Of a DNA stretch of 64,000 bases, positions 1 through 64,000 are shown piece by piece; the first letter of the stretch is position 1, and each line of letters opens with the position of its first letter. Both the position numbers and the translations under genes were made by a program. Under the pieces are notes generated by a model that had not been told where the DNA came from, ran no database searches, and saw only the letters and a program-made list of their open reading frames with translations. The stretch is from Marinitoga aeolica. GTDB lineage: Bacteria > Thermotogota > Thermotogae > Petrotogales > Petrotogaceae. The stretch covers positions 2,232,001-2,296,000 of the forward strand of contig NZ_CP069362.1 in NCBI RefSeq assembly GCF_029910535.1. Direction: 5' to 3'.

Positions 1-366
1 TTCTGACCAATTAAAAAAAGCAGAGTTAACGATTTCTCCAGACTCATCAAACATTTGACAATTATTTGCTATCAAATAAATTCTTCTTTGATAGTAATTT
101 TTAAAAACATCTGATAATAAAGATTTAAAATTGGTCAAAGAATCTGTATATTCTTTTTTATCAAAATCTATTATAATGTTTGAAGCTTGAATAGTTATTT
201 CTAATCTTTTTGAACTTGTTGATGGTGGGGTTTCTATATCAACATATTTATATATATTATAAAATACATCTGAAAATAAAGAAGAAGGGCCATTATATAC
301 TAGCCCTATTTTTTCTTTTGAAAATATTGATATATTTATTAAAATAATACAGAATAAAAGTATAAT
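1..366 (-). CDS. Hypothetical exported protein (partial, 3' end outside window)
   Basis: The minus-strand reading frame is open from the window edge to beyond position 366. It begins with a hydrophobic stretch ([15 protein letters not shown]) that looks like a signal peptide, followed by [15 protein letters not shown] and a mostly hydrophilic region with aromatic residues. No ATG or GTG lies in frame upstream of the hydrophobic segment. The nearest TTG is at 442-444, deep inside truA, so the start is unresolved; 366 is a nominal boundary. The gene follows truA closely or overlaps its 3' end and probably belongs to the same operon. I do not recognise the family, and the C-terminus is missing. 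Confidence 0.45.
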
Positions 367-1076
367 CCTTGTGGTGGAGCTGATGCTGGAGCTTTGGAAC
401 GACTTTTTGCTTCTAAAATTTCTTTTATATATTCTGGTTCCCAACTTTCTGTCCCTACCTTTACTAAAGCACCTACAATATTTCTTACCATTCTTCTCAA
501 AAACGAATGACCCTCTACTCGTATCAATATGATATTATTTCTCATTTTTAAAATTCGTATTCTATATATTGTTCTTACAGGATTTCTATCATCATTTCCA
601 GTTTTAAATGTTGTAAAATCATGTTCCCCTTCTAAATATTTAGCAGCTTTTCTCATTTTCTCTATGTTTAAATTATAAGGAAACCACCAAACCCTATCTC
701 TTAAAAATATGTTTGGCTCATCATTTTGATAAATGAAATAATGATAAATTCTTTTTTTTGCTTCGTGGCGTGGAGAGAATTTATCTCGAACATTTCTAAC
801 TTCCCTAACATAAATATCTTCAGGTAGATTTGCATTCAAGGCATCTTTTATATTTTTTAATGTCATTCTTTCATTTGGAACGCTAAAAGCTATAACTTGT
901 CCATAACCATGAACTCCTGTATCTGTTCTTCCAGCACCCCACGAAATTACTTTTTGTTTAAAAATCCTTTTTAAAGTTTTTTCAAACTCACCTTGAACAG
1001 TTCTAACTTTAGGTTGTCCTTGAAATCCATTAAATCTAGTTCCATCATATGCAACTATTGCAGCAACTCTTCTCAT
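339..1076 (-). CDS. truA: tRNA pseudouridine synthase A
   Basis: TruA converts uridines 38-40 in the tRNA anticodon stem-loop to pseudouridine. The 245-residue protein has the family hallmark GRTDTGVHG, with catalytic Asp52, and the N-terminal [13 protein letters not shown] segment. The later segments [19 protein letters not shown] and [18 protein letters not shown] are also typical. Length is normal for a bacterial TruA. The start is an ATG preceded by GGAGG at good spacing. It follows the hypothetical gene at 1089-1679 by 12 bases in the phosphoglucomutase operon. The assignment is secure. Confidence 0.97.
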
Positions 1077-1088
1077 ATTTTACCTCCA

Positions 1089-1679
1089 TTATAAAACGCC
1101 TTTTTCCTTTAAAACACCAGTTTCTAACAGTTTATAAGCAATTTCTTTTTCTTGTTTTTCGAGTAATTCTAAATCTTTTTTAAATAGTTTTTCATAAATT
1201 CTTATTAAATAAAGGTTCGCAAATTTTGATACGTACATTTTTATTGTTTCTTTATGAGAATCTTCAACATTTTTAACTAAAGTTTCTAACCAATCTTCAT
1301 AATTTTCCCTTATTTTTTGGGTTTTTATTAAAGAATTAAATTCATGTATTGTTTCATATAATCCAATAAATTCTGATATAAGTTCTATATAATCACCATA
1401 CAACTCTCTTATTTCTTCTGATAAAAAATCTACAAAAGAAACTTTTAAATATGATGAAACCTTTTTATCTATTTTTAAAAATCTTTTTAAACCAACTAAA
1501 TTTCCTTTTTTTTCTTTCAATACAAAATAACCTAAAATACCATTATTAAAATTTTGGATATTTTCCAAATCTTCTTCACTATATAATATAATTTTTAATG
1601 TTTTAGAATCTATAAATTCGCATTTTTTTGGAACGTAGAAATCACCATTATTGGTTACTAATAATAGATTTGGTTCCAT
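1089..1679 (-). CDS. Hypothetical protein, helical C-terminal half
   Basis: This 196-residue soluble protein has no recognised family. The N-terminal third (about residues 1-80) looks like a small alpha/beta unit, with LLLVTNNGDFYVPKK and ILGYFVLKEKKGNLVGLKRF. The remainder is strongly charged and predicted helical, with a Lys/Glu-rich coiled-coil-like end (about residues 160-190). There is no signal peptide or membrane segment. It has its own GAGGTGA ribosome site and sits 9 bases after the phosphoglucomutase gene and 12 bases before truA, so it is co-transcribed. Context gives no clear function. The reading frame is convincing because spacing and ribosome sites are regular. Confidence 0.8.
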   Translation of the reverse strand: MEPNLLLVTNNGDFYVPKKCEFIDSKTLKIILYSEEDLENIQNFNNGILGYFVLKEKKGNLVGLKRFLKIDKKVSSYLKVSFVDFLSEEIRELYGDYIELISEFIGLYETIHEFNSLIKTQKIRENYEDWLETLVKNVEDSHKETIKMYVSKFANLYLIRIYEKLFKKDLELLEKQEKEIAYKLLETGVLKEKGVL

Positions 1680-1688
1680 AATTTCACC

Positions 1689-3374
1689 TCAATATTCAGT
1701 CAATGAATTTACAACCTCTTTTGCACCTGAAATAATATTTTTTGCTTCAACTTCATTATTTCCTTTTGCTAACAAATAAAATTTAATTTTTGGTTCTGTT
1801 CCAGATGGTCTTCCGATAATTTTTAGTTTATTTTCATAATTTAATTCTACCACATTAGATTGAGGCAAATCATTAATACCTTTCAAATAATCTATAATTT
1901 CCATTAATTTTAAATTTTTTACTTGAGTTGGTGGATTATTTCTTAATTTTTGCATGATAGTATTAATTTTGTTTAGACCTTCAATACCTTCTAATGTAAA
2001 GGAAACATTTTCTTCAAGATAATATCCGTATTTTTCTTTTAATTCATTAAAATAATCAGTTAATGTCATATTTTTGTTGTGTATATAAGAAACCATAATA
2101 GCTACCAATCCAGAGGCAATAACAGCATCTTTATCTCTTGCGTGGTCATTGGCCAAATACCCGTAACTTTCTTCAAATCCAAAAATAAATTTCTTTTCAC
2201 CATTATTATAATATTTTTCAAGTTTTTCACCGATGAATTTAAAGCCGGTTAGTGTTTCTTCAACAGAAATATTAAACTCTCTGGCAATAGGCTTAATCAT
2301 ATCTGTTGTTACAATGGTTTTTATTATTAATCCATTTTCTGGTAAAATTCCAAGAGATTGCATTCTGGTTAAAATAAAATGTGACAACATAACTCCAATC
2401 TGGTTTCCAGTGAAAGCTTTATAATCATTTCCCTCTTTTACGTATATACCTAATCTATCGGAGTCTGGATCAGTTGCCATAACCAGATCGGCATTAATAT
2501 TATTTGCATAATTTAAAGCGAGTTCGAAAGCATCTTTTTCTTCTGGATTAGGAACTTTAACTGTTGAGAAATTTGGGTCTGGAACAGCCTGTTCTTCTAC
2601 AATTTTTAAGTTAAAACCCAATCTTGTAAGTATTTCTTTGACAGGCTTTAAACCGGTTCCATGGAAAGGTGAATAAACAATATTTATATTATTTTCCATT
2701 TGAGGCATTAATGATCTTAAATAACTTTCTAAATTATTAATGTAGTCTTCAAATAATTCTTCAGATATCCAATTAATATATCCACTTTTTATTCCCTCTT
2801 CAAAATCAGTAATTTTTACATCATCAAAATAATCCAATTTATTTATTTCTTCAATAACTTTGTTAGCCACTTTAGGTATAGCCTGTGTACCATCTGAAGT
2901 GTAAATTTTATATCCATTATATTGTGGTGGATTATGGCTGGCGGTGATAACAATACCCGCAGTAGTTTTTAAATATCTTACTGCAAAGGATAATATTGGA
3001 GTGGCAGTAACTTCTTTAAAAATATGAACGTTAATTCCATTAGCAGCTAAAACTGAAGCGGCTGTTTTAGCAAAATCTAAAGAAAATTTTCTTGTATCAT
3101 AAGCTATTGCAACTGCTGGAAATCTACATATTTTTTTTAAATAATTAGCAAATCCCTGTGTAGCTCTTGCAACTGTATGAACGTTCATACGATTTGTACC
3201 TGCTCCAATTTTCCCTCTTAATCCACCCGTACCAAATTCTAAGTCTTTAAAAAACCTATCTAAAAGTTCTTTTTTATCATTTTTAATGTTAATTAATTCA
3301 TTTTTTAATGAAGAATCAGCTTTTTTAACCCATAGTTCAAATTTATTATAAGCATTTTTTTCTATATCTGTCAT
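1689..3374 (-). CDS. Phosphoglucomutase / phosphomannomutase family (alpha-D-phosphohexomutase)
   Basis: The enzyme interconverts hexose 1- and 6-phosphates, linking glycolysis with sugar-nucleotide and polysaccharide synthesis. All four superfamily signatures are present. They are the phosphoserine loop TASHNPPQYNGYK (Ser146), the metal loop DPDSDR (Asp302, 304 and 306), the sugar loop GFEESYG (about 399-405), and the C-terminal phosphate loop RPSGTEPKIKFY. The 561-residue length fits the longer PgcA-like subgroup, which also includes phosphopentomutase-like members, so substrate preference is open. It starts with ATG after AAGGAGGAG and is the first gene of an operon with the 196-residue gene and truA, behind a good sigma-70-type promoter. 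Confidence 0.93.
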   Translation of the reverse strand: MTDIEKNAYNKFELWVKKADSSLKNELINIKNDKKELLDRFFKDLEFGTGGLRGKIGAGTNRMNVHTVARATQGFANYLKKICRFPAVAIAYDTRKFSLDFAKTAASVLAANGINVHIFKEVTATPILSFAVRYLKTTAGIVITASHNPPQYNGYKIYTSDGTQAIPKVANKVIEEINKLDYFDDVKITDFEEGIKSGYINWISEELFEDYINNLESYLRSLMPQMENNINIVYSPFHGTGLKPVKEILTRLGFNLKIVEEQAVPDPNFSTVKVPNPEEKDAFELALNYANNINADLVMATDPDSDRLGIYVKEGNDYKAFTGNQIGVMLSHFILTRMQSLGILPENGLIIKTIVTTDMIKPIAREFNISVEETLTGFKFIGEKLEKYYNNGEKKFIFGFEESYGYLANDHARDKDAVIASGLVAIMVSYIHNKNMTLTDYFNELKEKYGYYLEENVSFTLEGIEGLNKINTIMQKLRNNPPTQVKNLKLMEIIDYLKGINDLPQSNVVELNYENKLKIIGRPSGTEPKIKFYLLAKGNNEVEAKNIISGAKEVVNSLTEY

Positions 3375-3410
3375 AACCTCTCCTCCTTGAAAAATACTTT
3401 ATACAATAAA

Positions 3411-3440
3411 ATTATAACACAAAAAAGAGAATTATTTCAA
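3411..3440 (-). promoter_or_regulatory. Promoter of the phosphoglucomutase operon
   Basis: Read on the minus strand: -35 TTGAAA (3435-3440), an 18-bp spacer and -10 TATAAT (3411-3416), about 35 bases upstream of the ATG at 3374. It lies between the yraN terminator and the gene, as expected for an independent operon. Confidence 0.65.
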
Positions 3441-3461
3441 AAAAATGTTTAAAATATATAA

Positions 3462-3478
3462 AAGGGGCTAAGCCCCTT
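3462..3478 (-). terminator. Rho-independent terminator after yraN
   Basis: The arms AAGGGGCT and AGCCCCTT are separated by one base and followed on the minus strand by TTTTATATATTTT. The stem includes two bases of the yraN stop codon. It separates the gatC-yraN unit from the phosphoglucomutase promoter. Confidence 0.75.
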
Positions 3479-3815
3479 AAAATAATCTTTGATCTGGAAA
3501 GTAGAAAATTTCAAATTTATCGTTTATACCAATAACATCAATTCTGGTTTCATCGAAATCAATATTATTATACTTTATATAAATATTGGCAGTTTTTGTG
3601 ATTTTTTGTAATTTTTTATTATTAACCCTATATGCTGGATTTTCAATATAATCTTTTCCACCCTTGACTTCAACAAAAACAAGGCATTTGTTATCTAAAG
3701 CAATAATATCAATTTCTCCTATTTTAGTAGAGAAATTGCGCTTAAGAATTTTAAAACCTTTTTTCTTTAAGAATTTAACAGCAATATCTTCATATATTTT
3801 TCCTTTATTATTCAT
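3477..3815 (-). CDS. YraN-like (UPF0102) nuclease-fold protein
   Basis: This 112-residue protein of the UPF0102/YraN family has a restriction-endonuclease-like fold. It shows the family core GEIDIIALDNKCLVFVEVKGG: an Asp and then E-V-K in the arrangement of a PD-(D/E)XK active site. The conserved N-terminal helix has EDIAVKFLKKKGFKILKRN. Family members are often annotated as endonucleases, but a cellular role is not well settled. The ATG overlaps the gatC stop by one base (TGATG), indicating translational coupling. Length is normal for the family. Confidence 0.88.
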   Translation of the reverse strand: MNNKGKIYEDIAVKFLKKKGFKILKRNFSTKIGEIDIIALDNKCLVFVEVKGGKDYIENPAYRVNNKKLQKITKTANIYIKYNNIDFDETRIDVIGINDKFEIFYFPDQRLF

Positions 3816-4111
3816 CAGTTTTGAATTCCAGGAACTTTTAATAAATTATCTCTTTTGATTGGAAATTCATTTATAATTTTTTCTAATGCTTTAGACTGTT
3901 TTGTTTCATCTATATGGAAAACATTTTTTAAAATATTTTCTACTGGTGAAAATAGAGGATTAACATTTTCAATATTTACTTCATCTATCATTTCCATATA
4001 CTTTAAAATTTCAATAAGATCTTTCTTTATTATTTCTTTTTCCTGTGTAGATAATTTAATCATGGACAATTTTTCTAATTTTTCAATAAGTTCATCGTTA
4101 ACATTTATCAT
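3815..4111 (-). CDS. gatC: Asp-tRNA(Asn)/Glu-tRNA(Gln) amidotransferase subunit C
   Basis: GatC is the small stabilising subunit of the GatCAB complex, which amidates mischarged Glu-tRNA(Gln) or Asp-tRNA(Asn). The protein shows the GatC pattern: an N-terminal helix (LIEKLEKLSMIKLS), ILKYMEMIDEVNIENVNPLF, a central Asp-containing segment after NVFHIDE, and the C-terminal LLKVPGI tail that threads between the other subunits. I chose the ATG at 4111 because AAGGAGG sits 7 bases upstream; a TTG two codons earlier is too close to it. gatA and gatB are not in this window. It is coupled to yraN. Confidence 0.9.
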   Translation of the reverse strand: MINVNDELIEKLEKLSMIKLSTQEKEIIKKDLIEILKYMEMIDEVNIENVNPLFSPVENILKNVFHIDETKQSKALEKIINEFPIKRDNLLKVPGIQN

Positions 4112-4123
4112 AAACAATCCTCC

Positions 4124-5305
4124 TTAAATTAAAATTATTTCAATGTAAATAGCAGATAATATTAAATTAGTAAGAACGATTAAAAAAGCAAATTTAAAGA
4201 AATCCTTAAACTTAATTTCTTCATTTTTGAATTGTTTTAACATAGCTAAAGCTACTATATTAGCAGATGCACCTATTGGAGTAAAATTACCCCCTAAACA
4301 TGCTCCTAACGATAAGGAATACCATAGTGGTTTTAAATTCGAAAAAGTTTCTGGGTTTATATGTTGTAAGTTTTTAATAACAGGAATTAATGTAGCGGTA
4401 AAAGGAATATTATCAACAAAGCCTGAAATAGCTCCAGAAACACCTATAAGCATCATTGCAAAGCTTCTCATTGAACTTCCTGCAATATTAACTAAAACAT
4501 GTGTAAAATCTTTTAAAATACCGGTTTGAACCAAGCCACCTGTCATAATAAACAAACCAAAGAAAAATAAAATGGTTCCCCATTCAACTTCTTTAAGAAT
4601 TTCCTCAACTTCATTTCTATCTAAAATTAACAAAGCTAAAAATCCTATAAATAACGCAATGGTAGAACTTTCCATTTCAAGCTGATGCTGAAATATAAAT
4701 AAAAGTAAAGTTAAAAGCAACAATGCCCATGAAATATAAAATCCTAACTTATTTTTAATAGCTGATCTTGGATCAAATGATTTAACTTTATTTTCATCTA
4801 TAGAAAAATTTAGCTTTTTTTTAAAAAGAAACATTGTAATTAATTGCATTACAAATAAGTTTAAAAAAGAAATTGTTCCATTAACCATAAAAAATTCTGT
4901 AAAACGTAGTCCCGCTGCACTGGCTATCATTATATTTGGAGGGTCGCCAATTATTGTGGCTGTTCCTCCAATATTTGAAGCCATAATTTCACCGAAAATA
5001 AATGGTAAAGGATCTACTTCAAGTGAATCTGTAATAGCCAGAGTAATAGGAATAAATACAAGTACTGTTGTAACATTATCAATAATGGCGGACATTAAAG
5101 CGACCATAAATGTTAAACCAAAATAAAGAATATATCCATTTTTATGAAATGCTTTTAAAGTAATAATTCCAAGATATTCAAAAAGCCCCTTTTTCCTAAT
5201 TACAGAGACAAAAATCATCATTCCCATTAGTAAGTATATGGTATTAACATCAACATAATTTTTAATTGCTTCTATATGATTTTCAAAAATGCCAAGAATC
5301 ATCAT
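4124..5305 (-). CDS. ArsB/NhaD-type ion transporter (SLC13/IT superfamily)
   Basis: This is an integral membrane protein with about 10 or more hydrophobic segments. It carries the signatures SAIIDNVTTVLVFIPITLA and NIGGTATIIGDPPNIMIASAAG, with the repeated counterpart FVDNIPFTATLIPVI and GGNFTPIGASANIVA. These mark the ArsB / NhaD / P-protein group of the ion transporter superfamily. The substrate (arsenite, Na+/H+ or an anion) cannot be told from sequence. The coordinates use the first ATG. The frame stays open upstream to 5419 and encodes a further family-like membrane helix (FLFSYTILVTEKINRTIVAI), so the true start is probably near 5405. It lies between alaS and gatC. Confidence 0.85.
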   Translation of the reverse strand: MMILGIFENHIEAIKNYVDVNTIYLLMGMMIFVSVIRKKGLFEYLGIITLKAFHKNGYILYFGLTFMVALMSAIIDNVTTVLVFIPITLAITDSLEVDPLPFIFGEIMASNIGGTATIIGDPPNIMIASAAGLRFTEFFMVNGTISFLNLFVMQLITMFLFKKKLNFSIDENKVKSFDPRSAIKNKLGFYISWALLLLTLLLFIFQHQLEMESSTIALFIGFLALLILDRNEVEEILKEVEWGTILFFFGLFIMTGGLVQTGILKDFTHVLVNIAGSSMRSFAMMLIGVSGAISGFVDNIPFTATLIPVIKNLQHINPETFSNLKPLWYSLSLGACLGGNFTPIGASANIVALAMLKQFKNEEIKFKDFFKFAFLIVLTNLILSAIYIEIILI

Positions 5306-5422
5306 TATCGTAGCCCCAAGAATGGCGACAATGGTTCTATTGATTTTTTCAGTGACTAAAATAGTATAAGAAAAAAGAAAAATTATTAAAGCAATAGTAC
5401 GTTCCGTAAAATCATCCCCCTA

Positions 5423-8029
5423 TTAATTAATAAATTTATCAATGTTATTAATAATATCATTTATTTTTGATGGGTCTTTTCCACCTGCCTGTGCAAAATC
5501 GGGTCTTCCACCGCCACCGCCACCTAATTCTTTAGCAATATTTTTAGCAATATTTCCAGCATGATATTTTCCTACTAAATCTTTGGTCACCTTAACAATA
5601 AAGTTTACTTTTTTATCGTTTTTATTGAATAAAATAATTAGACCACTTTTTAATTTATTTTCTACAATATCAGTAGTATTTCTTAAAACATTTTGATCAA
5701 CATTTTCAAAAACTTTTACAAAAACCTTTATATTGGCAAATTCTTTTATATCAGATAAATCTATTGACTTAGTAGTCATTTTTTCCTGTAATTTTTTAAT
5801 CTCTTTTTCAAGTTCTTTAATTTTTTCAGACATTGAATTTATCTTAGGAATTATGTTTTCTTCTGTAACTTCTAATGTTTTAGAAATAGTATTTATTTCA
5901 TTTTCAAGGTGATTTAAATATTCTAAGGATTTAACGCCAGTGATAGCTTCAATTCTTCTAATTCCTGCTGAAACAGCATTTTCAGAAATAATTTTGAATA
6001 AACCAATTTCTCCTGTATATGATACATGTGTTCCACCACAAAGTTCTGCACTAAAATCTCCTACTTTAACTACTCTAACTTCGTTCCCATATTTTTCTTC
6101 AAATAATGCCATAGCGTTTTCATTTTTTGCTTCTTCTAAGCTTTTTACTTCTGTTATAACTTTTAAATTATCGAGTATTTTTTCATTTACTAGCTTTTCA
6201 ATTTTTTTAATAGTATCATCTGATATTCCTTCATAATGCGTAAAATCAAATCTCAATTTTTCATCTGTAACTAAAGAACCAGCTTGTTTTACATGTTCGC
6301 CTAATATTTCTCTTAGAGCTTTATGTAAAAGATGTGTCGCTGTATGATTTCTTTTTATAGCTTTTCTTCGTTCATTATCAACTATTAATTCTACTTTTTC
6401 ACCGGTAGTTATATTGCCATTAATTACTTTTCCAAAGTGGCCAATTACTTCATTATTAATAATTTTAGTATCTTCAACTTCAAACTCAAAATTTTGATTT
6501 TTTATAATACCAGTATCACCGATTTGACCACCTTTTTCGGCATAAAAAGGTGTGTTTTTTGTAATTAAAACTATAAAATCTCCTTTGGTTGCAGTATCAA
6601 TAATTTTATCTTCTTTTGCAATATAAAGGACTTCACTTTCATCACTTACTTTTTCATAGCCAGTAAATTTTGTAGTTTTTATTTCATCACCAATATATTT
6701 GTACGTTTGATTCATTTTTGTGTATTCTTTTTCTCCTGCTGCTTCACGTGCTCTTTTTCTTTGTAATTCCATAAATTCATTAAATCTTTTTTCATCCACA
6801 GTAAATTTATATTCTTCTGCAACTTCTTTTGTTATATCTAAAGGAAATCCATAAGTATCATATAATTCAAATGCAAATTCACCATCTATTACATTGTCAT
6901 TAGAAGACTTTATATAACCTATTAATTTTTCCATACCTTTATCTAATGTTTCAAGGAATCTTCTTTCTTCTGCCTCAACTATCTTTTTGATAAATGACTC
7001 TTTTTCTTTTATTTCAGGGTAAATATCACTATAATTTTCCAGTACAGTATTAATTACTTCATTCATAAAAGGTTCCTTTTTTCCTAAAAGAGCTCCATGC
7101 CTTAAAGCTCTCCTTAAAATTCTCCTTAGAACATATCCTCTTCCCTCATTTGAAGGCAATATTCCTTCAGATACAAGGAAGGTTACAGCTCTTGAATGAT
7201 CGGCAATTACTTTAATAGATACATCTATTTTATCATTTCCTCTAAATTTCACATTAAAAATTTCTTCGATTTTATTTATAATAGGGGTAAATAAATCTGT
7301 TTCAAAATTATCGTAAACTCCCTGAACTGCTGCAGTAACTCTTTCTAGACCTGCACCAGTATCAATATTCTTTCTTGGTAAAGGTGAAAGATTACCATTT
7401 TCATCCTGATAGTATTCAGTAAATACTAAATTCCATATTTCAACATATCTTCCACAGTCATCTTCAGGAGTACAATTTTCAGGATTAGGGCATAGGTCTG
7501 TTCTGCCAGTATCATAATATATTTCAGAACATGGACCGCAAGGTCCAGAAGGTCCCACGGGCCCCCACCAATTATCTTCTTTTCCCATTCTTACAATTTT
7601 TTCTTCCGGGAAACCGATAACATCTTTCCAGATATTATATGCTTCATCATCGTCAAGATAAACAGAAACCCACAATTTTTCTTTTGGTAATTTTAAAACA
7701 TCAGTAAGAAATTCCCATGCGAATTTAATTGCGCCTTCTTTAAAATATTCTCCAAAAGAAAAATTTCCAAGCATTTCAAAAAATGTTTGATGCCTTGCTG
7801 TTCTTCCGACATTTTCTATATCATTTGTTCTTATGCATTTTTGGCACGTAGCAATTTTAGTATATGTTGGTTCTACTTTACCCCAAAAAATAGGTTTAAA
7901 AGGTACCATTCCAGCAACAGTAAATAATAATTGTGGATCGCTTGGTATTAAAGGAAAACTTTTCATTATTTTATGATCATTTTTCTCAAAGAATTTTAAA
8001 AATGATTCTCTTATTTCTTTCGAATTCAT
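5423..8029 (-). CDS. alaS: Alanyl-tRNA synthetase
   Basis: AlaRS charges tRNA(Ala) and edits mischarged Ser or Gly. The 868-residue protein has the complete domain order. The class II catalytic core begins near residue 1 and includes RHQTFFEMLGNFSFG and the GAGLER motif. The editing domain carries HTATHLLH and, further on, CGGTH, the four-residue zinc site. A coiled coil follows, then the C-Ala domain ending with a run of glycines and RPDFAQAGG. The ATG follows GGAGGG with good spacing. It lies 12 bases after cdsA with no visible terminator between them, so it probably continues the frr-uppS-cdsA operon. Confidence 0.98.
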   Translation of the reverse strand: MNSKEIRESFLKFFEKNDHKIMKSFPLIPSDPQLLFTVAGMVPFKPIFWGKVEPTYTKIATCQKCIRTNDIENVGRTARHQTFFEMLGNFSFGEYFKEGAIKFAWEFLTDVLKLPKEKLWVSVYLDDDEAYNIWKDVIGFPEEKIVRMGKEDNWWGPVGPSGPCGPCSEIYYDTGRTDLCPNPENCTPEDDCGRYVEIWNLVFTEYYQDENGNLSPLPRKNIDTGAGLERVTAAVQGVYDNFETDLFTPIINKIEEIFNVKFRGNDKIDVSIKVIADHSRAVTFLVSEGILPSNEGRGYVLRRILRRALRHGALLGKKEPFMNEVINTVLENYSDIYPEIKEKESFIKKIVEAEERRFLETLDKGMEKLIGYIKSSNDNVIDGEFAFELYDTYGFPLDITKEVAEEYKFTVDEKRFNEFMELQRKRAREAAGEKEYTKMNQTYKYIGDEIKTTKFTGYEKVSDESEVLYIAKEDKIIDTATKGDFIVLITKNTPFYAEKGGQIGDTGIIKNQNFEFEVEDTKIINNEVIGHFGKVINGNITTGEKVELIVDNERRKAIKRNHTATHLLHKALREILGEHVKQAGSLVTDEKLRFDFTHYEGISDDTIKKIEKLVNEKILDNLKVITEVKSLEEAKNENAMALFEEKYGNEVRVVKVGDFSAELCGGTHVSYTGEIGLFKIISENAVSAGIRRIEAITGVKSLEYLNHLENEINTISKTLEVTEENIIPKINSMSEKIKELEKEIKKLQEKMTTKSIDLSDIKEFANIKVFVKVFENVDQNVLRNTTDIVENKLKSGLIILFNKNDKKVNFIVKVTKDLVGKYHAGNIAKNIAKELGGGGGGRPDFAQAGGKDPSKINDIINNIDKFIN

Positions 8030-8041
8030 ATAATCCCTCCA

Positions 8042-8887
8042 TTATATTCCTAAAATTTTCATCAAAAAATAAAAAGATGGAGTTAGATATAATAATCCAT
8101 CTATTCTATCGTACATTCCTCCATGACCAGGTAATGTTTCTCCAGAATCTTTTAAATTATAAGTTCTTTTTAAGGATGATTCAGTAAGATCACCTATTGT
8201 ATCAATTACTCCAACTAATATTGCAAAAAAAATAGCTTGAAAAGGATTTATTAGATTTAGATCAAAGCTTTTTCTAATATATTCGAAAAGAACTATATAT
8301 AAATAAGTTAAAATTATTCCACCTATTAAACCTTCAACACTTTTTTTGGGAGAATAATTAGGTGATAATTTATGTTTTCCAATATTCAATCCAACAAAAT
8401 AAGCTCCAGCATCGTATATCCATACTGAAGTCAAAACTAAAACAGCAGTTGTTGCGCCGTAATTTAGAACTATATGATAAAAATAAGATAAAAATAAGGA
8501 AATTGCTATAATACCATATAGATAGCTTTCTATAGCAATTTTATATTTATGAGTGTTTTTTAAATAAATTAAACTAAAACCTGCAATTAAAATTATAGAG
8601 ATTACATATACAGTGATTGGATCGAATATTGTTAATCCCGAATAATAAGCTCTTAATGAAAATCCATAAACTGCACTGGTTAAAGCAACTATAATAGAAA
8701 GAAATACCTTGTATTCATATTTAAAGTTTTTTAATGTCATTTCAAAATATTCTAATGCGGTGATTAAAATAATAGATGTTACTAAACCAATAGTAGTAGG
8801 CAATGTAAAGAAAGAAAAAACAACAGCTGGTCCTAAAATAATTCCTGAAAGTGTTCTAACTAAAAGATTTTTTTTATTGATAGCCAC
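8042..8887 (-). CDS. cdsA: Phosphatidate cytidylyltransferase (CDP-diglyceride synthase)
   Basis: CdsA forms CDP-diacylglycerol from phosphatidate and CTP in the membrane, the branch point for phospholipids. The 281-residue protein is polytopic, with about eight hydrophobic segments. It ends with the family signature: SSLKRTYNLKDSGETLPGHG followed by GMYDRIDGLL, including the conserved Asp-Arg-Asp. The start codon is GTG and overlaps the uppS stop by one base (TAGTG). The order frr-uppS-cdsA is a widespread conserved cluster. The dxr and rseP genes that often follow are replaced here by alaS. Confidence 0.95.
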   Translation of the reverse strand: MAINKKNLLVRTLSGIILGPAVVFSFFTLPTTIGLVTSIILITALEYFEMTLKNFKYEYKVFLSIIVALTSAVYGFSLRAYYSGLTIFDPITVYVISIILIAGFSLIYLKNTHKYKIAIESYLYGIIAISLFLSYFYHIVLNYGATTAVLVLTSVWIYDAGAYFVGLNIGKHKLSPNYSPKKSVEGLIGGIILTYLYIVLFEYIRKSFDLNLINPFQAIFFAILVGVIDTIGDLTESSLKRTYNLKDSGETLPGHGGMYDRIDGLLYLTPSFYFLMKILGI

Positions 8888-9591
8888 TATTTTTCACTTC
8901 CTTCATCTGAAGAAATACTACCAAATCTTCTTTCTCTATTTGAATAGTTTTCTATAGCTTTAATTAAATCATCTTTCGTAAAATCTGGCCATAAAGTATC
9001 GGTAAAATATAACTCTGAATAGGCAATTTGCCATAAAAGAAAGTTGCTTATTCGTATTTCTCCAGAAGTTCTTATAATTAATTCTGGATCTGGCACATCA
9101 GGCAAATAAAGATTATTAGATATATCTTTAATATCTATTTCCTTTATACCTTTTGAAATTATTTTATTAACAGCATCAACTATTTCTCTTCTTCCACCAT
9201 AATTTACAGCTAAAATAACATCAATTTTTGAATTGTTTTTGCTCTTTTCTTCTATACGTTTACAAACATCAAAAACCTCTTGAGGTAGCTCCTCAATTCT
9301 TCCTGTAAATCTAACTCTAACATTTTCTCTTATTATTTTATTTAGTCTTGATTCAAGATATCTTACCATAAGAGAAAAAAGAAATGAGACTTCTTCTTTT
9401 GGTCTCTTCCAGTTTTCAGTAGAAAAAGAGTATAAGGTTAAATACCTTATACCCAAATCAGATGCCCATTGTATTACATCTTCAGCAACCTTTGCACCAC
9501 GTTCGTGTCCCATAGTTCTCTTTAAACCACGTTGTTTAGCCCAACGGCCATTTCCATCCATTATTATTCCGACATGTTTTGGTATTTTCAA
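8887..9591 (-). CDS. uppS: Isoprenyl (undecaprenyl) diphosphate synthase
   Basis: This cis-prenyltransferase makes the C55 lipid carrier for cell-wall and glycan synthesis. The N-terminal [17 protein letters not shown] contains the pyrophosphate-binding Asp and Asn-Gly-Arg. The segments [21 protein letters not shown] and the C-terminal [18 protein letters not shown] are the other family blocks. At 234 residues the length is typical. The start is TTG and overlaps the frr stop by 3 bases, so it is likely translationally coupled. Product chain length is inferred from the family. Confidence 0.96.
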
Positions 9592-10151
9592 GACTCCATT
9601 ATCTCCTTTTCTTTTTTATGAAATACTTCATCTATTTTATGTTCGTGTTCCTTTAATATTTTTTGTATTTCTTCTTCTAGTTTTTTAGCATCATCTTCAG
9701 GAATTTCACCATTTTTTTGTTTTTCTTTAACAAGTTTCATATCTTCACGTCTAATATTCCTTAATGCAATTTTGAATTCTTCAGAAAGTTCTTTTGCATG
9801 TTTGACCCATTTTTTTCTGTCTTCTACAGTAGGATTAGGGAATTTAACTCTAACAACTACACCATCAGTTGAAGCCATCATACCTAAGTTAGCAGCATTA
9901 ATAGCTTTTTCTATTTTTGAACATAAGCTTTTGTCCCATGGTGTAATAACAACTGTTCTATCTTCTCCGACAGTTAATGTAGCTGTTTGATTTATTGGAG
10001 TAGGTGTTCCATAATAATCCACCATAATTTCTTCAAACATTGCTGGGGAAGGCCTTCCAGTCCTAAGTTTTTTATATTCATCTTCTAAATGTTTAACCGT
10101 TTTATCCATTTTAGATTTTGCTTCTTTCAAAATAGGATCTTTTAATGACAC
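9588..10151 (-). CDS. frr: Ribosome recycling factor
   Basis: RRF works with EF-G to split post-termination ribosomes. The protein has the canonical helical domain I ([22 protein letters not shown]), the small beta domain ([30 protein letters not shown]) and the return helices ([17 protein letters not shown]). I placed the start at the GTG at 10149-10151 because GGAGG lies 8 bases upstream. This gives 187 residues, close to the usual 185; the longer frame from a TTG would overlap the ribosome site itself. It heads the frr-uppS-cdsA-alaS cluster. Confidence 0.96.
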
Positions 10152-10196
10152 GACATCCACCTCCAAGATAATTTTTTATTTTGTATCTTAAATAAT

Positions 10197-10225
10197 ATTA
10201 TATCATTTTTTATATTGTACAAGAA
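10197..10225 (-). promoter_or_regulatory. Probable frr promoter with extended -10
   Basis: On the minus strand TGATATAAT (10197-10205) is an extended -10, with TTCTTG (10220-10225) 17 bases upstream. The TGA of the -10 extension is also the stop codon of the preceding glycosyltransferase gene. Confidence 0.5.
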
Positions 10226-12794
10226 GTAATTCATCATCAATAAAATCAAAAGAAAAAGGTTTTGTAAATTTAATAAATTTATCAATATTATTTGAATTTA
10301 AATACCATAATGCTCTTGGGTCTTTTTGAAAAATGTTCTCACTTAAATTGAAAAAAATAAATAAATTATTACTTATAGAAATTAAATATTCTATATCTTT
10401 TAATAAATTTCTTGAATATTCTGGATTAAAAAATACTATGTTATCAAATGTATCTTTATAAGGTTTATCCTCAATATATTCCAGGTTATATATAGAAATA
10501 TGTTCTTTTTTTAGAAATGGATTGAGTGTATTAATTTCCAAAACTTTATCATTATTAATCTGGGATAACAAATATCTTATTTTATTTTTTTTCAGTGGAT
10601 TAGGAAATAATGTCCTAAAATATTTGGAGTAATTTTTTAAGTAATTATCCAAACTTTTTAAAGAATTATATGTTGGTAATGGAGAAACATATCTCAATCC
10701 GCTTTCTTCAGACTCATACCATGTTTTAACTGGATTAACAACAGGTATCAAAGAAATAATTTCTCCTAAATTCAAAACATTTACTATTTTATCTTCACTT
10801 TTTTTTATATTTTCTTCAAAATAAAAACCTGTATAATTATAACGTCCTTCAGCTAAATCTGCAAGTATAGAATTTAATTCAAGAGCTTTTTTGAGATAAA
10901 GTTTAGCTTTTTCAAAATCATTGTTTTCTTTAAAATAATTATATAATCTCAAGTTTATAAAAGCTTTAAAGTATTTATTTTTTGTGATTTTAGAACTTTC
11001 TATCAATAATAATTCATATAATTTTTTATTATCATTTTTTAATTTTAAAGCATATACATATTTTAACTCTGGAAAAACTTTTCCAAAATAGAAATCAAAC
11101 AAAGCTAACTCCCTATGATCAAAAATATTTAGGTCAAAGAACAATTCGTTTTTTTTATTCATTTCTTCCTTTAATTCAACATATGCAGGAATTAATTCTT
11201 TTGGGTCCATATGAGTTAATATATCTTCTATTAACACTTGAACAAATTTTGCTAGAGATTTTTCTAAATTTACAGCTTTTTTATATCTTATTTTTGCTTC
11301 ACTGAATCTTCCAGTTTTAGTTAAAATATCCGCAATTAAGAGTTCTATAACAGCTTTTTCTCTGTCAGAACTAATATCTTTTCTCAATCTTCTTATTTTT
11401 AAAAGTAATTCCAGTAGTTGCTCAAAATCTTGTTCGAATAAGTTATCAATAAAAGTTAGTAAAAATCCAACGATGTTTTCTTCTTTTTCCAATCTTTCAA
11501 TAAAATATTCCAAAAATATATATGGATTTTTATCTTTTGATTTTTCAAAAATTAAATTATATTTATTTATATTATCTATTGTTGTTTTATCATAATAATC
11601 TTTATTTTTTAGTATATTGTTATGAAGTATTTTTATTATTTTGATTAAATCATTTTTTATATTGTAGTTATCTTCTTTAGCGAATTCATCAAAAACAAAA
11701 TTATATAACATCACAATTTTTTCGTTGTTTTTTGTATAATCAAAATCATTCAACGCATTTTCTACATTTTCAAAATCTTTTGTTTTTATCTTTGACATGA
11801 TGAGAAAAGATAGACCTTCATTTTTTTTAAATAATGATTGCATTGACCACGTAATTTCACTACGTCTATTTTCAAAAACATTTAAATATTTTAAGAAATC
11901 AAAAGAAGCAATCTTCAAATTTTCCCAATCGCGTTTATTATAGTATACATTCATTAATCCATAATATGCGTCGAGATTCCATTTAGACCCTATTTTAAAC
12001 CATTCTTCGGCTTCTTCCCAATACCCTTTATTCATTAATTCAATACCCCATAAAAACATGAATTCCACAGTCATAGGAAGAGGTTTATAGTCTTTTTTTT
12101 TGAGATTTTTTAAAATCATTTTGGATATTTTATATCCAATCTTCATTTTCTCTATATGTCTTTGGGCGATCGATAATGTTTTCATATATTGAATTAAATA
12201 ATATATATCATCAGGTTTTTCTTCAAGATATTTTTCAAGAAGTGCTAAAGTTCGTTGAGTTTTTTGTTTTCTTCTTAATCTTGTCCATATATAACCGTAA
12301 TGATATAGTTCAAGATCAACTTTTACATTTTTCCCTTTATATACAGGTTGATTATGAACAATATTTTCATATTTTACTTTTCCATTTCTAAAGAATCTTG
12401 CTGTACTGGCTATCTCAGAATGTTTTTTTTCAAAATCCAAAAAGTTTACAGTAGGGATATATACAGCAACGATATCATTTTTCAATGATTTTAAATAATT
12501 TCTAATATTATTTTTTAAATTTTCTGAAGCTTCTTCATCTGCATCGATTATAAATACCCACTCAGATGAAGCATATTTTAAAGTTTCATTTCTTGCGTCT
12601 GAAAAGCTACCATTCCACGGGAAAAAATATATTTTGTCAGTATATTTTTTTGCAATTTCAACAGTGTTATCTGTAGAACCAGTATCTACAAAAATAATTT
12701 CATCACAAAAATCTTTTATGCTATTAAGACATCTTCCTATATTTTGTTCTTCGTTTTTTGCCATAATACATGCACTAATAAGTTTTTTATGCAT
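10203..12794 (-). CDS. Family 2 glycosyltransferase with TPR-like region and degenerate methyltransferase-like C-terminus
   Basis: The first roughly 240 residues are a GT2 domain: ISACIMAKNEEQNIGRCLNS, then FVDTGSTDNTVEIAKKY, then the metal-binding DADEE (Asp84-x-Asp86). The group resembles WaaE/SunS-like transferases. Residues about 250-690 are helical and TPR-like (for example WEEAEEWFKIGSKWNLDAYYGL and FEKAKLYLKKALELN). The last 140 residues include KVLEINTLNPF and FDNIVFFNPEYSRNLLKDI, reminiscent of a SAM-methyltransferase fold but without a clear SAM-binding glycine loop. It probably glycosylates an envelope component or protein; the acceptor is unknown. ATG after GGGGGG. It lies between dnaX and frr. 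Confidence 0.85.
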   Translation of the reverse strand: MHKKLISACIMAKNEEQNIGRCLNSIKDFCDEIIFVDTGSTDNTVEIAKKYTDKIYFFPWNGSFSDARNETLKYASSEWVFIIDADEEASENLKNNIRNYLKSLKNDIVAVYIPTVNFLDFEKKHSEIASTARFFRNGKVKYENIVHNQPVYKGKNVKVDLELYHYGYIWTRLRRKQKTQRTLALLEKYLEEKPDDIYYLIQYMKTLSIAQRHIEKMKIGYKISKMILKNLKKKDYKPLPMTVEFMFLWGIELMNKGYWEEAEEWFKIGSKWNLDAYYGLMNVYYNKRDWENLKIASFDFLKYLNVFENRRSEITWSMQSLFKKNEGLSFLIMSKIKTKDFENVENALNDFDYTKNNEKIVMLYNFVFDEFAKEDNYNIKNDLIKIIKILHNNILKNKDYYDKTTIDNINKYNLIFEKSKDKNPYIFLEYFIERLEKEENIVGFLLTFIDNLFEQDFEQLLELLLKIRRLRKDISSDREKAVIELLIADILTKTGRFSEAKIRYKKAVNLEKSLAKFVQVLIEDILTHMDPKELIPAYVELKEEMNKKNELFFDLNIFDHRELALFDFYFGKVFPELKYVYALKLKNDNKKLYELLLIESSKITKNKYFKAFINLRLYNYFKENNDFEKAKLYLKKALELNSILADLAEGRYNYTGFYFEENIKKSEDKIVNVLNLGEIISLIPVVNPVKTWYESEESGLRYVSPLPTYNSLKSLDNYLKNYSKYFRTLFPNPLKKNKIRYLLSQINNDKVLEINTLNPFLKKEHISIYNLEYIEDKPYKDTFDNIVFFNPEYSRNLLKDIEYLISISNNLFIFFNLSENIFQKDPRALWYLNSNNIDKFIKFTKPFSFDFIDDELLLVQYKK

Positions 12795-12808
12795 AGTAAC
12801 CCCCCATA

Positions 12809-14188
12809 TTAAAAGAGTTTTATAATATTATTTTTCCTCATTTCTTCATCTTTATTATTTTCGTATTCAATATCTATTTTTATAAGATGTTTGGTAAGGT
12901 TTGAATAAAATAATTCTAGAATAGTAGATTTAGATTTTACAATTTGATATTCCAATAGATTTTCCTTCTTGAAAAATATTTTAATATAGTCGTCTTTTTC
13001 AGTTATTTTTGCATTTTTTAAAGCAAAATATAACCCTAAATCCATTTTTTCTTTTTTATTTAATAATATATCCAATACTTTTGAAGTCAACGATTCAACA
13101 GTAGATGTTGAAATTTCTTCATATTGAGTTATATTATCTAATTTAGTAGATTGTAAGGATTTTTTTTCATTATTATTGGTAGAAAATTCAAAAGCAAATA
13201 ATAATATATTAATATCAAATAGAATTTTTTTATTTTCTGAATATTTGATTTCTTTTAATAAATCAGATAATTTTTTTGCAATATGAATATCTCTTGATAA
13301 ATTTTCTGATTTTTCAATATTATTAAAAATGTATTCTAATACTTCTTCTAAAAAAACTTCAATTTCTTTACCTTCATTAAAAATTTCATTTGATATTTTC
13401 AATAAATTTTCATTATCGCCATTATAAATAGAATTTATAAAATTTTCCAGCAAATTTTCATCAAATAATCCTAAAATTTTAATAACATCATTCTGAGTTA
13501 TATTGTTATCAGAGAATTTTAACAATTGCTCTAAAAGTGACAATGCGTCTCTTGCGCCACCTTTAGCTTTTCTGGCAATTATTTTTGCTGCATCTTCTGT
13601 AATATTCCTGTTTTCGGATTTAGCTATATTTATAATATGATTTGTTATATCACTTTCTGTAATATTTTTAAACTGTAAAACTTGAGCTCTTGAGATTATA
13701 GTTTCAGGAACTTTTTCGAGATTAGTTGTAGCTAAAATGAAAATTACATGTTCAGGTGGTTCTTCTAATGTTTTTAATAAAGCATTAAATGCTTCTTTTG
13801 TGAGCATATGAAATTCATCAATTATATATACTTTATACTTTCCAGAAACTGGTCTAAAATTGGCAGCATCACGAATTTTTCTTATCTCATCAATTCCTCT
13901 ATTTGAAGCAGCATCAAGTTCTATAACATCCATAAAATTTCCATTATTTATAGCAACACAATTTTCGCATTTATTACATGGATTATGACCATTAGGATTT
14001 TTACAATTTAAAATTTTACTTAATATTCTTGCTGTTGATGTTTTTCCGGTTCCTCGTGGTCCCGAAAATATATAAGCGTGTGAAATTTCATTTTTTTCTA
14101 TTGATTTTTCAAAATATTTTTTTATATGTTCTTGGCCTATTAATTCTTTAAATGTCATAGGTCTGTATTTTCTATATAATGTAATCAT
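12809..14188 (-). CDS. dnaX: DNA polymerase III subunit gamma/tau
   Basis: DnaX is the AAA+ clamp-loader ATPase. The 459-residue protein has Walker A GPRGTGKT (about 43-50), four zinc-ligand cysteines (62, 71, 74 and 77), Walker B YIIDEFHML, and the sensor ATTNLEKVPETIISR. Domains II and III follow, up to about residue 360. The C-terminal tail is short and Lys/Glu/Ile-rich, closer to a short tau. The ATG follows AGGAGGAG. I saw no convincing slippery-A frameshift signal for a separate gamma form. It lies upstream of the glycosyltransferase gene. Confidence 0.96.
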   Translation of the reverse strand: MITLYRKYRPMTFKELIGQEHIKKYFEKSIEKNEISHAYIFSGPRGTGKTSTARILSKILNCKNPNGHNPCNKCENCVAINNGNFMDVIELDAASNRGIDEIRKIRDAANFRPVSGKYKVYIIDEFHMLTKEAFNALLKTLEEPPEHVIFILATTNLEKVPETIISRAQVLQFKNITESDITNHIINIAKSENRNITEDAAKIIARKAKGGARDALSLLEQLLKFSDNNITQNDVIKILGLFDENLLENFINSIYNGDNENLLKISNEIFNEGKEIEVFLEEVLEYIFNNIEKSENLSRDIHIAKKLSDLLKEIKYSENKKILFDINILLFAFEFSTNNNEKKSLQSTKLDNITQYEEISTSTVESLTSKVLDILLNKKEKMDLGLYFALKNAKITEKDDYIKIFFKKENLLEYQIVKSKSTILELFYSNLTKHLIKIDIEYENNKDEEMRKNNIIKLF

Positions 14189-14220
14189 TGAATTCTCCTC
14201 CTATAAAAGAATCAATATAA

Positions 14221-14229
14221 ATTATATCA
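14221..14229 (-). promoter_or_regulatory. Extended -10 of the dnaX promoter
   Basis: The minus strand reads TGATATAAT about 30 bases upstream of the dnaX ATG and just after the upstream terminator. No good -35 hexamer is visible, which fits an extended -10 promoter. Confidence 0.45.
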
Positions 14230-14244
14230 TATATTTTAAAAAAT

Positions 14245-14269
14245 AAAAAGGGGAACTAATCCCCTTTTT
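14245..14269 (-). terminator. Terminator of the CHASE2/FecR/HD-GYP operon
   Basis: AAAAAGGGG and CCCCTTTTT form a 9-bp stem with a 7-base loop; on the minus strand the second arm ends in a run of T. The stem includes two bases of the stop codon of the GAF-HD-GYP gene. Confidence 0.8.
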
Positions 14270-15524
14270 ATATATTAACGCACTTTTCAAGAGCCTTTAC
14301 TATTTCACAATCAAATTTTTTTGGACAATCATCTTTTAAAATTCTTAATACTTTTTCTTTTGGCCATGGTTCTTTATAAATTCTTTTTGCGGTTAGAGCA
14401 TCATATATATCAACTACTGCGAGGATTTTTCCAAATAATGAAATTTCACCATCTTTTTTGTTATAAGGATATCCGGTCCCATCAAGCTTTTCATGATGTT
14501 CTAATGCACCTAAAGGAATATTTTTAGAAAGAAAATCAATTTCTGATAAAAGTTTAGCACCGATAATAGTATGGGATTGTATAATTTTGTATTCATCATC
14601 AGTTAATTTTGAAGGTTTATTTAATATTTCATCCGGAATTCCTATTTTCCCAACATCATGTAAAAGTGCTGCAATTTCAAGTTCTTCTAAAAAGGAATCA
14701 TTAAATCCTAATTCTTTGCCTATTTTTATTGATAGGGTTGAAACATTTTTAGAATGAGTATGTGTATAATTGTCTCTTAAATCGATAGCTGTAGCAACTG
14801 CAAGAATTATTCCTTTTATCGTACTACTTAAATCCTCATATATTTTTGAATTCATTAATTTATTTGATATCAAAGAAGAAAAAAGTTCAATAACTTCTAT
14901 ATCTTCCTGTGTATAAACATCGCTTTTTTTGTTAACAGCTTCTAATACACCAATGGTGTCATTTTCAAAGAATAAAGGAGTAGCAATTATATTTTTTGTT
15001 TTATATTTTGCCTTCATATCTGTTTTTTTAAAATGTAAAGGATTTTTTTGCGCATTGTTTATAATAATTGTTTCTTTTCTTTTAAAGCATTCGCCCGCAA
15101 TTGAGCTATCTATTGGCACATCAATGGTTTCAATATACCCGCTGGCGCCACCAGAGGTAACATAAAAATTTAAGACGTGTTTATCCTCGTTATATAATAA
15201 TATTGAAGCCCCATCAGAATTTAATAGTTTTCTTAGTGCATCTTCTGTTAATTTTAAAACAGTTTCTAATTTAAAATTACTATTTATTAATTCTAATATT
15301 TCTAAGATATGTCCGCTTTCAAATCTTACTTTTATTAATTCATCGTTAGTAATATTAATTAATGAATTTTTCAGTGTTATTATTTCAAGAGAAGTTAATT
15401 TTTTATCAGGGAATATTTTTATATCAGGAGAAATATTAATACTAAAATTCCCTTCTTCTCCATATAATATATTATTAAATGCTATGCCTTTTAAATCAAA
15501 ATTTTGTATAACTACATTTAACAT
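14268..15524 (-). CDS. GAF domain HD-GYP protein (probable cyclic-di-GMP phosphodiesterase)
   Basis: This 418-residue cytoplasmic protein has a short N-terminal region of about 70 residues, a GAF domain at about 75-225 (including GASILLYNEDKHVLNFYVTSG and IIATPLFFENDTIGVLEAVNK) and an HD-GYP domain at about 235-418. The catalytic set is intact: His257, His289-Asp290 in LLHDVGKIGIP, His343-His344-Glu345, and DGTGYP (348-353). This set normally hydrolyses cyclic-di-GMP. It is the last gene of the operon, starting 2 bases after the FecR gene, so its level is tied to the envelope protein upstream. The GAF ligand is unknown. Confidence 0.92.
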   Translation of the reverse strand: MLNVVIQNFDLKGIAFNNILYGEEGNFSINISPDIKIFPDKKLTSLEIITLKNSLINITNDELIKVRFESGHILEILELINSNFKLETVLKLTEDALRKLLNSDGASILLYNEDKHVLNFYVTSGGASGYIETIDVPIDSSIAGECFKRKETIIINNAQKNPLHFKKTDMKAKYKTKNIIATPLFFENDTIGVLEAVNKKSDVYTQEDIEVIELFSSLISNKLMNSKIYEDLSSTIKGIILAVATAIDLRDNYTHTHSKNVSTLSIKIGKELGFNDSFLEELEIAALLHDVGKIGIPDEILNKPSKLTDDEYKIIQSHTIIGAKLLSEIDFLSKNIPLGALEHHEKLDGTGYPYNKKDGEISLFGKILAVVDIYDALTAKRIYKEPWPKEKVLRILKDDCPKKFDCEIVKALEKCVNI

Positions 15525-15526
15525 TA

Positions 15527-17635
15527 TTAAAACTCCTTGGTTTCGAAATTTAAAGTATATTCAAATTTTTGTTCTTTCATATTATAATTTATAGAATAAA
15601 TAACTCCTGAATTTTCCAATACTGGATAATAAATGAATCCTTGTAAATTGGTATTATCATTTAAGAAAACATTAGAGACACTAGAATCTTCCAAAAATTT
15701 ATATTGCATGTAACTAAATCCTGCTGTTAATTGTGGCATTCCTCCTATTGAAGGTATATTTATAGTCATTTGTCCGCTTAATAAACTATCTCTATCTTCA
15801 CTAAATAATTTATTATAATTAAACAGTACATGTAAATATGGACTTATACTCAAAATGGATTTTCCTACTAATCCAAATGAAGCTTTATTTTCTAAATTCA
15901 TATAAAAACCATTAGCAGAATTATATTCATAGTAAGAATTTAAATATTCGTTGTTAAAACCGGCTGATAGGTAATTGAAACCAAACATGAATTGGAAAAA
16001 TGGTGGGAAATTCATTGTTGGCCCTGCTAATGTACCCCAAACCATGGTACCTTCATTTGTAATAACAACATCTGTTTCTATGCCTAATCTAAAAAATAAA
16101 ATATCTTTATATAGCGTAGTTAAATATGCTTGATAAAAATCATTTTGAGGTTTAGTTTTGTTTAAATTTATTATTCCAGTAATCTCAGCATTGAAAATAT
16201 TTAAATCAGCATTAATATATCCAAAGAAAATGTTTGAAGATTGTTGATAATTAAATGGCATCAAAGAAGTTATTTCATAGGGGATATGGAATCCTAATTT
16301 TAAATTTGAAAATTTTAATTCTGTATCCAAAACCCTTGAATATGGAACATAATAATTATTCATAAATAGTCCTAATCCTTTTGTATATGATGGACTTATT
16401 CCATATCTTATATAGAAAGCAGGAAAATCTAATTTAAAATAATTAATAGATAACGCGCTTAAAATATTTGTTGATGGAGATGCTTCATCTGTTGGTAAAC
16501 CATAATAAAGAGGGCTATCTATATTTTCTTGGTAAGCATTAAAGCCAATTCCGATTCCAAATGGTCCAAAATCCAGATTTGGAGCAAAAGAATATACAAG
16601 ATAGCTGTTTAATCCTTTCGTTTGTTTTCCAAAAGATATATTACCAATATTTGCCTTTGCTTTTGAAGGTTGCTCTTCGGTTTTAGTTTTTTCTTTAGCC
16701 TTTTCTTCTGATGGTTGTTTTTCAGTTTTAGTTTCTTCTTTAGGTGTGATTTCATTTTCATATTCCTCTAATGGTTTATCTAATTTTTGTATTTGGGGTT
16801 TGGGTTGCTCAGGAGAGTAATTAAACATATTTCCAGCAGTCACAGGAAATAGCTGATTATTTACCATTGTATATACTGTTCCTTCAAAGGTTCTAATTTG
16901 GGTATTTCCATTATGATTCTCGAATCCAAATTCTGTTCCTCTAACCCCAGCAACTACAGAACCAGAACCTACTAAATATTTTGATCCTGGAGCTAATATT
17001 TCTTTAATTTTATTAACTGTTGCACCTTTTTTCAATTCATATTCAATATCAATATCCCCGCTTTCAGAAACTCTTAAACGTTTTATATATAATTGAGTAT
17101 CTGCAGCAACCTTAATTTCAATATTAAGACTTGGTTCTTTTAAATGGACAAATCCATCTTTTAATGTTAATAATTCTGATTTTTCCTGTATTACAGTATC
17201 GTTTGAAAGAGAATCCCAGATATCTGAATTAGGGGTTTTGTATAAAACATTTCCTCTTTTTTCTAATATTATTAATTTTGTTTCAGGTAAATCCATGCTT
17301 TCTTCAATTACTTTTAATTTTAAAACCTTTTCGAATGTTTTATCTTCATTAAAAAAAGTAATAATAGAATCTCCAGGTATTAAAGGAGCAAGAAAGGTTA
17401 AATGAGCCTTTCCATCAATCAGGTCAAATCCATCAAATAAAATTAGTGGATCATCAAAACCACCACTTGTAACATCAACATAAAGATGTGTTAGCGTTGT
17501 TTGATTTGTTTCAATTTCTATAGGTACACTTTCACCAGCATAAATTGTTGTATTTTCAACATTAATAGAGAATTCTCCAAAAAACAACGATACACTTAGT
17601 AAAAATAAAATCACCATTCCCCATTTTTTAAACAT
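15527..17635 (-). CDS. FecR-domain protein with C-terminal outer-membrane-like beta-barrel
   Basis: The 702-residue exported protein has a signal peptide (about 1-20: FKKWGMVILFLLSVSLFFG) and an Ig-like N-terminal region (about 22-110). A FecR domain lies at about 115-275 (KLIILEKRGNVLYKTPNSD, then YLVGSGSVVAGVRGTEFGF and TRTFEGTVY-like strands). A charged linker (about 290-335) carries two copies of a TKTE-x-QPS repeat. The last 360 residues have alternating aromatic strands and end in Phe, like an outer-membrane barrel. FecR domains usually sit in the periplasm and sense or bind envelope signals. It is flanked by signalling genes with 2-4 base spacings, so a sensor or anchor role is inferred. 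ATG after GGAGGTG. Confidence 0.82.
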   Translation of the reverse strand: MFKKWGMVILFLLSVSLFFGEFSINVENTTIYAGESVPIEIETNQTTLTHLYVDVTSGGFDDPLILFDGFDLIDGKAHLTFLAPLIPGDSIITFFNEDKTFEKVLKLKVIEESMDLPETKLIILEKRGNVLYKTPNSDIWDSLSNDTVIQEKSELLTLKDGFVHLKEPSLNIEIKVAADTQLYIKRLRVSESGDIDIEYELKKGATVNKIKEILAPGSKYLVGSGSVVAGVRGTEFGFENHNGNTQIRTFEGTVYTMVNNQLFPVTAGNMFNYSPEQPKPQIQKLDKPLEEYENEITPKEETKTEKQPSEEKAKEKTKTEEQPSKAKANIGNISFGKQTKGLNSYLVYSFAPNLDFGPFGIGIGFNAYQENIDSPLYYGLPTDEASPSTNILSALSINYFKLDFPAFYIRYGISPSYTKGLGLFMNNYYVPYSRVLDTELKFSNLKLGFHIPYEITSLMPFNYQQSSNIFFGYINADLNIFNAEITGIINLNKTKPQNDFYQAYLTTLYKDILFFRLGIETDVVITNEGTMVWGTLAGPTMNFPPFFQFMFGFNYLSAGFNNEYLNSYYEYNSANGFYMNLENKASFGLVGKSILSISPYLHVLFNYNKLFSEDRDSLLSGQMTINIPSIGGMPQLTAGFSYMQYKFLEDSSVSNVFLNDNTNLQGFIYYPVLENSGVIYSINYNMKEQKFEYTLNFETKEF

Positions 17636-17639
17636 AATT

Positions 17640-18293
17640 TCACCTCCATATGGTTAAATAAGTAATTATTATACTAAACGCCAGTGGGCCTAACTCTGAT
17701 TTAGTATTTATTTCTTCTTTTTTCATCATAATTAGTATTGAAGATATAATAAATAAAAACGAGAATATTAAAAATAATATATTGCTATAATACTTTATAA
17801 AAGGCAAAGAAAATCTAAATAAATATCCCAAATAATCTCTTTTGTAAGGCTTTGAAAATCCATCAATCATATAAAATAATAAACTTATGAAATAAGCATT
17901 AAACAATCCAAGTGTAATGATTTTTGTATATTCAGGTAAAATGAAAAAGTTTTGAGGTTTATATAACATACTTGCCAAAATCAACGAAGAAAAATGCATA
18001 ACTTGGTCTAAAATATAATAAGTATGTGAATTAAATGCTTTTTTTGCTCTATTCTTAAATTTTAAAGTATCTATAGATAAATGGATAAAAGTTAATAAGA
18101 TTATTATAAAAAAGTTATAAAAATTCAAATCTGAAGGTAGAAATAATATAAACATTGAAATAAAAATAATGGAAATATGCAAAATTAAGACACCAACTTT
18201 TAAATTTTTATATCGAGCAATATAAGACGTTTGAAATACATAATCACCAATTAAATGAGAAAGTAAAAAATAAAAAAATATGTTTTCAATCAT
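17640..18293 (-). CDS. DUF3307-family membrane protein
   Basis: This 217-residue polytopic membrane protein begins with the DUF3307 signature HLIGDYVFQTSYIARYKN, followed by HISIIF and FIHLSIDTLKF. It has about six hydrophobic segments. The family has no established function. The ATG overlaps the end of the preceding HD-GYP-like gene by 8 bases, and its own stop lies within the ribosome site of the FecR gene. It is therefore translated as part of the five-gene signalling operon. Confidence 0.85.
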   Translation of the reverse strand: MIENIFFYFLLSHLIGDYVFQTSYIARYKNLKVGVLILHISIIFISMFILFLPSDLNFYNFFIIILLTFIHLSIDTLKFKNRAKKAFNSHTYYILDQVMHFSSLILASMLYKPQNFFILPEYTKIITLGLFNAYFISLLFYMIDGFSKPYKRDYLGYLFRFSLPFIKYYSNILFLIFSFLFIISSILIMMKKEEINTKSELGPLAFSIIITYLTIWR

Positions 18294-19464
18294 TTTTAAC
18301 CACCTCTTTTAAAACATCTACCAATATTGGATTAAAAAAAACATCACTATAACTATCAATTAATTCAATAGCTTTTGTTTTTGGTAATTTACTACGGTAT
18401 GGTCTATCCTCTAACAGTGAATAATATGTATCAAGCAAACCAATAATTTGTGCTAATAAAGGAATATTATCTCCTGTTAATCCTTCGGGATATCCTTCGC
18501 CATTCCATTTTTCATGATGATACAAGACAATTTTTTTGACTTCTTCTGGGATAGTTGGGATTTTTGATACAAGATTATATCCATATATAACATGTTTTTT
18601 TATTAGATTATTTTCTTCCAAAGTTAATTCTCCTTTTTTTGACAAAATTTTCTCTGGTATTCCAATTTTTCCGATATCAAATATCATACTTCCAAATTTG
18701 AGATTTTGGATATTTTTATTACTTAAATTTAATATTTCCCCAAATTTTATAGCTGATTTCAAAATATTTTCACAATGTTTTTCAGCTCCAGGTACTCTAG
18801 TTTCTAGAATAATTGTTAGTACATTCAATGATTTATCAAGAATAATGTTAAATTTATTTTCTAAAAATGAATTTTCAATATTCTTTTTAATGTAATCATT
18901 CAATTTGTATATTAAGGCATAATCATATAATGTAAAACCTTTATTTCGTATTAAAACAAAATAACCAAGATCAAGATTTTCTAAAATTACAGGGATTCTC
19001 ATTTTATCAATATTGCAACTTATATAGGGAATAATTCTTTCTGTAGAAGTAATAAATTCGATATTTTCAAAAAATTTAGTATTAGCGGACAAATAAAATT
19101 TAATCTCATCAAGAGAAAAAGTGCTTTTTAAAGTTTTTTTTATGTTTTCAATAGTTTTTTTAAATTTAATATTTGGTTTTAAATTGGAAATAAAGTTTAA
19201 TATCTTTTCGTCAATATCTTTTTCTTTTTTTATGGAACAAAAATCTTTAACAATAGAATCCAAACTTAGCAAAAAAATATAATCAATATTTTCAAAAAAG
19301 ACGATTTCTACATAATGTTTTCCTTTATATTGAACTTTAATATGTTCTTTTTTATTAGAACTTGAATTTTCATAAATTTCATTATCTATAATAATTCTAA
19401 AATCTATACCAAGTAGTTTTAATGTGTTAATATTTTCTAAAAGCAGGTTATGAAATTTATTCAT
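18286..19464 (-). CDS. HD-GYP-like protein lacking the HD histidine (probably non-catalytic)
   Basis: With the start at the ATG at 19464 (GGAAGGAG 8 bases upstream; an ATG eight codons earlier lacks a site), the protein has 392 residues. The first 200 form an unrecognised alpha/beta, perhaps GAF-like, region. Residues about 205-390 are HD-GYP-like: EKHCENIL (His230), IFDIGKIGIP, HVIYGYNLV (His291), HHEKWNGEGYP (316-326) and LLDTYYSL. The key HD pair reads Phe262-Asp263, so a metal-ligand histidine is lost. It is more likely a binding or regulatory paralogue of the 14268-15524 protein than an enzyme. It overlaps the cyclase gene by 8 bases. Confidence 0.85.
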   Translation of the reverse strand: MNKFHNLLLENINTLKLLGIDFRIIIDNEIYENSSSNKKEHIKVQYKGKHYVEIVFFENIDYIFLLSLDSIVKDFCSIKKEKDIDEKILNFISNLKPNIKFKKTIENIKKTLKSTFSLDEIKFYLSANTKFFENIEFITSTERIIPYISCNIDKMRIPVILENLDLGYFVLIRNKGFTLYDYALIYKLNDYIKKNIENSFLENKFNIILDKSLNVLTIILETRVPGAEKHCENILKSAIKFGEILNLSNKNIQNLKFGSMIFDIGKIGIPEKILSKKGELTLEENNLIKKHVIYGYNLVSKIPTIPEEVKKIVLYHHEKWNGEGYPEGLTGDNIPLLAQIIGLLDTYYSLLEDRPYRSKLPKTKAIELIDSYSDVFFNPILVDVLKEVVKND

Positions 19465-21451
19465 TAAGATCTCCTTCCTTGATAGCATATAATTTCAAAG
19501 GTAATTTTTTCCCTTTAACTTTAAAATCCCCTATATATTCGAAGTTAAATTTTTTAGCTCTTTTCACAATTTCTTCGGTTACGATTAACCATTGATTTAA
19601 ATCACGAGTTAAATGTTCAATTCTTGAAGTGGTATTTACCGTATCTCCTATACATGTGTAGTCCATTCTAAAATCTGCACCAATATTACCTATAATAACT
19701 TCACCATAATGCATTCCAATTCCAGCATTTACTTCAAAATCAAAACCCATTTCTTTTAATTTTATGTTTATTTCTTTGAGTTTTTTTCGCATATCTAAAG
19801 CACAGGAAATAGCTCTATCAACCTCATCTCCAAATTCTATAGGGGCACCAAAAATGGCCATTATTAAATCTCCTATAAATTTATCTATTGTACCATAGTA
19901 TTTATTTCTTATAATATCAGCCATTTCAGATAAGTAATAATTCAAAAACCTTACTACCTCTTCTGGAGAAAGCTTTTCAGATTTTTCAGTAAATCCAACT
20001 ATATCAGACATTATAATAACGACTTCTTTTTTTTCACCACCAAGCTCTGTTTTACCCTGATCAAGAAGTTTTTGGGCTACAAAATCCGGCACATATTTAA
20101 AAAAGAACGATTTTATTTTCTTTTTTTCTTTAGATTCTTTTAATACAGATTGAACAGTATCTACAACTGGGATTATTAGTGTTGAAACAACAGGATAAAA
20201 AGTATCAACCCATATATTATTTTTGAATAAAAAATAAGAGATGAAAATATATAATGTAGGTATTGAAAATGAAAAGATTTTTATGGAAACTTTTTTAAAC
20301 ATAGAAAATAATAAAGATAAAAAGAGCAATGAAAATAATATAATTACACTATAAAAAAAGTTAATTCTTTGAATTTTATCTTTGTTTATTAAATTTTGCA
20401 CAGCAGTAGCATGCAAATAAACACCTGGTTCATCATTTGAAAAAGGAGTTATTCGTAAATCATACAGTCCTTTTGCAGTAGCTGAATACCCTAGAATTGC
20501 AACCTTCCCTTTAAAGTCGTAATTATCATATTTATTTGTATAGACTAAATCATAAAAAGATATAGTATCAAATATGTCCGATCCCTTCCCGTAAAAGTTT
20601 AACAAATAAAATCCATTTTTATCTGTTTTTATAGTTTCACCATTAACTTCTATTGAATAATTTTTTGGATCAAAAATAAATTTATTTACATCATAATCTT
20701 TATAAAAAGCATATAAAATAAGATCCATATGTGGAAATAAACCTGTACTATATCCTTTTTCTGCAGCCCAGTTCTCTTTAAATATTAAAGGTAAGCTTCT
20801 GGCTACTCCATCTGGATCTAGCTGTCCAATTTCATATGTGGATGCTGGAGCCAATGATGAAAATTCCGGGATTGGAGGTATTATTTTATATGCAGTTAAT
20901 GGAAAGAATAAAGGCAAATATTCTGGGTTTTTTAATTTGAAGGAATATTTCAAATAAAATCTGTTTTTTTCTAATTCTTCCTTAAATTTATCATTATATT
21001 CTTCGAAATTTTGTTTTTTTACAGTTAAATATGTTCCCAATACAACTTTATTATATTTTCTTAGAATTGCAGATAATAACACATCATCTTTTGATTTTCC
21101 ATTACTCATAATATTACTTTCTGATGGTGTTGTGAAAGAAACATCAAACCCGATAGTTTTAATACCTAATTTAAATAATTTTGCAATCATTCTTGCATAA
21201 TGTTCTCTATTCCACGGCCATTCATCATTAAATTGTGTAGACATATTTATTAATGAATTTTCATCTATAGCAATAATAACGACTTTGGAATTTATCTTTT
21301 TTTCTCCTCTTATTCTATATCTTAGATCCAGTGTTTTCAATTCAAAAATTTCAATCCAGGGATTGTTAAATAAGTAAGTTATTAAATAAATAGAAAGAAA
21401 TAGAATAAAAAGTATATGTATTATTTTTAGTTTAAATTTAAAAATTTTCAT
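19457..21451 (-). CDS. CHASE2-domain class III adenylate cyclase
   Basis: The 664-residue membrane protein has an N-terminal membrane helix (about 9-28), an extracytoplasmic CHASE2 sensor (about 30-365, with DLRYRIRGE, VVIIAIDENSL, GIKTIGFDVSF and KVAILGYSA) and a cluster of membrane helices (about 366-445). The cytoplasmic class III cyclase domain follows (about 475-655). Catalytic residues are present: metal Asp483 and Asp528, substrate Lys524 and Thr599 in the adenylyl-cyclase pattern, and Asn606/Arg610 for transition-state stabilisation. cAMP production is therefore expected. It is first in the five-gene operon. ATG after AGGTGATAGT. Confidence 0.92.
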   Translation of the reverse strand: MKIFKFKLKIIHILFILFLSIYLITYLFNNPWIEIFELKTLDLRYRIRGEKKINSKVVIIAIDENSLINMSTQFNDEWPWNREHYARMIAKLFKLGIKTIGFDVSFTTPSESNIMSNGKSKDDVLLSAILRKYNKVVLGTYLTVKKQNFEEYNDKFKEELEKNRFYLKYSFKLKNPEYLPLFFPLTAYKIIPPIPEFSSLAPASTYEIGQLDPDGVARSLPLIFKENWAAEKGYSTGLFPHMDLILYAFYKDYDVNKFIFDPKNYSIEVNGETIKTDKNGFYLLNFYGKGSDIFDTISFYDLVYTNKYDNYDFKGKVAILGYSATAKGLYDLRITPFSNDEPGVYLHATAVQNLINKDKIQRINFFYSVIILFSLLFLSLLFSMFKKVSIKIFSFSIPTLYIFISYFLFKNNIWVDTFYPVVSTLIIPVVDTVQSVLKESKEKKKIKSFFFKYVPDFVAQKLLDQGKTELGGEKKEVVIIMSDIVGFTEKSEKLSPEEVVRFLNYYLSEMADIIRNKYYGTIDKFIGDLIMAIFGAPIEFGDEVDRAISCALDMRKKLKEINIKLKEMGFDFEVNAGIGMHYGEVIIGNIGADFRMDYTCIGDTVNTTSRIEHLTRDLNQWLIVTEEIVKRAKKFNFEYIGDFKVKGKKLPLKLYAIKEGDLNE

Positions 21452-21505
21452 ACTATCACCTAATATAATTATAACATATTATTTATTATTTTTTATATCA
21501 AAAAT

Positions 21506-21534
21506 AGAACTCCGAGAAAAAATCCCGGAGTTCT
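21506..21534 (-). terminator. Terminator after the chemoreceptor gene
   Basis: AGAACTCCG and CGGAGTTCT form a 9-bp perfect stem with an 11-base loop. On the minus strand it is followed by ATTTTTGATA. It separates the chemoreceptor gene from the cyclase operon. Confidence 0.8.
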
Positions 21535-21545
21535 TATAAATACTA

Positions 21546-23699
21546 CTATAATTTAAAATTTTTTGAGAAATTAAGCATATCAGTTATCATATTTTCCAGT
21601 TCATCAATCAAAATATCAAAATCATTTAATTTATTTTTTTGCCTTTTCATCATAGAAGAAACATCTTCAACTTTTTCTGTTATATGTTGAATAGAAACAG
21701 AGATTGCTTCAATGGCATTAGTGATTTCTGAGGTTGAAATTTTTTGTTGATTTGAAATATTCGAAGTATTATCAACCATTTCAGAAATAACATCAATTTC
21801 AGAAAGTATATTTTCCATTTGTTTTCCAATCTCTTTAATAGACTCTACTATTTGATTAACATTACTAGTAATATTAGAGCTTTCTTTTAATGCTTCGCTG
21901 GCATCATTAACGAGTGAGTTGAGGTTTTCTGTAATATTTGCTGCAGAGTTACTTGATTCATCTGCGAGTTTTCTGATCTCATCAGCTACAACAGCAAAGC
22001 CTTTCCCTGCTTCACCAGCCCTTGCAGCTTCAATAGCTGCATTCAAAGCTAATAAATTTGTTTGTTTTGAAATTTCAGTTATTTGATTAACAATTTCTTC
22101 TATTGCTTTTGATTTGTCAAATAGTTTAGAAATCATAGAATTACTTTTTTCTACCAATCCTTCAATATTCGTAACGTCATTTATCATATTTTGAATATTA
22201 GACTTACCTAAAGAAGCGCTAATGGAAATTTCTTTTGTTTTAGAATTTAAATCATTTGCGGATTTTGATAATAAATCTGCTCCTGATGTTATTTCCTGAA
22301 TATTTGCTGTTGTTTCTTCTGCAGATGATGCTACAATTTCTAACTTTTCTTTAATTTCTTCAAATGATTCAAATGTTTGAGTTGTGATATTTATTAATTC
22401 ATCAGATGTTGAATTAAGATTTTCCTCTGCATTTTTTAAGGTGTTAGAATAATTATTGAATGAAATGGATATATTTTTTATGGTATCTTTTAATTTATTA
22501 AAAATATTTCCAATTAAGCCAATTTCATCTTTTCTAACAATTGAAATTTCTTGTGTCAAATCTCCTTCTGAAACTAACATAGCATTCTTTTCAATAGTTT
22601 TTATTGGATTTGTTAGGCTGTTTGCAAAAATAATGGCAATAATTATAGCTACTATTAAAGTAATACCTATTACAACAATCAACATATTTTTCAATTTATT
22701 AATAGGCATATATGCTGCATTTTTGTCTTCTTCTAACACTATTTTTAATGTTTCATTATTTAGTTTTATTTTGGATAGTATTCCTAAAACTTTTTTCTTT
22801 TCATAATTATTATATTCGGTAATAATATTTGGTGATGAAGGTATTTGTGTAAATTTCTTTCCAATATTAACACCATTTAGTGTTGAAATTAACATATTAT
22901 CTTTATTTAATACGTAAATATCTGTATTTGAAGTTTTATTTATAGAATTAAATATAATATGTCCTATTTTTTGAAAGTCTATTGCTATTATTATATAACC
23001 ATATCTAGCATATCTATATACAAAAGGTTTTCCAATAAATAATATTGGCTTATTGTTTTTATATTTATAAAGGGATATATTCGAAAACTCTATTGTAATT
23101 TTATCATCTGATTGTTTTTTTAGTGAATTAAATAATTTACCTAATGAAGTATCTTCCAATTCCTTTATGTTTTCTGTAAATTCTGAACCTTTATTTAAGG
23201 TATATATAATATCTCCCTCAGTATTTAATAAATAAATATCTTCAATATTTTGGGATAACGCATATGTAACTAAATTAGGATGATACTTTCTATGCAATAA
23301 ATCATAATCGGAAATTGAAAATTCATCATCACCATATTTTTCTAATTCGTCCTCATTAATGTTATTTAATTTATATCTTTCTTCTGGAGGATTTGGATTT
23401 TGATCTACATATACATCTTTTAAGTTTGCTATATTTTGAAAATCTTTAAAATAAGAGTTCATTGATTTAAGCATTATAGGAAGGTATTGAAAATTAGAAA
23501 TATTTTCTAAAGCGCCTTTATATCTATCAAGTATCAAAGTTAATTCAAAAGTTTTTGATTCCATTATGTTCGAGAATTTTGATTCTATTTCGTTTTTTAA
23601 CACTTTTTCAGAACTATTTATAGAAAAATATCCCAAAATGAGAAATGGAACTAATAATATAACAACGAAAATGAGAAGAAGTTTACTTTTTAATTTCAT
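21546..23699 (-). CDS. Methyl-accepting chemotaxis protein
   Basis: The 717-residue chemoreceptor has an N-terminal membrane helix (about 6-26) and a large periplasmic sensor region (about 28-335) resembling a double-Cache fold ([20 protein letters not shown], then [18 protein letters not shown]). A second membrane helix (about 337-360) is followed by a HAMP domain beginning [20 protein letters not shown]. The signalling hairpin has the conserved tip [20 protein letters not shown] and [15 protein letters not shown]. No C-terminal CheR-binding pentapeptide is visible. It is divergent from cheW across a 223-bp region. The ligand is unknown. Confidence 0.95.
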
Positions 23700-23730
23700 T
23701 GAATCCCTCCTTTTAATTTCCTGACAAGCA

Positions 23731-23758
23731 ATTATATCATAATTTTATAGTTCTTCAA
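23731..23758 (-). promoter_or_regulatory. Chemoreceptor gene promoter
   Basis: On the minus strand: -35 TTGAAG (23753-23758), a 16-bp spacer and -10 TATAAT (23731-23736), the latter within the extended form TGATATAAT. It is divergent from the cheW promoter about 110 bp away. Confidence 0.6.
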
Positions 23759-23857
23759 ATTGAATAAAAATTATTACATAACATGATTATTATATTTAAT
23801 CAAATTTAAATGAAGATATTGGTTAAAAACTAATATACACAATAAAATTTTCCTCTG

Positions 23858-23895
23858 TTTTGAAAGTTTCAAAATATAATTATTTATGATATAAT
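23858..23895 (+). promoter_or_regulatory. cheW promoter with overlapping palindrome
   Basis: An extended -10 TGATATAAT ends at 23895, and TTTCAA (23867-23872) lies 17 bp upstream of TATAAT. A near-perfect 17-bp palindrome, TTTTGAAAGTTTCAAAA (23858-23874), overlaps the -35 and could bind a dimeric regulator. No regulator gene is adjacent. Confidence 0.5.
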
Positions 23896-23922
23896 ATAAT
23901 AAAAGTAAAAGGAGGGGAAAAT

Positions 23923-24378
23923 ATGTCTGTTGAATTGAAGGCTGTAAGTTTTAATATTGAAGATGAAAAGTTTGCTATTGACATTAATCATGTAGATACT
24001 GTTATAGAATATCAAAAAACAACTAAAGTTCCAGAATCTTCTGATTTTATAGAAGGAATTGTTAACTTCAGGGATGGAGTTTTGCCGGTTATTAATTTAA
24101 GGGTTAAGTTTAGCTATCCTCAATTTGAAGATAAAGATAAAGCAAAAATATTGGTAGTAAAAATTGGTGAGAAAAAATTTGGTCTAATGGTTGATGAAGT
24201 AAAAGAAGTAATGAATATAAAGCAAGAACAAATCGAGGAATCTCCTTCGGTAGGAGGAACTAAAGCAGATTATATTAGTGGTATAATAAAAACAGATGAT
24301 AGTATGATATTTTTAATAGATGTTGAAAAAATATTATCAAAAGAAGAAAAAATAGAATTAGAAAAAGTAATAAAATAA
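23923..24378 (+). CDS. cheW: Chemotaxis adaptor protein CheW
   Basis: CheW couples chemoreceptors to the CheA kinase. The 151-residue protein is a single CheW/SH3-like domain: LKAVSFNIEDEKFAIDINHV, then GIVNFRDGVLPVINLRVKF (the classic RG-x-hydrophobic-P-hydrophobic-DLR block) and GLMVDEVKEVMNI. The ATG follows AGGAGGGG. It stands divergent from the chemoreceptor gene and convergent with the TolB-like gene, ending 2 bases before it. cheA is not in the window. Confidence 0.95.
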   Translation: MSVELKAVSFNIEDEKFAIDINHVDTVIEYQKTTKVPESSDFIEGIVNFRDGVLPVINLRVKFSYPQFEDKDKAKILVVKIGEKKFGLMVDEVKEVMNIKQEQIEESPSVGGTKADYISGIIKTDDSMIFLIDVEKILSKEEKIELEKVIK

Positions 24379-24380
24379 AC

Positions 24381-25553
24381 TTATTTGGAGAGTCGGATTG
24401 CAAAAATATCCGGCTCTCCATTTTTATAATATAATGAAAATAATATAATATTATCATATGCAGAAGGATAAAATGCGTCATCAGATATGTTGATAGTTAA
24501 AGGATTTTCTTTATTATTTTCAGTGTCATATAAAGTAATCCTATAATACCCATCTTTTGGTTTTGAATAGATAATATAATTTCCAAAACCAAATGGATCA
24601 ACTTCATTTAGATCAGAAGATATGATTGTTTTAATATTATGATTTTCTATTGTACAAATATCATTCTGTCCACTTCTGGGATTTATCATCTGGAAAATTA
24701 TTTTGTTTTTCCATAAAGTGGGTCTAAATTTAAAAGTATTTTTTAAAGATGTAATTTTGTCAATTTTATTTTCTTTTATGTTGTATTTATAAATTTCTGT
24801 CCAACTTTCTCCATTTCGTTCTTCAGCGGAAAAATAAATATTCCCTTTATAATAATATGGAGTATATGCATTATATGAATCATCGGAAATTCTTTTTACT
24901 TCTTCATTTTCAGGGTTATATATTAAAACATCCCATTTCCCATATAAAGAACTTTGAAATACATAAGAACCATCTTCTGTTATATTAGGAAAATATTCAG
25001 AAGAAAAATTAAGAGGTATATTAATATATTTATTTTCTATTAAATTATAACCCCATACATTTCTATTCCCAATATATCTGTCTGAAATAAAAATTATTTT
25101 ATTTTTATCTGGAGAAATCATAGGGTATTCATCTATTCCATCCCAAAAAGTTAACTGGAGAAAATTCCAATTTTTACTATACTTAAGCCTTTTAAAAGAA
25201 ATTTTTTCAAGTACTTTTGTAGAGAAAATCTTAATCCAATCTTTATTATTTTTAATTTTTTCAGTTAAGTCTATTCTTGTTCCATCAAAAGTAGCTAAAA
25301 TTCTAATGTTGTTTTTTGAAGAGTCTTCTGTGAAATCTATTTCAACATCATAATTTAAATTTAAGATATTTTTCTTATTATATTTATATACATTATAGGA
25401 ATACGAAAGCTTTGACTCAAATTCATCGATAATTTGATCAACAATCCATGAATCTGAGTTTTTCTTTAATAAAATATTTTCTTTTTTAATTCCAATTTGT
25501 GAAAAATTCACTATAACTAATATTAAAAATAGAAATATAAAAATTTTTTTCAT
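24381..25553 (-). CDS. TolB-like exported beta-propeller protein
   Basis: The 390-residue protein has an N-terminal signal peptide (KKIFIFLFLILVIVNFSQIG). An alpha/beta domain at about 25-130 resembles the TolB N-terminal domain. From about residue 130 there are repeated WD40-like PD40 blades, with DEYPMISPDKNKIIFISDR, EYFPNITEDGSYVFQS and AYTPYYYKGNIYFSAEE. TolB acts in the periplasm of the Tol-Pal system; no tol or pal genes are nearby, so the role is open. It starts 3 bases after yqeY with a weak ribosome site, suggesting coupling. Confidence 0.8.
   Translation of the reverse strand: MKKIFIFLFLILVIVNFSQIGIKKENILLKKNSDSWIVDQIIDEFESKLSYSYNVYKYNKKNILNLNYDVEIDFTEDSSKNNIRILATFDGTRIDLTEKIKNNKDWIKIFSTKVLEKISFKRLKYSKNWNFLQLTFWDGIDEYPMISPDKNKIIFISDRYIGNRNVWGYNLIENKYINIPLNFSSEYFPNITEDGSYVFQSSLYGKWDVLIYNPENEEVKRISDDSYNAYTPYYYKGNIYFSAEERNGESWTEIYKYNIKENKIDKITSLKNTFKFRPTLWKNKIIFQMINPRSGQNDICTIENHNIKTIISSDLNEVDPFGFGNYIIYSKPKDGYYRITLYDTENNKENPLTINISDDAFYPSAYDNIILFSLYYKNGEPDIFAIRLSK
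24387..24425. terminator. Terminator between cheW and the TolB-like gene, inside coding sequence
   Basis: GGAGAGTCGGAT (24387-24398) pairs with ATCCGGCTCTCC (24408-24419) with one G-T wobble, followed by TTTTT on the plus strand. It terminates cheW and lies wholly within the last 13 codons of the opposing TolB-like gene. Confidence 0.75.
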
Positions 25554-25556
25554 TTA

Positions 25557-25994
25557 TTATCCCAACAATTTTTTTACTATTGAATTTACTCTGCTACCAT
25601 CAACTTTTCCCTTTAATTCCTTCATAACTTTTCCCATTGCCTGACCAAACTTAACGTTTTCTCCTAAGTCTGCTATTATATTTTTAATAATATTTTCAAG
25701 TTCTTCATCTGACATTTCTGGAGGAAGATATTCTTTTAAAATATTTAATTCATATTCTTCCTCTTCCACTAAATCTTCTCTATTAGCTTCTCTATATTGT
25801 TGAATAGAATCTTGTCTCATTTTAATTTGTTTTCTGATCAAAGACATCATTTCATCTTCATTCAACTCTCTTTGTTTTTCAACTTCAGCTTTTTTTATTT
25901 CTGTCTTTAATATTTTAATAGCATTTAAAGCTTTAGTGTTTTTTGCTTTCATATATTTTTTCATATCGTCATTTAATTTTGTTTTTAAATCCAT
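25557..25994 (-). CDS. GatB/YqeY-domain protein
   Basis: The 145-residue protein matches the YqeY family throughout, with LNDDMKKYMKAKNTKALNAIKILK, EDEMMSLIRKQIKMRQDSI and the C-terminal GQAMGKVMKELKGKVDGSRV. This last segment is the tRNA-interacting domain also found at the end of GatB. Its cellular role is uncertain; an association with tRNA amidation is inferred from the shared domain. The ATG follows AAAGGAGATG. It has a promoter just upstream and is probably co-transcribed with the TolB-like gene. Confidence 0.93.
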   Translation of the reverse strand: MDLKTKLNDDMKKYMKAKNTKALNAIKILKTEIKKAEVEKQRELNEDEMMSLIRKQIKMRQDSIQQYREANREDLVEEEEYELNILKEYLPPEMSDEELENIIKNIIADLGENVKFGQAMGKVMKELKGKVDGSRVNSIVKKLLG

Positions 25995-26021
25995 ACTTTC
26001 ATCTCCTTTCTAATTTACTTT

Positions 26022-26049
26022 ATTATACCATATTATATTTTAAATTCAA
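26022..26049 (-). promoter_or_regulatory. yqeY promoter
   Basis: On the minus strand: -35 TTGAAT (26044-26049), a 16-bp spacer and -10 TATAAT (26022-26027), about 30 bases upstream of the ATG and directly after the GH130 terminator. Confidence 0.55.
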
Positions 26050-26054
26050 ATAAA

Positions 26055-26081
26055 AGAAGAATTCTAAAAAGGAATTCTTCT
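26055..26081 (-). terminator. Terminator of the sugar-utilisation operon
   Basis: AGAAGAATTC and GAATTCTTCT form a 10-bp perfect stem with a 7-base loop, followed on the minus strand by TTTATTTG. It marks the 3' end of the nine-gene operon. Confidence 0.75.
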
Positions 26082-26085
26082 CAGT

Positions 26086-27027
26086 TTAATTATCATTTTT
26101 TGTAAATTCTATTAATTCATTTAAATATGCGAAAGCTACTCCTATGTAAGTATCTGCAGCTCCATAATAAATAGCAATTTTATCATTTTCAACTAATGCT
26201 GAACAAGGAAATACAACATTTGGAACAAATCCAATTGTTTCATAACTTTCTTCTGGGGTCATTAAATAATTGTTTGATCTATATAACACTTTTGATGGAT
26301 CTTCTAAATCTAATAATGCTGTTCCAAAACTATACACATATCCATTACATGTATTTGTAACTCCATGATAAATTAATAACCAACCTTTATTAGTTTCAAT
26401 AGGTATTGGACCTGCACCTATTTTTAAATTCTCCCACCAAGAATCATTTTTCCTACCCATTAACCATTTATGATTTCCCCAATGTATAAGATCATTACTT
26501 TCGCTAATAAAAATATCTCCAAATGGAGTATGACCATTATCGCTTGGTCTGCTAAGCATATAATACTTCCCATTTATTTTTCTTGGAAATAAGACACCAT
26601 TTCTATTAAATGGCAAAAAAGCATCTGGAAGTCTTTCAAATTTAATAAAATCCTTTGTCCTTCCTACTCCTATTGTAGGACCATGTAAATCAGTACAAAA
26701 TGTTATATAATAATAATCATCCAGTTTTACTAATCTGGGATCATAAGCGTATATAGGAACTGATATATTTCCATCTTTATCTATCCATTCAATAGCATTT
26801 TCGTTAAATTCCCAGTTTATTCCATCCTCACTTCTTCCAATATGAAGATTAGGTACTGTATTATTATGATCTACTCTAAAAACACCAATAAATCCATTAT
26901 TATATGGTAAAACAGCGGAATTGAATATTCTAGCTCCGTTTTTAAATTGATTTCTTTTTGTTATAGGATTTTTAGAGTATCTCCATATAATCTCATTTTT
27001 ATCTTTCCTTTCTTCCCAAGGTATCAT
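26086..27027 (-). CDS. GH130-family beta-mannoside phosphorylase
   Basis: GH130 enzymes phosphorolyse beta-mannosidic linkages, releasing mannose 1-phosphate. The 313-residue protein is a five-bladed-propeller type sequence: NPITKRNQFKNGARIFNSAV, YAYDPRLVKLDDYYYITFCT, GVLFPRKINGKYYMLSRPSD, and GWLLIYHGV near the C-terminus. Length fits the shorter GH130 forms, such as that of T. maritima. The substrate (mannobiose, mannosyl-glucose or mannosyl-GlcNAc) cannot be set by sequence alone. The ATG overlaps the lacI stop by 4 bases. It is the last gene of the sugar operon. Confidence 0.88.
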   Translation of the reverse strand: MIPWEERKDKNEIIWRYSKNPITKRNQFKNGARIFNSAVLPYNNGFIGVFRVDHNNTVPNLHIGRSEDGINWEFNENAIEWIDKDGNISVPIYAYDPRLVKLDDYYYITFCTDLHGPTIGVGRTKDFIKFERLPDAFLPFNRNGVLFPRKINGKYYMLSRPSDNGHTPFGDIFISESNDLIHWGNHKWLMGRKNDSWWENLKIGAGPIPIETNKGWLLIYHGVTNTCNGYVYSFGTALLDLEDPSKVLYRSNNYLMTPEESYETIGFVPNVVFPCSALVENDKIAIYYGAADTYIGVAFAYLNELIEFTKNDN

Positions 27028-28016
27028 TTTTTCACCTCTTTTACAGAATTTCTTTCTATTATTTCAGTTGGTAAAATAATCTTTCTTTTTACTTTACTTC
27101 CATTTCCTTCTATTCTTTCAACTAGCAATTTTGCTGCATTTTCACCCATTTCTTTTCTAGGTTGGTGAACCGTTGTTAATGGAGGGTATAAATACTTAGA
27201 ATATTTATCATTATCAAATCCTATTATTGAAATATCATCTGGTATTGAATATCCAGCTTCATATATTGCTCTTGTTCCACCTAATGCACTTTGATCATTT
27301 ATAAAAAAAATTGCCGAAAAATCCTTCCCATTTTTTTCTAAATATTTTTTTATAGAACTATATCCACCCTCAAACTGAAAATCACCTTCTAAAATTTTCA
27401 AGTTAACTTCATATTTTTTAGAAAAATCAATAACAGCTTTCTCTCTAACTTTAGCTGAATATACTTCCCTCTCCCCGCTTACAAAAAGTATATCTCTATG
27501 TCCTTTATTATACAAATATTTCATAGCAATGTATGCAGAATGATAATTATCAATTCCTACAGTATCAACATTTATATCACTATCATTTCTATCCACAGCA
27601 ACTACTGGAATAGCAGATCTAATAAGTTTTTCTATATGTTTATCATCATTTTTTGTAGTACAAATAATAATTCCATCCACTCTTCTTGAAAAAAATTGTT
27701 CTAAAATTTCTATTTCTTTATTCAAAAGCAAATGTGTGGAAGTTACAAAACTATCATATCCATGTTTAGACAATTCTAATTCAATACTTTCAGAAATCAT
27801 ATTATAATGATTCCCTAAAAGATTCGGAACAATAATTCCTACAAGATAATGTAATTTTTTCCTTGCAACCTGAGGGGGCTGATAATGATATTCTTGTAAA
27901 GCTTTAAGTACTTTTTTCCTTGTTTCTTCTGAAACATTTTCAGCACCATTTATTACTCTTGAAATTGTTGCAATAGATATACCGATTTTTTTAGATATTT
28001 CCCTCAAAGTTGCCAT
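27024..28016 (-). CDS. LacI-family transcriptional regulator
   Basis: The 330-residue repressor has an N-terminal helix-turn-helix (TLREISKKIGISIATISRVI, then the hinge YHYQPPQVARK). A periplasmic-binding-protein-like sugar-sensing domain follows (VGIIVPNLLGNHYNM, RVDGIIICTT, IPVVAVDRND, ISIIGFDNDKYSKYLYPPLTTVHQPR). I chose the ATG at 28016, which has AGGAG 8 bases upstream, over a GTG three codons earlier that abuts the ribosome site. Lying inside the operon between GH1 and GH130, it probably senses an imported sugar and controls the operon. Confidence 0.94.
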   Translation of the reverse strand: MATLREISKKIGISIATISRVINGAENVSEETRKKVLKALQEYHYQPPQVARKKLHYLVGIIVPNLLGNHYNMISESIELELSKHGYDSFVTSTHLLLNKEIEILEQFFSRRVDGIIICTTKNDDKHIEKLIRSAIPVVAVDRNDSDINVDTVGIDNYHSAYIAMKYLYNKGHRDILFVSGEREVYSAKVREKAVIDFSKKYEVNLKILEGDFQFEGGYSSIKKYLEKNGKDFSAIFFINDQSALGGTRAIYEAGYSIPDDISIIGFDNDKYSKYLYPPLTTVHQPRKEMGENAAKLLVERIEGNGSKVKRKIILPTEIIERNSVKEVKK

Positions 28017-28027
28017 TTTTCTCACTC

Positions 28028-29488
28028 CTATTCCAAATTATATGGATATTTAATATAATTAAGCAAATAATTATTTATTCCTTTGTTTTCAATTATATCT
28101 TTATACACAAAATAAGCAGGTTTACATGTTCTTACTTTAGTATCATAATCAACATGAATTAAACCAAACCTTTTTGAAAATCCTTCTGGCCATTCGTAAT
28201 TATCTAATATTGACCAATACATATAACCTTTTACATTTGCTCCTAATTCAATAGATTCATGAATATTTATTAAATGAGAAATTATGAAATAAGGTTGAAT
28301 ATCTCCTTTATCAGAAATACCATTTTCAGTAATATACATTATTGGATTATTATATCTTCCTTTAATTTCTAAAATAATGTTCTTTAATCCTAAAGGATAA
28401 ACTTCCCATCCCATATCAGTTACAGGTTTATCTGTCTTAATTAATTTACCATTACAAGAGTATCCATATCCATCTACAACTTTCCATTTATTATCATGTT
28501 TTTTTACAACAGTTCTTGTATAATAATTTATTCCTAAAAAATCTGTTTTACCTTTCATATCTTCTCTGAACTTTTTACTTCCATCAATATGAAAATCTAA
28601 ATTCCCTCTAAAAATCATGTCAGTAAAATGATAATTATTAAAATATTTTGCATCTTCAACAACCTCTATATCCTCAGGAGATTCAGGATCAATCCATGTA
28701 AAGGAATATATAAATCCTATAGGTTTTTTTGTATATTTTTTCATTGCATCATATGCTCTACAATGAGCTTCTGCTTGATGTTTTTGAGCTAATTTATAAT
28801 ACTCTTCATTTATTATTGATGGTGGGAATCCTGACTTTGGTTGTAAATATGCTAAAGAAGATACGATTTGTGGTTCATTCATAGTAGACCAAAAATCTAC
28901 AATTTCATCTAATTCATTGGCTAGAAACGCTCCATATTTAGTAAATTCAATTACTGTATTTTTATCAACCCAACCAAAAGGAGCTTTATGATATAAGTTA
29001 ACATTAATAGGATCGTGTATCCATAATGGCAATGAAAAATGATTTAAATCCACCATTACTTTAATGTTTTTTTCTTTAAGATCAATAATTATTTTTTTAT
29101 AATGCTCTAAAGCTTCTAAATTTGCTAATTTTTTTAATTCTAAAATAGCATTTTCATCAACTTCTATAGAAATAATATCATCATTCTTTTCAATGACTTT
29201 TGTTTTTACCTCAAAGGTTGGATTTGGAAATATTCTTGACCATTCAATACCAATTCTTACAATATTCAGTCCTAATTTTTCCATTAATTTATTATCTTTT
29301 TTATACAATTCCCAATAATTTGTTCCATTTTCTGGAAAATCTCCACTCACTAATCCAGCATTTATTATTCTTTCATCATGGGTCCATTTAAACCAATCAG
29401 TATTTTTATCTATTACTTTTCCACCCATCTCAAATTGAAATCCAGACATCGAAATTCCAAATAAAAAATCTTCAGGGAATTTTTTCAT
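28028..29488 (-). CDS. Archaeal-type GH1 beta-glycosidase (CelB/LacS-like)
   Basis: The 486-residue protein resembles hyperthermophilic archaeal GH1 enzymes (Pyrococcus CelB, Sulfolobus LacS) more than bacterial BglA. It opens FPEDFLFGISMSGFQFEMG, followed by GLVSGDFPENG and WSRIFPNPTFEVK, and has the long insertion typical of that group. The acid/base is in STMNEPQ and the nucleophile Glu in MYITENG. NHFSLPLW replaces the usual YHWPLPLW near the active site, so specificity may differ; a mannosidase or glucosidase role is plausible. I placed the start at the ATG at 29488 because GGAGG is 6 bases upstream. It lies in the sugar operon. Confidence 0.9.
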   Translation of the reverse strand: MKKFPEDFLFGISMSGFQFEMGGKVIDKNTDWFKWTHDERIINAGLVSGDFPENGTNYWELYKKDNKLMEKLGLNIVRIGIEWSRIFPNPTFEVKTKVIEKNDDIISIEVDENAILELKKLANLEALEHYKKIIIDLKEKNIKVMVDLNHFSLPLWIHDPINVNLYHKAPFGWVDKNTVIEFTKYGAFLANELDEIVDFWSTMNEPQIVSSLAYLQPKSGFPPSIINEEYYKLAQKHQAEAHCRAYDAMKKYTKKPIGFIYSFTWIDPESPEDIEVVEDAKYFNNYHFTDMIFRGNLDFHIDGSKKFREDMKGKTDFLGINYYTRTVVKKHDNKWKVVDGYGYSCNGKLIKTDKPVTDMGWEVYPLGLKNIILEIKGRYNNPIMYITENGISDKGDIQPYFIISHLINIHESIELGANVKGYMYWSILDNYEWPEGFSKRFGLIHVDYDTKVRTCKPAYFVYKDIIENKGINNYLLNYIKYPYNLE

Positions 29489-29515
29489 ATTATACCTCCA
29501 ATATTTTCTCATTAA

Positions 29516-30829
29516 TTATTTATTCAATAAAAAATTTTTATACCACAAAGCACTATCTTTTAAATATCTTTTTTGAGTATTATAATCAACATATACTAAA
29601 CCAAATCTTTTTGAATATCCATGTGCCCATTCAAAATTATCCATTAATGACCAAATAAAATATCCTCTCAAATCTACTCCATCTTTTATTGCATCTAATG
29701 TTGATTTAAAATGATCTTTTATATAATTTATCCTATAATCATCATGAATTTGTTCGTTTTCTAATTTATCTGGTCCAGCCATTCCATTTTCTGTTATATA
29801 TAATGGTAATTTATATTTATTATTAAATTCTACTAGCTTATCGTATAATCCTTTTGGGTATATCTCCCATCCCATTTCAGTTTTTGGTAATGGACCTTCT
29901 GCATGCTTGAATTTTAAAGGATGATTTTCATCATATGATATTACTTGTCTTGAATAATAATTTACTCCAAAGAAATCTATTGTTTGTGAAATAATATCAA
30001 AATCATTTTCTGGTATATCTAATTTTATATTTTTTAAAGAATTTACTGCTTCTTCAGGATATTTACCATATACTATTGGATCATGATACCATCCATTTAT
30101 ATATTGATCAACTAATTTTGCAGCTTGTATATCTTTTTCATCATTTGATAATGATTCTACCTTTGTTACTACATTTGTTATTCCTATTTTTCCATCTTTT
30201 ACAATATCTCTAAATGCAATAACTGCTTTTCCATGAGATCTTAAAAGATTATGAGCTACATAAAATGATTCTTGGAAATCTTTATGACCAGGAGCATGCT
30301 CTCCAACAAAATATCCTAAAAATGCAGAACACCATGGTTCATTTAAAGTTATCCAATGTTTTACTCTATCTCCTAATTTGTTAAACATTAATGATGCATA
30401 ATCTTGAAAATAATTTGCTATATCTGGATTTAACCACCCATTTTTTTCTTTGTATAAATATAATGGTAAATCCCAATGATATAATGTAATAAAAGGTGTA
30501 ATATTATTTTCTAATAATTTATCAACAAGCTTTTGATAGAAATCTATACCTTTTTCATTGGGTTTTATACCATCAGTCATAACCCTTGGCCATGAAATAG
30601 AAAATCTATATGCATCAACACCTATGTCTTTCATTATTTCAATATCTTCTTCATATCTATGATAATGATCACATGCTACATCACCATTATCTCCATTCTT
30701 TGTTTTTCCTGGTGTATGTGAAAATTCATCCCATATTGACGGACTTCTATCCTCTATTCCACCTTCTATTTGATATGATGCTGTTGCTGTTCCAAATTTA
30801 AATTCTTTTGGAAAATCTGTTCTTTTCAT
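29516..30829 (-). CDS. GH1 beta-glucosidase (bacterial type)
   Basis: This cytoplasmic retaining beta-glycosidase has 437 residues. It opens FPKEFKFGTATASYQIEGG and has HYHRYEEDIEIMKDIGVDAY. The acid/base is in ITLNEPWCSAFLG and the nucleophile in LYITENGMA, with FIWSLMDNFEWAHGYSKRFG near the C-terminus. These are standard BglA features, so cleavage of cellobiose-like sugars is likely. The ATG follows GAGGTAGT, which overlaps the oppF stop region. The following GH1 gene is of a different, archaeal type. Confidence 0.95.
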   Translation of the reverse strand: MKRTDFPKEFKFGTATASYQIEGGIEDRSPSIWDEFSHTPGKTKNGDNGDVACDHYHRYEEDIEIMKDIGVDAYRFSISWPRVMTDGIKPNEKGIDFYQKLVDKLLENNITPFITLYHWDLPLYLYKEKNGWLNPDIANYFQDYASLMFNKLGDRVKHWITLNEPWCSAFLGYFVGEHAPGHKDFQESFYVAHNLLRSHGKAVIAFRDIVKDGKIGITNVVTKVESLSNDEKDIQAAKLVDQYINGWYHDPIVYGKYPEEAVNSLKNIKLDIPENDFDIISQTIDFFGVNYYSRQVISYDENHPLKFKHAEGPLPKTEMGWEIYPKGLYDKLVEFNNKYKLPLYITENGMAGPDKLENEQIHDDYRINYIKDHFKSTLDAIKDGVDLRGYFIWSLMDNFEWAHGYSKRFGLVYVDYNTQKRYLKDSALWYKNFLLNK

Positions 30830-30833
30830 TTTA

Positions 30834-31739
30834 CTACCTCACTTTCACAATATGATTTTTTTCAAATTCCATATATATATCATCATAACTTTTATTTTTT
30901 AAATAAAATTTTTTTATTTCATACTCTACAGTTTCTGGTAAAAATTGTTCATTAGGATCCCATTTTTTATCTATTTCAGGAACAGAATTTAACAACATTT
31001 TTGTATATGGATGAATAGGATTATTATATACATCGTATGTATCTCCCTGTTCAACAATTTCTCCTTTATACATTATTAAAGATCTATCGCTTAAATAATA
31101 TCCTAATGATAAATCATGGGTTATAAAAATAATAGACATCCCTGTTTTTTCTCTTATATCAGATAATAAGTTTAAGACATCTATTCTTGTAGAAGCATCT
31201 AACATACTTATTAGTTCATCTGCAACTAGTATTTTTGTATTCATTAACAAAGCTCTAGCTATTAACAACCTTTGTAATTGTCCCCCACTTAATTGATGAG
31301 GATATTTGCCTAAGATATTGGTTGGATTCATACCAACTTGATTAATAACTTTTTCTATTTTTTCTTTTCTATTTTTTTCATCTGGATAGAATGTTTCAAA
31401 AACCATATTAAACACTCTATCAACTTTGAATAAAGTATTAAAAGAAGAAAAAGGATCTTGGAATATAGCTTGCACGTTTCTATAATACTCCTTTGTATCA
31501 TCTATATCCCAAATATTTTTATTTAAAAATAATATTTCACCATATGTAGGCTTTAATAATCTCAATATCATTTTTCCTACAGTTGTTTTCCCACTTCCAC
31601 TCTCACCAATCAAAGATAAAATTTCACCTTTTTTTATATTAAAAGATACATTATTTACAGCTTTAAATTTATTCTTACCAAAAAAATCTGTTCCAAATTC
31701 TTTTGTTATATTTTTTAATTCCATATATATTTCACTCAT
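30834..31739 (-). CDS. ABC transporter ATP-binding protein (OppF-like)
   Basis: This ATPase subunit of a peptide/oligosaccharide (Opp/Dpp-type) importer has Walker A GESGSGKTTVGK, Q-loop AIFQDPFSSFN, signature LSGGQLQRLLIARAL, Walker B ILVADELISMLD and H-loop FITHD. The C-terminal HPYTKMLLNSVPEID is characteristic of Opp ATPases. In the Walker B region the usual Asp-Glu-Pro reads Asp-Glu-Leu. The ATG at 31739 has AGGTG 6 bases upstream and overlaps the oppD-like gene. It pairs with OppD as a heterodimer. Confidence 0.93.
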   Translation of the reverse strand: MSEIYMELKNITKEFGTDFFGKNKFKAVNNVSFNIKKGEILSLIGESGSGKTTVGKMILRLLKPTYGEILFLNKNIWDIDDTKEYYRNVQAIFQDPFSSFNTLFKVDRVFNMVFETFYPDEKNRKEKIEKVINQVGMNPTNILGKYPHQLSGGQLQRLLIARALLMNTKILVADELISMLDASTRIDVLNLLSDIREKTGMSIIFITHDLSLGYYLSDRSLIMYKGEIVEQGDTYDVYNNPIHPYTKMLLNSVPEIDKKWDPNEQFLPETVEYEIKKFYLKNKSYDDIYMEFEKNHIVKVR

Positions 31740-32703
31740 TATTTTCACCTACATTCCAACAAGCTACTTGATGTCCATCTTCATATGTTTTTATTGGTGG
31801 ATTTTTTAAACACTTTTCATTAGCCAATGGGCATCTAAATCTAAATCGACAGCCTTCCTCAATATTCAACAAATTAGGTGGTGTCCCTTTTATACTAGAT
31901 AATTTTTTTTCTTTTATTCTTATGTCGCTTTTTGGTATAGCCTTTATCAATGCTTTTGTATATGGATGTTTAGGATTGTTTAATATTGTTTCTGTTTTTC
32001 CAATTTCTGCTATTCTTCCGGCATACATAATCATAATTCTATCTGCTATTTGATTAAGAACAGCTACATCATGAGTAATAAATATCATAGATTTAACTAT
32101 ATTCATATCTCTAAATTTAACTAACATATTACAAACAAATCTTTGCGAGCTAACATCTAATGCTGAAGTTACTTCATCAGCAATTAACAAATCTGGATCT
32201 AATAAAGTCGAAATAACCATTATAACTCTTTGTTTCATACCTCCAGATAATTCAACAGAATATCTATCTATTACATCTGGATCTAAATTTACTAATTTCA
32301 TTCTTTCCTTTACTTTTTTAAAAAATTCTTCATTTGGAATAATCCCGTGTTCTCTAACAAGATCTGAGATAAATGTTTTTATTCTTTTTGTAGGACTAAA
32401 TGCATCCATTGCATATTGAGGTATAATAGATATATTTTTAAATCTTATATTTTTCATTTCTTTTTTTGATAAATTCATTATATTTATTCCATTTAAATTT
32501 GCCTCTCCAGATATATAATTCATAGGTGGTTTTAATAATATTAAACTGTTTCCCAAGGTACTTTTACCACATCCTGATTCTCCAGCTATTCCTAAAATTT
32601 CCCCTTGGTTTATATGAAAAGTAACGTCATCTATTGCTTTTACATACCCTTTTAACGTTTTATAATACACTTTTAAATTTTTTACGTCTAAAACTTTATT
32701 CAT
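31732..32703 (-). CDS. ABC transporter ATP-binding protein (OppD-like)
   Basis: This is the second ATPase of the importer, with Walker A GESGCGKSTLGN, signature VELSGGMKQRVIMVIS, Walker B LLIADEVTSALD and IFITHDVAVLNQIAD. The C-terminal extension has HPYTKALIKAIP and a cysteine cluster (CRFRFRCPLANEKC) that in other OppD/DppD proteins binds an iron-sulfur cluster or metal. The ATG at 32703 is used. A GTG three codons earlier lies too near the GGGAG site. The 5' end overlaps the permease stop closely. Confidence 0.93.
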   Translation of the reverse strand: MNKVLDVKNLKVYYKTLKGYVKAIDDVTFHINQGEILGIAGESGCGKSTLGNSLILLKPPMNYISGEANLNGINIMNLSKKEMKNIRFKNISIIPQYAMDAFSPTKRIKTFISDLVREHGIIPNEEFFKKVKERMKLVNLDPDVIDRYSVELSGGMKQRVIMVISTLLDPDLLIADEVTSALDVSSQRFVCNMLVKFRDMNIVKSMIFITHDVAVLNQIADRIMIMYAGRIAEIGKTETILNNPKHPYTKALIKAIPKSDIRIKEKKLSSIKGTPPNLLNIEEGCRFRFRCPLANEKCLKNPPIKTYEDGHQVACWNVGENNE

Positions 32704-32708
32704 TAATA

Positions 32709-33566
32709 TCACATCTCCCGTAATTTTGGATTGAATACTTCATCTAAACCTGTATTAATAAAATATAAGGAGGTTACTAATAATGTAATAACTAGCCCAG
32801 GAATAATAGCCCACCACCACATTCCAAGTTGAATTGCATTCCAATCTCTAGCAACTTGCATAATTAAACCTAAGGATATTCCTTTCGTTGGACCTAATCC
32901 TATAAAATCTAAAGTTACTGCTGATAATATAGCTCCTCCAAATTGAAGAATATAAACCATAAATATATATGAAAACATATTAGAAGCAATATCTTGTAAT
33001 ATTATTTTTCTAGTTGGTAATGCTGAAATTCTTGATAAATTTACAAAATCCTTATTTTTAATTGACATTGTTAAAGATCTTACAGCTCTTGCTGTCCATG
33101 GCCAATTTGTTAGCCCTATAATTACACTTTCAAAAACCATACCTCTAAATGATAAATATGCCGATATAATAATTAGAACCGCTAATGTAGGAATAACAAG
33201 CATGATATTTGTAATCATCATTAATGATTCATCTACCCATTTACCTTTGTATCCTGATAAAAAACCCACAAACAAACCTATTATTGTTGCAAGTGTTCCA
33301 CCAAAAAAGCCTACAAAATATGAACTACGCAATCCATATACTAATTGCGTAAAAATGTCATGACCAAAAATATTTGTCCCCAACCAAAATTCTTTACTTG
33401 GAGGCATATATCCAGGGCCAGCATATTCCAACGGATCATATTTTGCAAAATATGGTCCAATTAAGCCTAATAAAAGAAAAAATGTGAATATTGTCATTCC
33501 TATAATAACTTTTTTATTTTTTAATGCAAAATATAAATTTTCATATTTTTTTAGATTTAATTTCAT
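32709..33566 (-). CDS. ABC transporter permease (OppC-like)
   Basis: This 285-residue inner-membrane subunit has the OppC N-terminal helix (KKVIIGMTIFTFFLLLGLIG), a periplasmic loop GTNIFGHDIFTQLVYGLRSS, and the EAA-type cytoplasmic loop around VNLSRISALPTRKIILQDI. GLGPTKGISLG lies near the end. The start at 33566 is chosen for the AGGAGG site just upstream. The stop of oppB overlaps this start region. It pairs with the OppB permease. Confidence 0.93.
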   Translation of the reverse strand: MKLNLKKYENLYFALKNKKVIIGMTIFTFFLLLGLIGPYFAKYDPLEYAGPGYMPPSKEFWLGTNIFGHDIFTQLVYGLRSSYFVGFFGGTLATIIGLFVGFLSGYKGKWVDESLMMITNIMLVIPTLAVLIIISAYLSFRGMVFESVIIGLTNWPWTARAVRSLTMSIKNKDFVNLSRISALPTRKIILQDIASNMFSYIFMVYILQFGGAILSAVTLDFIGLGPTKGISLGLIMQVARDWNAIQLGMWWWAIIPGLVITLLVTSLYFINTGLDEVFNPKLREM

Positions 33567-33567
33567 T

Positions 33568-34557
33568 TTAAACCTCCTCGACATACGAGTATCTTATTCG
33601 TGGATCTATAAATACATATATTACATCAACTATAAAATTACCAGCTAAAACCATTATTACAATAACTAAAAAAATTCCCTGAATCAAAAAATAATCTTGA
33701 TTTTGTATTGCTTGCAATAATAAGAACCCTAAACCTGGATATGAAAAAACACTTTGTGTTGTTAAAGATCCTAATATTATAGTTCCTAACTGTAATGCTA
33801 AACCTGTTACTTGTGGCAAAATCGCATTTCTAAAAGCATATCTTCTAATTAATTTATCTGATGCACCTAATGCTTCCATATATTTTGAATAATTTGAACC
33901 CATTTCATATATAATCATATTTCTCATACCTATAGCCCAACCGCCCATCATTACCAAAAACAATGATAAAAATGGCAAAGCTAAATGGTATAAAAAATCT
34001 AAAATAAATTCCAATGTAAATGATGGTGTCATCGTATAACTATATGCTCCAGATAATGGAAATATGGGTATCATAAATCCTAAAAACCAAGCCATTAACA
34101 TAGCCATCCAAAAATATGGAGAAGAAGTTAAGAAAAAGAAAAATGGTATAATCGAATTATCTGTTTTTTTATTTATTGCAGCTAAAGCTCCTAATTTATT
34201 TCCGGCAAACCAACTTAATATTATTGCTGGAACTAATAAGACTATATCATATAAGATAGAGCCTTTTATAATATCCACTACACTTTTTGGATATAAAAAT
34301 ACACTAACTCCTAGATCTCCTTTAAATAAAGAAATCCAAAAATTAACATATTGTTTCCATAATGGTTGATCTAATCCAAATGCTTTAGTGAAATATGTAT
34401 TTAATTTTTCTGTAGCCTCTGGAAGGCCTGAAAATCTTGATAATAATAATGAAACAGGATTTCCCGGCATAAAGCGAGGAATAGCCCAATCAATAGAAAC
34501 TGCAACAAAAAATGTTATTATATATATTAATATTTTTTTTCTTAGATATTTTCCCAT
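33568..34557 (-). CDS. ABC transporter permease (OppB-like)
   Basis: The 329-residue polytopic membrane protein has the OppB layout: N-terminal KKILIYIITFFVAVSIDWAI, PGNPVSLLLSRF, then GLDQPLWKQYVNFW, and the coupling loop ALGASDKLIRRYAFRNAILP. TQSVFSYPGLGFLLLQAI follows near the end. The ATG follows AGGAGGATTATA. It is separated from the solute-binding-protein gene by 65 bp containing a stable hairpin, which may keep the binding protein more abundant than the membrane subunits. Confidence 0.94.
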   Translation of the reverse strand: MGKYLRKKILIYIITFFVAVSIDWAIPRFMPGNPVSLLLSRFSGLPEATEKLNTYFTKAFGLDQPLWKQYVNFWISLFKGDLGVSVFLYPKSVVDIIKGSILYDIVLLVPAIILSWFAGNKLGALAAINKKTDNSIIPFFFFLTSSPYFWMAMLMAWFLGFMIPIFPLSGAYSYTMTPSFTLEFILDFLYHLALPFLSLFLVMMGGWAIGMRNMIIYEMGSNYSKYMEALGASDKLIRRYAFRNAILPQVTGLALQLGTIILGSLTTQSVFSYPGLGFLLLQAIQNQDYFLIQGIFLVIVIMVLAGNFIVDVIYVFIDPRIRYSYVEEV

Positions 34558-34581
34558 TATAATCCTCCTGTTTATTTATAT

Positions 34582-34605
34582 GCCCCAACCCTTTCGAGTT
34601 GGAGC
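34582..34605 (-). promoter_or_regulatory. Intercistronic hairpin between binding-protein and permease genes
   Basis: On the minus strand GCTCCAAC pairs with GTTGGGGC (one G-T pair) around an 8-base loop. No T-run follows, so it more likely stabilises the upstream message or attenuates than fully terminates. It lies between the stop at 34623 and the oppB start at 34557. Confidence 0.55.
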
Positions 34606-34622
34606 GATTTATTATTCAAATA

Positions 34623-36308
34623 TTATTTTGCAGGTTTTAAATTTAATAACATTATGTTTCCGCCAACTTGCCATCTTCCTCCCCACAATGATGGCCATGC
34701 TACTGGATTCTCTTCACTTGGATAATTTGTCCAATACTTTTCACTTGCTTGGAACCACATTCCGTTATACCAAAGAGGAATAACAGGCATTTCTTCTAAG
34801 AATATTTTTTCAATTTTTAATGCAATCTCTTTACCTTTCTCTTCATCTCTTGTTTTATTAAATTCATTTACTAGATCAAATAATTCTTGATTAACATATC
34901 TTCCCCAATTTCCACCATATTCTTTTTCATTGTTAACTTGATTTGATTCAAATAACCAGTTAAAATATGTCCAAGGTGTTGATGAAACATTACTATTGAA
35001 ATTATTAATTAACATATCAAAAGTTGCAGAATTCATATCTTCCATGTATTTTCCATAATCAGGGAATTTTGGTTCAGCTTTAATTCCGATTTTTTCAAAA
35101 TCAGCTGAGATATTTTTAATAGATTCCATCCAGTCTGTCCAACCAAAAGGAACAATTATAGTTAAATCTATTTTTTTACCATCAGGTGTTTCTCTAAAAC
35201 CATCATTATCAATGTCTTTATATCCTGCTTCATCTAAAATTTTATTTGCCATTGCTGGACTATATGTAAATCCGTATTCTTCAACTATTTTTTCATCATA
35301 ATATTTCATCCATGATTCAATAGGCAAGAATCCTAATGGATTAGCTTTTTCAACTTGGAATTCAAAAACTCTTCTAATTATAGGTGCAACATTTATTGAA
35401 TAAGCTAATGCTTTTCTGAATTTAGGATCATCCATTGGTTTTTTTCTTGTATTTAAGAATAATAATGCAGTATTATCTGATAACATATATGGTGCATTTT
35501 TAAACCAAGTTTTTATTCCGTATATGTTTTTAACTGATGGAATTCCAGGTAAGAAGAAGTTACTTACATCTAATTCGCCTTTCATTAACATTCCTAATGC
35601 AACATTATTTGAGAATATTTTTAATTCAACTAAATATTTTGGAGCAGGAAGACCAAAAATATCTTTTCCCCACCAATTATCATTTCTTTTGAAAATCATT
35701 CTATCATCTGTTTTGTCATATGCTAAATACATACCAGAACCTATAGGATTTTCATTAGCTAAGGTAACAACATCGTCTATAGGATAATTTTCCCAAATGT
35801 GTTTAGGGATTATGGAAATTTGGTATAATTGATAATTCCATTCATGATATCTTGGATCTGAAAATTCAAAAACCAGTTCTGTATCACTTAGTTTTTTTAT
35901 GTTTGTCATCCAGTTCCAAATAGAAGAATATGTAATGCCTGTATTCATCTTAGCTATTTCAAAAGTGTAAATAACATCATCAGCATTTAATACTTCGCCA
36001 TCTGTCCATCTTAAATTATTTCTTAACTTTAAATAATAGTGATTATCATCTTGCCAATAACCTTTTTCAGCTAACCACGGAATAAATTCATTTGTTAATG
36101 GATCATATGCAAATAATGTTTCATAAATCCCACCAACTGTACCAGGAACAGCTGCCCAAGGAGTTAACGGATTCCAGTTAGAAGGAGCACTCCATAATCC
36201 ACCACCAAAAAAGAATGTTTCATCTCGTTTCAATGTTTCAGAAAAAGAAGTTACAGCTAATACAATTAATACAAATACTATAAAATAGCTTTTCCAAAAT
36301 GATTTCAT
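34623..36308 (-). CDS. ABC transporter solute-binding protein, family 5 (oligosaccharide/peptide type)
   Basis: This 561-residue exported binding protein has a signal peptide (FIVFVLIVLAVTSFSETL) and family 5 features: VGGIYETLFAYDPLTNEFIP, LRNNLRWTDGEVLNADDVIYTF, and KFRKALAYSINVAPIIRRVF. A late segment, EEMPVIPLWYNGMWFQ, is also typical. GGGLWSAPSNWNPLTPW near the mature N-terminus resembles the sugar-binding members of the family in Thermotogota and Thermococcales. With the GH1 and GH130 genes downstream, an oligosaccharide ligand is more likely than a peptide; this is inference. It heads the operon. Confidence 0.92.
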   Translation of the reverse strand: MKSFWKSYFIVFVLIVLAVTSFSETLKRDETFFFGGGLWSAPSNWNPLTPWAAVPGTVGGIYETLFAYDPLTNEFIPWLAEKGYWQDDNHYYLKLRNNLRWTDGEVLNADDVIYTFEIAKMNTGITYSSIWNWMTNIKKLSDTELVFEFSDPRYHEWNYQLYQISIIPKHIWENYPIDDVVTLANENPIGSGMYLAYDKTDDRMIFKRNDNWWGKDIFGLPAPKYLVELKIFSNNVALGMLMKGELDVSNFFLPGIPSVKNIYGIKTWFKNAPYMLSDNTALLFLNTRKKPMDDPKFRKALAYSINVAPIIRRVFEFQVEKANPLGFLPIESWMKYYDEKIVEEYGFTYSPAMANKILDEAGYKDIDNDGFRETPDGKKIDLTIIVPFGWTDWMESIKNISADFEKIGIKAEPKFPDYGKYMEDMNSATFDMLINNFNSNVSSTPWTYFNWLFESNQVNNEKEYGGNWGRYVNQELFDLVNEFNKTRDEEKGKEIALKIEKIFLEEMPVIPLWYNGMWFQASEKYWTNYPSEENPVAWPSLWGGRWQVGGNIMLLNLKPAK

Positions 36309-36338
36309 AATTAACCCTCCCTATATATATTTTAACAA

Positions 36339-36356
36339 TTTCATTCTAGCATGAAA
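36339..36356. promoter_or_regulatory. Candidate operator upstream of the sugar operon
   Basis: The 18-bp imperfect palindrome TTTCATTCTAGCATGAAA (16 of 18 positions symmetric, CTAG centre) lies about 31 bases upstream of the binding-protein ATG. The operon encodes a LacI-type regulator, but LacI sites usually have a CG centre, so the binder is uncertain. Confidence 0.45.
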
Positions 36357-36487
36357 ATTGTTTCTTTATAAATTTTCAATTTGTTTCATAATATGTTTCA
36401 GAAAGAAATATTCTCAATTAATAATAAAAATCTTTAATTTAATTAAATATTAAGAATAATGAAAAAAAAAACTCTTCTTTTTATATA

Positions 36488-36516
36488 TTGACAAATAAAA
36501 AGAAAAATGTTATAAT
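36488..36516 (+). promoter_or_regulatory. tetR-fabK-acpP promoter
   Basis: Consensus -35 TTGACA (36488-36493), a 17-bp spacer and -10 TATAAT (36511-36516). It is the best match to a sigma-70 promoter in the window and is immediately followed by the palindromic operator. Confidence 0.85.
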
Positions 36517-36525
36517 CGTAAAAAA

Positions 36526-36538
36526 TGACCAATGGTCA
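36526..36538. promoter_or_regulatory. TetR operator, copy 1
   Basis: The 13-bp palindrome TGACCAATGGTCA begins 10 bp after the -10 and so covers the transcription start. An identical copy lies at 37212-37224. Position and symmetry fit autorepression by the adjacent TetR protein. Confidence 0.8.
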
Positions 36539-36550
36539 AAAGGGGTTTTT

Positions 36551-37189
36551 ATGGCAAGGCATAATTATGATGAAGAAAAAATAAAAGAAAAGAAAAAACT
36601 AATAATGGAAGCTGCAAAAAAAATTTTTTATGAGAAAGGTTATGAAAATACTTCTATGAATGAGATTGCCAGAAAATTAAAGATGGCAAAAGGTACGTTA
36701 TACCTATATTTTTCAAGTAAAAAGGATTTATTTTTTTCTTTGGTATATGAAGGATTAAAAATATTGGAAAACATGATCAAAAACGATATTAAATCAGCTA
36801 AAAGTGGATTGGATAAGATTTTGAATATGGGAAGAGCTTATATTAAATTTTATAGAGAATATCCAGATTATTATAGTTTTGTTATAAAATATGAGTCTGA
36901 AAAAGCTGATCTGGATACAAATGAACCATTGGTTATAAATTCATATGAAAAAAGTGAAGAAATTTATGATATTTTAAAATTACTAATTTTAAAAGGGATA
37001 GATGATGGTTCAATAAGAGAAGATATTGATATTAATAAAATTTCTATGTTGTTATGGTTACAAACTATAGGTGTTGTACAGCAATTTGAATTGAGAAAAA
37101 AGTTATATGAAAATTGGGATGAGAAATTTCCTGCTTCTGAAATTTTAGATTACTATATTCATTTTATGAAAAAGAGTTTGAAGAAATAA
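36551..37189 (+). CDS. TetR-family transcriptional regulator
   Basis: The 212-residue protein has an N-terminal TetR helix-turn-helix: LIMEAAKKIFYEKGYENTSM, then EIARKLKMAKGTLYLYFSSK, about residues 18-58. It has a helical ligand/dimerisation domain of ordinary size. I used the ATG at 36551 (AAAAGGGG 6 bases upstream). The longer frame would begin within the promoter itself. It is the first gene of the cluster with fabK and acpP, and identical palindromes flank it on both sides. It is probably a repressor of its own operon responding to a fatty-acid-related ligand, which is inferred. Confidence 0.93.
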   Translation: MARHNYDEEKIKEKKKLIMEAAKKIFYEKGYENTSMNEIARKLKMAKGTLYLYFSSKKDLFFSLVYEGLKILENMIKNDIKSAKSGLDKILNMGRAYIKFYREYPDYYSFVIKYESEKADLDTNEPLVINSYEKSEEIYDILKLLILKGIDDGSIREDIDINKISMLLWLQTIGVVQQFELRKKLYENWDEKFPASEILDYYIHFMKKSLKK

Positions 37190-37211
37190 CTTTTTTATTT
37201 TTCTAATAAAC

Positions 37212-37224
37212 TGACCAATGGTCA
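37212..37224. promoter_or_regulatory. TetR operator, copy 2
   Basis: An exact second copy of TGACCAATGGTCA lies in the 49-bp gap between tetR and fabK, just upstream of the fabK ribosome site. It could block a second promoter or act as a roadblock. Confidence 0.75.
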
Positions 37225-37238
37225 TTTAATAAAGTGAG

Positions 37239-38297
37239 GTGAGTTTTATTTTAAAAAAATTAAAAATAGGAGATATTGAAACAAAATACCCTATTGTCCA
37301 AGGTGGAATGGCTGTTGGAATTTCATTAGATGGCTTATCTTCCGCGGTAGCAAATGCTGGTGGAATAGGAGTTATTGGTACAGCTGGAATAGGTTTTTTC
37401 TCTAATATAAAAAATTATAAAAAGGCTAATATAGAAAGTCTAAAGAATTATATTAGAAAAGCTAAAGAAAAAACTAAAGGTATTATAGGTGTAAATATTA
37501 TGGTAGCTTTAACTGATTATGCTGAAATGGTAAAAACAGCTATTGATGAAGGTATAGATATTATATTTTCAGGTGCAGGCCTCCCTTTATCTTTACCATC
37601 TTTTTTGAAAAAAGATAGTAAAACAAAGTTAGTACCTATAGTTTCATCTTTAAAGGCAGCTCAAATTATAGTAAAAAGATGGATGTCTAAATTCAATTAT
37701 CTTCCTGATGCTTTTGTATTAGAAGGTCCTTTAGCTGGTGGTCATTTAGGATATAAAAAAGATGAATTATTTTCAGAAAATAATAAATTAGAAAACAATA
37801 TTCCTATATTAAAAGAATATTTATTGAATGTAGAAAAAAATTATGGAAAAAAAATACCTCTTATAGCTGGAGGAGGATTATATTCAAAAGAAGATGTAGA
37901 AAAAGTCTTAGCATTAGGAGCTGACGCTGTTCAAATGGGGACACGATTTATTGCGACAGAAGAATGTGATGCTGATATAAAATTCAAAGAAGCAATTATT
38001 AATGCTAAAGATGAAAATATTACAATAATAAAAAGTCCTGTTGGATTACCTGGAAGAGCATTGAAAAATTCATTTATTGAATCAGTAGAAAAAGGCGAAA
38101 AGAAACCATATGAATGTAGATATCATTGTATAAAAACATGTAATTTTAGAACAGCTCCATATTGTATTGCAAAAGCATTGTATAATGCAGCAATAGGGAA
38201 TATTGAAGAAGGATTTGTTTTTACTGGTGGTGCAGTTTCGAAAATTAATAAAATTCAAAAAGTTGAGGATATTATTAAAGAATTATTTGAAAGTTAA
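37239..38297 (+). CDS. fabK: FMN-dependent enoyl-ACP reductase (FabK) / nitronate monooxygenase family
   Basis: This TIM-barrel flavoprotein has YPIVQGGMAVGISLDGLSSA at the N-terminus, GIIGVNIMVAL, APDAFVLEGPLAGGHLG-like strands, and the FMN phosphate site AGGGLYSKEDVEKVLALGAD followed by VQMGTRF. FabK reduces enoyl-ACP in fatty-acid elongation, while the close relative NMO oxidises nitronates. Position directly before acpP favours FabK. A C-terminal Cys-rich segment (CRYHCIKTC, then APYCIAKAL) is a feature of clostridial and Thermotogota members. Coordinates use GTG; an ATT at 37248 has better spacing from GAGGTGA and may be the real start. Confidence 0.85.
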   Translation: MSFILKKLKIGDIETKYPIVQGGMAVGISLDGLSSAVANAGGIGVIGTAGIGFFSNIKNYKKANIESLKNYIRKAKEKTKGIIGVNIMVALTDYAEMVKTAIDEGIDIIFSGAGLPLSLPSFLKKDSKTKLVPIVSSLKAAQIIVKRWMSKFNYLPDAFVLEGPLAGGHLGYKKDELFSENNKLENNIPILKEYLLNVEKNYGKKIPLIAGGGLYSKEDVEKVLALGADAVQMGTRFIATEECDADIKFKEAIINAKDENITIIKSPVGLPGRALKNSFIESVEKGEKKPYECRYHCIKTCNFRTAPYCIAKALYNAAIGNIEEGFVFTGGAVSKINKIQKVEDIIKELFES

Positions 38298-38310
38298 GGA
38301 GGAGATAAAA

Positions 38311-38547
38311 ATGGATAAAAAAGAGTTATTTGAAAAAGTAAAAGGAATTATGACTGAAAGTTTAAGTATTGAAGAAGAGAAAATTACAGAAAATGCAAGT
38401 TTAACAGATGATTTAGAATTAGATTCATTAGAGTTAGTTGATCTAACTATGGATTTTGAAAATGAATTAGGAATTTCTATTGATGATTCAGAATTAGAAA
38501 AAATAAAAACAGTTGGAGATATTGTAGAAATATTAGCAAGTAAATAA
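38311..38547 (+). CDS. acpP: Acyl carrier protein
   Basis: The 78-residue acidic protein has the phosphopantetheine site LELDSLELVDL (Ser39) in the typical four-helix ACP pattern, ending with KTVGDIVEILAS. It carries acyl chains in fatty-acid synthesis and is activated by AcpS, whose gene is 2 kb away at 40626-40979. The ATG follows AAGGAGGAG and starts 13 bases after the fabK stop. It is the last gene of the plus-strand cluster. Confidence 0.96.
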   Translation: MDKKELFEKVKGIMTESLSIEEEKITENASLTDDLELDSLELVDLTMDFENELGISIDDSELEKIKTVGDIVEILASK

Positions 38548-38573
38548 CCTTCACCAACCCTCTTTTTGGAATT

Positions 38574-38607
38574 AAAACAGGGAGAATATTCCATATTCTC
38601 CCTGTTT

Positions 38608-38609
<2 letters not shown>
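38574..38609. terminator. Bidirectional terminator between acpP and ligA
   Basis: A 16-bp perfect stem (38574-38589 with 38593-38608, 3-base loop) is flanked by AAAA and TTTT on its two sides, so it can work on either strand. Its right arm reaches into the ligA stop codon. Confidence 0.88.
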
Positions 38610-40620
<2,011 letters not shown>

Positions 40621-40625
40621 TTATT

Positions 40626-40979
40626 TTAATTATCTTCGATTATAACTATTGATGTAGCATAATTTCTTTCATGAGAAATAGAAAGATGTATTTTATAATT
40701 CCCAAATTTTTCCTTTAAATAAATTATAGTTTCTTCATCAAAATAAGGTTTTCCTTTTTCATCATTCAATATAGTTATTTCTTTATAAGGAATGAAGGTC
40801 CCAAAAGCTTTTATTAAAGACTCTTTTACAGAAAATCTTCCTGCAATAAATTCTTTTTTTCTATTTTCTCCAGAAAAATTTTTAAATAATTCCAATTCTT
40901 TTTTACTTAAAACTTTTTTTTCTATACCTAATGTAATTCTATTTATTTCAATAATATCAATGCCAATTCCTTTTATCAT
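40626..40979 (-). CDS. acpS: Holo-[acyl-carrier-protein] synthase
   Basis: AcpS transfers 4'-phosphopantetheine from CoA to ACP. The 117-residue protein has the family motifs IGIDIIEINRI (metal-binding Asp) and RFSVKESLIKAFG, followed by HLSISHERNYA. The start overlaps the stop of the FtsA-like gene by 4 bases. Although acpP lies close by, it is on the other strand and under separate (TetR) control. Confidence 0.95.
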   Translation of the reverse strand: MIKGIGIDIIEINRITLGIEKKVLSKKELELFKNFSGENRKKEFIAGRFSVKESLIKAFGTFIPYKEITILNDEKGKPYFDEETIIYLKEKFGNYKIHLSISHERNYATSIVIIEDN

Positions 40980-43045
40980 TCAAATTCCATCCTTATAATA
41001 TCTCCATTGTTTATTTTTTCATTAAAACTAAAAATTTCTTTTTCGTTTATAAATATTCGATATTTTGTGAAATTTGAAATATCAAAATCAATATGTAAGA
41101 ATAAGTCTAATAATTTAATTTCTTTTTCTATTTTTTCGACCTTCAAATTCATATTATTATAAACTTTACTATTAATATCTATTCTATTATTATTTTTATC
41201 CTTTATAATAATTTCCTCAACAGGTAATTCTATATTATTTCCATTTAGTGTTACAGTTATATATTTTTCCGGTTTTATATCTACAAAATCCTTAATAGCT
41301 GGTAATTCCAAAATTTTAGAATTTAAATTATCATTATCATATAATTCATCGAAATCACCTAATATTACACCATTCCTTAAAATAATTTTCCCAGCTGGAA
41401 TTTCATAGGGTACATTATTAATAATAAATTTTACAATAGAAGATTCCAAGGTTATATCTTTAACATATGGATTCTTAGTTTCTATTTTATCACCATCATT
41501 CAATTCTTCTTCAATGCTGGCATCTTTTCCATTTTTTAATATTCTAGGATATATTTCATATTTTTGACCATCAATAAATATTTTATATGGTTTTATCACA
41601 TCTTTTAAAAATGCTTTTTTTGTTTTTCCATCCTCAGGTTTTCCCACTTCAATAATATCTCCTGGTTTTATAGGAGTTTTTAAATCTGATAATAAACCAT
41701 TTATTTTAATTGGAGCCTCTTTTCCTTTTTCACCAGGGATAAATTTTAATTCACCGTTTAATTCATAAGATATTGCAGGCGCAGGTTTCCCAACAAGATC
41801 ATTTATTGTAAACCCTGCTTGTAATAGAACCTGTATTACAGAAATATTTCCGCCCACAAGCATCATATTTATAGGTTTATTATTGACCATTACTCTGGCA
41901 AAAACATTTCCTTCATTTTTATGAGCAACATATGCTATTCCAACAGGTGTAATAAATTCACTACCTTCAAAATTTACATTATTTTCGAATTTAACATAAT
42001 CTATATTTTTAATATTTTTCAAGGTGATTCTATTTCTTGATAAATTCAATTTTAAGGATAACTTATCTATAAATTCTGGAACTTTTCCGCCACCACCAAC
42101 TACCATAACAGCAATAGGAGGCTTCCCATTTAATTCAAGAATTTTTTCTGAAATTTTGCTTGTGATTTCTTCTATTACGGGTTCAATAATTTGCATAATT
42201 TCTTCTTTCGTTATTTCATGTTCAAAATCCAATATATCTTTGTATTTAATAATTTCATTATCATCAGAATTTAATGTTCTTTTTATTAGTTCAGCAGTTT
42301 TAAAATCAACTAATAACTCCTTTGAAATAGCTTCGGATATTTCATCACCTGCCATTGGCACCATACCATAGCCAATTATAGTTCCATCTTTTGATATAGC
42401 AATATCACTTGTTCCTGCTCCAACATCAACCATTGCAATATTCAATGTTCTCAAATCTTCAGGAACGATTAAATTCATTGCAGCAATAGGTTCAAGGGTT
42501 ATATGAACAGGTTCTAGGTTATTCAGTTCTAATACAGCAAGCATTGCATCAACAACATTTTTAGGTAAAAAAGCTGCAATTACCTTAACTTTAGCTATGT
42601 TACCTTTTTGACCTTCTAATTTTTTTATCCATTCACCATCTAATTCATAATATAATACAGAATAGCCAACGCAATAGAAATTTTTTTCTATATCAAGGTT
42701 TTCTACAGCATTCTTTACTGCTTCTAGTTCAAGACTTTTCATTGTATTATAATCAATATGTTTAAATTCAGATATATCTTTTTCATATTCACCTACGGCT
42801 GTTACTAGAAATCTTCCAGCCAATGCGACTGCAACATTTTTTATCTCATTATTGTTTTTCTTTAATTCATTAATTACTTTCTCTACCCCTTTTGAAACTT
42901 TTGTGACATCATGAATTTGGCCATCTAACATAGCTCTATTTTCATGTTCTTTAATAGCAACATCTTTTATTATTATTTCTGAATCATTAACCATATCAGA
43001 TATTATACCCACGATAAATCTTGTTCCTATATCGAGCGCAAACAT
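40976..43045 (-). CDS. FtsA-like actin-fold ATPase with C-terminal beta-grasp-type extension
   Basis: The 689-residue protein begins with an FtsA/PilM-like actin fold: FALDIGTRFIVGIISD (phosphate 1), NVAVALAGRFLVT in the 1C/SHS2 region, NIAMVDVGAGTSDIAI (phosphate 2) and VMVVGGGGKVPEFIDKLSLKL (adenosine site). From about residue 375 it has several ubiquitin-like segments (VMVNNKPINMMLVGGN, IFIDGQKYEIYPRILKNG, VTLNGNNIELPVEEI). Similar long FtsA-like proteins occur in Firmicutes without a defined role. No C-terminal membrane-targeting helix of classical FtsA is seen. It lies between mutS2 and acpS, not next to ftsZ. ATG after GGAGGTG. Confidence 0.82.
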   Translation of the reverse strand: MFALDIGTRFIVGIISDMVNDSEIIIKDVAIKEHENRAMLDGQIHDVTKVSKGVEKVINELKKNNNEIKNVAVALAGRFLVTAVGEYEKDISEFKHIDYNTMKSLELEAVKNAVENLDIEKNFYCVGYSVLYYELDGEWIKKLEGQKGNIAKVKVIAAFLPKNVVDAMLAVLELNNLEPVHITLEPIAAMNLIVPEDLRTLNIAMVDVGAGTSDIAISKDGTIIGYGMVPMAGDEISEAISKELLVDFKTAELIKRTLNSDDNEIIKYKDILDFEHEITKEEIMQIIEPVIEEITSKISEKILELNGKPPIAVMVVGGGGKVPEFIDKLSLKLNLSRNRITLKNIKNIDYVKFENNVNFEGSEFITPVGIAYVAHKNEGNVFARVMVNNKPINMMLVGGNISVIQVLLQAGFTINDLVGKPAPAISYELNGELKFIPGEKGKEAPIKINGLLSDLKTPIKPGDIIEVGKPEDGKTKKAFLKDVIKPYKIFIDGQKYEIYPRILKNGKDASIEEELNDGDKIETKNPYVKDITLESSIVKFIINNVPYEIPAGKIILRNGVILGDFDELYDNDNLNSKILELPAIKDFVDIKPEKYITVTLNGNNIELPVEEIIIKDKNNNRIDINSKVYNNMNLKVEKIEKEIKLLDLFLHIDFDISNFTKYRIFINEKEIFSFNEKINNGDIIRMEFE

Positions 43046-43095
43046 AATACACCTCCAACGAGGAATTAAAATAAATTAAAAATTCAAATATTTTC

Positions 43096-45411
43096 CTATT
43101 TAAGTTCTATAAATGTAACACCTGTTCCCCCTTCATTATCATTACCCAATCTAAACGTTTTTACTCTTTTATTTTTTCTTAAATAATTCCAGATTCCTAA
43201 AGCTAGCTTTCCAGTTCCTTTACCATGAATAATATATCCACCATTTAGGTTTGAAGCTAATAAATCAGATATGAATTTTTCTACTTCAGGCAAAGCCTCT
43301 TCTACAGTTTGACCACGTATATCTATTTCATTTTTAACATTTTTTATAATATGAATTTTGTTGTTTACATTAGTTTCTTTTTTTATTTCATCTTTTTTAA
43401 AATCTATCTCATCTATTGAAACACTTAATTCGAAAGGTTTATCAATAAAACTTACAAGGATTTTTTCTCCTTTTTTCTTTATAACTTTTGCTTTTTCTCC
43501 AGATATATTTACAATATCTCCCACTTTAATATTTTTAACTTGATTTTCCTTTTTTTGAATCTTTAAATTATCTATTTCCTTTTTTTTAGTTTCAACTAAT
43601 TTGCTTAGATGTCTTATATTAGTTATGTCCTTTTCTTTTTTTAAAATATTTATATAGTGATCTATTTCTTTTTTTAAATTTTTTAAATACTCTTTATATT
43701 GTTTTACTTCTTTATCGATTTTTTCTATTTCCTTTTTTTTCAACAATTCCAGTTTTTTCTCTAAATCATTTTTTAAAGATATTACTTCTTTATGCTTTAA
43801 TTTATGTTCTTCCTTTTCTTTTTCAAGCTCCTCATAAATTTGCGTTAAATTTTCTAAAATTTTTTCATCGAAAACCTGTTCTTTGCTAAGAAAATTATTG
43901 GCTTTTAATAATACATCTTCTGGTAATCCTAGCTTTTCTGCAATATCTATGGCGTGAGAAGCACCAGGAACACCTACTAATAATCTATAAGTTGGGGATA
44001 AAGTTTCTTTATCAAATCCCATAGATGCAGATAATAGATTTTCATTTTCTATAGAGAATATTTTTACAGCAGATAAATGGGAAGTAACAAAAAAAGTTGA
44101 ATTTAATTCAATTAACTTTTCAATAATAGCTAGTGCTAATGCGGAGCCTTCAATGGGATCTGTTCCAGTCCCCAATTCGTCTATCAATATCAAAGACATA
44201 TTATCAGCATTGTCAAGAATAAACTTCACATTTTTCAAATGAGCAGAAAAAGTACTTAATGTTTGTTCAATGCTTTGTTCATCACCTATATCTGTGAAAA
44301 CATTTTTAAAATATGGTATTTTTGCATTATATGCTGGTACTGGAAAAACAGAATGAGCAAATACAATGCTGAGACCAACAGATTTTAATACTACGGTTTT
44401 TCCACCTGTGTTTGGTCCTGTAATTATCATACCCAATTTTTTGGGAGATAATTTTAGATTAACAGGAATAACCTTTTCTTTTTCTATTAATGGATGCCGA
44501 ATACCATCCAAATAGATAGTATGTTCAATTTTATTTGGTAATGAAAATACATAATTATTTTTTTTGGCATATCTTATTTTTGTATTTAATCCATCAATAT
44601 ACTCAATAATTTTTATCGTTTTATTTATATTGTACAAATTTTTATTGGTTTCTAAAAATATCTTTCCTAAAATTCTTGAAATTTCCGCTTTTTCTGAGGC
44701 AATTAAATCAGATAATTCGGAATTTAATTTACCAACTTCATATGGTTCTATATATGCGGAAACTCCTGTATCTGAATAAGCTATAATAGAACCATTTATC
44801 TTATTTTTATGTTCCGATCTTATAACAATGCAATATCTATTGTTTTTTAATGTAGGTCGTTCTAAAACTACATATTTACGATACTTTGATATAATATGTT
44901 TTAATGAGTTATATAAATTTTTTTTTGTTATTTCAATTTTTCTTCTTAATTGCCTTAAATTATCACTTGCAGTATCTTTTACATTACCATCATCATCGAT
45001 AGATTTTTCTACTAATTTTACATAATTCATAGTATCAGGAATAGAAAAAATTATTTTTTCTAAATTGTTGTACCCTTTTAAGAATGATTTATTTTCTTTT
45101 ATTATATTTAATGATTGAGATAAAAAGTTTGAAATTTTTTTGTATTCTATAGGAGTTAAATATATATTATTTTCAATTTTTTCAATTTCAGAATATATAG
45201 CAGGAATACCTCTTAAATCAAATTCACCATATTTTATAATAAAATTATTAAACTCTTCAATAATTTCATATTCATTTTTTAACACTTCATAATCTTTTAT
45301 ATATTTGAAGTTTTTTATAATAAAATTTTTTCCGTATTCAGAAGATGAGAAACTTGATATAATTTCTAATATTTTATTTATTTCAAGGTCTTTATAGGTT
45401 TTTAAATTCAT
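43096..45411 (-). CDS. mutS2: Endonuclease MutS2
   Basis: MutS2 is a MutS-like ATPase that acts on branched DNA or on collided ribosomes, depending on the species. The 771-residue protein lacks the mismatch-recognition domain. It has the core and clamp helices, then the ATPase with Walker A GPNTGGKTVVLKSVG and Walker B LILIDELGTGTDPIEG, with FVTSHLSAVKIF following. A long coiled coil (about 500-620), a KOW-like segment (KVGDIVNISGEKAKVI) and a C-terminal Smr nuclease domain (EIDIRGQTVEEA, then YIIHGKGTGKLALGI) complete it. It follows the small barrel gene by 3 bases. Confidence 0.96.
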   Translation of the reverse strand: MNLKTYKDLEINKILEIISSFSSSEYGKNFIIKNFKYIKDYEVLKNEYEIIEEFNNFIIKYGEFDLRGIPAIYSEIEKIENNIYLTPIEYKKISNFLSQSLNIIKENKSFLKGYNNLEKIIFSIPDTMNYVKLVEKSIDDDGNVKDTASDNLRQLRRKIEITKKNLYNSLKHIISKYRKYVVLERPTLKNNRYCIVIRSEHKNKINGSIIAYSDTGVSAYIEPYEVGKLNSELSDLIASEKAEISRILGKIFLETNKNLYNINKTIKIIEYIDGLNTKIRYAKKNNYVFSLPNKIEHTIYLDGIRHPLIEKEKVIPVNLKLSPKKLGMIITGPNTGGKTVVLKSVGLSIVFAHSVFPVPAYNAKIPYFKNVFTDIGDEQSIEQTLSTFSAHLKNVKFILDNADNMSLILIDELGTGTDPIEGSALALAIIEKLIELNSTFFVTSHLSAVKIFSIENENLLSASMGFDKETLSPTYRLLVGVPGASHAIDIAEKLGLPEDVLLKANNFLSKEQVFDEKILENLTQIYEELEKEKEEHKLKHKEVISLKNDLEKKLELLKKKEIEKIDKEVKQYKEYLKNLKKEIDHYINILKKEKDITNIRHLSKLVETKKKEIDNLKIQKKENQVKNIKVGDIVNISGEKAKVIKKKGEKILVSFIDKPFELSVSIDEIDFKKDEIKKETNVNNKIHIIKNVKNEIDIRGQTVEEALPEVEKFISDLLASNLNGGYIIHGKGTGKLALGIWNYLRKNKRVKTFRLGNDNEGGTGVTFIELK

Positions 45412-45414
45412 TAA

Positions 45415-45978
45415 TTAAAAAAGCACCTCCACTCCCAATGACATTGGTAAATAATTTATTGTTACCATTTTATTATCTGTTGTAAAATATCTGGATTCAT
45501 ACCCCCCGAGGAGAAAAATATTAAGAGATGAAATTTTATAGGATAATCCGATATTTATGTTTATTGAAGTAGATAATGATTGGAACTGATCTTCAGTATG
45601 AATTCCTCCCAATGCCATGACGTTAAATTTTGTGTTAAATAAAAATTCAGTGTTATATAAAGTAGCTATTCCTAACTCATATCCGGTATTTTCAATTATT
45701 GAATTCAAGTCTTTTAATTGAGTTTTATTCAGATTATCGTAAATAGTATATCCAAAATATGGTCCAAAAAGCATTTCAGGAGAGTCTTCAGCTGGATACA
45801 TTATTGCAACCTTAAATGAATAATAATCAAACTTTTTAAATGTATCATCCCAATTTGAAATATCTAATGATGTAGAAGAAGAAGTAAATCCATATGTGCC
45901 TAAAGTTAATAAATTAAAAGAAAATCCCCATGACATTATCAATGCAATAAAAGCTAACACAGCAACATTTTTTTTCAT
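45415..45978 (-). CDS. Small outer-membrane-like beta-barrel protein
   Basis: The 187-residue exported protein has a signal peptide (KKNVAVLAFIALIMSWGFSF) followed by alternating hydrophobic/polar strands with many Tyr, Phe and Gly residues (MLFGPYFGYTIYDN, NVMALGGIHTEDQF, INIGLSYKISSLNIFLLGGY). It ends in Phe, consistent with an 8-10-stranded barrel. No family is recognised. The start at 45978 is chosen for AGGGGAG 6 bases upstream. It sits between dxs and mutS2 with tight spacing. Confidence 0.75.
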   Translation of the reverse strand: MKKNVAVLAFIALIMSWGFSFNLLTLGTYGFTSSSTSLDISNWDDTFKKFDYYSFKVAIMYPAEDSPEMLFGPYFGYTIYDNLNKTQLKDLNSIIENTGYELGIATLYNTEFLFNTKFNVMALGGIHTEDQFQSLSTSININIGLSYKISSLNIFLLGGYESRYFTTDNKMVTINYLPMSLGVEVLF

Positions 45979-45997
45979 TTTATTCTCCCCTTTCATC

Positions 45998-47833
45998 TTA
46001 CTTTATTTTTTCAGTGGAATATAATAGTTTCTTTATTTCATCCGGTTTTACAACAAACTCATTTAAAAGTTCTTTTCTTGTTCCCTGTGGAACAAACTCA
46101 TCTTTAATACCAAAAGTATGTAAGGAACATTTAATTTTCTTTTTTAATATATATGATTTAATCTCTTCATTAAAACCACCCTTTAGACTATTTTCTTCTA
46201 TTGTTATTACATTAATATTATCTTTAAGATATAATTGCAATATATGTTCATCAATATTTTTAATATTTCTAACACCTATTATTGTGGCATCGAGTTCTTC
46301 CCAAAGCTTTTTATATTCTTCCACTAATTGTCCAACAACAAAAATAATATTTTTATCATTTCCTCGTTTTATAATTTTCCATGAGTAATCTACAATCTTT
46401 AAATTAGCAATTATTTCATCAACATTTAAATATTCTCCACCACGTGGAAATCTAATAAAGGTTGGTTTATTCAGATCTTTTTCAAAGGATGTAAAAATCA
46501 TATTTGCTAAATCTTGAGCATTCAAAGGTGTAAGTATTTCGATATTTGGGATTAAACGTAAATAAGAAATATCAAAAACTCCATGATGAGTAGGTCCGTC
46601 TTCTCCAACTATTCCTGCTCTATCTAAAAGAAATAAAACAGGGATTTTTTGTAATGCAATATCATGTATAATAGAATCAAAGGCTCTTTGCATGAAAGTA
46701 GAATAAATATCAACCACAGTAAATAGTCCGGCTAATCTAGTTGCTCCAGCTGCAGTTACAATAGAAGGTTCTGTAATGCCAAAATCAATTACTTTTTCCG
46801 GGTATTTCTCTTTTAATATATTTAATCCCGTACCTTCTTCCATTGCAGCAGTATATGCAATAAAATTGTGTTTACTAGCAATATTTTTTAATGTATATCC
46901 AACAACCTTAGAGTAAGATGTGCTGGTTGTCTTTTTGTTATTCACTCCATGAAATTTTGTTGGATTTTTTTCAGCAAAATCTAAACCTTTCCCTTTAATT
47001 GTTTTTAAATGTAATATACATGGTCCATCTTTATAATTTTTTATAAATTCCAGGTATTTTTCTAATTCTTTGATATTGTGTCCATCAACAGGTCCATAGT
47101 ATTTAATTCCCATATCCTCAAATACACCTAATGCATTATTGTAAACTGTATGTTTAATTCCATCTTTAACTTTCTTTAGAGCATTTTCTATATCCTGTCC
47201 AACGTCAGTGCTTTCCAGAGAAACTTTTATTTTTTCTTTAAGGCTAAAATAATCTGTGGAAATTCTTATTTTATTCAACATTTTCGCTAATGCACCAACA
47301 TTAGGAGATATTGACATTTCATTATTTAATAAAATAATTTTTATTTTAGAATTTATTGACTTTAATTGATTTAATGATTCTAAAATCATACCACTTGTCA
47401 TAGCCCCATCGCCAAATATAGCTATAACATTTTTATTTATATTTTGACTTCTAAATCCAAGTTCATAGCCTAAAGCTGCTGCAACAGAAGTTCCAGCATG
47501 ACCAGCACCAAAATAATCATATTTACTCTCATTAATATTAGTAAAACCACTAATACCATGTCTTTGTCTCAGAGTAGAAAAAGAATGCCATCTACCTGTC
47601 AATAATTTATGTATATAGGCTTGGTGACTTGTATCCCAGATTATAATATCTTTTTCAGGATCAAAAACTCTATACAAAGCTAATGTTAATTCAACGGTTC
47701 CTAAATTTGAAGATAAATGACCAGTATTTTTCTTTACCGTTTCATAAATATATTTTCTTATTCGATTTGCAAATCTATCTAATTGTTCATAATTCATTTT
47801 TCGGATCGCATAATACAAAGGTTTTTCTTTCAT
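45998..47833 (-). CDS. dxs: 1-deoxy-D-xylulose-5-phosphate synthase
   Basis: DXS condenses pyruvate and glyceraldehyde 3-phosphate to start the non-mevalonate isoprenoid pathway. The 611-residue protein has the thiamine-diphosphate site GDGAMTSGMILESLNQ, VWDTSHQAYIHKLLTGR-type early residues, YFGAGHAGTSVAAALG, and the transketolase segment DRAGIVGEDGPTHHGVFD. It also has FIRFPRGGEYL. The ATG follows AGGGGTGAT. It follows nusB, as it often does in Firmicutes. Its product feeds the UppS lipid carrier made elsewhere in the window. Confidence 0.96.
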   Translation of the reverse strand: MKEKPLYYAIRKMNYEQLDRFANRIRKYIYETVKKNTGHLSSNLGTVELTLALYRVFDPEKDIIIWDTSHQAYIHKLLTGRWHSFSTLRQRHGISGFTNINESKYDYFGAGHAGTSVAAALGYELGFRSQNINKNVIAIFGDGAMTSGMILESLNQLKSINSKIKIILLNNEMSISPNVGALAKMLNKIRISTDYFSLKEKIKVSLESTDVGQDIENALKKVKDGIKHTVYNNALGVFEDMGIKYYGPVDGHNIKELEKYLEFIKNYKDGPCILHLKTIKGKGLDFAEKNPTKFHGVNNKKTTSTSYSKVVGYTLKNIASKHNFIAYTAAMEEGTGLNILKEKYPEKVIDFGITEPSIVTAAGATRLAGLFTVVDIYSTFMQRAFDSIIHDIALQKIPVLFLLDRAGIVGEDGPTHHGVFDISYLRLIPNIEILTPLNAQDLANMIFTSFEKDLNKPTFIRFPRGGEYLNVDEIIANLKIVDYSWKIIKRGNDKNIIFVVGQLVEEYKKLWEELDATIIGVRNIKNIDEHILQLYLKDNINVITIEENSLKGGFNEEIKSYILKKKIKCSLHTFGIKDEFVPQGTRKELLNEFVVKPDEIKKLLYSTEKIK

Positions 47834-47843
47834 CAGATCACCC

Positions 47844-48272
47844 CTATAATCTTTTAAATTCCTCTTTAGCTAGTCTATCTAATATTCCATTTATAAATTT
47901 TGCACTTTTCTTATTTGCATATTTTTTGGCTAACTCAACCGCTTCATCCAATATTACTTTTGGCGGTATGTCGTTTCTGTTTTTTAATTCAAAAATAGCT
48001 AATCTTAAAATAGATTTTTCAATATTTGCTACTCTATCAAATTCCCAATTTAATAAATAATTTTTTATTAAATTGTCATAATCATCTTTATTATTAAAAA
48101 TATCTTCTATATATATTTCTGCTTCCTCAATAAGGCTTTGAGGGACCTTTTTATTTTCTAAAAGGTCCCTCAATAAACTTAATATTTCTTCATATGTTAC
48201 ATTATTATTGAAATCCAATTGGAATATAGATTCTAGAACAACTTCTCTAATTTTTCTTCTTTTTGAAATCAA
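47844..48272 (-). CDS. nusB: Transcription antitermination factor NusB
   Basis: NusB binds boxA with NusE (S10) for rRNA antitermination. The 142-residue helical protein has RRKIREVVLESIFQLDF, WEFDRVANIEKSILRLAIFEL and the C-terminal VILDEAVELAKKYANKKSAKFINGILD, all NusB hallmarks. The start is TTG, overlapping the asp23 stop by 2 bases (TTGA), with GGGAG 7-8 bases upstream, so translation is coupled. Confidence 0.94.
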   Translation of the reverse strand: MISKRRKIREVVLESIFQLDFNNNVTYEEILSLLRDLLENKKVPQSLIEEAEIYIEDIFNNKDDYDNLIKNYLLNWEFDRVANIEKSILRLAIFELKNRNDIPPKVILDEAVELAKKYANKKSAKFINGILDRLAKEEFKRL

Positions 48273-48718
48273 TTTTCAACACTCCCATTATCTTCATCAT
48301 AAAATTCGTCTTCTTTTTTCTCTTCTACATCTGTATTTTTTTCCTCAATTTCAGGTATTTTTTCTAATTCTTCAATGTTTTCTTCTGCTTGAGATACAAT
48401 TAATCCATCTAAAACTATATCTATATTTCTTACAGGTACTTCTGTCATTTTTTCAACTTCGGATTTTAAAAATTCCTGTAAATCTTTTGCGAATTGTATT
48501 ATACTTGTGCCGTATTTTGCCTTTGTTTTAATATAAACAGAAATGGTTTCATCATCATTTTCAACTATCTTTATCATTTTAGCGATATCTTTATCGTTTA
48601 ATTCAAATTCAGGTACATTTTCTTTAAAAAATAATTGATAAGATTTCATGGCCAATTCTTTTAAAGCACTATCGCTAAAAGAGAGTTCTCCAAATTGATT
48701 ATTTTCATTAATGGCCAT
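48269..48718 (-). CDS. Asp23/Gls24 family envelope stress response protein
   Basis: The 149-residue protein has the Asp23 domain (about 5-110: FGELSFSDSALKELAMKSYQ, then ISVYIKTKAKYGTSIIQFAK and VRNIDIVLDGLIV) and an acidic Glu/Asp-rich tail. In Firmicutes the YqhY-type homologue sits next to nusB and is linked to lipid metabolism and envelope stress. The same neighbour is seen here. I chose the ATG at 48718 with AGGAGGGG just upstream. The longer frame begins inside efp. Confidence 0.88.
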   Translation of the reverse strand: MAINENNQFGELSFSDSALKELAMKSYQLFFKENVPEFELNDKDIAKMIKIVENDDETISVYIKTKAKYGTSIIQFAKDLQEFLKSEVEKMTEVPVRNIDIVLDGLIVSQAEENIEELEKIPEIEEKNTDVEEKKEDEFYDEDNGSVEN

Positions 48719-48731
48719 ATTTCCCCTCCTT

Positions 48732-49289
48732 TCAGGCTCTTTCAATATACTCCCCTGTTCTTGTGTCAATTTTTACTTTTTGCCCTACTTCAACAAAGAA
48801 TGGTACAGTTGTTTTTAACCCTGTTTCTAAAATTGCAGGTTTTCCACCACCTGAAGCAGTATCTCCCTTGAAATTGGGTTCTGTTTCAGTGACTTCTAAA
48901 ACAACAACCGTAGGTAAAACAATTCCAACTGGTTTTTCTTCATAAAAGGTTAATGTAACTTCTAGATTATCAATTAAGAAATCTTTAGCATCTGAAACAT
49001 CATCTTCAGATAATAAATATTGTTCATAAGTACTTAGATCCATAAATACATAATTATCTCCATCGTGATATAAATATTCAGCAGGTCTATAATCTAAAGC
49101 TGCTTCTTCAACCTTTTCGCCTGAATTGAAATTTTTATCAATAACATAACCAGTTTTTATATTTTTTAATTTTGTTTTAATAATACCACTACCTCTACCT
49201 GTAAAATGTTTCTGCATTCCTAATACTCTATATAATTCACCATCTACCACAATAATCATACCTTTTTTTAAATCTCCAACTACCACCAT
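48732..49289 (-). CDS. efp: Elongation factor P
   Basis: EF-P rescues ribosomes stalled at polyproline. The 185-residue protein has the three beta-barrel domains: [20 protein letters not shown], then [20 protein letters not shown], and a C-terminal [18 protein letters not shown] with [13 protein letters not shown]. The tip loop reads TGRGSG with Arg32, where the E. coli type has the modifiable lysine 34. This is the Thermotogota form. ATG after AGGAGGAG. It lies between pepP and asp23. Confidence 0.97.
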
Positions 49290-49313
49290 TTTCTACTCCT
49301 CCTATATCTAGAA

Positions 49314-50399
49314 TTATAAAATAATTAAATTTTTATCAAATGATGTTAAAACTTCACACCCATCTTCTGTAATTAATATATCATCTTCTATTCTAACTCC
49401 CAATTCACCAGGTAAATAAATTCCAGGTTCTATTGTAATTATATCACCAGGCTTTGAAATTATATCAGAAGCCTTTGAAACTCTTGGCGATTCATGTACT
49501 TCTAAGCCAACACCATGTCCTAAACTATGATTAAAAAACTCTCCATAGCCATTTTCTGAAATTATGTCTCTTGCAACTTTATCCAGATCAGAATATCTCA
49601 TTCCAGGTTTTGCTGATTTAATAGCTGCTGTTTGTGCTTTTAATACTAAATTATATATTTCTTTTTGTTTTTCACTGATTTTACCTACAGCAATTGTTCT
49701 GGTAATATCAGAATTATATCCATTTGCATATGCTCCAAAATCGATAACAACTAGTTCTCCGTTTTCAATCTTTTTATTAGAAGCTATACCATGTGGTAAT
49801 GCCCCACGAAAACCAGAAGCGACTATTGTTTCAAACGCATAATTATCTGCACCAAATAATTTCATATTATATTCTAATTTAGCAGCAAATTCCTTTTCTG
49901 TCATCCCAACAATAAATGTATCAAGTGTTTCCTGTAAAGCTTTTTCAGCAATTATTGCAGCTTCTTTAATAAATTTAACTTCATCTTCTGACTTTGTTCT
50001 TCGCATTTCAATAACTAAATCTTCCGCAGGTATAAATTCATAATTTTCGAAAGTTTTCAATACTTTTAAATAAATGTTTGAAGATACCGTGTTTGATTCA
50101 AAACCTATTTTTGAACCTTCTGGTAAATTATTTAATAAATTTTTTAATTCTTCAGATAATTTATTTTTGAAAATAATAGGTTTTACTCCAGTTTGTTTTT
50201 GAGCTTGTTCGATATATCTTCCGTCTGTCATAAATTTAACATCATTTTGTGTAATACATATAATAGAAAATGACCCAGTAAATCCTGTTAAATAATAAGA
50301 AGAAGGTTTTGATGAATTTTCGATGTTAATTATTAAATAAGCATTTAAATTTTTTGATTCCATTTTTTCTCTTAATTTATTAATTCTATTTTTGAACAC
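49314..50399 (-). CDS. pepP: M24-family Xaa-Pro aminopeptidase
   Basis: The 361-residue protein has a creatinase-like N-terminal domain (about 1-125) and a pita-bread M24 domain. The five metal ligands are in place: VIDFGAYANGYNSDITRT (two Asp), HSLGHGVGLEVHES (His), TIEPGIYLPG (Glu) and VRIEDDILIT (Glu). It removes N-terminal residues before proline. The start is GTG with GGGGG 7 bases upstream. The position before efp matches the Firmicutes yqhT-efp pair. Confidence 0.92.
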   Translation of the reverse strand: MFKNRINKLREKMESKNLNAYLIINIENSSKPSSYYLTGFTGSFSIICITQNDVKFMTDGRYIEQAQKQTGVKPIIFKNKLSEELKNLLNNLPEGSKIGFESNTVSSNIYLKVLKTFENYEFIPAEDLVIEMRRTKSEDEVKFIKEAAIIAEKALQETLDTFIVGMTEKEFAAKLEYNMKLFGADNYAFETIVASGFRGALPHGIASNKKIENGELVVIDFGAYANGYNSDITRTIAVGKISEKQKEIYNLVLKAQTAAIKSAKPGMRYSDLDKVARDIISENGYGEFFNHSLGHGVGLEVHESPRVSKASDIISKPGDIITIEPGIYLPGELGVRIEDDILITEDGCEVLTSFDKNLIIL

Positions 50400-50432
50400 A
50401 ATATATCCCCCTTATCTTAAAATATATATGAT

Positions 50433-50441
50433 ATTATATCA
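50433..50441 (-). promoter_or_regulatory. Extended -10 of the pepP-efp-asp23-nusB-dxs unit
   Basis: The minus strand reads TGATATAAT about 35 bases upstream of the pepP GTG, directly after the mutS stop codon. No good -35 is visible. Confidence 0.45.
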
Positions 50442-50446
50442 TAGAT

Positions 50447-52864
50447 TTAAAAAAGTTTTAATTGATTTTTGTTCTTGTTAAACTTCCTTTGCTTAATTTT
50501 CTTCATGCTTTTTAACTTATTTTCAAATTCTGTTTTATTAGATATTTCTTCCATGACTTCCTTAGCTCTTACAACAACTTCATTTGGAATTCCTGCGAGT
50601 TTTGCAACCTCAATTCCATAACTTTTATCACTAATTCCATCTTCAATTTTATGTAGAAATATTATACCAGATTCAGTTTCTAAAACTTTTACTCTTTTAT
50701 TAATAATTCCCTCATAAAAATCATTTAACATTGTTAATTCCATATAATGTGTTGCAAATATAGTATATGATTTTAAAATTTGATAAATATATTCAGATGT
50801 AGCCCATGCAACACTGATTCCATCGATTGTTCCTGTCCCTCTTCCAACTTCATCTAGAAGGATTAAACTATCCTCGTTGGCATTATTTAATATAGTAGAT
50901 ACTTCAGCCATCTCAACAAGGAAGGTAGACTTTCCACTAACAACATCATCTTTAGCGCCAATTCGAGTAAAAATATTTTTTAATATAGGTAATTTTGCAT
51001 ATTCAGCTGGGACATAAGAACCAATTTGAGCCATTATAGAAATAATACCAATTTGTCTTAAGTATGTGGATTTTCCACTCATATTAGGTCCGGTTAAAAT
51101 TACAAACCTTTTATTTCTATCAAGTTTTATATTATTAGGTGTAAATAAATCAGTAAATTGCTCCACCACAGGATGGCGACCATTTATAATAATGAAATTA
51201 TCATTATCAAATTCCGGCTTTACATAATTATTTTTTATTGAAGCCTCTGCAAAGCCCCTTAAAATATCTATTTTTGAGATATTAGAAGACAAAATCTTAA
51301 GTTCTTTTACGTATTTTTGTAATTTTAAAATTAAGTTATTAAAAAGTTTTTTTTCTAATTCATCGATCTTTTTTTCTGCAATAGAATATTTTTCCTCTAA
51401 ATTTCTTAATTCTTCAGTTATAAAACGCTCAGAATTTACAAGTGTTTGTTTTCGAATATAGTGTGGCGGAACTTTATCTATATTAGCTTTTGTAACTTCT
51501 ATATAAAAACCATATATTTTATTTCTGGCTACTTTTAAATTGTTAATACCGGTTCTTTGTTTTTCATTTGATTCTATTTCTTTTAAAAATTCAGAAGAAT
51601 TTTCAAAAATTTTTTTATATTGATCTAATTCATTATTGTATCCTTTTTTGATAACTTTTCCACTTCCAACTTGATTTGATGGCTCATCTGCAATAGCATT
51701 ATTAAGTAATTGTTTTAATTCATGTAATTCGTTTAATAAATCAAGACCCAAAATATTTAATAATTCATTTATATATGGCAATACATCTAAAGTATTTTTT
51801 AATGCTGTTAAATCTCTTGGAGTAGCTCTTAAAAGAGATATTCTTGAAGATATTCTTTCTATGTCTCGAATAGAACTTAGATATTCTTTTAATTCTTCCA
51901 TAATTAATGGATCATTTCTAAATATTTCTACAAGTTCTAATCTTTTTTCAATATCTTCCTTTTTTATTAATGGTTTAGAAATCCATTGTTGTAATGTTCT
52001 TGCCCCCATTGATGTTTTGGTAAACTTTAAAATATCATATAAAGTTTTTCCTTTATTTTCTTTATTTGGAAGTAACCCCAAATTTAATATAGTAGTAGAA
52101 TCTAAAATCATATTGTTTGAACTTTTAAAATGTTTTGGGAAAGAAAAATGGGTTATTTTTTGTTTTTGTGTAATTTCTAAATATTTAAAAACAGCTCCTA
52201 ATGCTAATAATTCATTGTTGCTTAAATTTAATACGTCGATATTTAAAATTTCATAACTTTCCTTTAAAATATCTTCAAAATTATTGTTAAAATACCATTC
52301 ATCTAATTCTTCAACATATAAAGCTGGATATATATTTTTTATTTTATTTTTTAATGTTTTTAAGTTACTAGACAATAATATCTGAACGAAAGAATAAGAA
52401 GATATAAAATCTAAAATTTCATTTTCTGAAAGATTAAAAGAATCTACATATAACTCTCCGGTACTAAAATCAAATATTACAAACACATAATTATTATTAT
52501 CAATTAAATAAATTAATAATGAATATCTATTATTTTCATCTATCATATTTTCCTCAACAATTGTCCCTGGAGTAAGTATTTTTGTAACCTCTCTTTTAAC
52601 AATTCCCTTTGCAGTTGAAGGATCTTCCACTTGATCACAAATAGCAACCTTAAACCCCTGTTCTAAAAGTTTTTTCAAATAGTTATCTAGTGCATGATGA
52701 GGAATTCCAGCCATAGGATGTCCATTTCTTTGAGTTAAAGTAATTTGAAGTGCTTCACTTGTAATTTTTGCATCTTCAAAAAAAGTTTCATAAAAATCAC
52801 CTAGTCTAAATAATAAAATACAGTCTTTATATTCATTTTTTATTTCTAAATATTGTCTTATCAT
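50447..52864 (-). CDS. mutS: DNA mismatch repair protein MutS
   Basis: MutS recognises mismatches. The 805-residue protein has the mismatch-binding domain (LLFRLGDFYETFFEDAK carries the Phe-x-Glu motif), GHPMAGIPHHALDNYLKKL, and the core. The ATPase has Walker A GPNMSGKSTYLRQIG, Walker B LILLDEVGRGTGTIDGI and a following FATHYMELT. The coordinates use the first ATG, but the frame is open upstream to 52897. The preceding codons encode SNLTP, the family's usual N-terminus, so translation probably begins at ATC 52880-52882 behind AAGGTGAT. Confidence 0.95.
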   Translation of the reverse strand: MIRQYLEIKNEYKDCILLFRLGDFYETFFEDAKITSEALQITLTQRNGHPMAGIPHHALDNYLKKLLEQGFKVAICDQVEDPSTAKGIVKREVTKILTPGTIVEENMIDENNRYSLLIYLIDNNNYVFVIFDFSTGELYVDSFNLSENEILDFISSYSFVQILLSSNLKTLKNKIKNIYPALYVEELDEWYFNNNFEDILKESYEILNIDVLNLSNNELLALGAVFKYLEITQKQKITHFSFPKHFKSSNNMILDSTTILNLGLLPNKENKGKTLYDILKFTKTSMGARTLQQWISKPLIKKEDIEKRLELVEIFRNDPLIMEELKEYLSSIRDIERISSRISLLRATPRDLTALKNTLDVLPYINELLNILGLDLLNELHELKQLLNNAIADEPSNQVGSGKVIKKGYNNELDQYKKIFENSSEFLKEIESNEKQRTGINNLKVARNKIYGFYIEVTKANIDKVPPHYIRKQTLVNSERFITEELRNLEEKYSIAEKKIDELEKKLFNNLILKLQKYVKELKILSSNISKIDILRGFAEASIKNNYVKPEFDNDNFIIINGRHPVVEQFTDLFTPNNIKLDRNKRFVILTGPNMSGKSTYLRQIGIISIMAQIGSYVPAEYAKLPILKNIFTRIGAKDDVVSGKSTFLVEMAEVSTILNNANEDSLILLDEVGRGTGTIDGISVAWATSEYIYQILKSYTIFATHYMELTMLNDFYEGIINKRVKVLETESGIIFLHKIEDGISDKSYGIEVAKLAGIPNEVVVRAKEVMEEISNKTEFENKLKSMKKIKQRKFNKNKNQLKLF

Positions 52865-52902
52865 TGGAGTTAAATTACTGATGCTATCACCTTCCCATTA
52901 CA

Positions 52903-52974
52903 TCAGGGTGCTTTCGCACCCTGATAATGAAAATTATATTAGAATAAATATACATCAGGGCGCTAAGCGCCCTG
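52903..52974. repeat. Two similar GC-rich hairpins between clpP and mutS
   Basis: Hairpin 1 (52903-52924): TCAGGGTGC, loop TTTC, GCACCCTGA. Hairpin 2 (52956-52974): CAGGGCGC, loop TAA, GCGCCCTG. On the minus strand both are followed by ATGTA or TGATGTA. There are no T-runs typical of terminators. They stand out as GC-rich islands in this region, just upstream of the mutS ribosome site. Confidence 0.7.
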
Positions 52975-52977
52975 CAA

Positions 52978-53570
52978 TTATTTTATTTCTTTTCTACTTT
53001 TAATTACTTTATCAATTAATCCATATTCAAGAGCTTCTTCAGCTGACATGAAATAGTCTCTATCTGTATCTTTCTCAATGGTTTTTAATTCTTGTCCTGT
53101 ATGATCGCTTAATATCTTATTTAACATTTTTTTGATTCTTAATAATTCCTGAACTTGAATTTCCACATCTTTTGCAGTACCTTGGGCGCCACCCCAGGGT
53201 TGATGAATCATTATTCTTGAATTAGGCAAAGCAAATCTCTTTCCTTTAGCACCTGCAGCTAATAAGACGGCGCCCATTGAAGCAGCTTGACCTATACATA
53301 TTGTTGCAACATCAGGTTTTATATATTGCATTGTATCATACATTGCTAAACCAGCTGTGACAGAGCCTCCGGGACTATTTATATATAAATAAATATCTTT
53401 TTCAGGATCTTGAGCCTCTAAAAAAAGTAATTGCGCAACAACTAAATTGGATATATAATCATTAACTTCTGAACCTAAAAAAATAATTCTGTCTTTTAAT
53501 AATCTGGAATATATATCATATGCTCTTTCGTATCTACCTGTTGATTCAACAACTACTGGAATAGGCATGC

Positions 53571-53574
<4 letters not shown>
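52978..53574 (-). CDS. clpP: ATP-dependent Clp protease proteolytic subunit
   Basis: ClpP forms the tetradecameric serine-protease chamber used by ClpX, ClpC or ClpA. The 198-residue protein has the triad Ser99 ([14 protein letters not shown]), His124 ([10 protein letters not shown]) and Asp173 ([20 protein letters not shown]). The N-terminus [20 protein letters not shown] is typical. The ATG overlaps the stop of the RemA-like gene by 4 bases, with AAGGTGA 7 bases upstream. No clp ATPase gene is in the window. Confidence 0.97.
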
Positions 53575-55210
<1,636 letters not shown>

Positions 55211-55215
55211 TTATA

Positions 55216-55776
55216 ATGATAGTATTGTATGGAGGATCTTTTAATCCACCTCATATTGGGCATAGGATAATAGCAGAATATGCATATGATTATTTAAAAC
55301 CTAATAAATTTTTAATAATTCCAGCAGTGATTCCACCTCATAAATTAGAAGAAAAAAATATTGCAAATTTTGAATTACGAAAAAAATGGTGTGAAATTAC
55401 TTTTCCAAAAGAGAGATTTACAGTTTCTGATATAGAGAATGATTTACCTAAACCATCATATACTTATCAAACAGTATTGAAATTAAAAGAACTATATAAT
55501 GATGATATATATCTATTAATAGGAGAAGATTCTTTGATTAATTTTCATACATGGTATAAATGGGAACAATTAATAGATGAAGTAACGTTAGTTGTCTATA
55601 AAAGATATTCAGAAAGATTAAAATTTGAAAATTATAATTTACCACATATATTTTTGGATTCCCCTTTAATTGAAATTTCATCTACGGACATTAGAAATAG
55701 AGTAAAAAAAGGATTAAGTATATATGGAATGGTTTCAGATGATATAGTCGAAGAAATAAAAAATACCTATAGGTAA
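55216..55776 (+). CDS. nadD: Nicotinate-nucleotide adenylyltransferase
   Basis: NadD makes nicotinate adenine dinucleotide in NAD synthesis. The 186-residue protein has the nucleotidyltransferase motif IVLYGGSFNPPHIGHRI, IPAVIPPHK, GEDSLINFHTWYKWEQL and the SSTDIRNRVKKG signature. I chose the ATG at 55216 (GGAGTGA 5 bases upstream) over the GTG at 55207 that abuts obg's stop. Its last codons, encoding EIKNTYR, lie in an inverted repeat shared with the convergent HD gene. Confidence 0.95.
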   Translation: MIVLYGGSFNPPHIGHRIIAEYAYDYLKPNKFLIIPAVIPPHKLEEKNIANFELRKKWCEITFPKERFTVSDIENDLPKPSYTYQTVLKLKELYNDDIYLLIGEDSLINFHTWYKWEQLIDEVTLVVYKRYSERLKFENYNLPHIFLDSPLIEISSTDIRNRVKKGLSIYGMVSDDIVEEIKNTYR

Positions 55777-55801
55777 TTCACCTATAGGTATTTTTTATTT
55801 C
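55753..55801. terminator. Bidirectional terminator formed from both convergent coding ends
   Basis: A 22-bp perfect inverted repeat (55753-55774 and 55780-55801) has a 5-base loop. Each arm holds the final codons of one gene (nadD on plus, HD hydrolase on minus) and ends in an A/T run, giving a U-tract on either strand. Both proteins therefore end in the same residues, EIKNTYR. Confidence 0.9.
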
Positions 55802-56344
55802 GTCTTTTATTCCGTTATAATATTCTTCTATAATTTTTATTTTTTCAAGTGCAATTTTTTTCCCAGTTTCAGTATTCATGCTTTCAGGAATTTTAAAAAT
55901 TTTATTTTTTATATATTCTAAATGTTCTTCCAAAGATGTTCTTTTTTTATTCATTAATATTCTTGCTAATCCAGTATATCCTAATAAATCTAATTTATCA
56001 GCATCTATTAAAATATTAGCTTCTAAAATATCAGTCCTTTTTAATTTATGACTTGCAATACAAAATGCAACATCTGAAGAATTTTTATAATTATATTTAT
56101 TTAAAAACTCTTCTGCTCTGTGCGCTCCTTCTAATGCATGGTCTTTTATTATTCCATCTACTTCATCTTTTTTAGATATATCATGTAAAAGAGCTGAATA
56201 GGTAATTATTTCAATGTTTCCTCCTTCTTTTTCTGCAATTTTCCTAGCATTATATGTAACTCTTTTAATATGACCTAAATCATGAGTTATATCAAGTTCA
56301 ATATTATTTAAAAATTCGAATATTTTTTCTTCTATATCTACCAT
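55778..56344 (-). CDS. HD-domain phosphohydrolase
   Basis: The 188-residue protein is a single HD domain with all metal ligands: HDLGHIKRVTYNARKIAEKE (first His), SALLHDISKKDE (His-Asp), ASHKLKRTDILE (His) and ILIDADKLDLLG (Asp). It resembles small cytosolic HD hydrolases such as YedJ; the substrate is unknown. The ATG follows GGAGGAGAT and overlaps the end of the AIM24-like gene by 7 bases. Its C-terminal EIKNTYR is set by the terminator repeat shared with nadD. Confidence 0.9.
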   Translation of the reverse strand: MVDIEEKIFEFLNNIELDITHDLGHIKRVTYNARKIAEKEGGNIEIITYSALLHDISKKDEVDGIIKDHALEGAHRAEEFLNKYNYKNSSDVAFCIASHKLKRTDILEANILIDADKLDLLGYTGLARILMNKKRTSLEEHLEYIKNKIFKIPESMNTETGKKIALEKIKIIEEYYNGIKDEIKNTYR

Positions 56345-57111
56345 TTATTATCTCCTCCGAATAATCCTCCCAATAAACTGCCGCCTATACCATCTATTCC
56401 TTTAGTTTCACCTTGATTTTTAAATCGTGCAGCCGAATAAATCCTATCAGCAAGTCTAGAGAATGGTAAACTTTGTAAATATACTGTACCAGGACCAGTT
56501 AATCTAGTTAAAAAAATACCTTCTCCTCCAAATAAGGCGTTTTTAAAACCTCCTACAAACTGAATATCATAATCTATTGTGTTTGAAAAACCGACAACAC
56601 AGCCAGTATCTACGCGTAATGATTCTCCAGGAAGTAAGTTTTTTTCAATAATCATACCTCCAGCATGGACAAAAGCTAAACCATCACCGATTAATCTTTC
56701 TAAAATAAATCCTTCACCACCAAATAATCCAGCACCAATTTTTTTAGTAAAGGCAATCTCAATATCTATTCCTGCTGCTGAACACAAATAACTATCTTTT
56801 TGACATATAAATTCCCCACCAAATTTGATTAAATCAATAGGAATTACTTTACCAGGATATGGTGCGCCAAATGCAACGTGTTTTTTCCCAGAGCCACTAT
56901 TAATAAAATTTGTTATGAAAAAGCTTTCTCCTACAAACATTCGCTTTAAACCTTTGAAAAAACCACCACCAGTTGTTGTTTGCATTTCTATTCCATCTTC
57001 CATATACATCATCGCTCCTGCTTCAGCACGAACACCTTCCCCAGGATCTAATTCTATCTCCACTAATTGCATGTCATCACCTATTATTTTGTAATCAATA
57101 ATATCGGCCAT
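56338..57111 (-). CDS. TIGR00266 / AIM24-family protein
   Basis: The 257-residue protein fits the TIGR00266/AIM24 family: YKIIGDDMQLVEIELDPGEG, AEAGAMMYMEDGIEM, LFGGEGFILERLIGDGLAFV and LPFSRLADRI. Two repeated beta-rich halves are visible (FGGEGF and FGGEGI). It ends with a glycine-rich tail. Function in bacteria is not established. ATG after AAGGGGGTG. It overlaps the HD gene downstream, so the two are probably co-expressed. Confidence 0.93.
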   Translation of the reverse strand: MADIIDYKIIGDDMQLVEIELDPGEGVRAEAGAMMYMEDGIEMQTTTGGGFFKGLKRMFVGESFFITNFINSGSGKKHVAFGAPYPGKVIPIDLIKFGGEFICQKDSYLCSAAGIDIEIAFTKKIGAGLFGGEGFILERLIGDGLAFVHAGGMIIEKNLLPGESLRVDTGCVVGFSNTIDYDIQFVGGFKNALFGGEGIFLTRLTGPGTVYLQSLPFSRLADRIYSAARFKNQGETKGIDGIGGSLLGGLFGGDNKW

Positions 57112-57144
57112 AATACACCCCCTTGAAATGGTATTTATATTTTC

Positions 57145-57153
57145 ATTATATCA
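57145..57153 (-). promoter_or_regulatory. Extended -10 of the AIM24-HD unit
   Basis: The minus strand reads TGATATAAT about 34 bases upstream of the AIM24-like ATG. No convincing -35 is seen. Confidence 0.45.
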
Positions 57154-57235
57154 TAAATTTAAATTCTAAGGAATTTTTAAGAAAAGAATGATATTATATC
57201 AACACTAATTTATATATAGATAAGGGGGCGAAAAA

Positions 57236-58819
57236 ATGAAAAAAATGAGTTCTTTACAAAAATTACGGCTTTTTGTACAAATAGCTTTCGTCATTTTTGT
57301 CATTTATGTTAGTGTAGGACATTATTTAGTAGAAAATAATCCTGAATTAAACTTATTTGGGGTTGCAAGTCTTCATACTTTATGTCCTTATGGTGGTGTA
57401 GTAAATCTTTATACGTTTTTCTCGACAGGTGATTATGTAAGTAAATTACATCAATCAGTATTTATTATGTTATTTGCATTATTAGGATTATTATTATTTT
57501 CAGGAGCATCTTTTTGTGGATGGATATGTCCATTGGGTTCGGTTCAAGAATGGTTTGGGAAATTAGGTAAAACAATATTTAAAAAGAAATATAATAAAGT
57601 TCCTGTTAAACTCGATAAAATTTTAAGTTATTTAAAATATATCGTTTTAGCTATTATTATTATTCAAACTGCAAGAACAAGCAAATTAATATTTGAACCT
57701 TATGATCCATATTATAATCTTTTTAATATATGGACAGATGAAATTGCTATTACAGGTTATATCTCGGTTTTATTAACTCTTGGCTTATCATTATTTGTTG
57801 AAAGACCATTTTGTAGATATGCATGCCCTTTAGGAGCAATAAATGGACTTTTTAATTCATTTAGTATTTTCAATATAAAAAGAAAAAAAGAAACTTGTAT
57901 AGATTGTGGATTGTGTGACAAGGCTTGCCCTGTTGGGATAGTTGTATCTAACAAAAATGCACTTAATAGTCCTCAATGTATAAGATGTATGAAATGTGTT
58001 GAAGCCTGTCCAGTGAATGACAGTGAAAAATTAACTTTACAAGTTAGACCGATATTATCTAAACCAGAAAAAAGCAAAAAGATACTTAACAAATGGACAT
58101 ATTCATTTATAGTATTATTTATATTTTTAGGTGTTATTTTATTTGCAAATGTAACGGGAAATTTTATTACTGAAAGAATAAAGACATATGAAGATATAAA
58201 CGATATTAGAGGATCATCTACAATTCAGGAAATTATAGATCATTATCCGATATCTAAAGAAGAACTTTATAAATCTTTTGGTATTCCAAGAACAATAATA
58301 ACAACTGCAAAATTAAAAGATTTATCTGAAATGATGGGATTGGATGAGGAATTAGAAATAGTTTCTCCAGAAAGTATCAGAACGTTTATGGGATACATAG
58401 ATAAACCTATTTTAGAATTTGTTAATTACCTTGGAAAAGATATAAATGAAATAGAAGAGTTAAAATCAATAGATGGAATAGAAAATATGACAGTTAGAGA
58501 TATTATAAAGAAAACTAAACCTGGGTTTATAGCATATTTAATTAGTGGATATTGGCCTGAACAAGAAGCAGCCATTGAAATAACGGAAGAATCAATAAAC
58601 AATAGTGTTACTGATGAACATGAAACAACAGAATTCATAGTAAAAGGCAAAACAACATTAAAAGAAATAAAAGATAATATTGATGATTTTGATGCGTTTT
58701 TGAAGAATTTCAATATTTCAGAGAATGAAGATTTGAATATAGCATTGAAAGATTTAGCTGAAAAATACAATATATACATGGGAGATATAAAAACATATAT
58801 TGAAGAGCATATAAAATAA
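57236..58819 (+). CDS. NapH/CcoG-like membrane polyferredoxin with duplicated C-terminal module
   Basis: The 527-residue protein has about five membrane helices and internal cysteine motifs (CGWICPLG and CRYACPLG) as in NapH-type redox proteins. Two 4Fe-4S ferredoxin motifs follow: CIDCGLCDKACP and CIRCMKCVEACP, about residues 222-262. After a further membrane helix (about 285-305) there is an extracytoplasmic or soluble tail of about 220 residues. It contains two related units, one near STIQEIIDHYPISKEELYKS and one near TTLKEIKDNIDDFDAFLKNF, each ending with a KLKDL- or LKDLAE-type segment. It probably moves electrons across the membrane; the partner is unknown. ATG after AAGGGGGCG. Confidence 0.85.
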   Translation: MKKMSSLQKLRLFVQIAFVIFVIYVSVGHYLVENNPELNLFGVASLHTLCPYGGVVNLYTFFSTGDYVSKLHQSVFIMLFALLGLLLFSGASFCGWICPLGSVQEWFGKLGKTIFKKKYNKVPVKLDKILSYLKYIVLAIIIIQTARTSKLIFEPYDPYYNLFNIWTDEIAITGYISVLLTLGLSLFVERPFCRYACPLGAINGLFNSFSIFNIKRKKETCIDCGLCDKACPVGIVVSNKNALNSPQCIRCMKCVEACPVNDSEKLTLQVRPILSKPEKSKKILNKWTYSFIVLFIFLGVILFANVTGNFITERIKTYEDINDIRGSSTIQEIIDHYPISKEELYKSFGIPRTIITTAKLKDLSEMMGLDEELEIVSPESIRTFMGYIDKPILEFVNYLGKDINEIEELKSIDGIENMTVRDIIKKTKPGFIAYLISGYWPEQEAAIEITEESINNSVTDEHETTEFIVKGKTTLKEIKDNIDDFDAFLKNFNISENEDLNIALKDLAEKYNIYMGDIKTYIEEHIK

Positions 58820-58831
58820 TTTATAAATATG

Positions 58832-58873
58832 ATAAACTAGCCTTTTCTAAAGATTTAGAAAAGGCTAGTTTAT
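58832..58873. terminator. Long perfect inverted repeat between polyferredoxin gene and sfsA
   Basis: Arms at 58832-58851 and 58854-58873 (20 bp) are perfect, with a 2-base spacer. It lies 12 bases after the polyferredoxin stop and is probably a terminator, although the following T-run is weak. Confidence 0.65.
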
Positions 58874-58883
58874 ATGTTATAAT
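58855..58883 (+). promoter_or_regulatory. Possible sfsA promoter
   Basis: TTAGAA (58855-58860), a 17-bp spacer and TATAAT (58878-58883), 15 bases upstream of the sfsA ATG. The -35 lies inside the right arm of the preceding inverted repeat. Confidence 0.45.
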
Positions 58884-58898
58884 TGTTGTGGTGATAAT

Positions 58899-59561
58899 AT
58901 GAAAATTTATAGTATAGGGAAAACAATCAAAGGAATCTTTATAGAAAGACCAAATAGATATTTGGCTAAAATTAAAATAAATAATGAAATTGAAGATGTC
59001 CATGTTCATGATCCTGGGAGATTAAAAGAATTATTATATCCAGGAAACAATGTTTTTATTAAAAATGCGAATAATCCTAAAAGAAAAACAAAGTATGATT
59101 TAATTGCAGCAAAAAAGGGAAATGAATACGTTTTAGTAAATTCTATGTATCATAGATATATTGCCGAAAAAATACTAAAAGAAAAATATAAAGATTTAAA
59201 AGCTGAAGTAAAATATAACAATAGTAGAATAGATTTTTTAGCAGATAATAATATATGGATTGAAATAAAAGGCTGCACTTTGTCAAAAAATGATATTGCT
59301 TTGTTTCCAGATGCGCCAACCAAAAGAGGATTAAAACATTTATCTGAATTAATTGAATTAAAAAACATGGGCTATGAAACCCATGTATATTTTTTGATTT
59401 TTTCTAAAGCAAAATTTTTTTCTCCAAATTGGGAAACTGATCCGGAATTTTCAAAAAAATTAATAGAAGCAAAAAGAACTGGTGTAAAAATACATCCTTT
59501 ATTATTTTCATATAAAAATAATATTATATACTTCGAAAAGGAAATTGATTTAAGGGAATAA
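58899..59561 (+). CDS. sfsA: SfsA-family nuclease
   Basis: The 220-residue protein matches SfsA: FIERPNRYLAKIKINNE, HVHDPGRLKELLYPGN, and the nuclease-like core SRIDFLADNNIWIEIKGCTL (PD-(D/E)XK-type), followed by LFPDAPTKRGLKHLSEL. SfsA was named for sugar-fermentation stimulation, and a DNA/RNA nuclease role is annotated for the family. It converges with the SRPBCC gene with a zero-base gap; the terminator uses both coding ends. Confidence 0.93.
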   Translation: MKIYSIGKTIKGIFIERPNRYLAKIKINNEIEDVHVHDPGRLKELLYPGNNVFIKNANNPKRKTKYDLIAAKKGNEYVLVNSMYHRYIAEKILKEKYKDLKAEVKYNNSRIDFLADNNIWIEIKGCTLSKNDIALFPDAPTKRGLKHLSELIELKNMGYETHVYFLIFSKAKFFSPNWETDPEFSKKLIEAKRTGVKIHPLLFSYKNNIIYFEKEIDLRE

Positions 59562-59583
59562 TCAAATAATGATTATTCCCTTT
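59552..59583. terminator. Terminator shared by sfsA and the SRPBCC gene
   Basis: AAGGGAATAATCA (59552-59564) pairs with TGATTATTCCCTT (59570-59582), a 13-bp stem with a 5-base loop. It covers the stop codons of both convergent genes. Confidence 0.8.
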
Positions 59584-60002
59584 TCTATATATGTTTTCGC
59601 TAAAGTAATCATTTGTCCCCATCCTACAGCACACCCGTATTTGATACTTAACTCATTAATATCAAATATTTGAGTATAATCTAAAATTTTTATCCAAGTT
59701 CCTTCATCACCTTTTGTAAATTCTATATCAACTTTACTCCTATAACCATTTTCATATTCATACCACCAAAACGATATTTTCTTTTTATCTATAATATCAA
59801 CAATATATCCTGTATCTTTTACAACTTCACCTAAAGTTAATCTTTCCCATCTGAAATATATTTTTCCATTAGGGATTAATTCCATTTTCATCCCATCTGT
59901 AAACCATGGATCCCAACCATTCTTATTAACAAAAGTTTCCCATACTTTTTCAATAGGTGCTTTAAAAAATTCCATTACTTCAATAGGGGGAGTATCTAAC
60001 AT
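59562..60002 (-). CDS. SRPBCC/AHSA1-domain protein
   Basis: The 146-residue protein begins like an AHSA1/START-like helix-grip domain: APIEKVWETFVNKNGWDPWFT, then GGKIYFRWE-type strand NGKIYFRWERLTLGEVV and GYIVDIIDKKKISFWW. A final GWGQMITLAKTYIEKG helix follows. Such domains bind small hydrophobic ligands or act as Hsp90 co-factors in eukaryotes; no function is assigned here. ATG after AAGAGGTGATTTT. Confidence 0.85.
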   Translation of the reverse strand: MLDTPPIEVMEFFKAPIEKVWETFVNKNGWDPWFTDGMKMELIPNGKIYFRWERLTLGEVVKDTGYIVDIIDKKKISFWWYEYENGYRSKVDIEFTKGDEGTWIKILDYTQIFDINELSIKYGCAVGWGQMITLAKTYIEKGIIII

Positions 60003-60023
60003 AAAATCACCTCTTAAAAAACT

Positions 60024-60917
60024 TTATATTATTCCAAGATATTCATATATTTTTTCTGAAGTAACCTCTAAATTCCAATCATCTTTTATAATTTGGTTAA
60101 GTATGTCTTTGCCATTTTTAAATTCTAATTCTTTGATGAAATTGGCATAAATTTCAGGAGTTATTTTATACATTTTTTCTAATTCCTCAAAGGTAAAATT
60201 AGTATTTTTAATATTTTGTGGATCAAACATACATTTTTGCGGCATTAATGGACAAGTTACTTTTTCTCTTTCTTTACCAAATTCAAATAACATACCACAT
60301 TTAGCACAATAATATTTTCCAATCTTCATCTCACCAAAAATATTTATAAAATCTATTGTAATATTTTTATCCAATTGAAGAAGATCTTTTAAATAATTTA
60401 CACTGTCGATTACTATATTTTTTAGTATTTCTTTATTTTCCCATACTTTTTCTGGATCCATAATTATAAAAGCTACCTCTTTATTATTTATTCTTTGAGC
60501 GGTTTCGCATCCACTTAAAATAATTATAAAACTTTTTATGGTTTGAATAGGTTGATTTGCATAGTTTATATTCCAATCATTTAAGAATTTAATATAAGCT
60601 TTTGCAAAAGCTTTCCCTAATTCATCAACAGATTTAATTAATTTTGACATAAATTTTTGAGGTAATTTTGGATAATATAATCCAAATTTTTCTATAGCTT
60701 CGGGAGATTCTGCAGACAAATTTTCTACAGCAATTGGTGTATTAATACACATATTTGTCATATAAGGACATTTAGGTTCGTTTAATCTAAAAAACTTTTT
60801 ACATGTAGCACACCAATACCTATTCGAAGTTGATTTCATACCTTCTGGTAAAGATTTTAATTTTTCCTGAATCATCATCATTTTTGACATATTGTTCATA
60901 TTCATATTATTTTTCAC
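60024..60917 (-). CDS. Unknown protein with two zinc-ribbon-like cysteine modules
   Basis: The 297-residue protein has an N-terminal Met/Asn-rich stretch (MNMNNMSKMMM) and two four-cysteine modules. Module 1 is Cys36-x2-Cys39-x10-Cys50-x6-Cys57; module 2 is Cys204-x2-Cys207-x14-Cys222-x6-Cys229. Both contain C-P-x-M in the second half. They probably bind a metal and arose by duplication. The region between them is helical, and each module is followed by a segment of hydrophobic and charged residues. I do not recognise the family. The start is GTG with GGGAGG 6 bases upstream. The SRPBCC gene follows after 21 bases. Confidence 0.75.
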   Translation of the reverse strand: MKNNMNMNNMSKMMMIQEKLKSLPEGMKSTSNRYWCATCKKFFRLNEPKCPYMTNMCINTPIAVENLSAESPEAIEKFGLYYPKLPQKFMSKLIKSVDELGKAFAKAYIKFLNDWNINYANQPIQTIKSFIIILSGCETAQRINNKEVAFIIMDPEKVWENKEILKNIVIDSVNYLKDLLQLDKNITIDFINIFGEMKIGKYYCAKCGMLFEFGKEREKVTCPLMPQKCMFDPQNIKNTNFTFEELEKMYKITPEIYANFIKELEFKNGKDILNQIIKDDWNLEVTSEKIYEYLGII

Positions 60918-60980
60918 ATTATCCCTCCCTATATAGGTAGTTTTTTGTATTATAATATACGAATATTACAAAATCCTTAC

Positions 60981-61010
60981 TAAAAAAATTAAGCCACCTT
61001 AAGGTGGCTT
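60981..61010 (-). terminator. Terminator of the proline-oxidation operon
   Basis: AAGCCACCTT and AAGGTGGCTT form a perfect 20-bp palindrome (60991-61010), followed on the minus strand by AATTTTTTT. It ends the transcript of the P5C dehydrogenase gene. Confidence 0.85.
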
Positions 61011-61027
61011 TGGAGAATAATATAAAA

Positions 61028-62647
61028 TTATTTCATAAATGGATATGTATAATCTTCAGGTGGGTTAAAGTTTTCTTTTATAGATCTTGCTGATGTCCAT
61101 CTTAATAGATTCAAATAACTTCCTGCTTTATCATTTGTACCAGAGCCTCTTGAGCCTCCAAATGGTTGTTGATCTACAACAGCACCTGTTGGTTTATCAT
61201 TAATATAAAAGTTACCTGCTGCATGAACTAATATTTTTTCAGCTTTTCTTATAGCTTCTCTATCTTGCGCAAAAATAGAACCGGTTAATCCATATGGAGA
61301 AGTTTGATCACATAATTTTAAAACCTCTTCATATTTATCATCATCATATATATATAATGTTAAAACAGGGCCAAAAATTTCTTCTTCCATTGTTTTGAAA
61401 TGTGGATCATCAGTTAAAACTATTGTTGGTTTAATATAATAACCTACAGAATCATCATATTCTCCACCAACAAGGATTTTTGCATTTTCTCTTGCATATT
61501 CTATATATCCTGTTATTTTTTTGAATGCAGCTTTATCTATCACAGCATTAACAAAATTCGAAAAGTCTGTAGGAGCTCCCATTTTTAGATTTTTTGTGGT
61601 TTCAATCAATTCATCTTTTATATCTTCCCATACAGTTTTTGAAATATATGCTCTTGATGCTGCAGAACATTTTTGCCCTTGATATTCAAAAGCACCTCTT
61701 ATTAATGCAGTAATAAGAGCTTTTCTATTTGCCGTATGATGAGCAATAACAAAATCTTTTCCACCAGTTTCTCCCACGATTCTAGGGTAAGATTTATAAT
61801 TTCTAATATTTTTACCAATAGATTCCCACATTGAATTAAATGTATTAACTGAACCCGTAAAATGAACACCACCAAAATTAGGATCTGAAAATACTATCTC
61901 TCCAACTTTAGAACCAGGACCTGGAATAAAGTTTATTACACCATCAGGTAATCCTGCTTCTTGAAGCAATTTCATTATATGATATGCAGTATATACTGCT
62001 GAAGAAGCAGGTTTCCATAAAACAACATTTCCCATAATAGCTGGAGCTGTTGGTAGATTCCCAGAAATAGAAGCAAAATTAAATGGAGGTACAGCAAAAA
62101 TAAAGCCATCTAAAGCTCTATATTCCATTCTGTTTAAAATACCTTTTGAAGATTGTGGTTGTTCTGTATAAATTTTAGTTGCATAATATGAATTAAACCT
62201 AAAGAAATCTATTAATTCACATGCAGAATCGATTTCTGCTTGGAAAACGTTTTTCCCTAAATCAAGCATTGCTGCAGCATTTAATGTGCTTCTCCAAGTA
62301 GTTGATAATAATTCAGCAGCTTTTAAAAATATAGATATCCTATCAATATATGAATAATTTTCCCATTCTTCTTTTGCTTTTATAGCCGCATCGATAGCCA
62401 TTTTAATTTCCTTTTCTCCTGCCATATGATAATGGGCAAGTATATGATTGTGATCATGGGGCATTACACATTTCCCTAAATTACCAGTTTTTATTTCCTT
62501 TCCTCCAATTATTAATGGAATTTCAATTTCTTTAGAGGATAATTCCCCCAATTTTTCTTTTAATTCTTCTCTCTCTTTTGAACCAGGTGCATAAGATAAA
62601 ATAGGTTCGTTTTTTGGCCTTTCCATCACAAAAATACTATTAAACAT
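61028..62647 (-). CDS. L-glutamate gamma-semialdehyde (1-pyrroline-5-carboxylate) dehydrogenase
   Basis: This ALDH-superfamily enzyme oxidises glutamate semialdehyde to glutamate, the second step of proline catabolism. The 539-residue protein has NEPILSYAPGSKEREELKEKL at the N-terminus, which marks the P5CDH subgroup. The catalytic Cys327 is in YQGQKCSAASRAYI, the general base Glu293 in VGETGGKDFV, and NAD-binding FTGSVNTF is present. Length and start block match the ALDH4-like group. The ATG follows GGGAGGGATATGGT. It is the last gene of the operon after the FAD oxidoreductase. Confidence 0.92.
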   Translation of the reverse strand: MFNSIFVMERPKNEPILSYAPGSKEREELKEKLGELSSKEIEIPLIIGGKEIKTGNLGKCVMPHDHNHILAHYHMAGEKEIKMAIDAAIKAKEEWENYSYIDRISIFLKAAELLSTTWRSTLNAAAMLDLGKNVFQAEIDSACELIDFFRFNSYYATKIYTEQPQSSKGILNRMEYRALDGFIFAVPPFNFASISGNLPTAPAIMGNVVLWKPASSAVYTAYHIMKLLQEAGLPDGVINFIPGPGSKVGEIVFSDPNFGGVHFTGSVNTFNSMWESIGKNIRNYKSYPRIVGETGGKDFVIAHHTANRKALITALIRGAFEYQGQKCSAASRAYISKTVWEDIKDELIETTKNLKMGAPTDFSNFVNAVIDKAAFKKITGYIEYARENAKILVGGEYDDSVGYYIKPTIVLTDDPHFKTMEEEIFGPVLTLYIYDDDKYEEVLKLCDQTSPYGLTGSIFAQDREAIRKAEKILVHAAGNFYINDKPTGAVVDQQPFGGSRGSGTNDKAGSYLNLLRWTSARSIKENFNPPEDYTYPFMK

Positions 62648-62661
62648 ACCATATCCCTCCC

Positions 62662-63801
62662 TTAAACTACTGATGGTTCTTTAATAATTTCATTGCGTTT
62701 AAATCTGCCAATATCTAAAACTACATCCCAAGATAATTTTTTTTCCAAAATAATATCTTTCATCAAAATGCCTACTGCAGGTGCCAGCATAAATCCATGA
62801 CCACTAAATCCTATTGCTAAATAAAAACCTTCAATTTCCTCACATTTGCTAACAATGGGTTGATGATCAGGAGACATATTATAATATCCAGCCCATTGAC
62901 GCACAACTCTTAAATTTTTGGTAGGTGGTAGTAAGCGAGTTACTTTTTGAGCCATACTTTCTAAAAACTGCCAACTACTTCTCAAACTTGTTGTTCTTTC
63001 TTTCGGACCATATCCCATAATAAATGAACCATGGGGAGTTTGTTGGCAATATATGTTATATGAAAATGACATAACCATTGGCCCAAGTATTTCATTGACA
63101 GGTTCTGTAGCTAAAATTTCATGTCTCTCAGAGTAAACAGGTAAATCAATCCCAACCATTTTTCCAATATTCTGGGACCATCCACCAGCGGCATTAACCA
63201 CTTTTTCTGTTTCTATAAATCCATGATTTGTATACACACCTTTTATTCTTCCATTTTTTACTAAAATGTCCAATACCTCTACTCCTTTATTTATCTCCAC
63301 ACCTAAATTTTCAGCAGCTTTAGCATAAGCTATAGTTGTTAAAAACGGATTAGCATGACCATCTTTTTCATAATAAGCTGCACCTAATAAGTTGTCAGTA
63401 TTTAAAAATGGCACTATATTTTTTGCTTCATCTGGAGTTAATAATTTTGAATTTATCCCAAGCGAATTTTGTAATTGAACATTTTTCTGAAATTGATTCC
63501 ATTCTTTTTCGGTGAAAGCTAATAAAAGATATCCTTTTTGCTTGAATTCAATATCGATGTCTATATTTAATTCATCTTTTATATTTTCAAAGATTTTCAC
63601 ACTTTCTCTTGCTAATATACAGTTTTGTTTTGTCCCCCACTGTTGTCTAACTCCTGCTCCACATCTTCCTGTAGCGCCATAAGCTAAATATTTTCTTTCT
63701 AATAAAACTATATCTTTGACACCAGCTTTCGCTAGATTATAGGCTATAGAAACACCTGTAATACCTCCACCAATAACAACTATTGAAGCTTTATTCTTCA
63801 T
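62662..63801 (-). CDS. FAD-dependent amino-acid oxidoreductase (proline-dehydrogenase beta-like)
   Basis: The 379-residue flavoprotein of the DAO/DadA family has the N-terminal FAD motif IVVIGGGITGVSIAYNLAKAG, GATGRCGAGVRQQWG, GWSQNIGKMVGIDLPVY and the C-terminal FSGHGFMLAPAVG. It resembles the beta subunit of archaeal dye-linked L-proline dehydrogenase and sarcosine/glycine oxidases. P5C dehydrogenase next to it favours proline as substrate, which is inferred. The ATG at 63801 has AGGTGA 5 bases upstream. The gene overlaps the upstream gene by 11 bases. Confidence 0.85.
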   Translation of the reverse strand: MKNKASIVVIGGGITGVSIAYNLAKAGVKDIVLLERKYLAYGATGRCGAGVRQQWGTKQNCILARESVKIFENIKDELNIDIDIEFKQKGYLLLAFTEKEWNQFQKNVQLQNSLGINSKLLTPDEAKNIVPFLNTDNLLGAAYYEKDGHANPFLTTIAYAKAAENLGVEINKGVEVLDILVKNGRIKGVYTNHGFIETEKVVNAAGGWSQNIGKMVGIDLPVYSERHEILATEPVNEILGPMVMSFSYNIYCQQTPHGSFIMGYGPKERTTSLRSSWQFLESMAQKVTRLLPPTKNLRVVRQWAGYYNMSPDHQPIVSKCEEIEGFYLAIGFSGHGFMLAPAVGILMKDIILEKKLSWDVVLDIGRFKRNEIIKEPSVV

Positions 63802-64000
63802 TACTTTCACCTACAATCTCTTTAAAGAATAATCCTCCAAAAGGTGGTCTATTACTTGGTTTATATACTTCTTCTATTGGCTTACCTGTTATTTTTGAAA
63901 TTTCTCTCGCAATAATTGGGCCGCATGTTTTTCCCTGGCAAGGTCCCATTCCTGCCCTTGAAACCCTTTTTATTTCCTCAACAGTGGTATAACCTTCATG
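63791..64000 (-). CDS. BFD-like [2Fe-2S]-binding protein (5' partial)
   Basis: The visible 69 codons read into the window edge and include VEEIKRVSRAGMGPCQGKTC. This is a BFD-like iron-sulfur motif (C-x4-C plus the preceding Arg-x-Gly-Met-Gly), followed by REISKITGKPIEEVY. It may be a small separate subunit or the C-terminal end of a larger alpha subunit of an HcnA/B-type or proline-dehydrogenase complex. It overlaps the FAD oxidoreductase gene, which supports a complex. The 5' end is outside the window. Confidence 0.8.
   Translation of the reverse strand, partial: HEGYTTVEEIKRVSRAGMGPCQGKTCGPIIAREISKITGKPIEEVYKPSNRPPFGGLFFKEIVGESNEE

Follow-up and report, generated by a model that had tools for sequence, protein, structure and literature searches.

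We have identified a five-gene operon in Marinitoga aeolica that we read, with moderate confidence, as an envelope-to-cytoplasm signalling unit of the NsrA-CyaK type in which cAMP feeds the hydrolysis of c-di-GMP. The gene for a FecR protein with a predicted barrel (D) and that for a CHASE2 adenylate cyclase (A) share this one unit and are kept together in 28 Thermotogota genomes that have all five genes. Very few signalling routes across two membranes to a cyclase are understood even in outline, and here the whole chain is seemingly encoded in one compact operon. It is richer in parts than the described outer-membrane-to-cAMP units. New are its components B, C and E, its distribution in the Thermotogota, and the finding of no class III cyclase besides A in the phylum.

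The operon occupies positions 21451-14268 on the minus strand of the window, a stretch of 64,000 nucleotides of the M. aeolica chromosome, and is transcribed in the order A, B, C, D, E. Gene A (19457..21451) encodes a CHASE2 class III adenylate cyclase of 664 aa, gene B (18286..19464) a pseudo-HD-GYP protein of 392 aa, and gene C (17640..18293) a polytopic DUF3307 membrane protein of 217 aa. Gene D (15527..17635) encodes a FecR domain joined to a predicted outer-membrane beta-barrel, and gene E (14268..15524) a GAF-HD-GYP protein of 418 aa that is predicted to be a c-di-GMP phosphodiesterase. A and B overlap by 8 bases (ATGAATAA, 19457-19464), as do B and C (ATGATTGA, 18286-18293), while gaps of 4 and 2 bases separate C from D and D from E, respectively. 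A Shine-Dalgarno-like sequence lies ahead of each of the five starts, and the likely start of B is 19464 rather than 19488, because GGAGAT precedes the former. The unit is closed by one terminator, a 12-pair stem followed by a T run (14243..14271, minus strand). Upstream, a second minus-strand terminator (21506..21534) closes a chemotaxis-receptor gene and parts it from the operon, which therefore begins cleanly. The short leader between this terminator and A (21452..21505, minus strand) holds a TATAAT and a Shine-Dalgarno-like sequence ahead of the A start, and the promoter that we presume there is a weak call. Promoter-like matches in the region were fewer than expected from shuffles (47 vs 59.5) and are therefore uninformative about internal promoters. 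No element was found in an Rfam search of the operon region. The five genes, their overlaps and gaps, and the single terminator had all been given in a preliminary description of this DNA, and each was borne out.

The proteins A, B, C, D and E were used to search 103 Thermotogota genomes, and neighbourhoods were inspected in about 30 of these; in some genomes C was placed by the C search where ORF calling had missed it. A is present in 36 of the 103 genomes, with one further remnant (G076). The full A-B-C-D-E layout occurs in 28 genomes from 11 genera and four families (f1, f9, f10 and f11), a count that includes the genomes G054 and G069, where a frameshift interrupts D and A, respectively, and G070, where A is inverted in place between two transposase-like gene copies. 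In five further genomes the operon is cut by contig ends, and among them is a twelfth genus with A-B-C-D. The operon of Marinitoga lauensis (one genome) is broken by many stops, and this species was the sole match in a D search of genome contigs. In family f5, two genomes carry only A and C, with a complete GAF-HD-GYP gene at the B position. This recurrence of gene order across four families is far beyond chance. The preliminary description had proposed gene neighbourhood as the check on its idea of a joint system, with homologues that are never co-located as the outcome that would speak against it; the full layouts contradict that outcome. A maximum-likelihood tree of A follows the families, with 4 changes, the minimum for five families. 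Taken with the patchy presence of the operon, this fits an old unit that was inherited vertically and repeatedly lost.

Protein A consists of an N-terminal membrane segment (about 8-31), a periplasmic CHASE2 domain (23-378; Pfam, 3.2e-44), hydrophobic segments from about residue 360 on as judged by hydropathy, and a cytoplasmic cyclase domain (474-658; Guanylate_cyc, 1.6e-25). Class III cyclases use two metal-binding Asp residues, a Lys and a Thr tied to the choice of adenine, and an Asn-Arg pair. The residues Asp483 and Asp528 (metal), Lys524, Thr599, Asn606 and Arg610 are kept in 29/29 orthologues of A, and Asp597 in 27/29. A is thus a CHASE2 class III cyclase whose catalytic set is complete, in line with the CHASE2-adenylate cyclase of the preliminary description. 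PF00211 gave one match per genome in 35/103 genomes, always gene A, and none in the other genomes, a result that covers class III cyclases only. As no class III cyclase besides A was found, cAMP in these bacteria probably comes from the operon. A PADLOC match to PycC of the Pycsar defence system was rejected as an assignment: the match covers the cyclase domain only, CHASE2 is present in A, and none of the five genes gives a match to a Pycsar effector.

Candidate receptors for cAMP also emerged from elsewhere in the genomes. The 36 operon-bearing genomes have 2-7 cNMP-binding domains each (median 5), whereas the 67 others have 0-5 (median 1; Mann-Whitney 2e-14, uncorrected for shared ancestry). 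Two-domain cNMP proteins of ~400-430 aa, often with one weak domain, occur in 27/36 operon-bearing genomes and in 0/67 others. Those of the M. aeolica genome are encoded at 56738-59303. Genomes with and without the operon are found inside each of f1, f9 and f10, so the link does not reflect one old split. It is possible that these cNMP-binding proteins, encoded elsewhere, are readers of cAMP.

Protein D begins with a signal peptide (about 1-20), followed by an N-terminal domain (about 24-110), a FecR domain (about 140-258), a charged linker (285-335) and a predicted beta-barrel of 367 residues (336-702) that ends in Phe. No membrane helix is found beyond the signal peptide. The Pfam match to FecR (2.7e-5) is barely above the cut-off, and a further match is Lsa33-like (5e-11). 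In the family profile of 336-702, period-2 hydrophobicity exceeds that of all 1000 shuffles, and the C-terminal residue is Phe or Trp in 16/24 members. These statistics, on which the predicted outer-membrane barrel rests because the structure model was unusable (pLDDT 32), back the barrel-like end that had been noted before, and the FecR domain of that description is likewise present, as is a signal peptide in keeping with its exported protein. A stand-alone secreted paralogue of the barrel, with its own signal peptide, is encoded next to galT-like and ABC sugar-binding genes.

The assignment of C to the DUF3307 membrane proteins was confirmed by Pfam (PF11750, 1.4e-22), and the operon gives a context for this family of unknown function. 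Eleven polar residues of C (H13, D17, Q21, K29, H39, H71, D75, K78, D96, Q97 and H100) are invariant in 29/29 sequences and look like a catalytic or metal site within a membrane protein. A sequence search of solved structures gave no match to C or D, and the single-sequence models of both (pLDDT 54 for C) were too low in confidence for a fold search.

The HD-GYP domain of B is recognised by Pfam (HD_5, 7.6e-34), but in the M. aeolica protein the His of the HD pair has become Phe and the E185 position is Gly, while HHE and H250 are kept. Outside f5, 27/27 orthologues lack H221 and have Phe, Tyr, Ile or Ala in its place, whereas H250, H276 and H277 remain. In PmGH, the H221A change abolishes activity (PMC4159591). 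By residue comparison, B is a long-lived, conserved and catalytically dead pseudo-enzyme, since the catalytic His is missing from every one of these orthologues. The preliminary description was right that B is defective, but the same loss rules out recent damage.

E, previously called a complete GAF-HD-GYP protein, retains that description: Pfam recognises GAF_2 (4e-17) and HD_5 (7e-38), residues 82-408 match PmGH (4mcw, 1.7e-61) across both GAF and HD-GYP domains, and seven of the eight PmGH metal ligands, with Lys225 and GYP, are present in 25/25 orthologues. By its sequence E falls in the Y/F subfamily of PMC4159591, because Tyr occupies the E185 position. The GYP and HHExxDG motifs of c-di-GMP HD-GYPs are kept, and E is predicted to be an active c-di-GMP phosphodiesterase. 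Within the GAF domain Asn198, Lys199 and Asp208 are invariant in 25/25, although binding of cAMP by a GAF domain is not readable from sequence. The next-best structure matches of this domain after PmGH are 5w10, which we take to be the cAMP-bound GAF of Lcd1, and 1ykd, presumably the two GAF domains of a cyanobacterial cyclase with cAMP bound. Tlr0485 of Thermosynechococcus is a GAF-HD-GYP protein activated by cAMP, and Lcd1 is a second precedent (PMC8846402). By analogy, the GAF domain of E probably binds cAMP.

From these parts we infer the following chain. D would sit in the outer membrane through its C-terminal barrel and extend its FecR domain into the periplasm. Whenever a ligand or the state of the envelope alters the barrel, FecR would relay this to CHASE2, the periplasmic domain of A, and this input would switch the cyclase to produce cAMP. 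Readers of the cAMP would be cNMP-binding proteins from other loci and, probably, E, which would sense it through its GAF domain and then hydrolyse c-di-GMP through its HD-GYP domain. B, the dead HD-GYP homologue, likely regulates or scaffolds E or A, and may hold or inhibit E. C would be an integral membrane partner that may take part in the transfer or modify a lipid. The preliminary description had the FecR-barrel protein read the envelope and control both cAMP and c-di-GMP. The natural reading of the conserved operon is indeed that this protein feeds the CHASE2 cyclase, but for c-di-GMP a route via cAMP and the GAF domain of E is more economical than direct control by it.

The start of this chain can be interpreted in another way. 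D may be a reporter of envelope integrity and not a receptor for an outside ligand, its barrel merely anchoring the FecR domain. In Burkholderia the partners of CHASE2 kinases are FecR-LysM proteins that lack a barrel (PMC5192318), and on plasmids CHASE2 cyclases are accompanied by short FecR proteins, so the FecR part appears to be the constant one. The barrel region is nevertheless kept in operons with D, and a related stand-alone secreted protein lies beside sugar-use genes; we regard the reporter role as possible but doubtful. Were the name of the FecR domain taken at face value, D would be an anti-sigma regulator of iron uptake of the FecR-FecI type. Nothing but that name favours such a role, which is hardly credible and was rejected: no sigma-factor gene that could supply an ECF partner occurs in the unit or was recognised next to it, and D, in which no membrane helix follows the signal peptide, is not a single-span FecR protein.

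The other end of the chain could also be wired differently. D (or C) might act on A, with c-di-GMP governed separately by E and B in response to a GAF ligand that is not cAMP. The GAF domain of E is also close to that of PmGH, and the genome is well stocked with c-di-GMP enzymes (15 GGDEF and 15 HD-GYP matches), both of which would suit two parallel outputs. E orthologues, however, are tied in four families to the only class III cyclase gene found, and a GAF-HD-GYP protein activated by cAMP has precedent (PMC8846402), so that we think independent outputs rather unlikely. The HD-GYP proteins might instead serve the cAMP arm, with E, aided by B, degrading cAMP or another product of A and so closing a loop. 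This arrangement would recall the CHASE2 clusters of Campylobacterota, where hydrolysis of cAMP is attributed to a phosphodiesterase of the cluster (PMC9239204), but E has the GYP and HHExxDG motifs and the metal ligands of c-di-GMP HD-GYPs, as well as its strong match to PmGH, and we give such a loop little chance.

The preferred chain from D through A to E can be extended, tentatively and with less conviction than the chain itself, to a cAMP circuit with a single input that would serve much of the phylum. In it, one sensor in the outer membrane would preside over the only cyclase, cAMP would directly activate E, and a surface signal would lower c-di-GMP in one step. The conserved dead HD-GYP protein would tune the response, the DUF3307 protein would be a membrane enzyme or transducer needed for coupling, and the two-domain cNMP proteins would be cAMP receptors of a new class, gained and lost together with the operon. 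The hosts are thermophiles, as are most members of the phylum; their proteins suit structural work, and as their genomes have no other recognised class III cyclase, the function of cAMP and its link to c-di-GMP are cleanly testable.

The closest known counterpart is NsrA-CyaK of Sinorhizobium meliloti. The gene that overlaps cyaK encodes FecR and TPR regions with a weak match to an outer-membrane barrel, and CyaK itself has CHASE2 and cyclase domains. We take this FecR-domain gene to be nsrA. Shared with the Thermotogota unit are a CHASE2 class III cyclase and an exported protein that joins FecR to a predicted barrel; in Sinorhizobium the two genes overlap. The Sinorhizobium FecR protein differs in its size (~1190 aa) and its long TPR region, the order is FecR then cyclase, and no HD-GYP or DUF3307 genes adjoin. 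Experiments have found NsrA to be an outer-membrane protein needed for the cAMP response (PMC7529298, PMC13001267). In Campylobacterota, a cluster of a CHASE2 adenylate cyclase, a FecR-domain outer-membrane protein and a phosphodiesterase was described in 2022 (PMC9239204). There the CHASE2 cyclases are the only adenylate cyclases of the group, but the clusters include a TPR protein and a cAMP phosphodiesterase, with no DUF3307 protein or HD-GYP pair reported, and their distribution suggests horizontal transfer. The BiofilmReg operon of Burkholderia likewise encodes a periplasmic FecR protein beside a CHASE2 receptor, although its output is a histidine kinase with a response regulator, and FecR is joined to LysM and not to a barrel (PMC5192318). 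Tlr0485 has the linkage of GAF to HD-GYP by which we propose that E acts, but PMC8846402 does not connect it with a CHASE2-FecR operon. A literature search found no paper on the five-gene unit in Thermotogota. The suggestion that the joint unit was undescribed thus holds for B, C, E and the Thermotogota distribution, and not for the core of FecR outer-membrane protein, CHASE2 cyclase and phosphodiesterase, which was known from PMC9239204 and from NsrA-CyaK (PMC7529298, PMC13001267).

Related gene runs also occur on plasmids. In six of the six plasmid loci first inspected, at most one gene lies between those for FecR and the cyclase. On pAMI5 of Paracoccus aminophilus, genes for TPR, FecR, CHASE2 cyclase and DUF3307 proteins are adjacent, and DUF3307 is thereby linked to such units outside the Thermotogota. 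This run differs from the M. aeolica operon in that its DUF3307 protein has 112 aa, the C-terminus of its FecR protein is of another kind, and no HD-GYP genes adjoin. A plasmid search with the Marinitoga DUF3307 protein gave no match, and one with the Paracoccus protein gave six records. At the two Rhizobium plasmid loci inspected, no CHASE2 cyclase gene lies near the DUF3307 match. In Paracoccus and Shinella a CHASE2-type cyclase accompanies the match, and on the Shinella plasmid the DUF3307 gene stands in a gene run and overlaps a cNMP-binding gene.

All five operon genes of Marinitoga lauensis (loci L125 and L112) carry stops or frameshifts. Because this genome is a draft of lower completeness, sequencing error is the likely source of these lesions, and true decay of the operon may be the alternative. 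In G076, one of the 103 Thermotogota genomes searched, two pieces of the CHASE2 gene are present (L108:7452-8169) and nothing else of the operon was found; these fragments probably represent operon loss in progress. A rearranged operon occurs on contig C1 of G070 (L159:1639-5789), where the CHASE2 cyclase gene, A, is turned round in place and flanked by two inverted copies of one 343-aa transposase-like ORF. This inversion would uncouple A from the remaining operon genes.

The Marinitoga aeolica genome contains a tandem gene pair (C1:56738-59303; L143:2739-5304), close to minD-like genes, whose products are each 420-430 aa in length with two cyclic-nucleotide-binding (cNMP-type) domains. The presence of such two-domain proteins, candidate cAMP receivers, tracks the operon across the phylum Thermotogota. 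In genera g31 and g29, 240-aa and 105-aa cNMP-like proteins are encoded after secA (L152:1040-2072 and L155:1439-2462), and are perhaps a two-domain receptor in split form.

A Shinella plasmid carries FecR, cyclase, bacteriocin-type export, cNMP-binding protein and DUF3307 genes in a single run (L133:390-12324); the cyclase unit there sits inside a peptide natural-product cluster.

The predicted outer-membrane barrel of D, the exported FecR-domain protein, has a stand-alone secreted relative of 399 aa in the Marinitoga aeolica genome (C1:1013306-1014505; L157:1807-3006). Its gene adjoins galT-like and ABC sugar-transport genes, and relatives of this protein occur in several operon-free Thermotogota.
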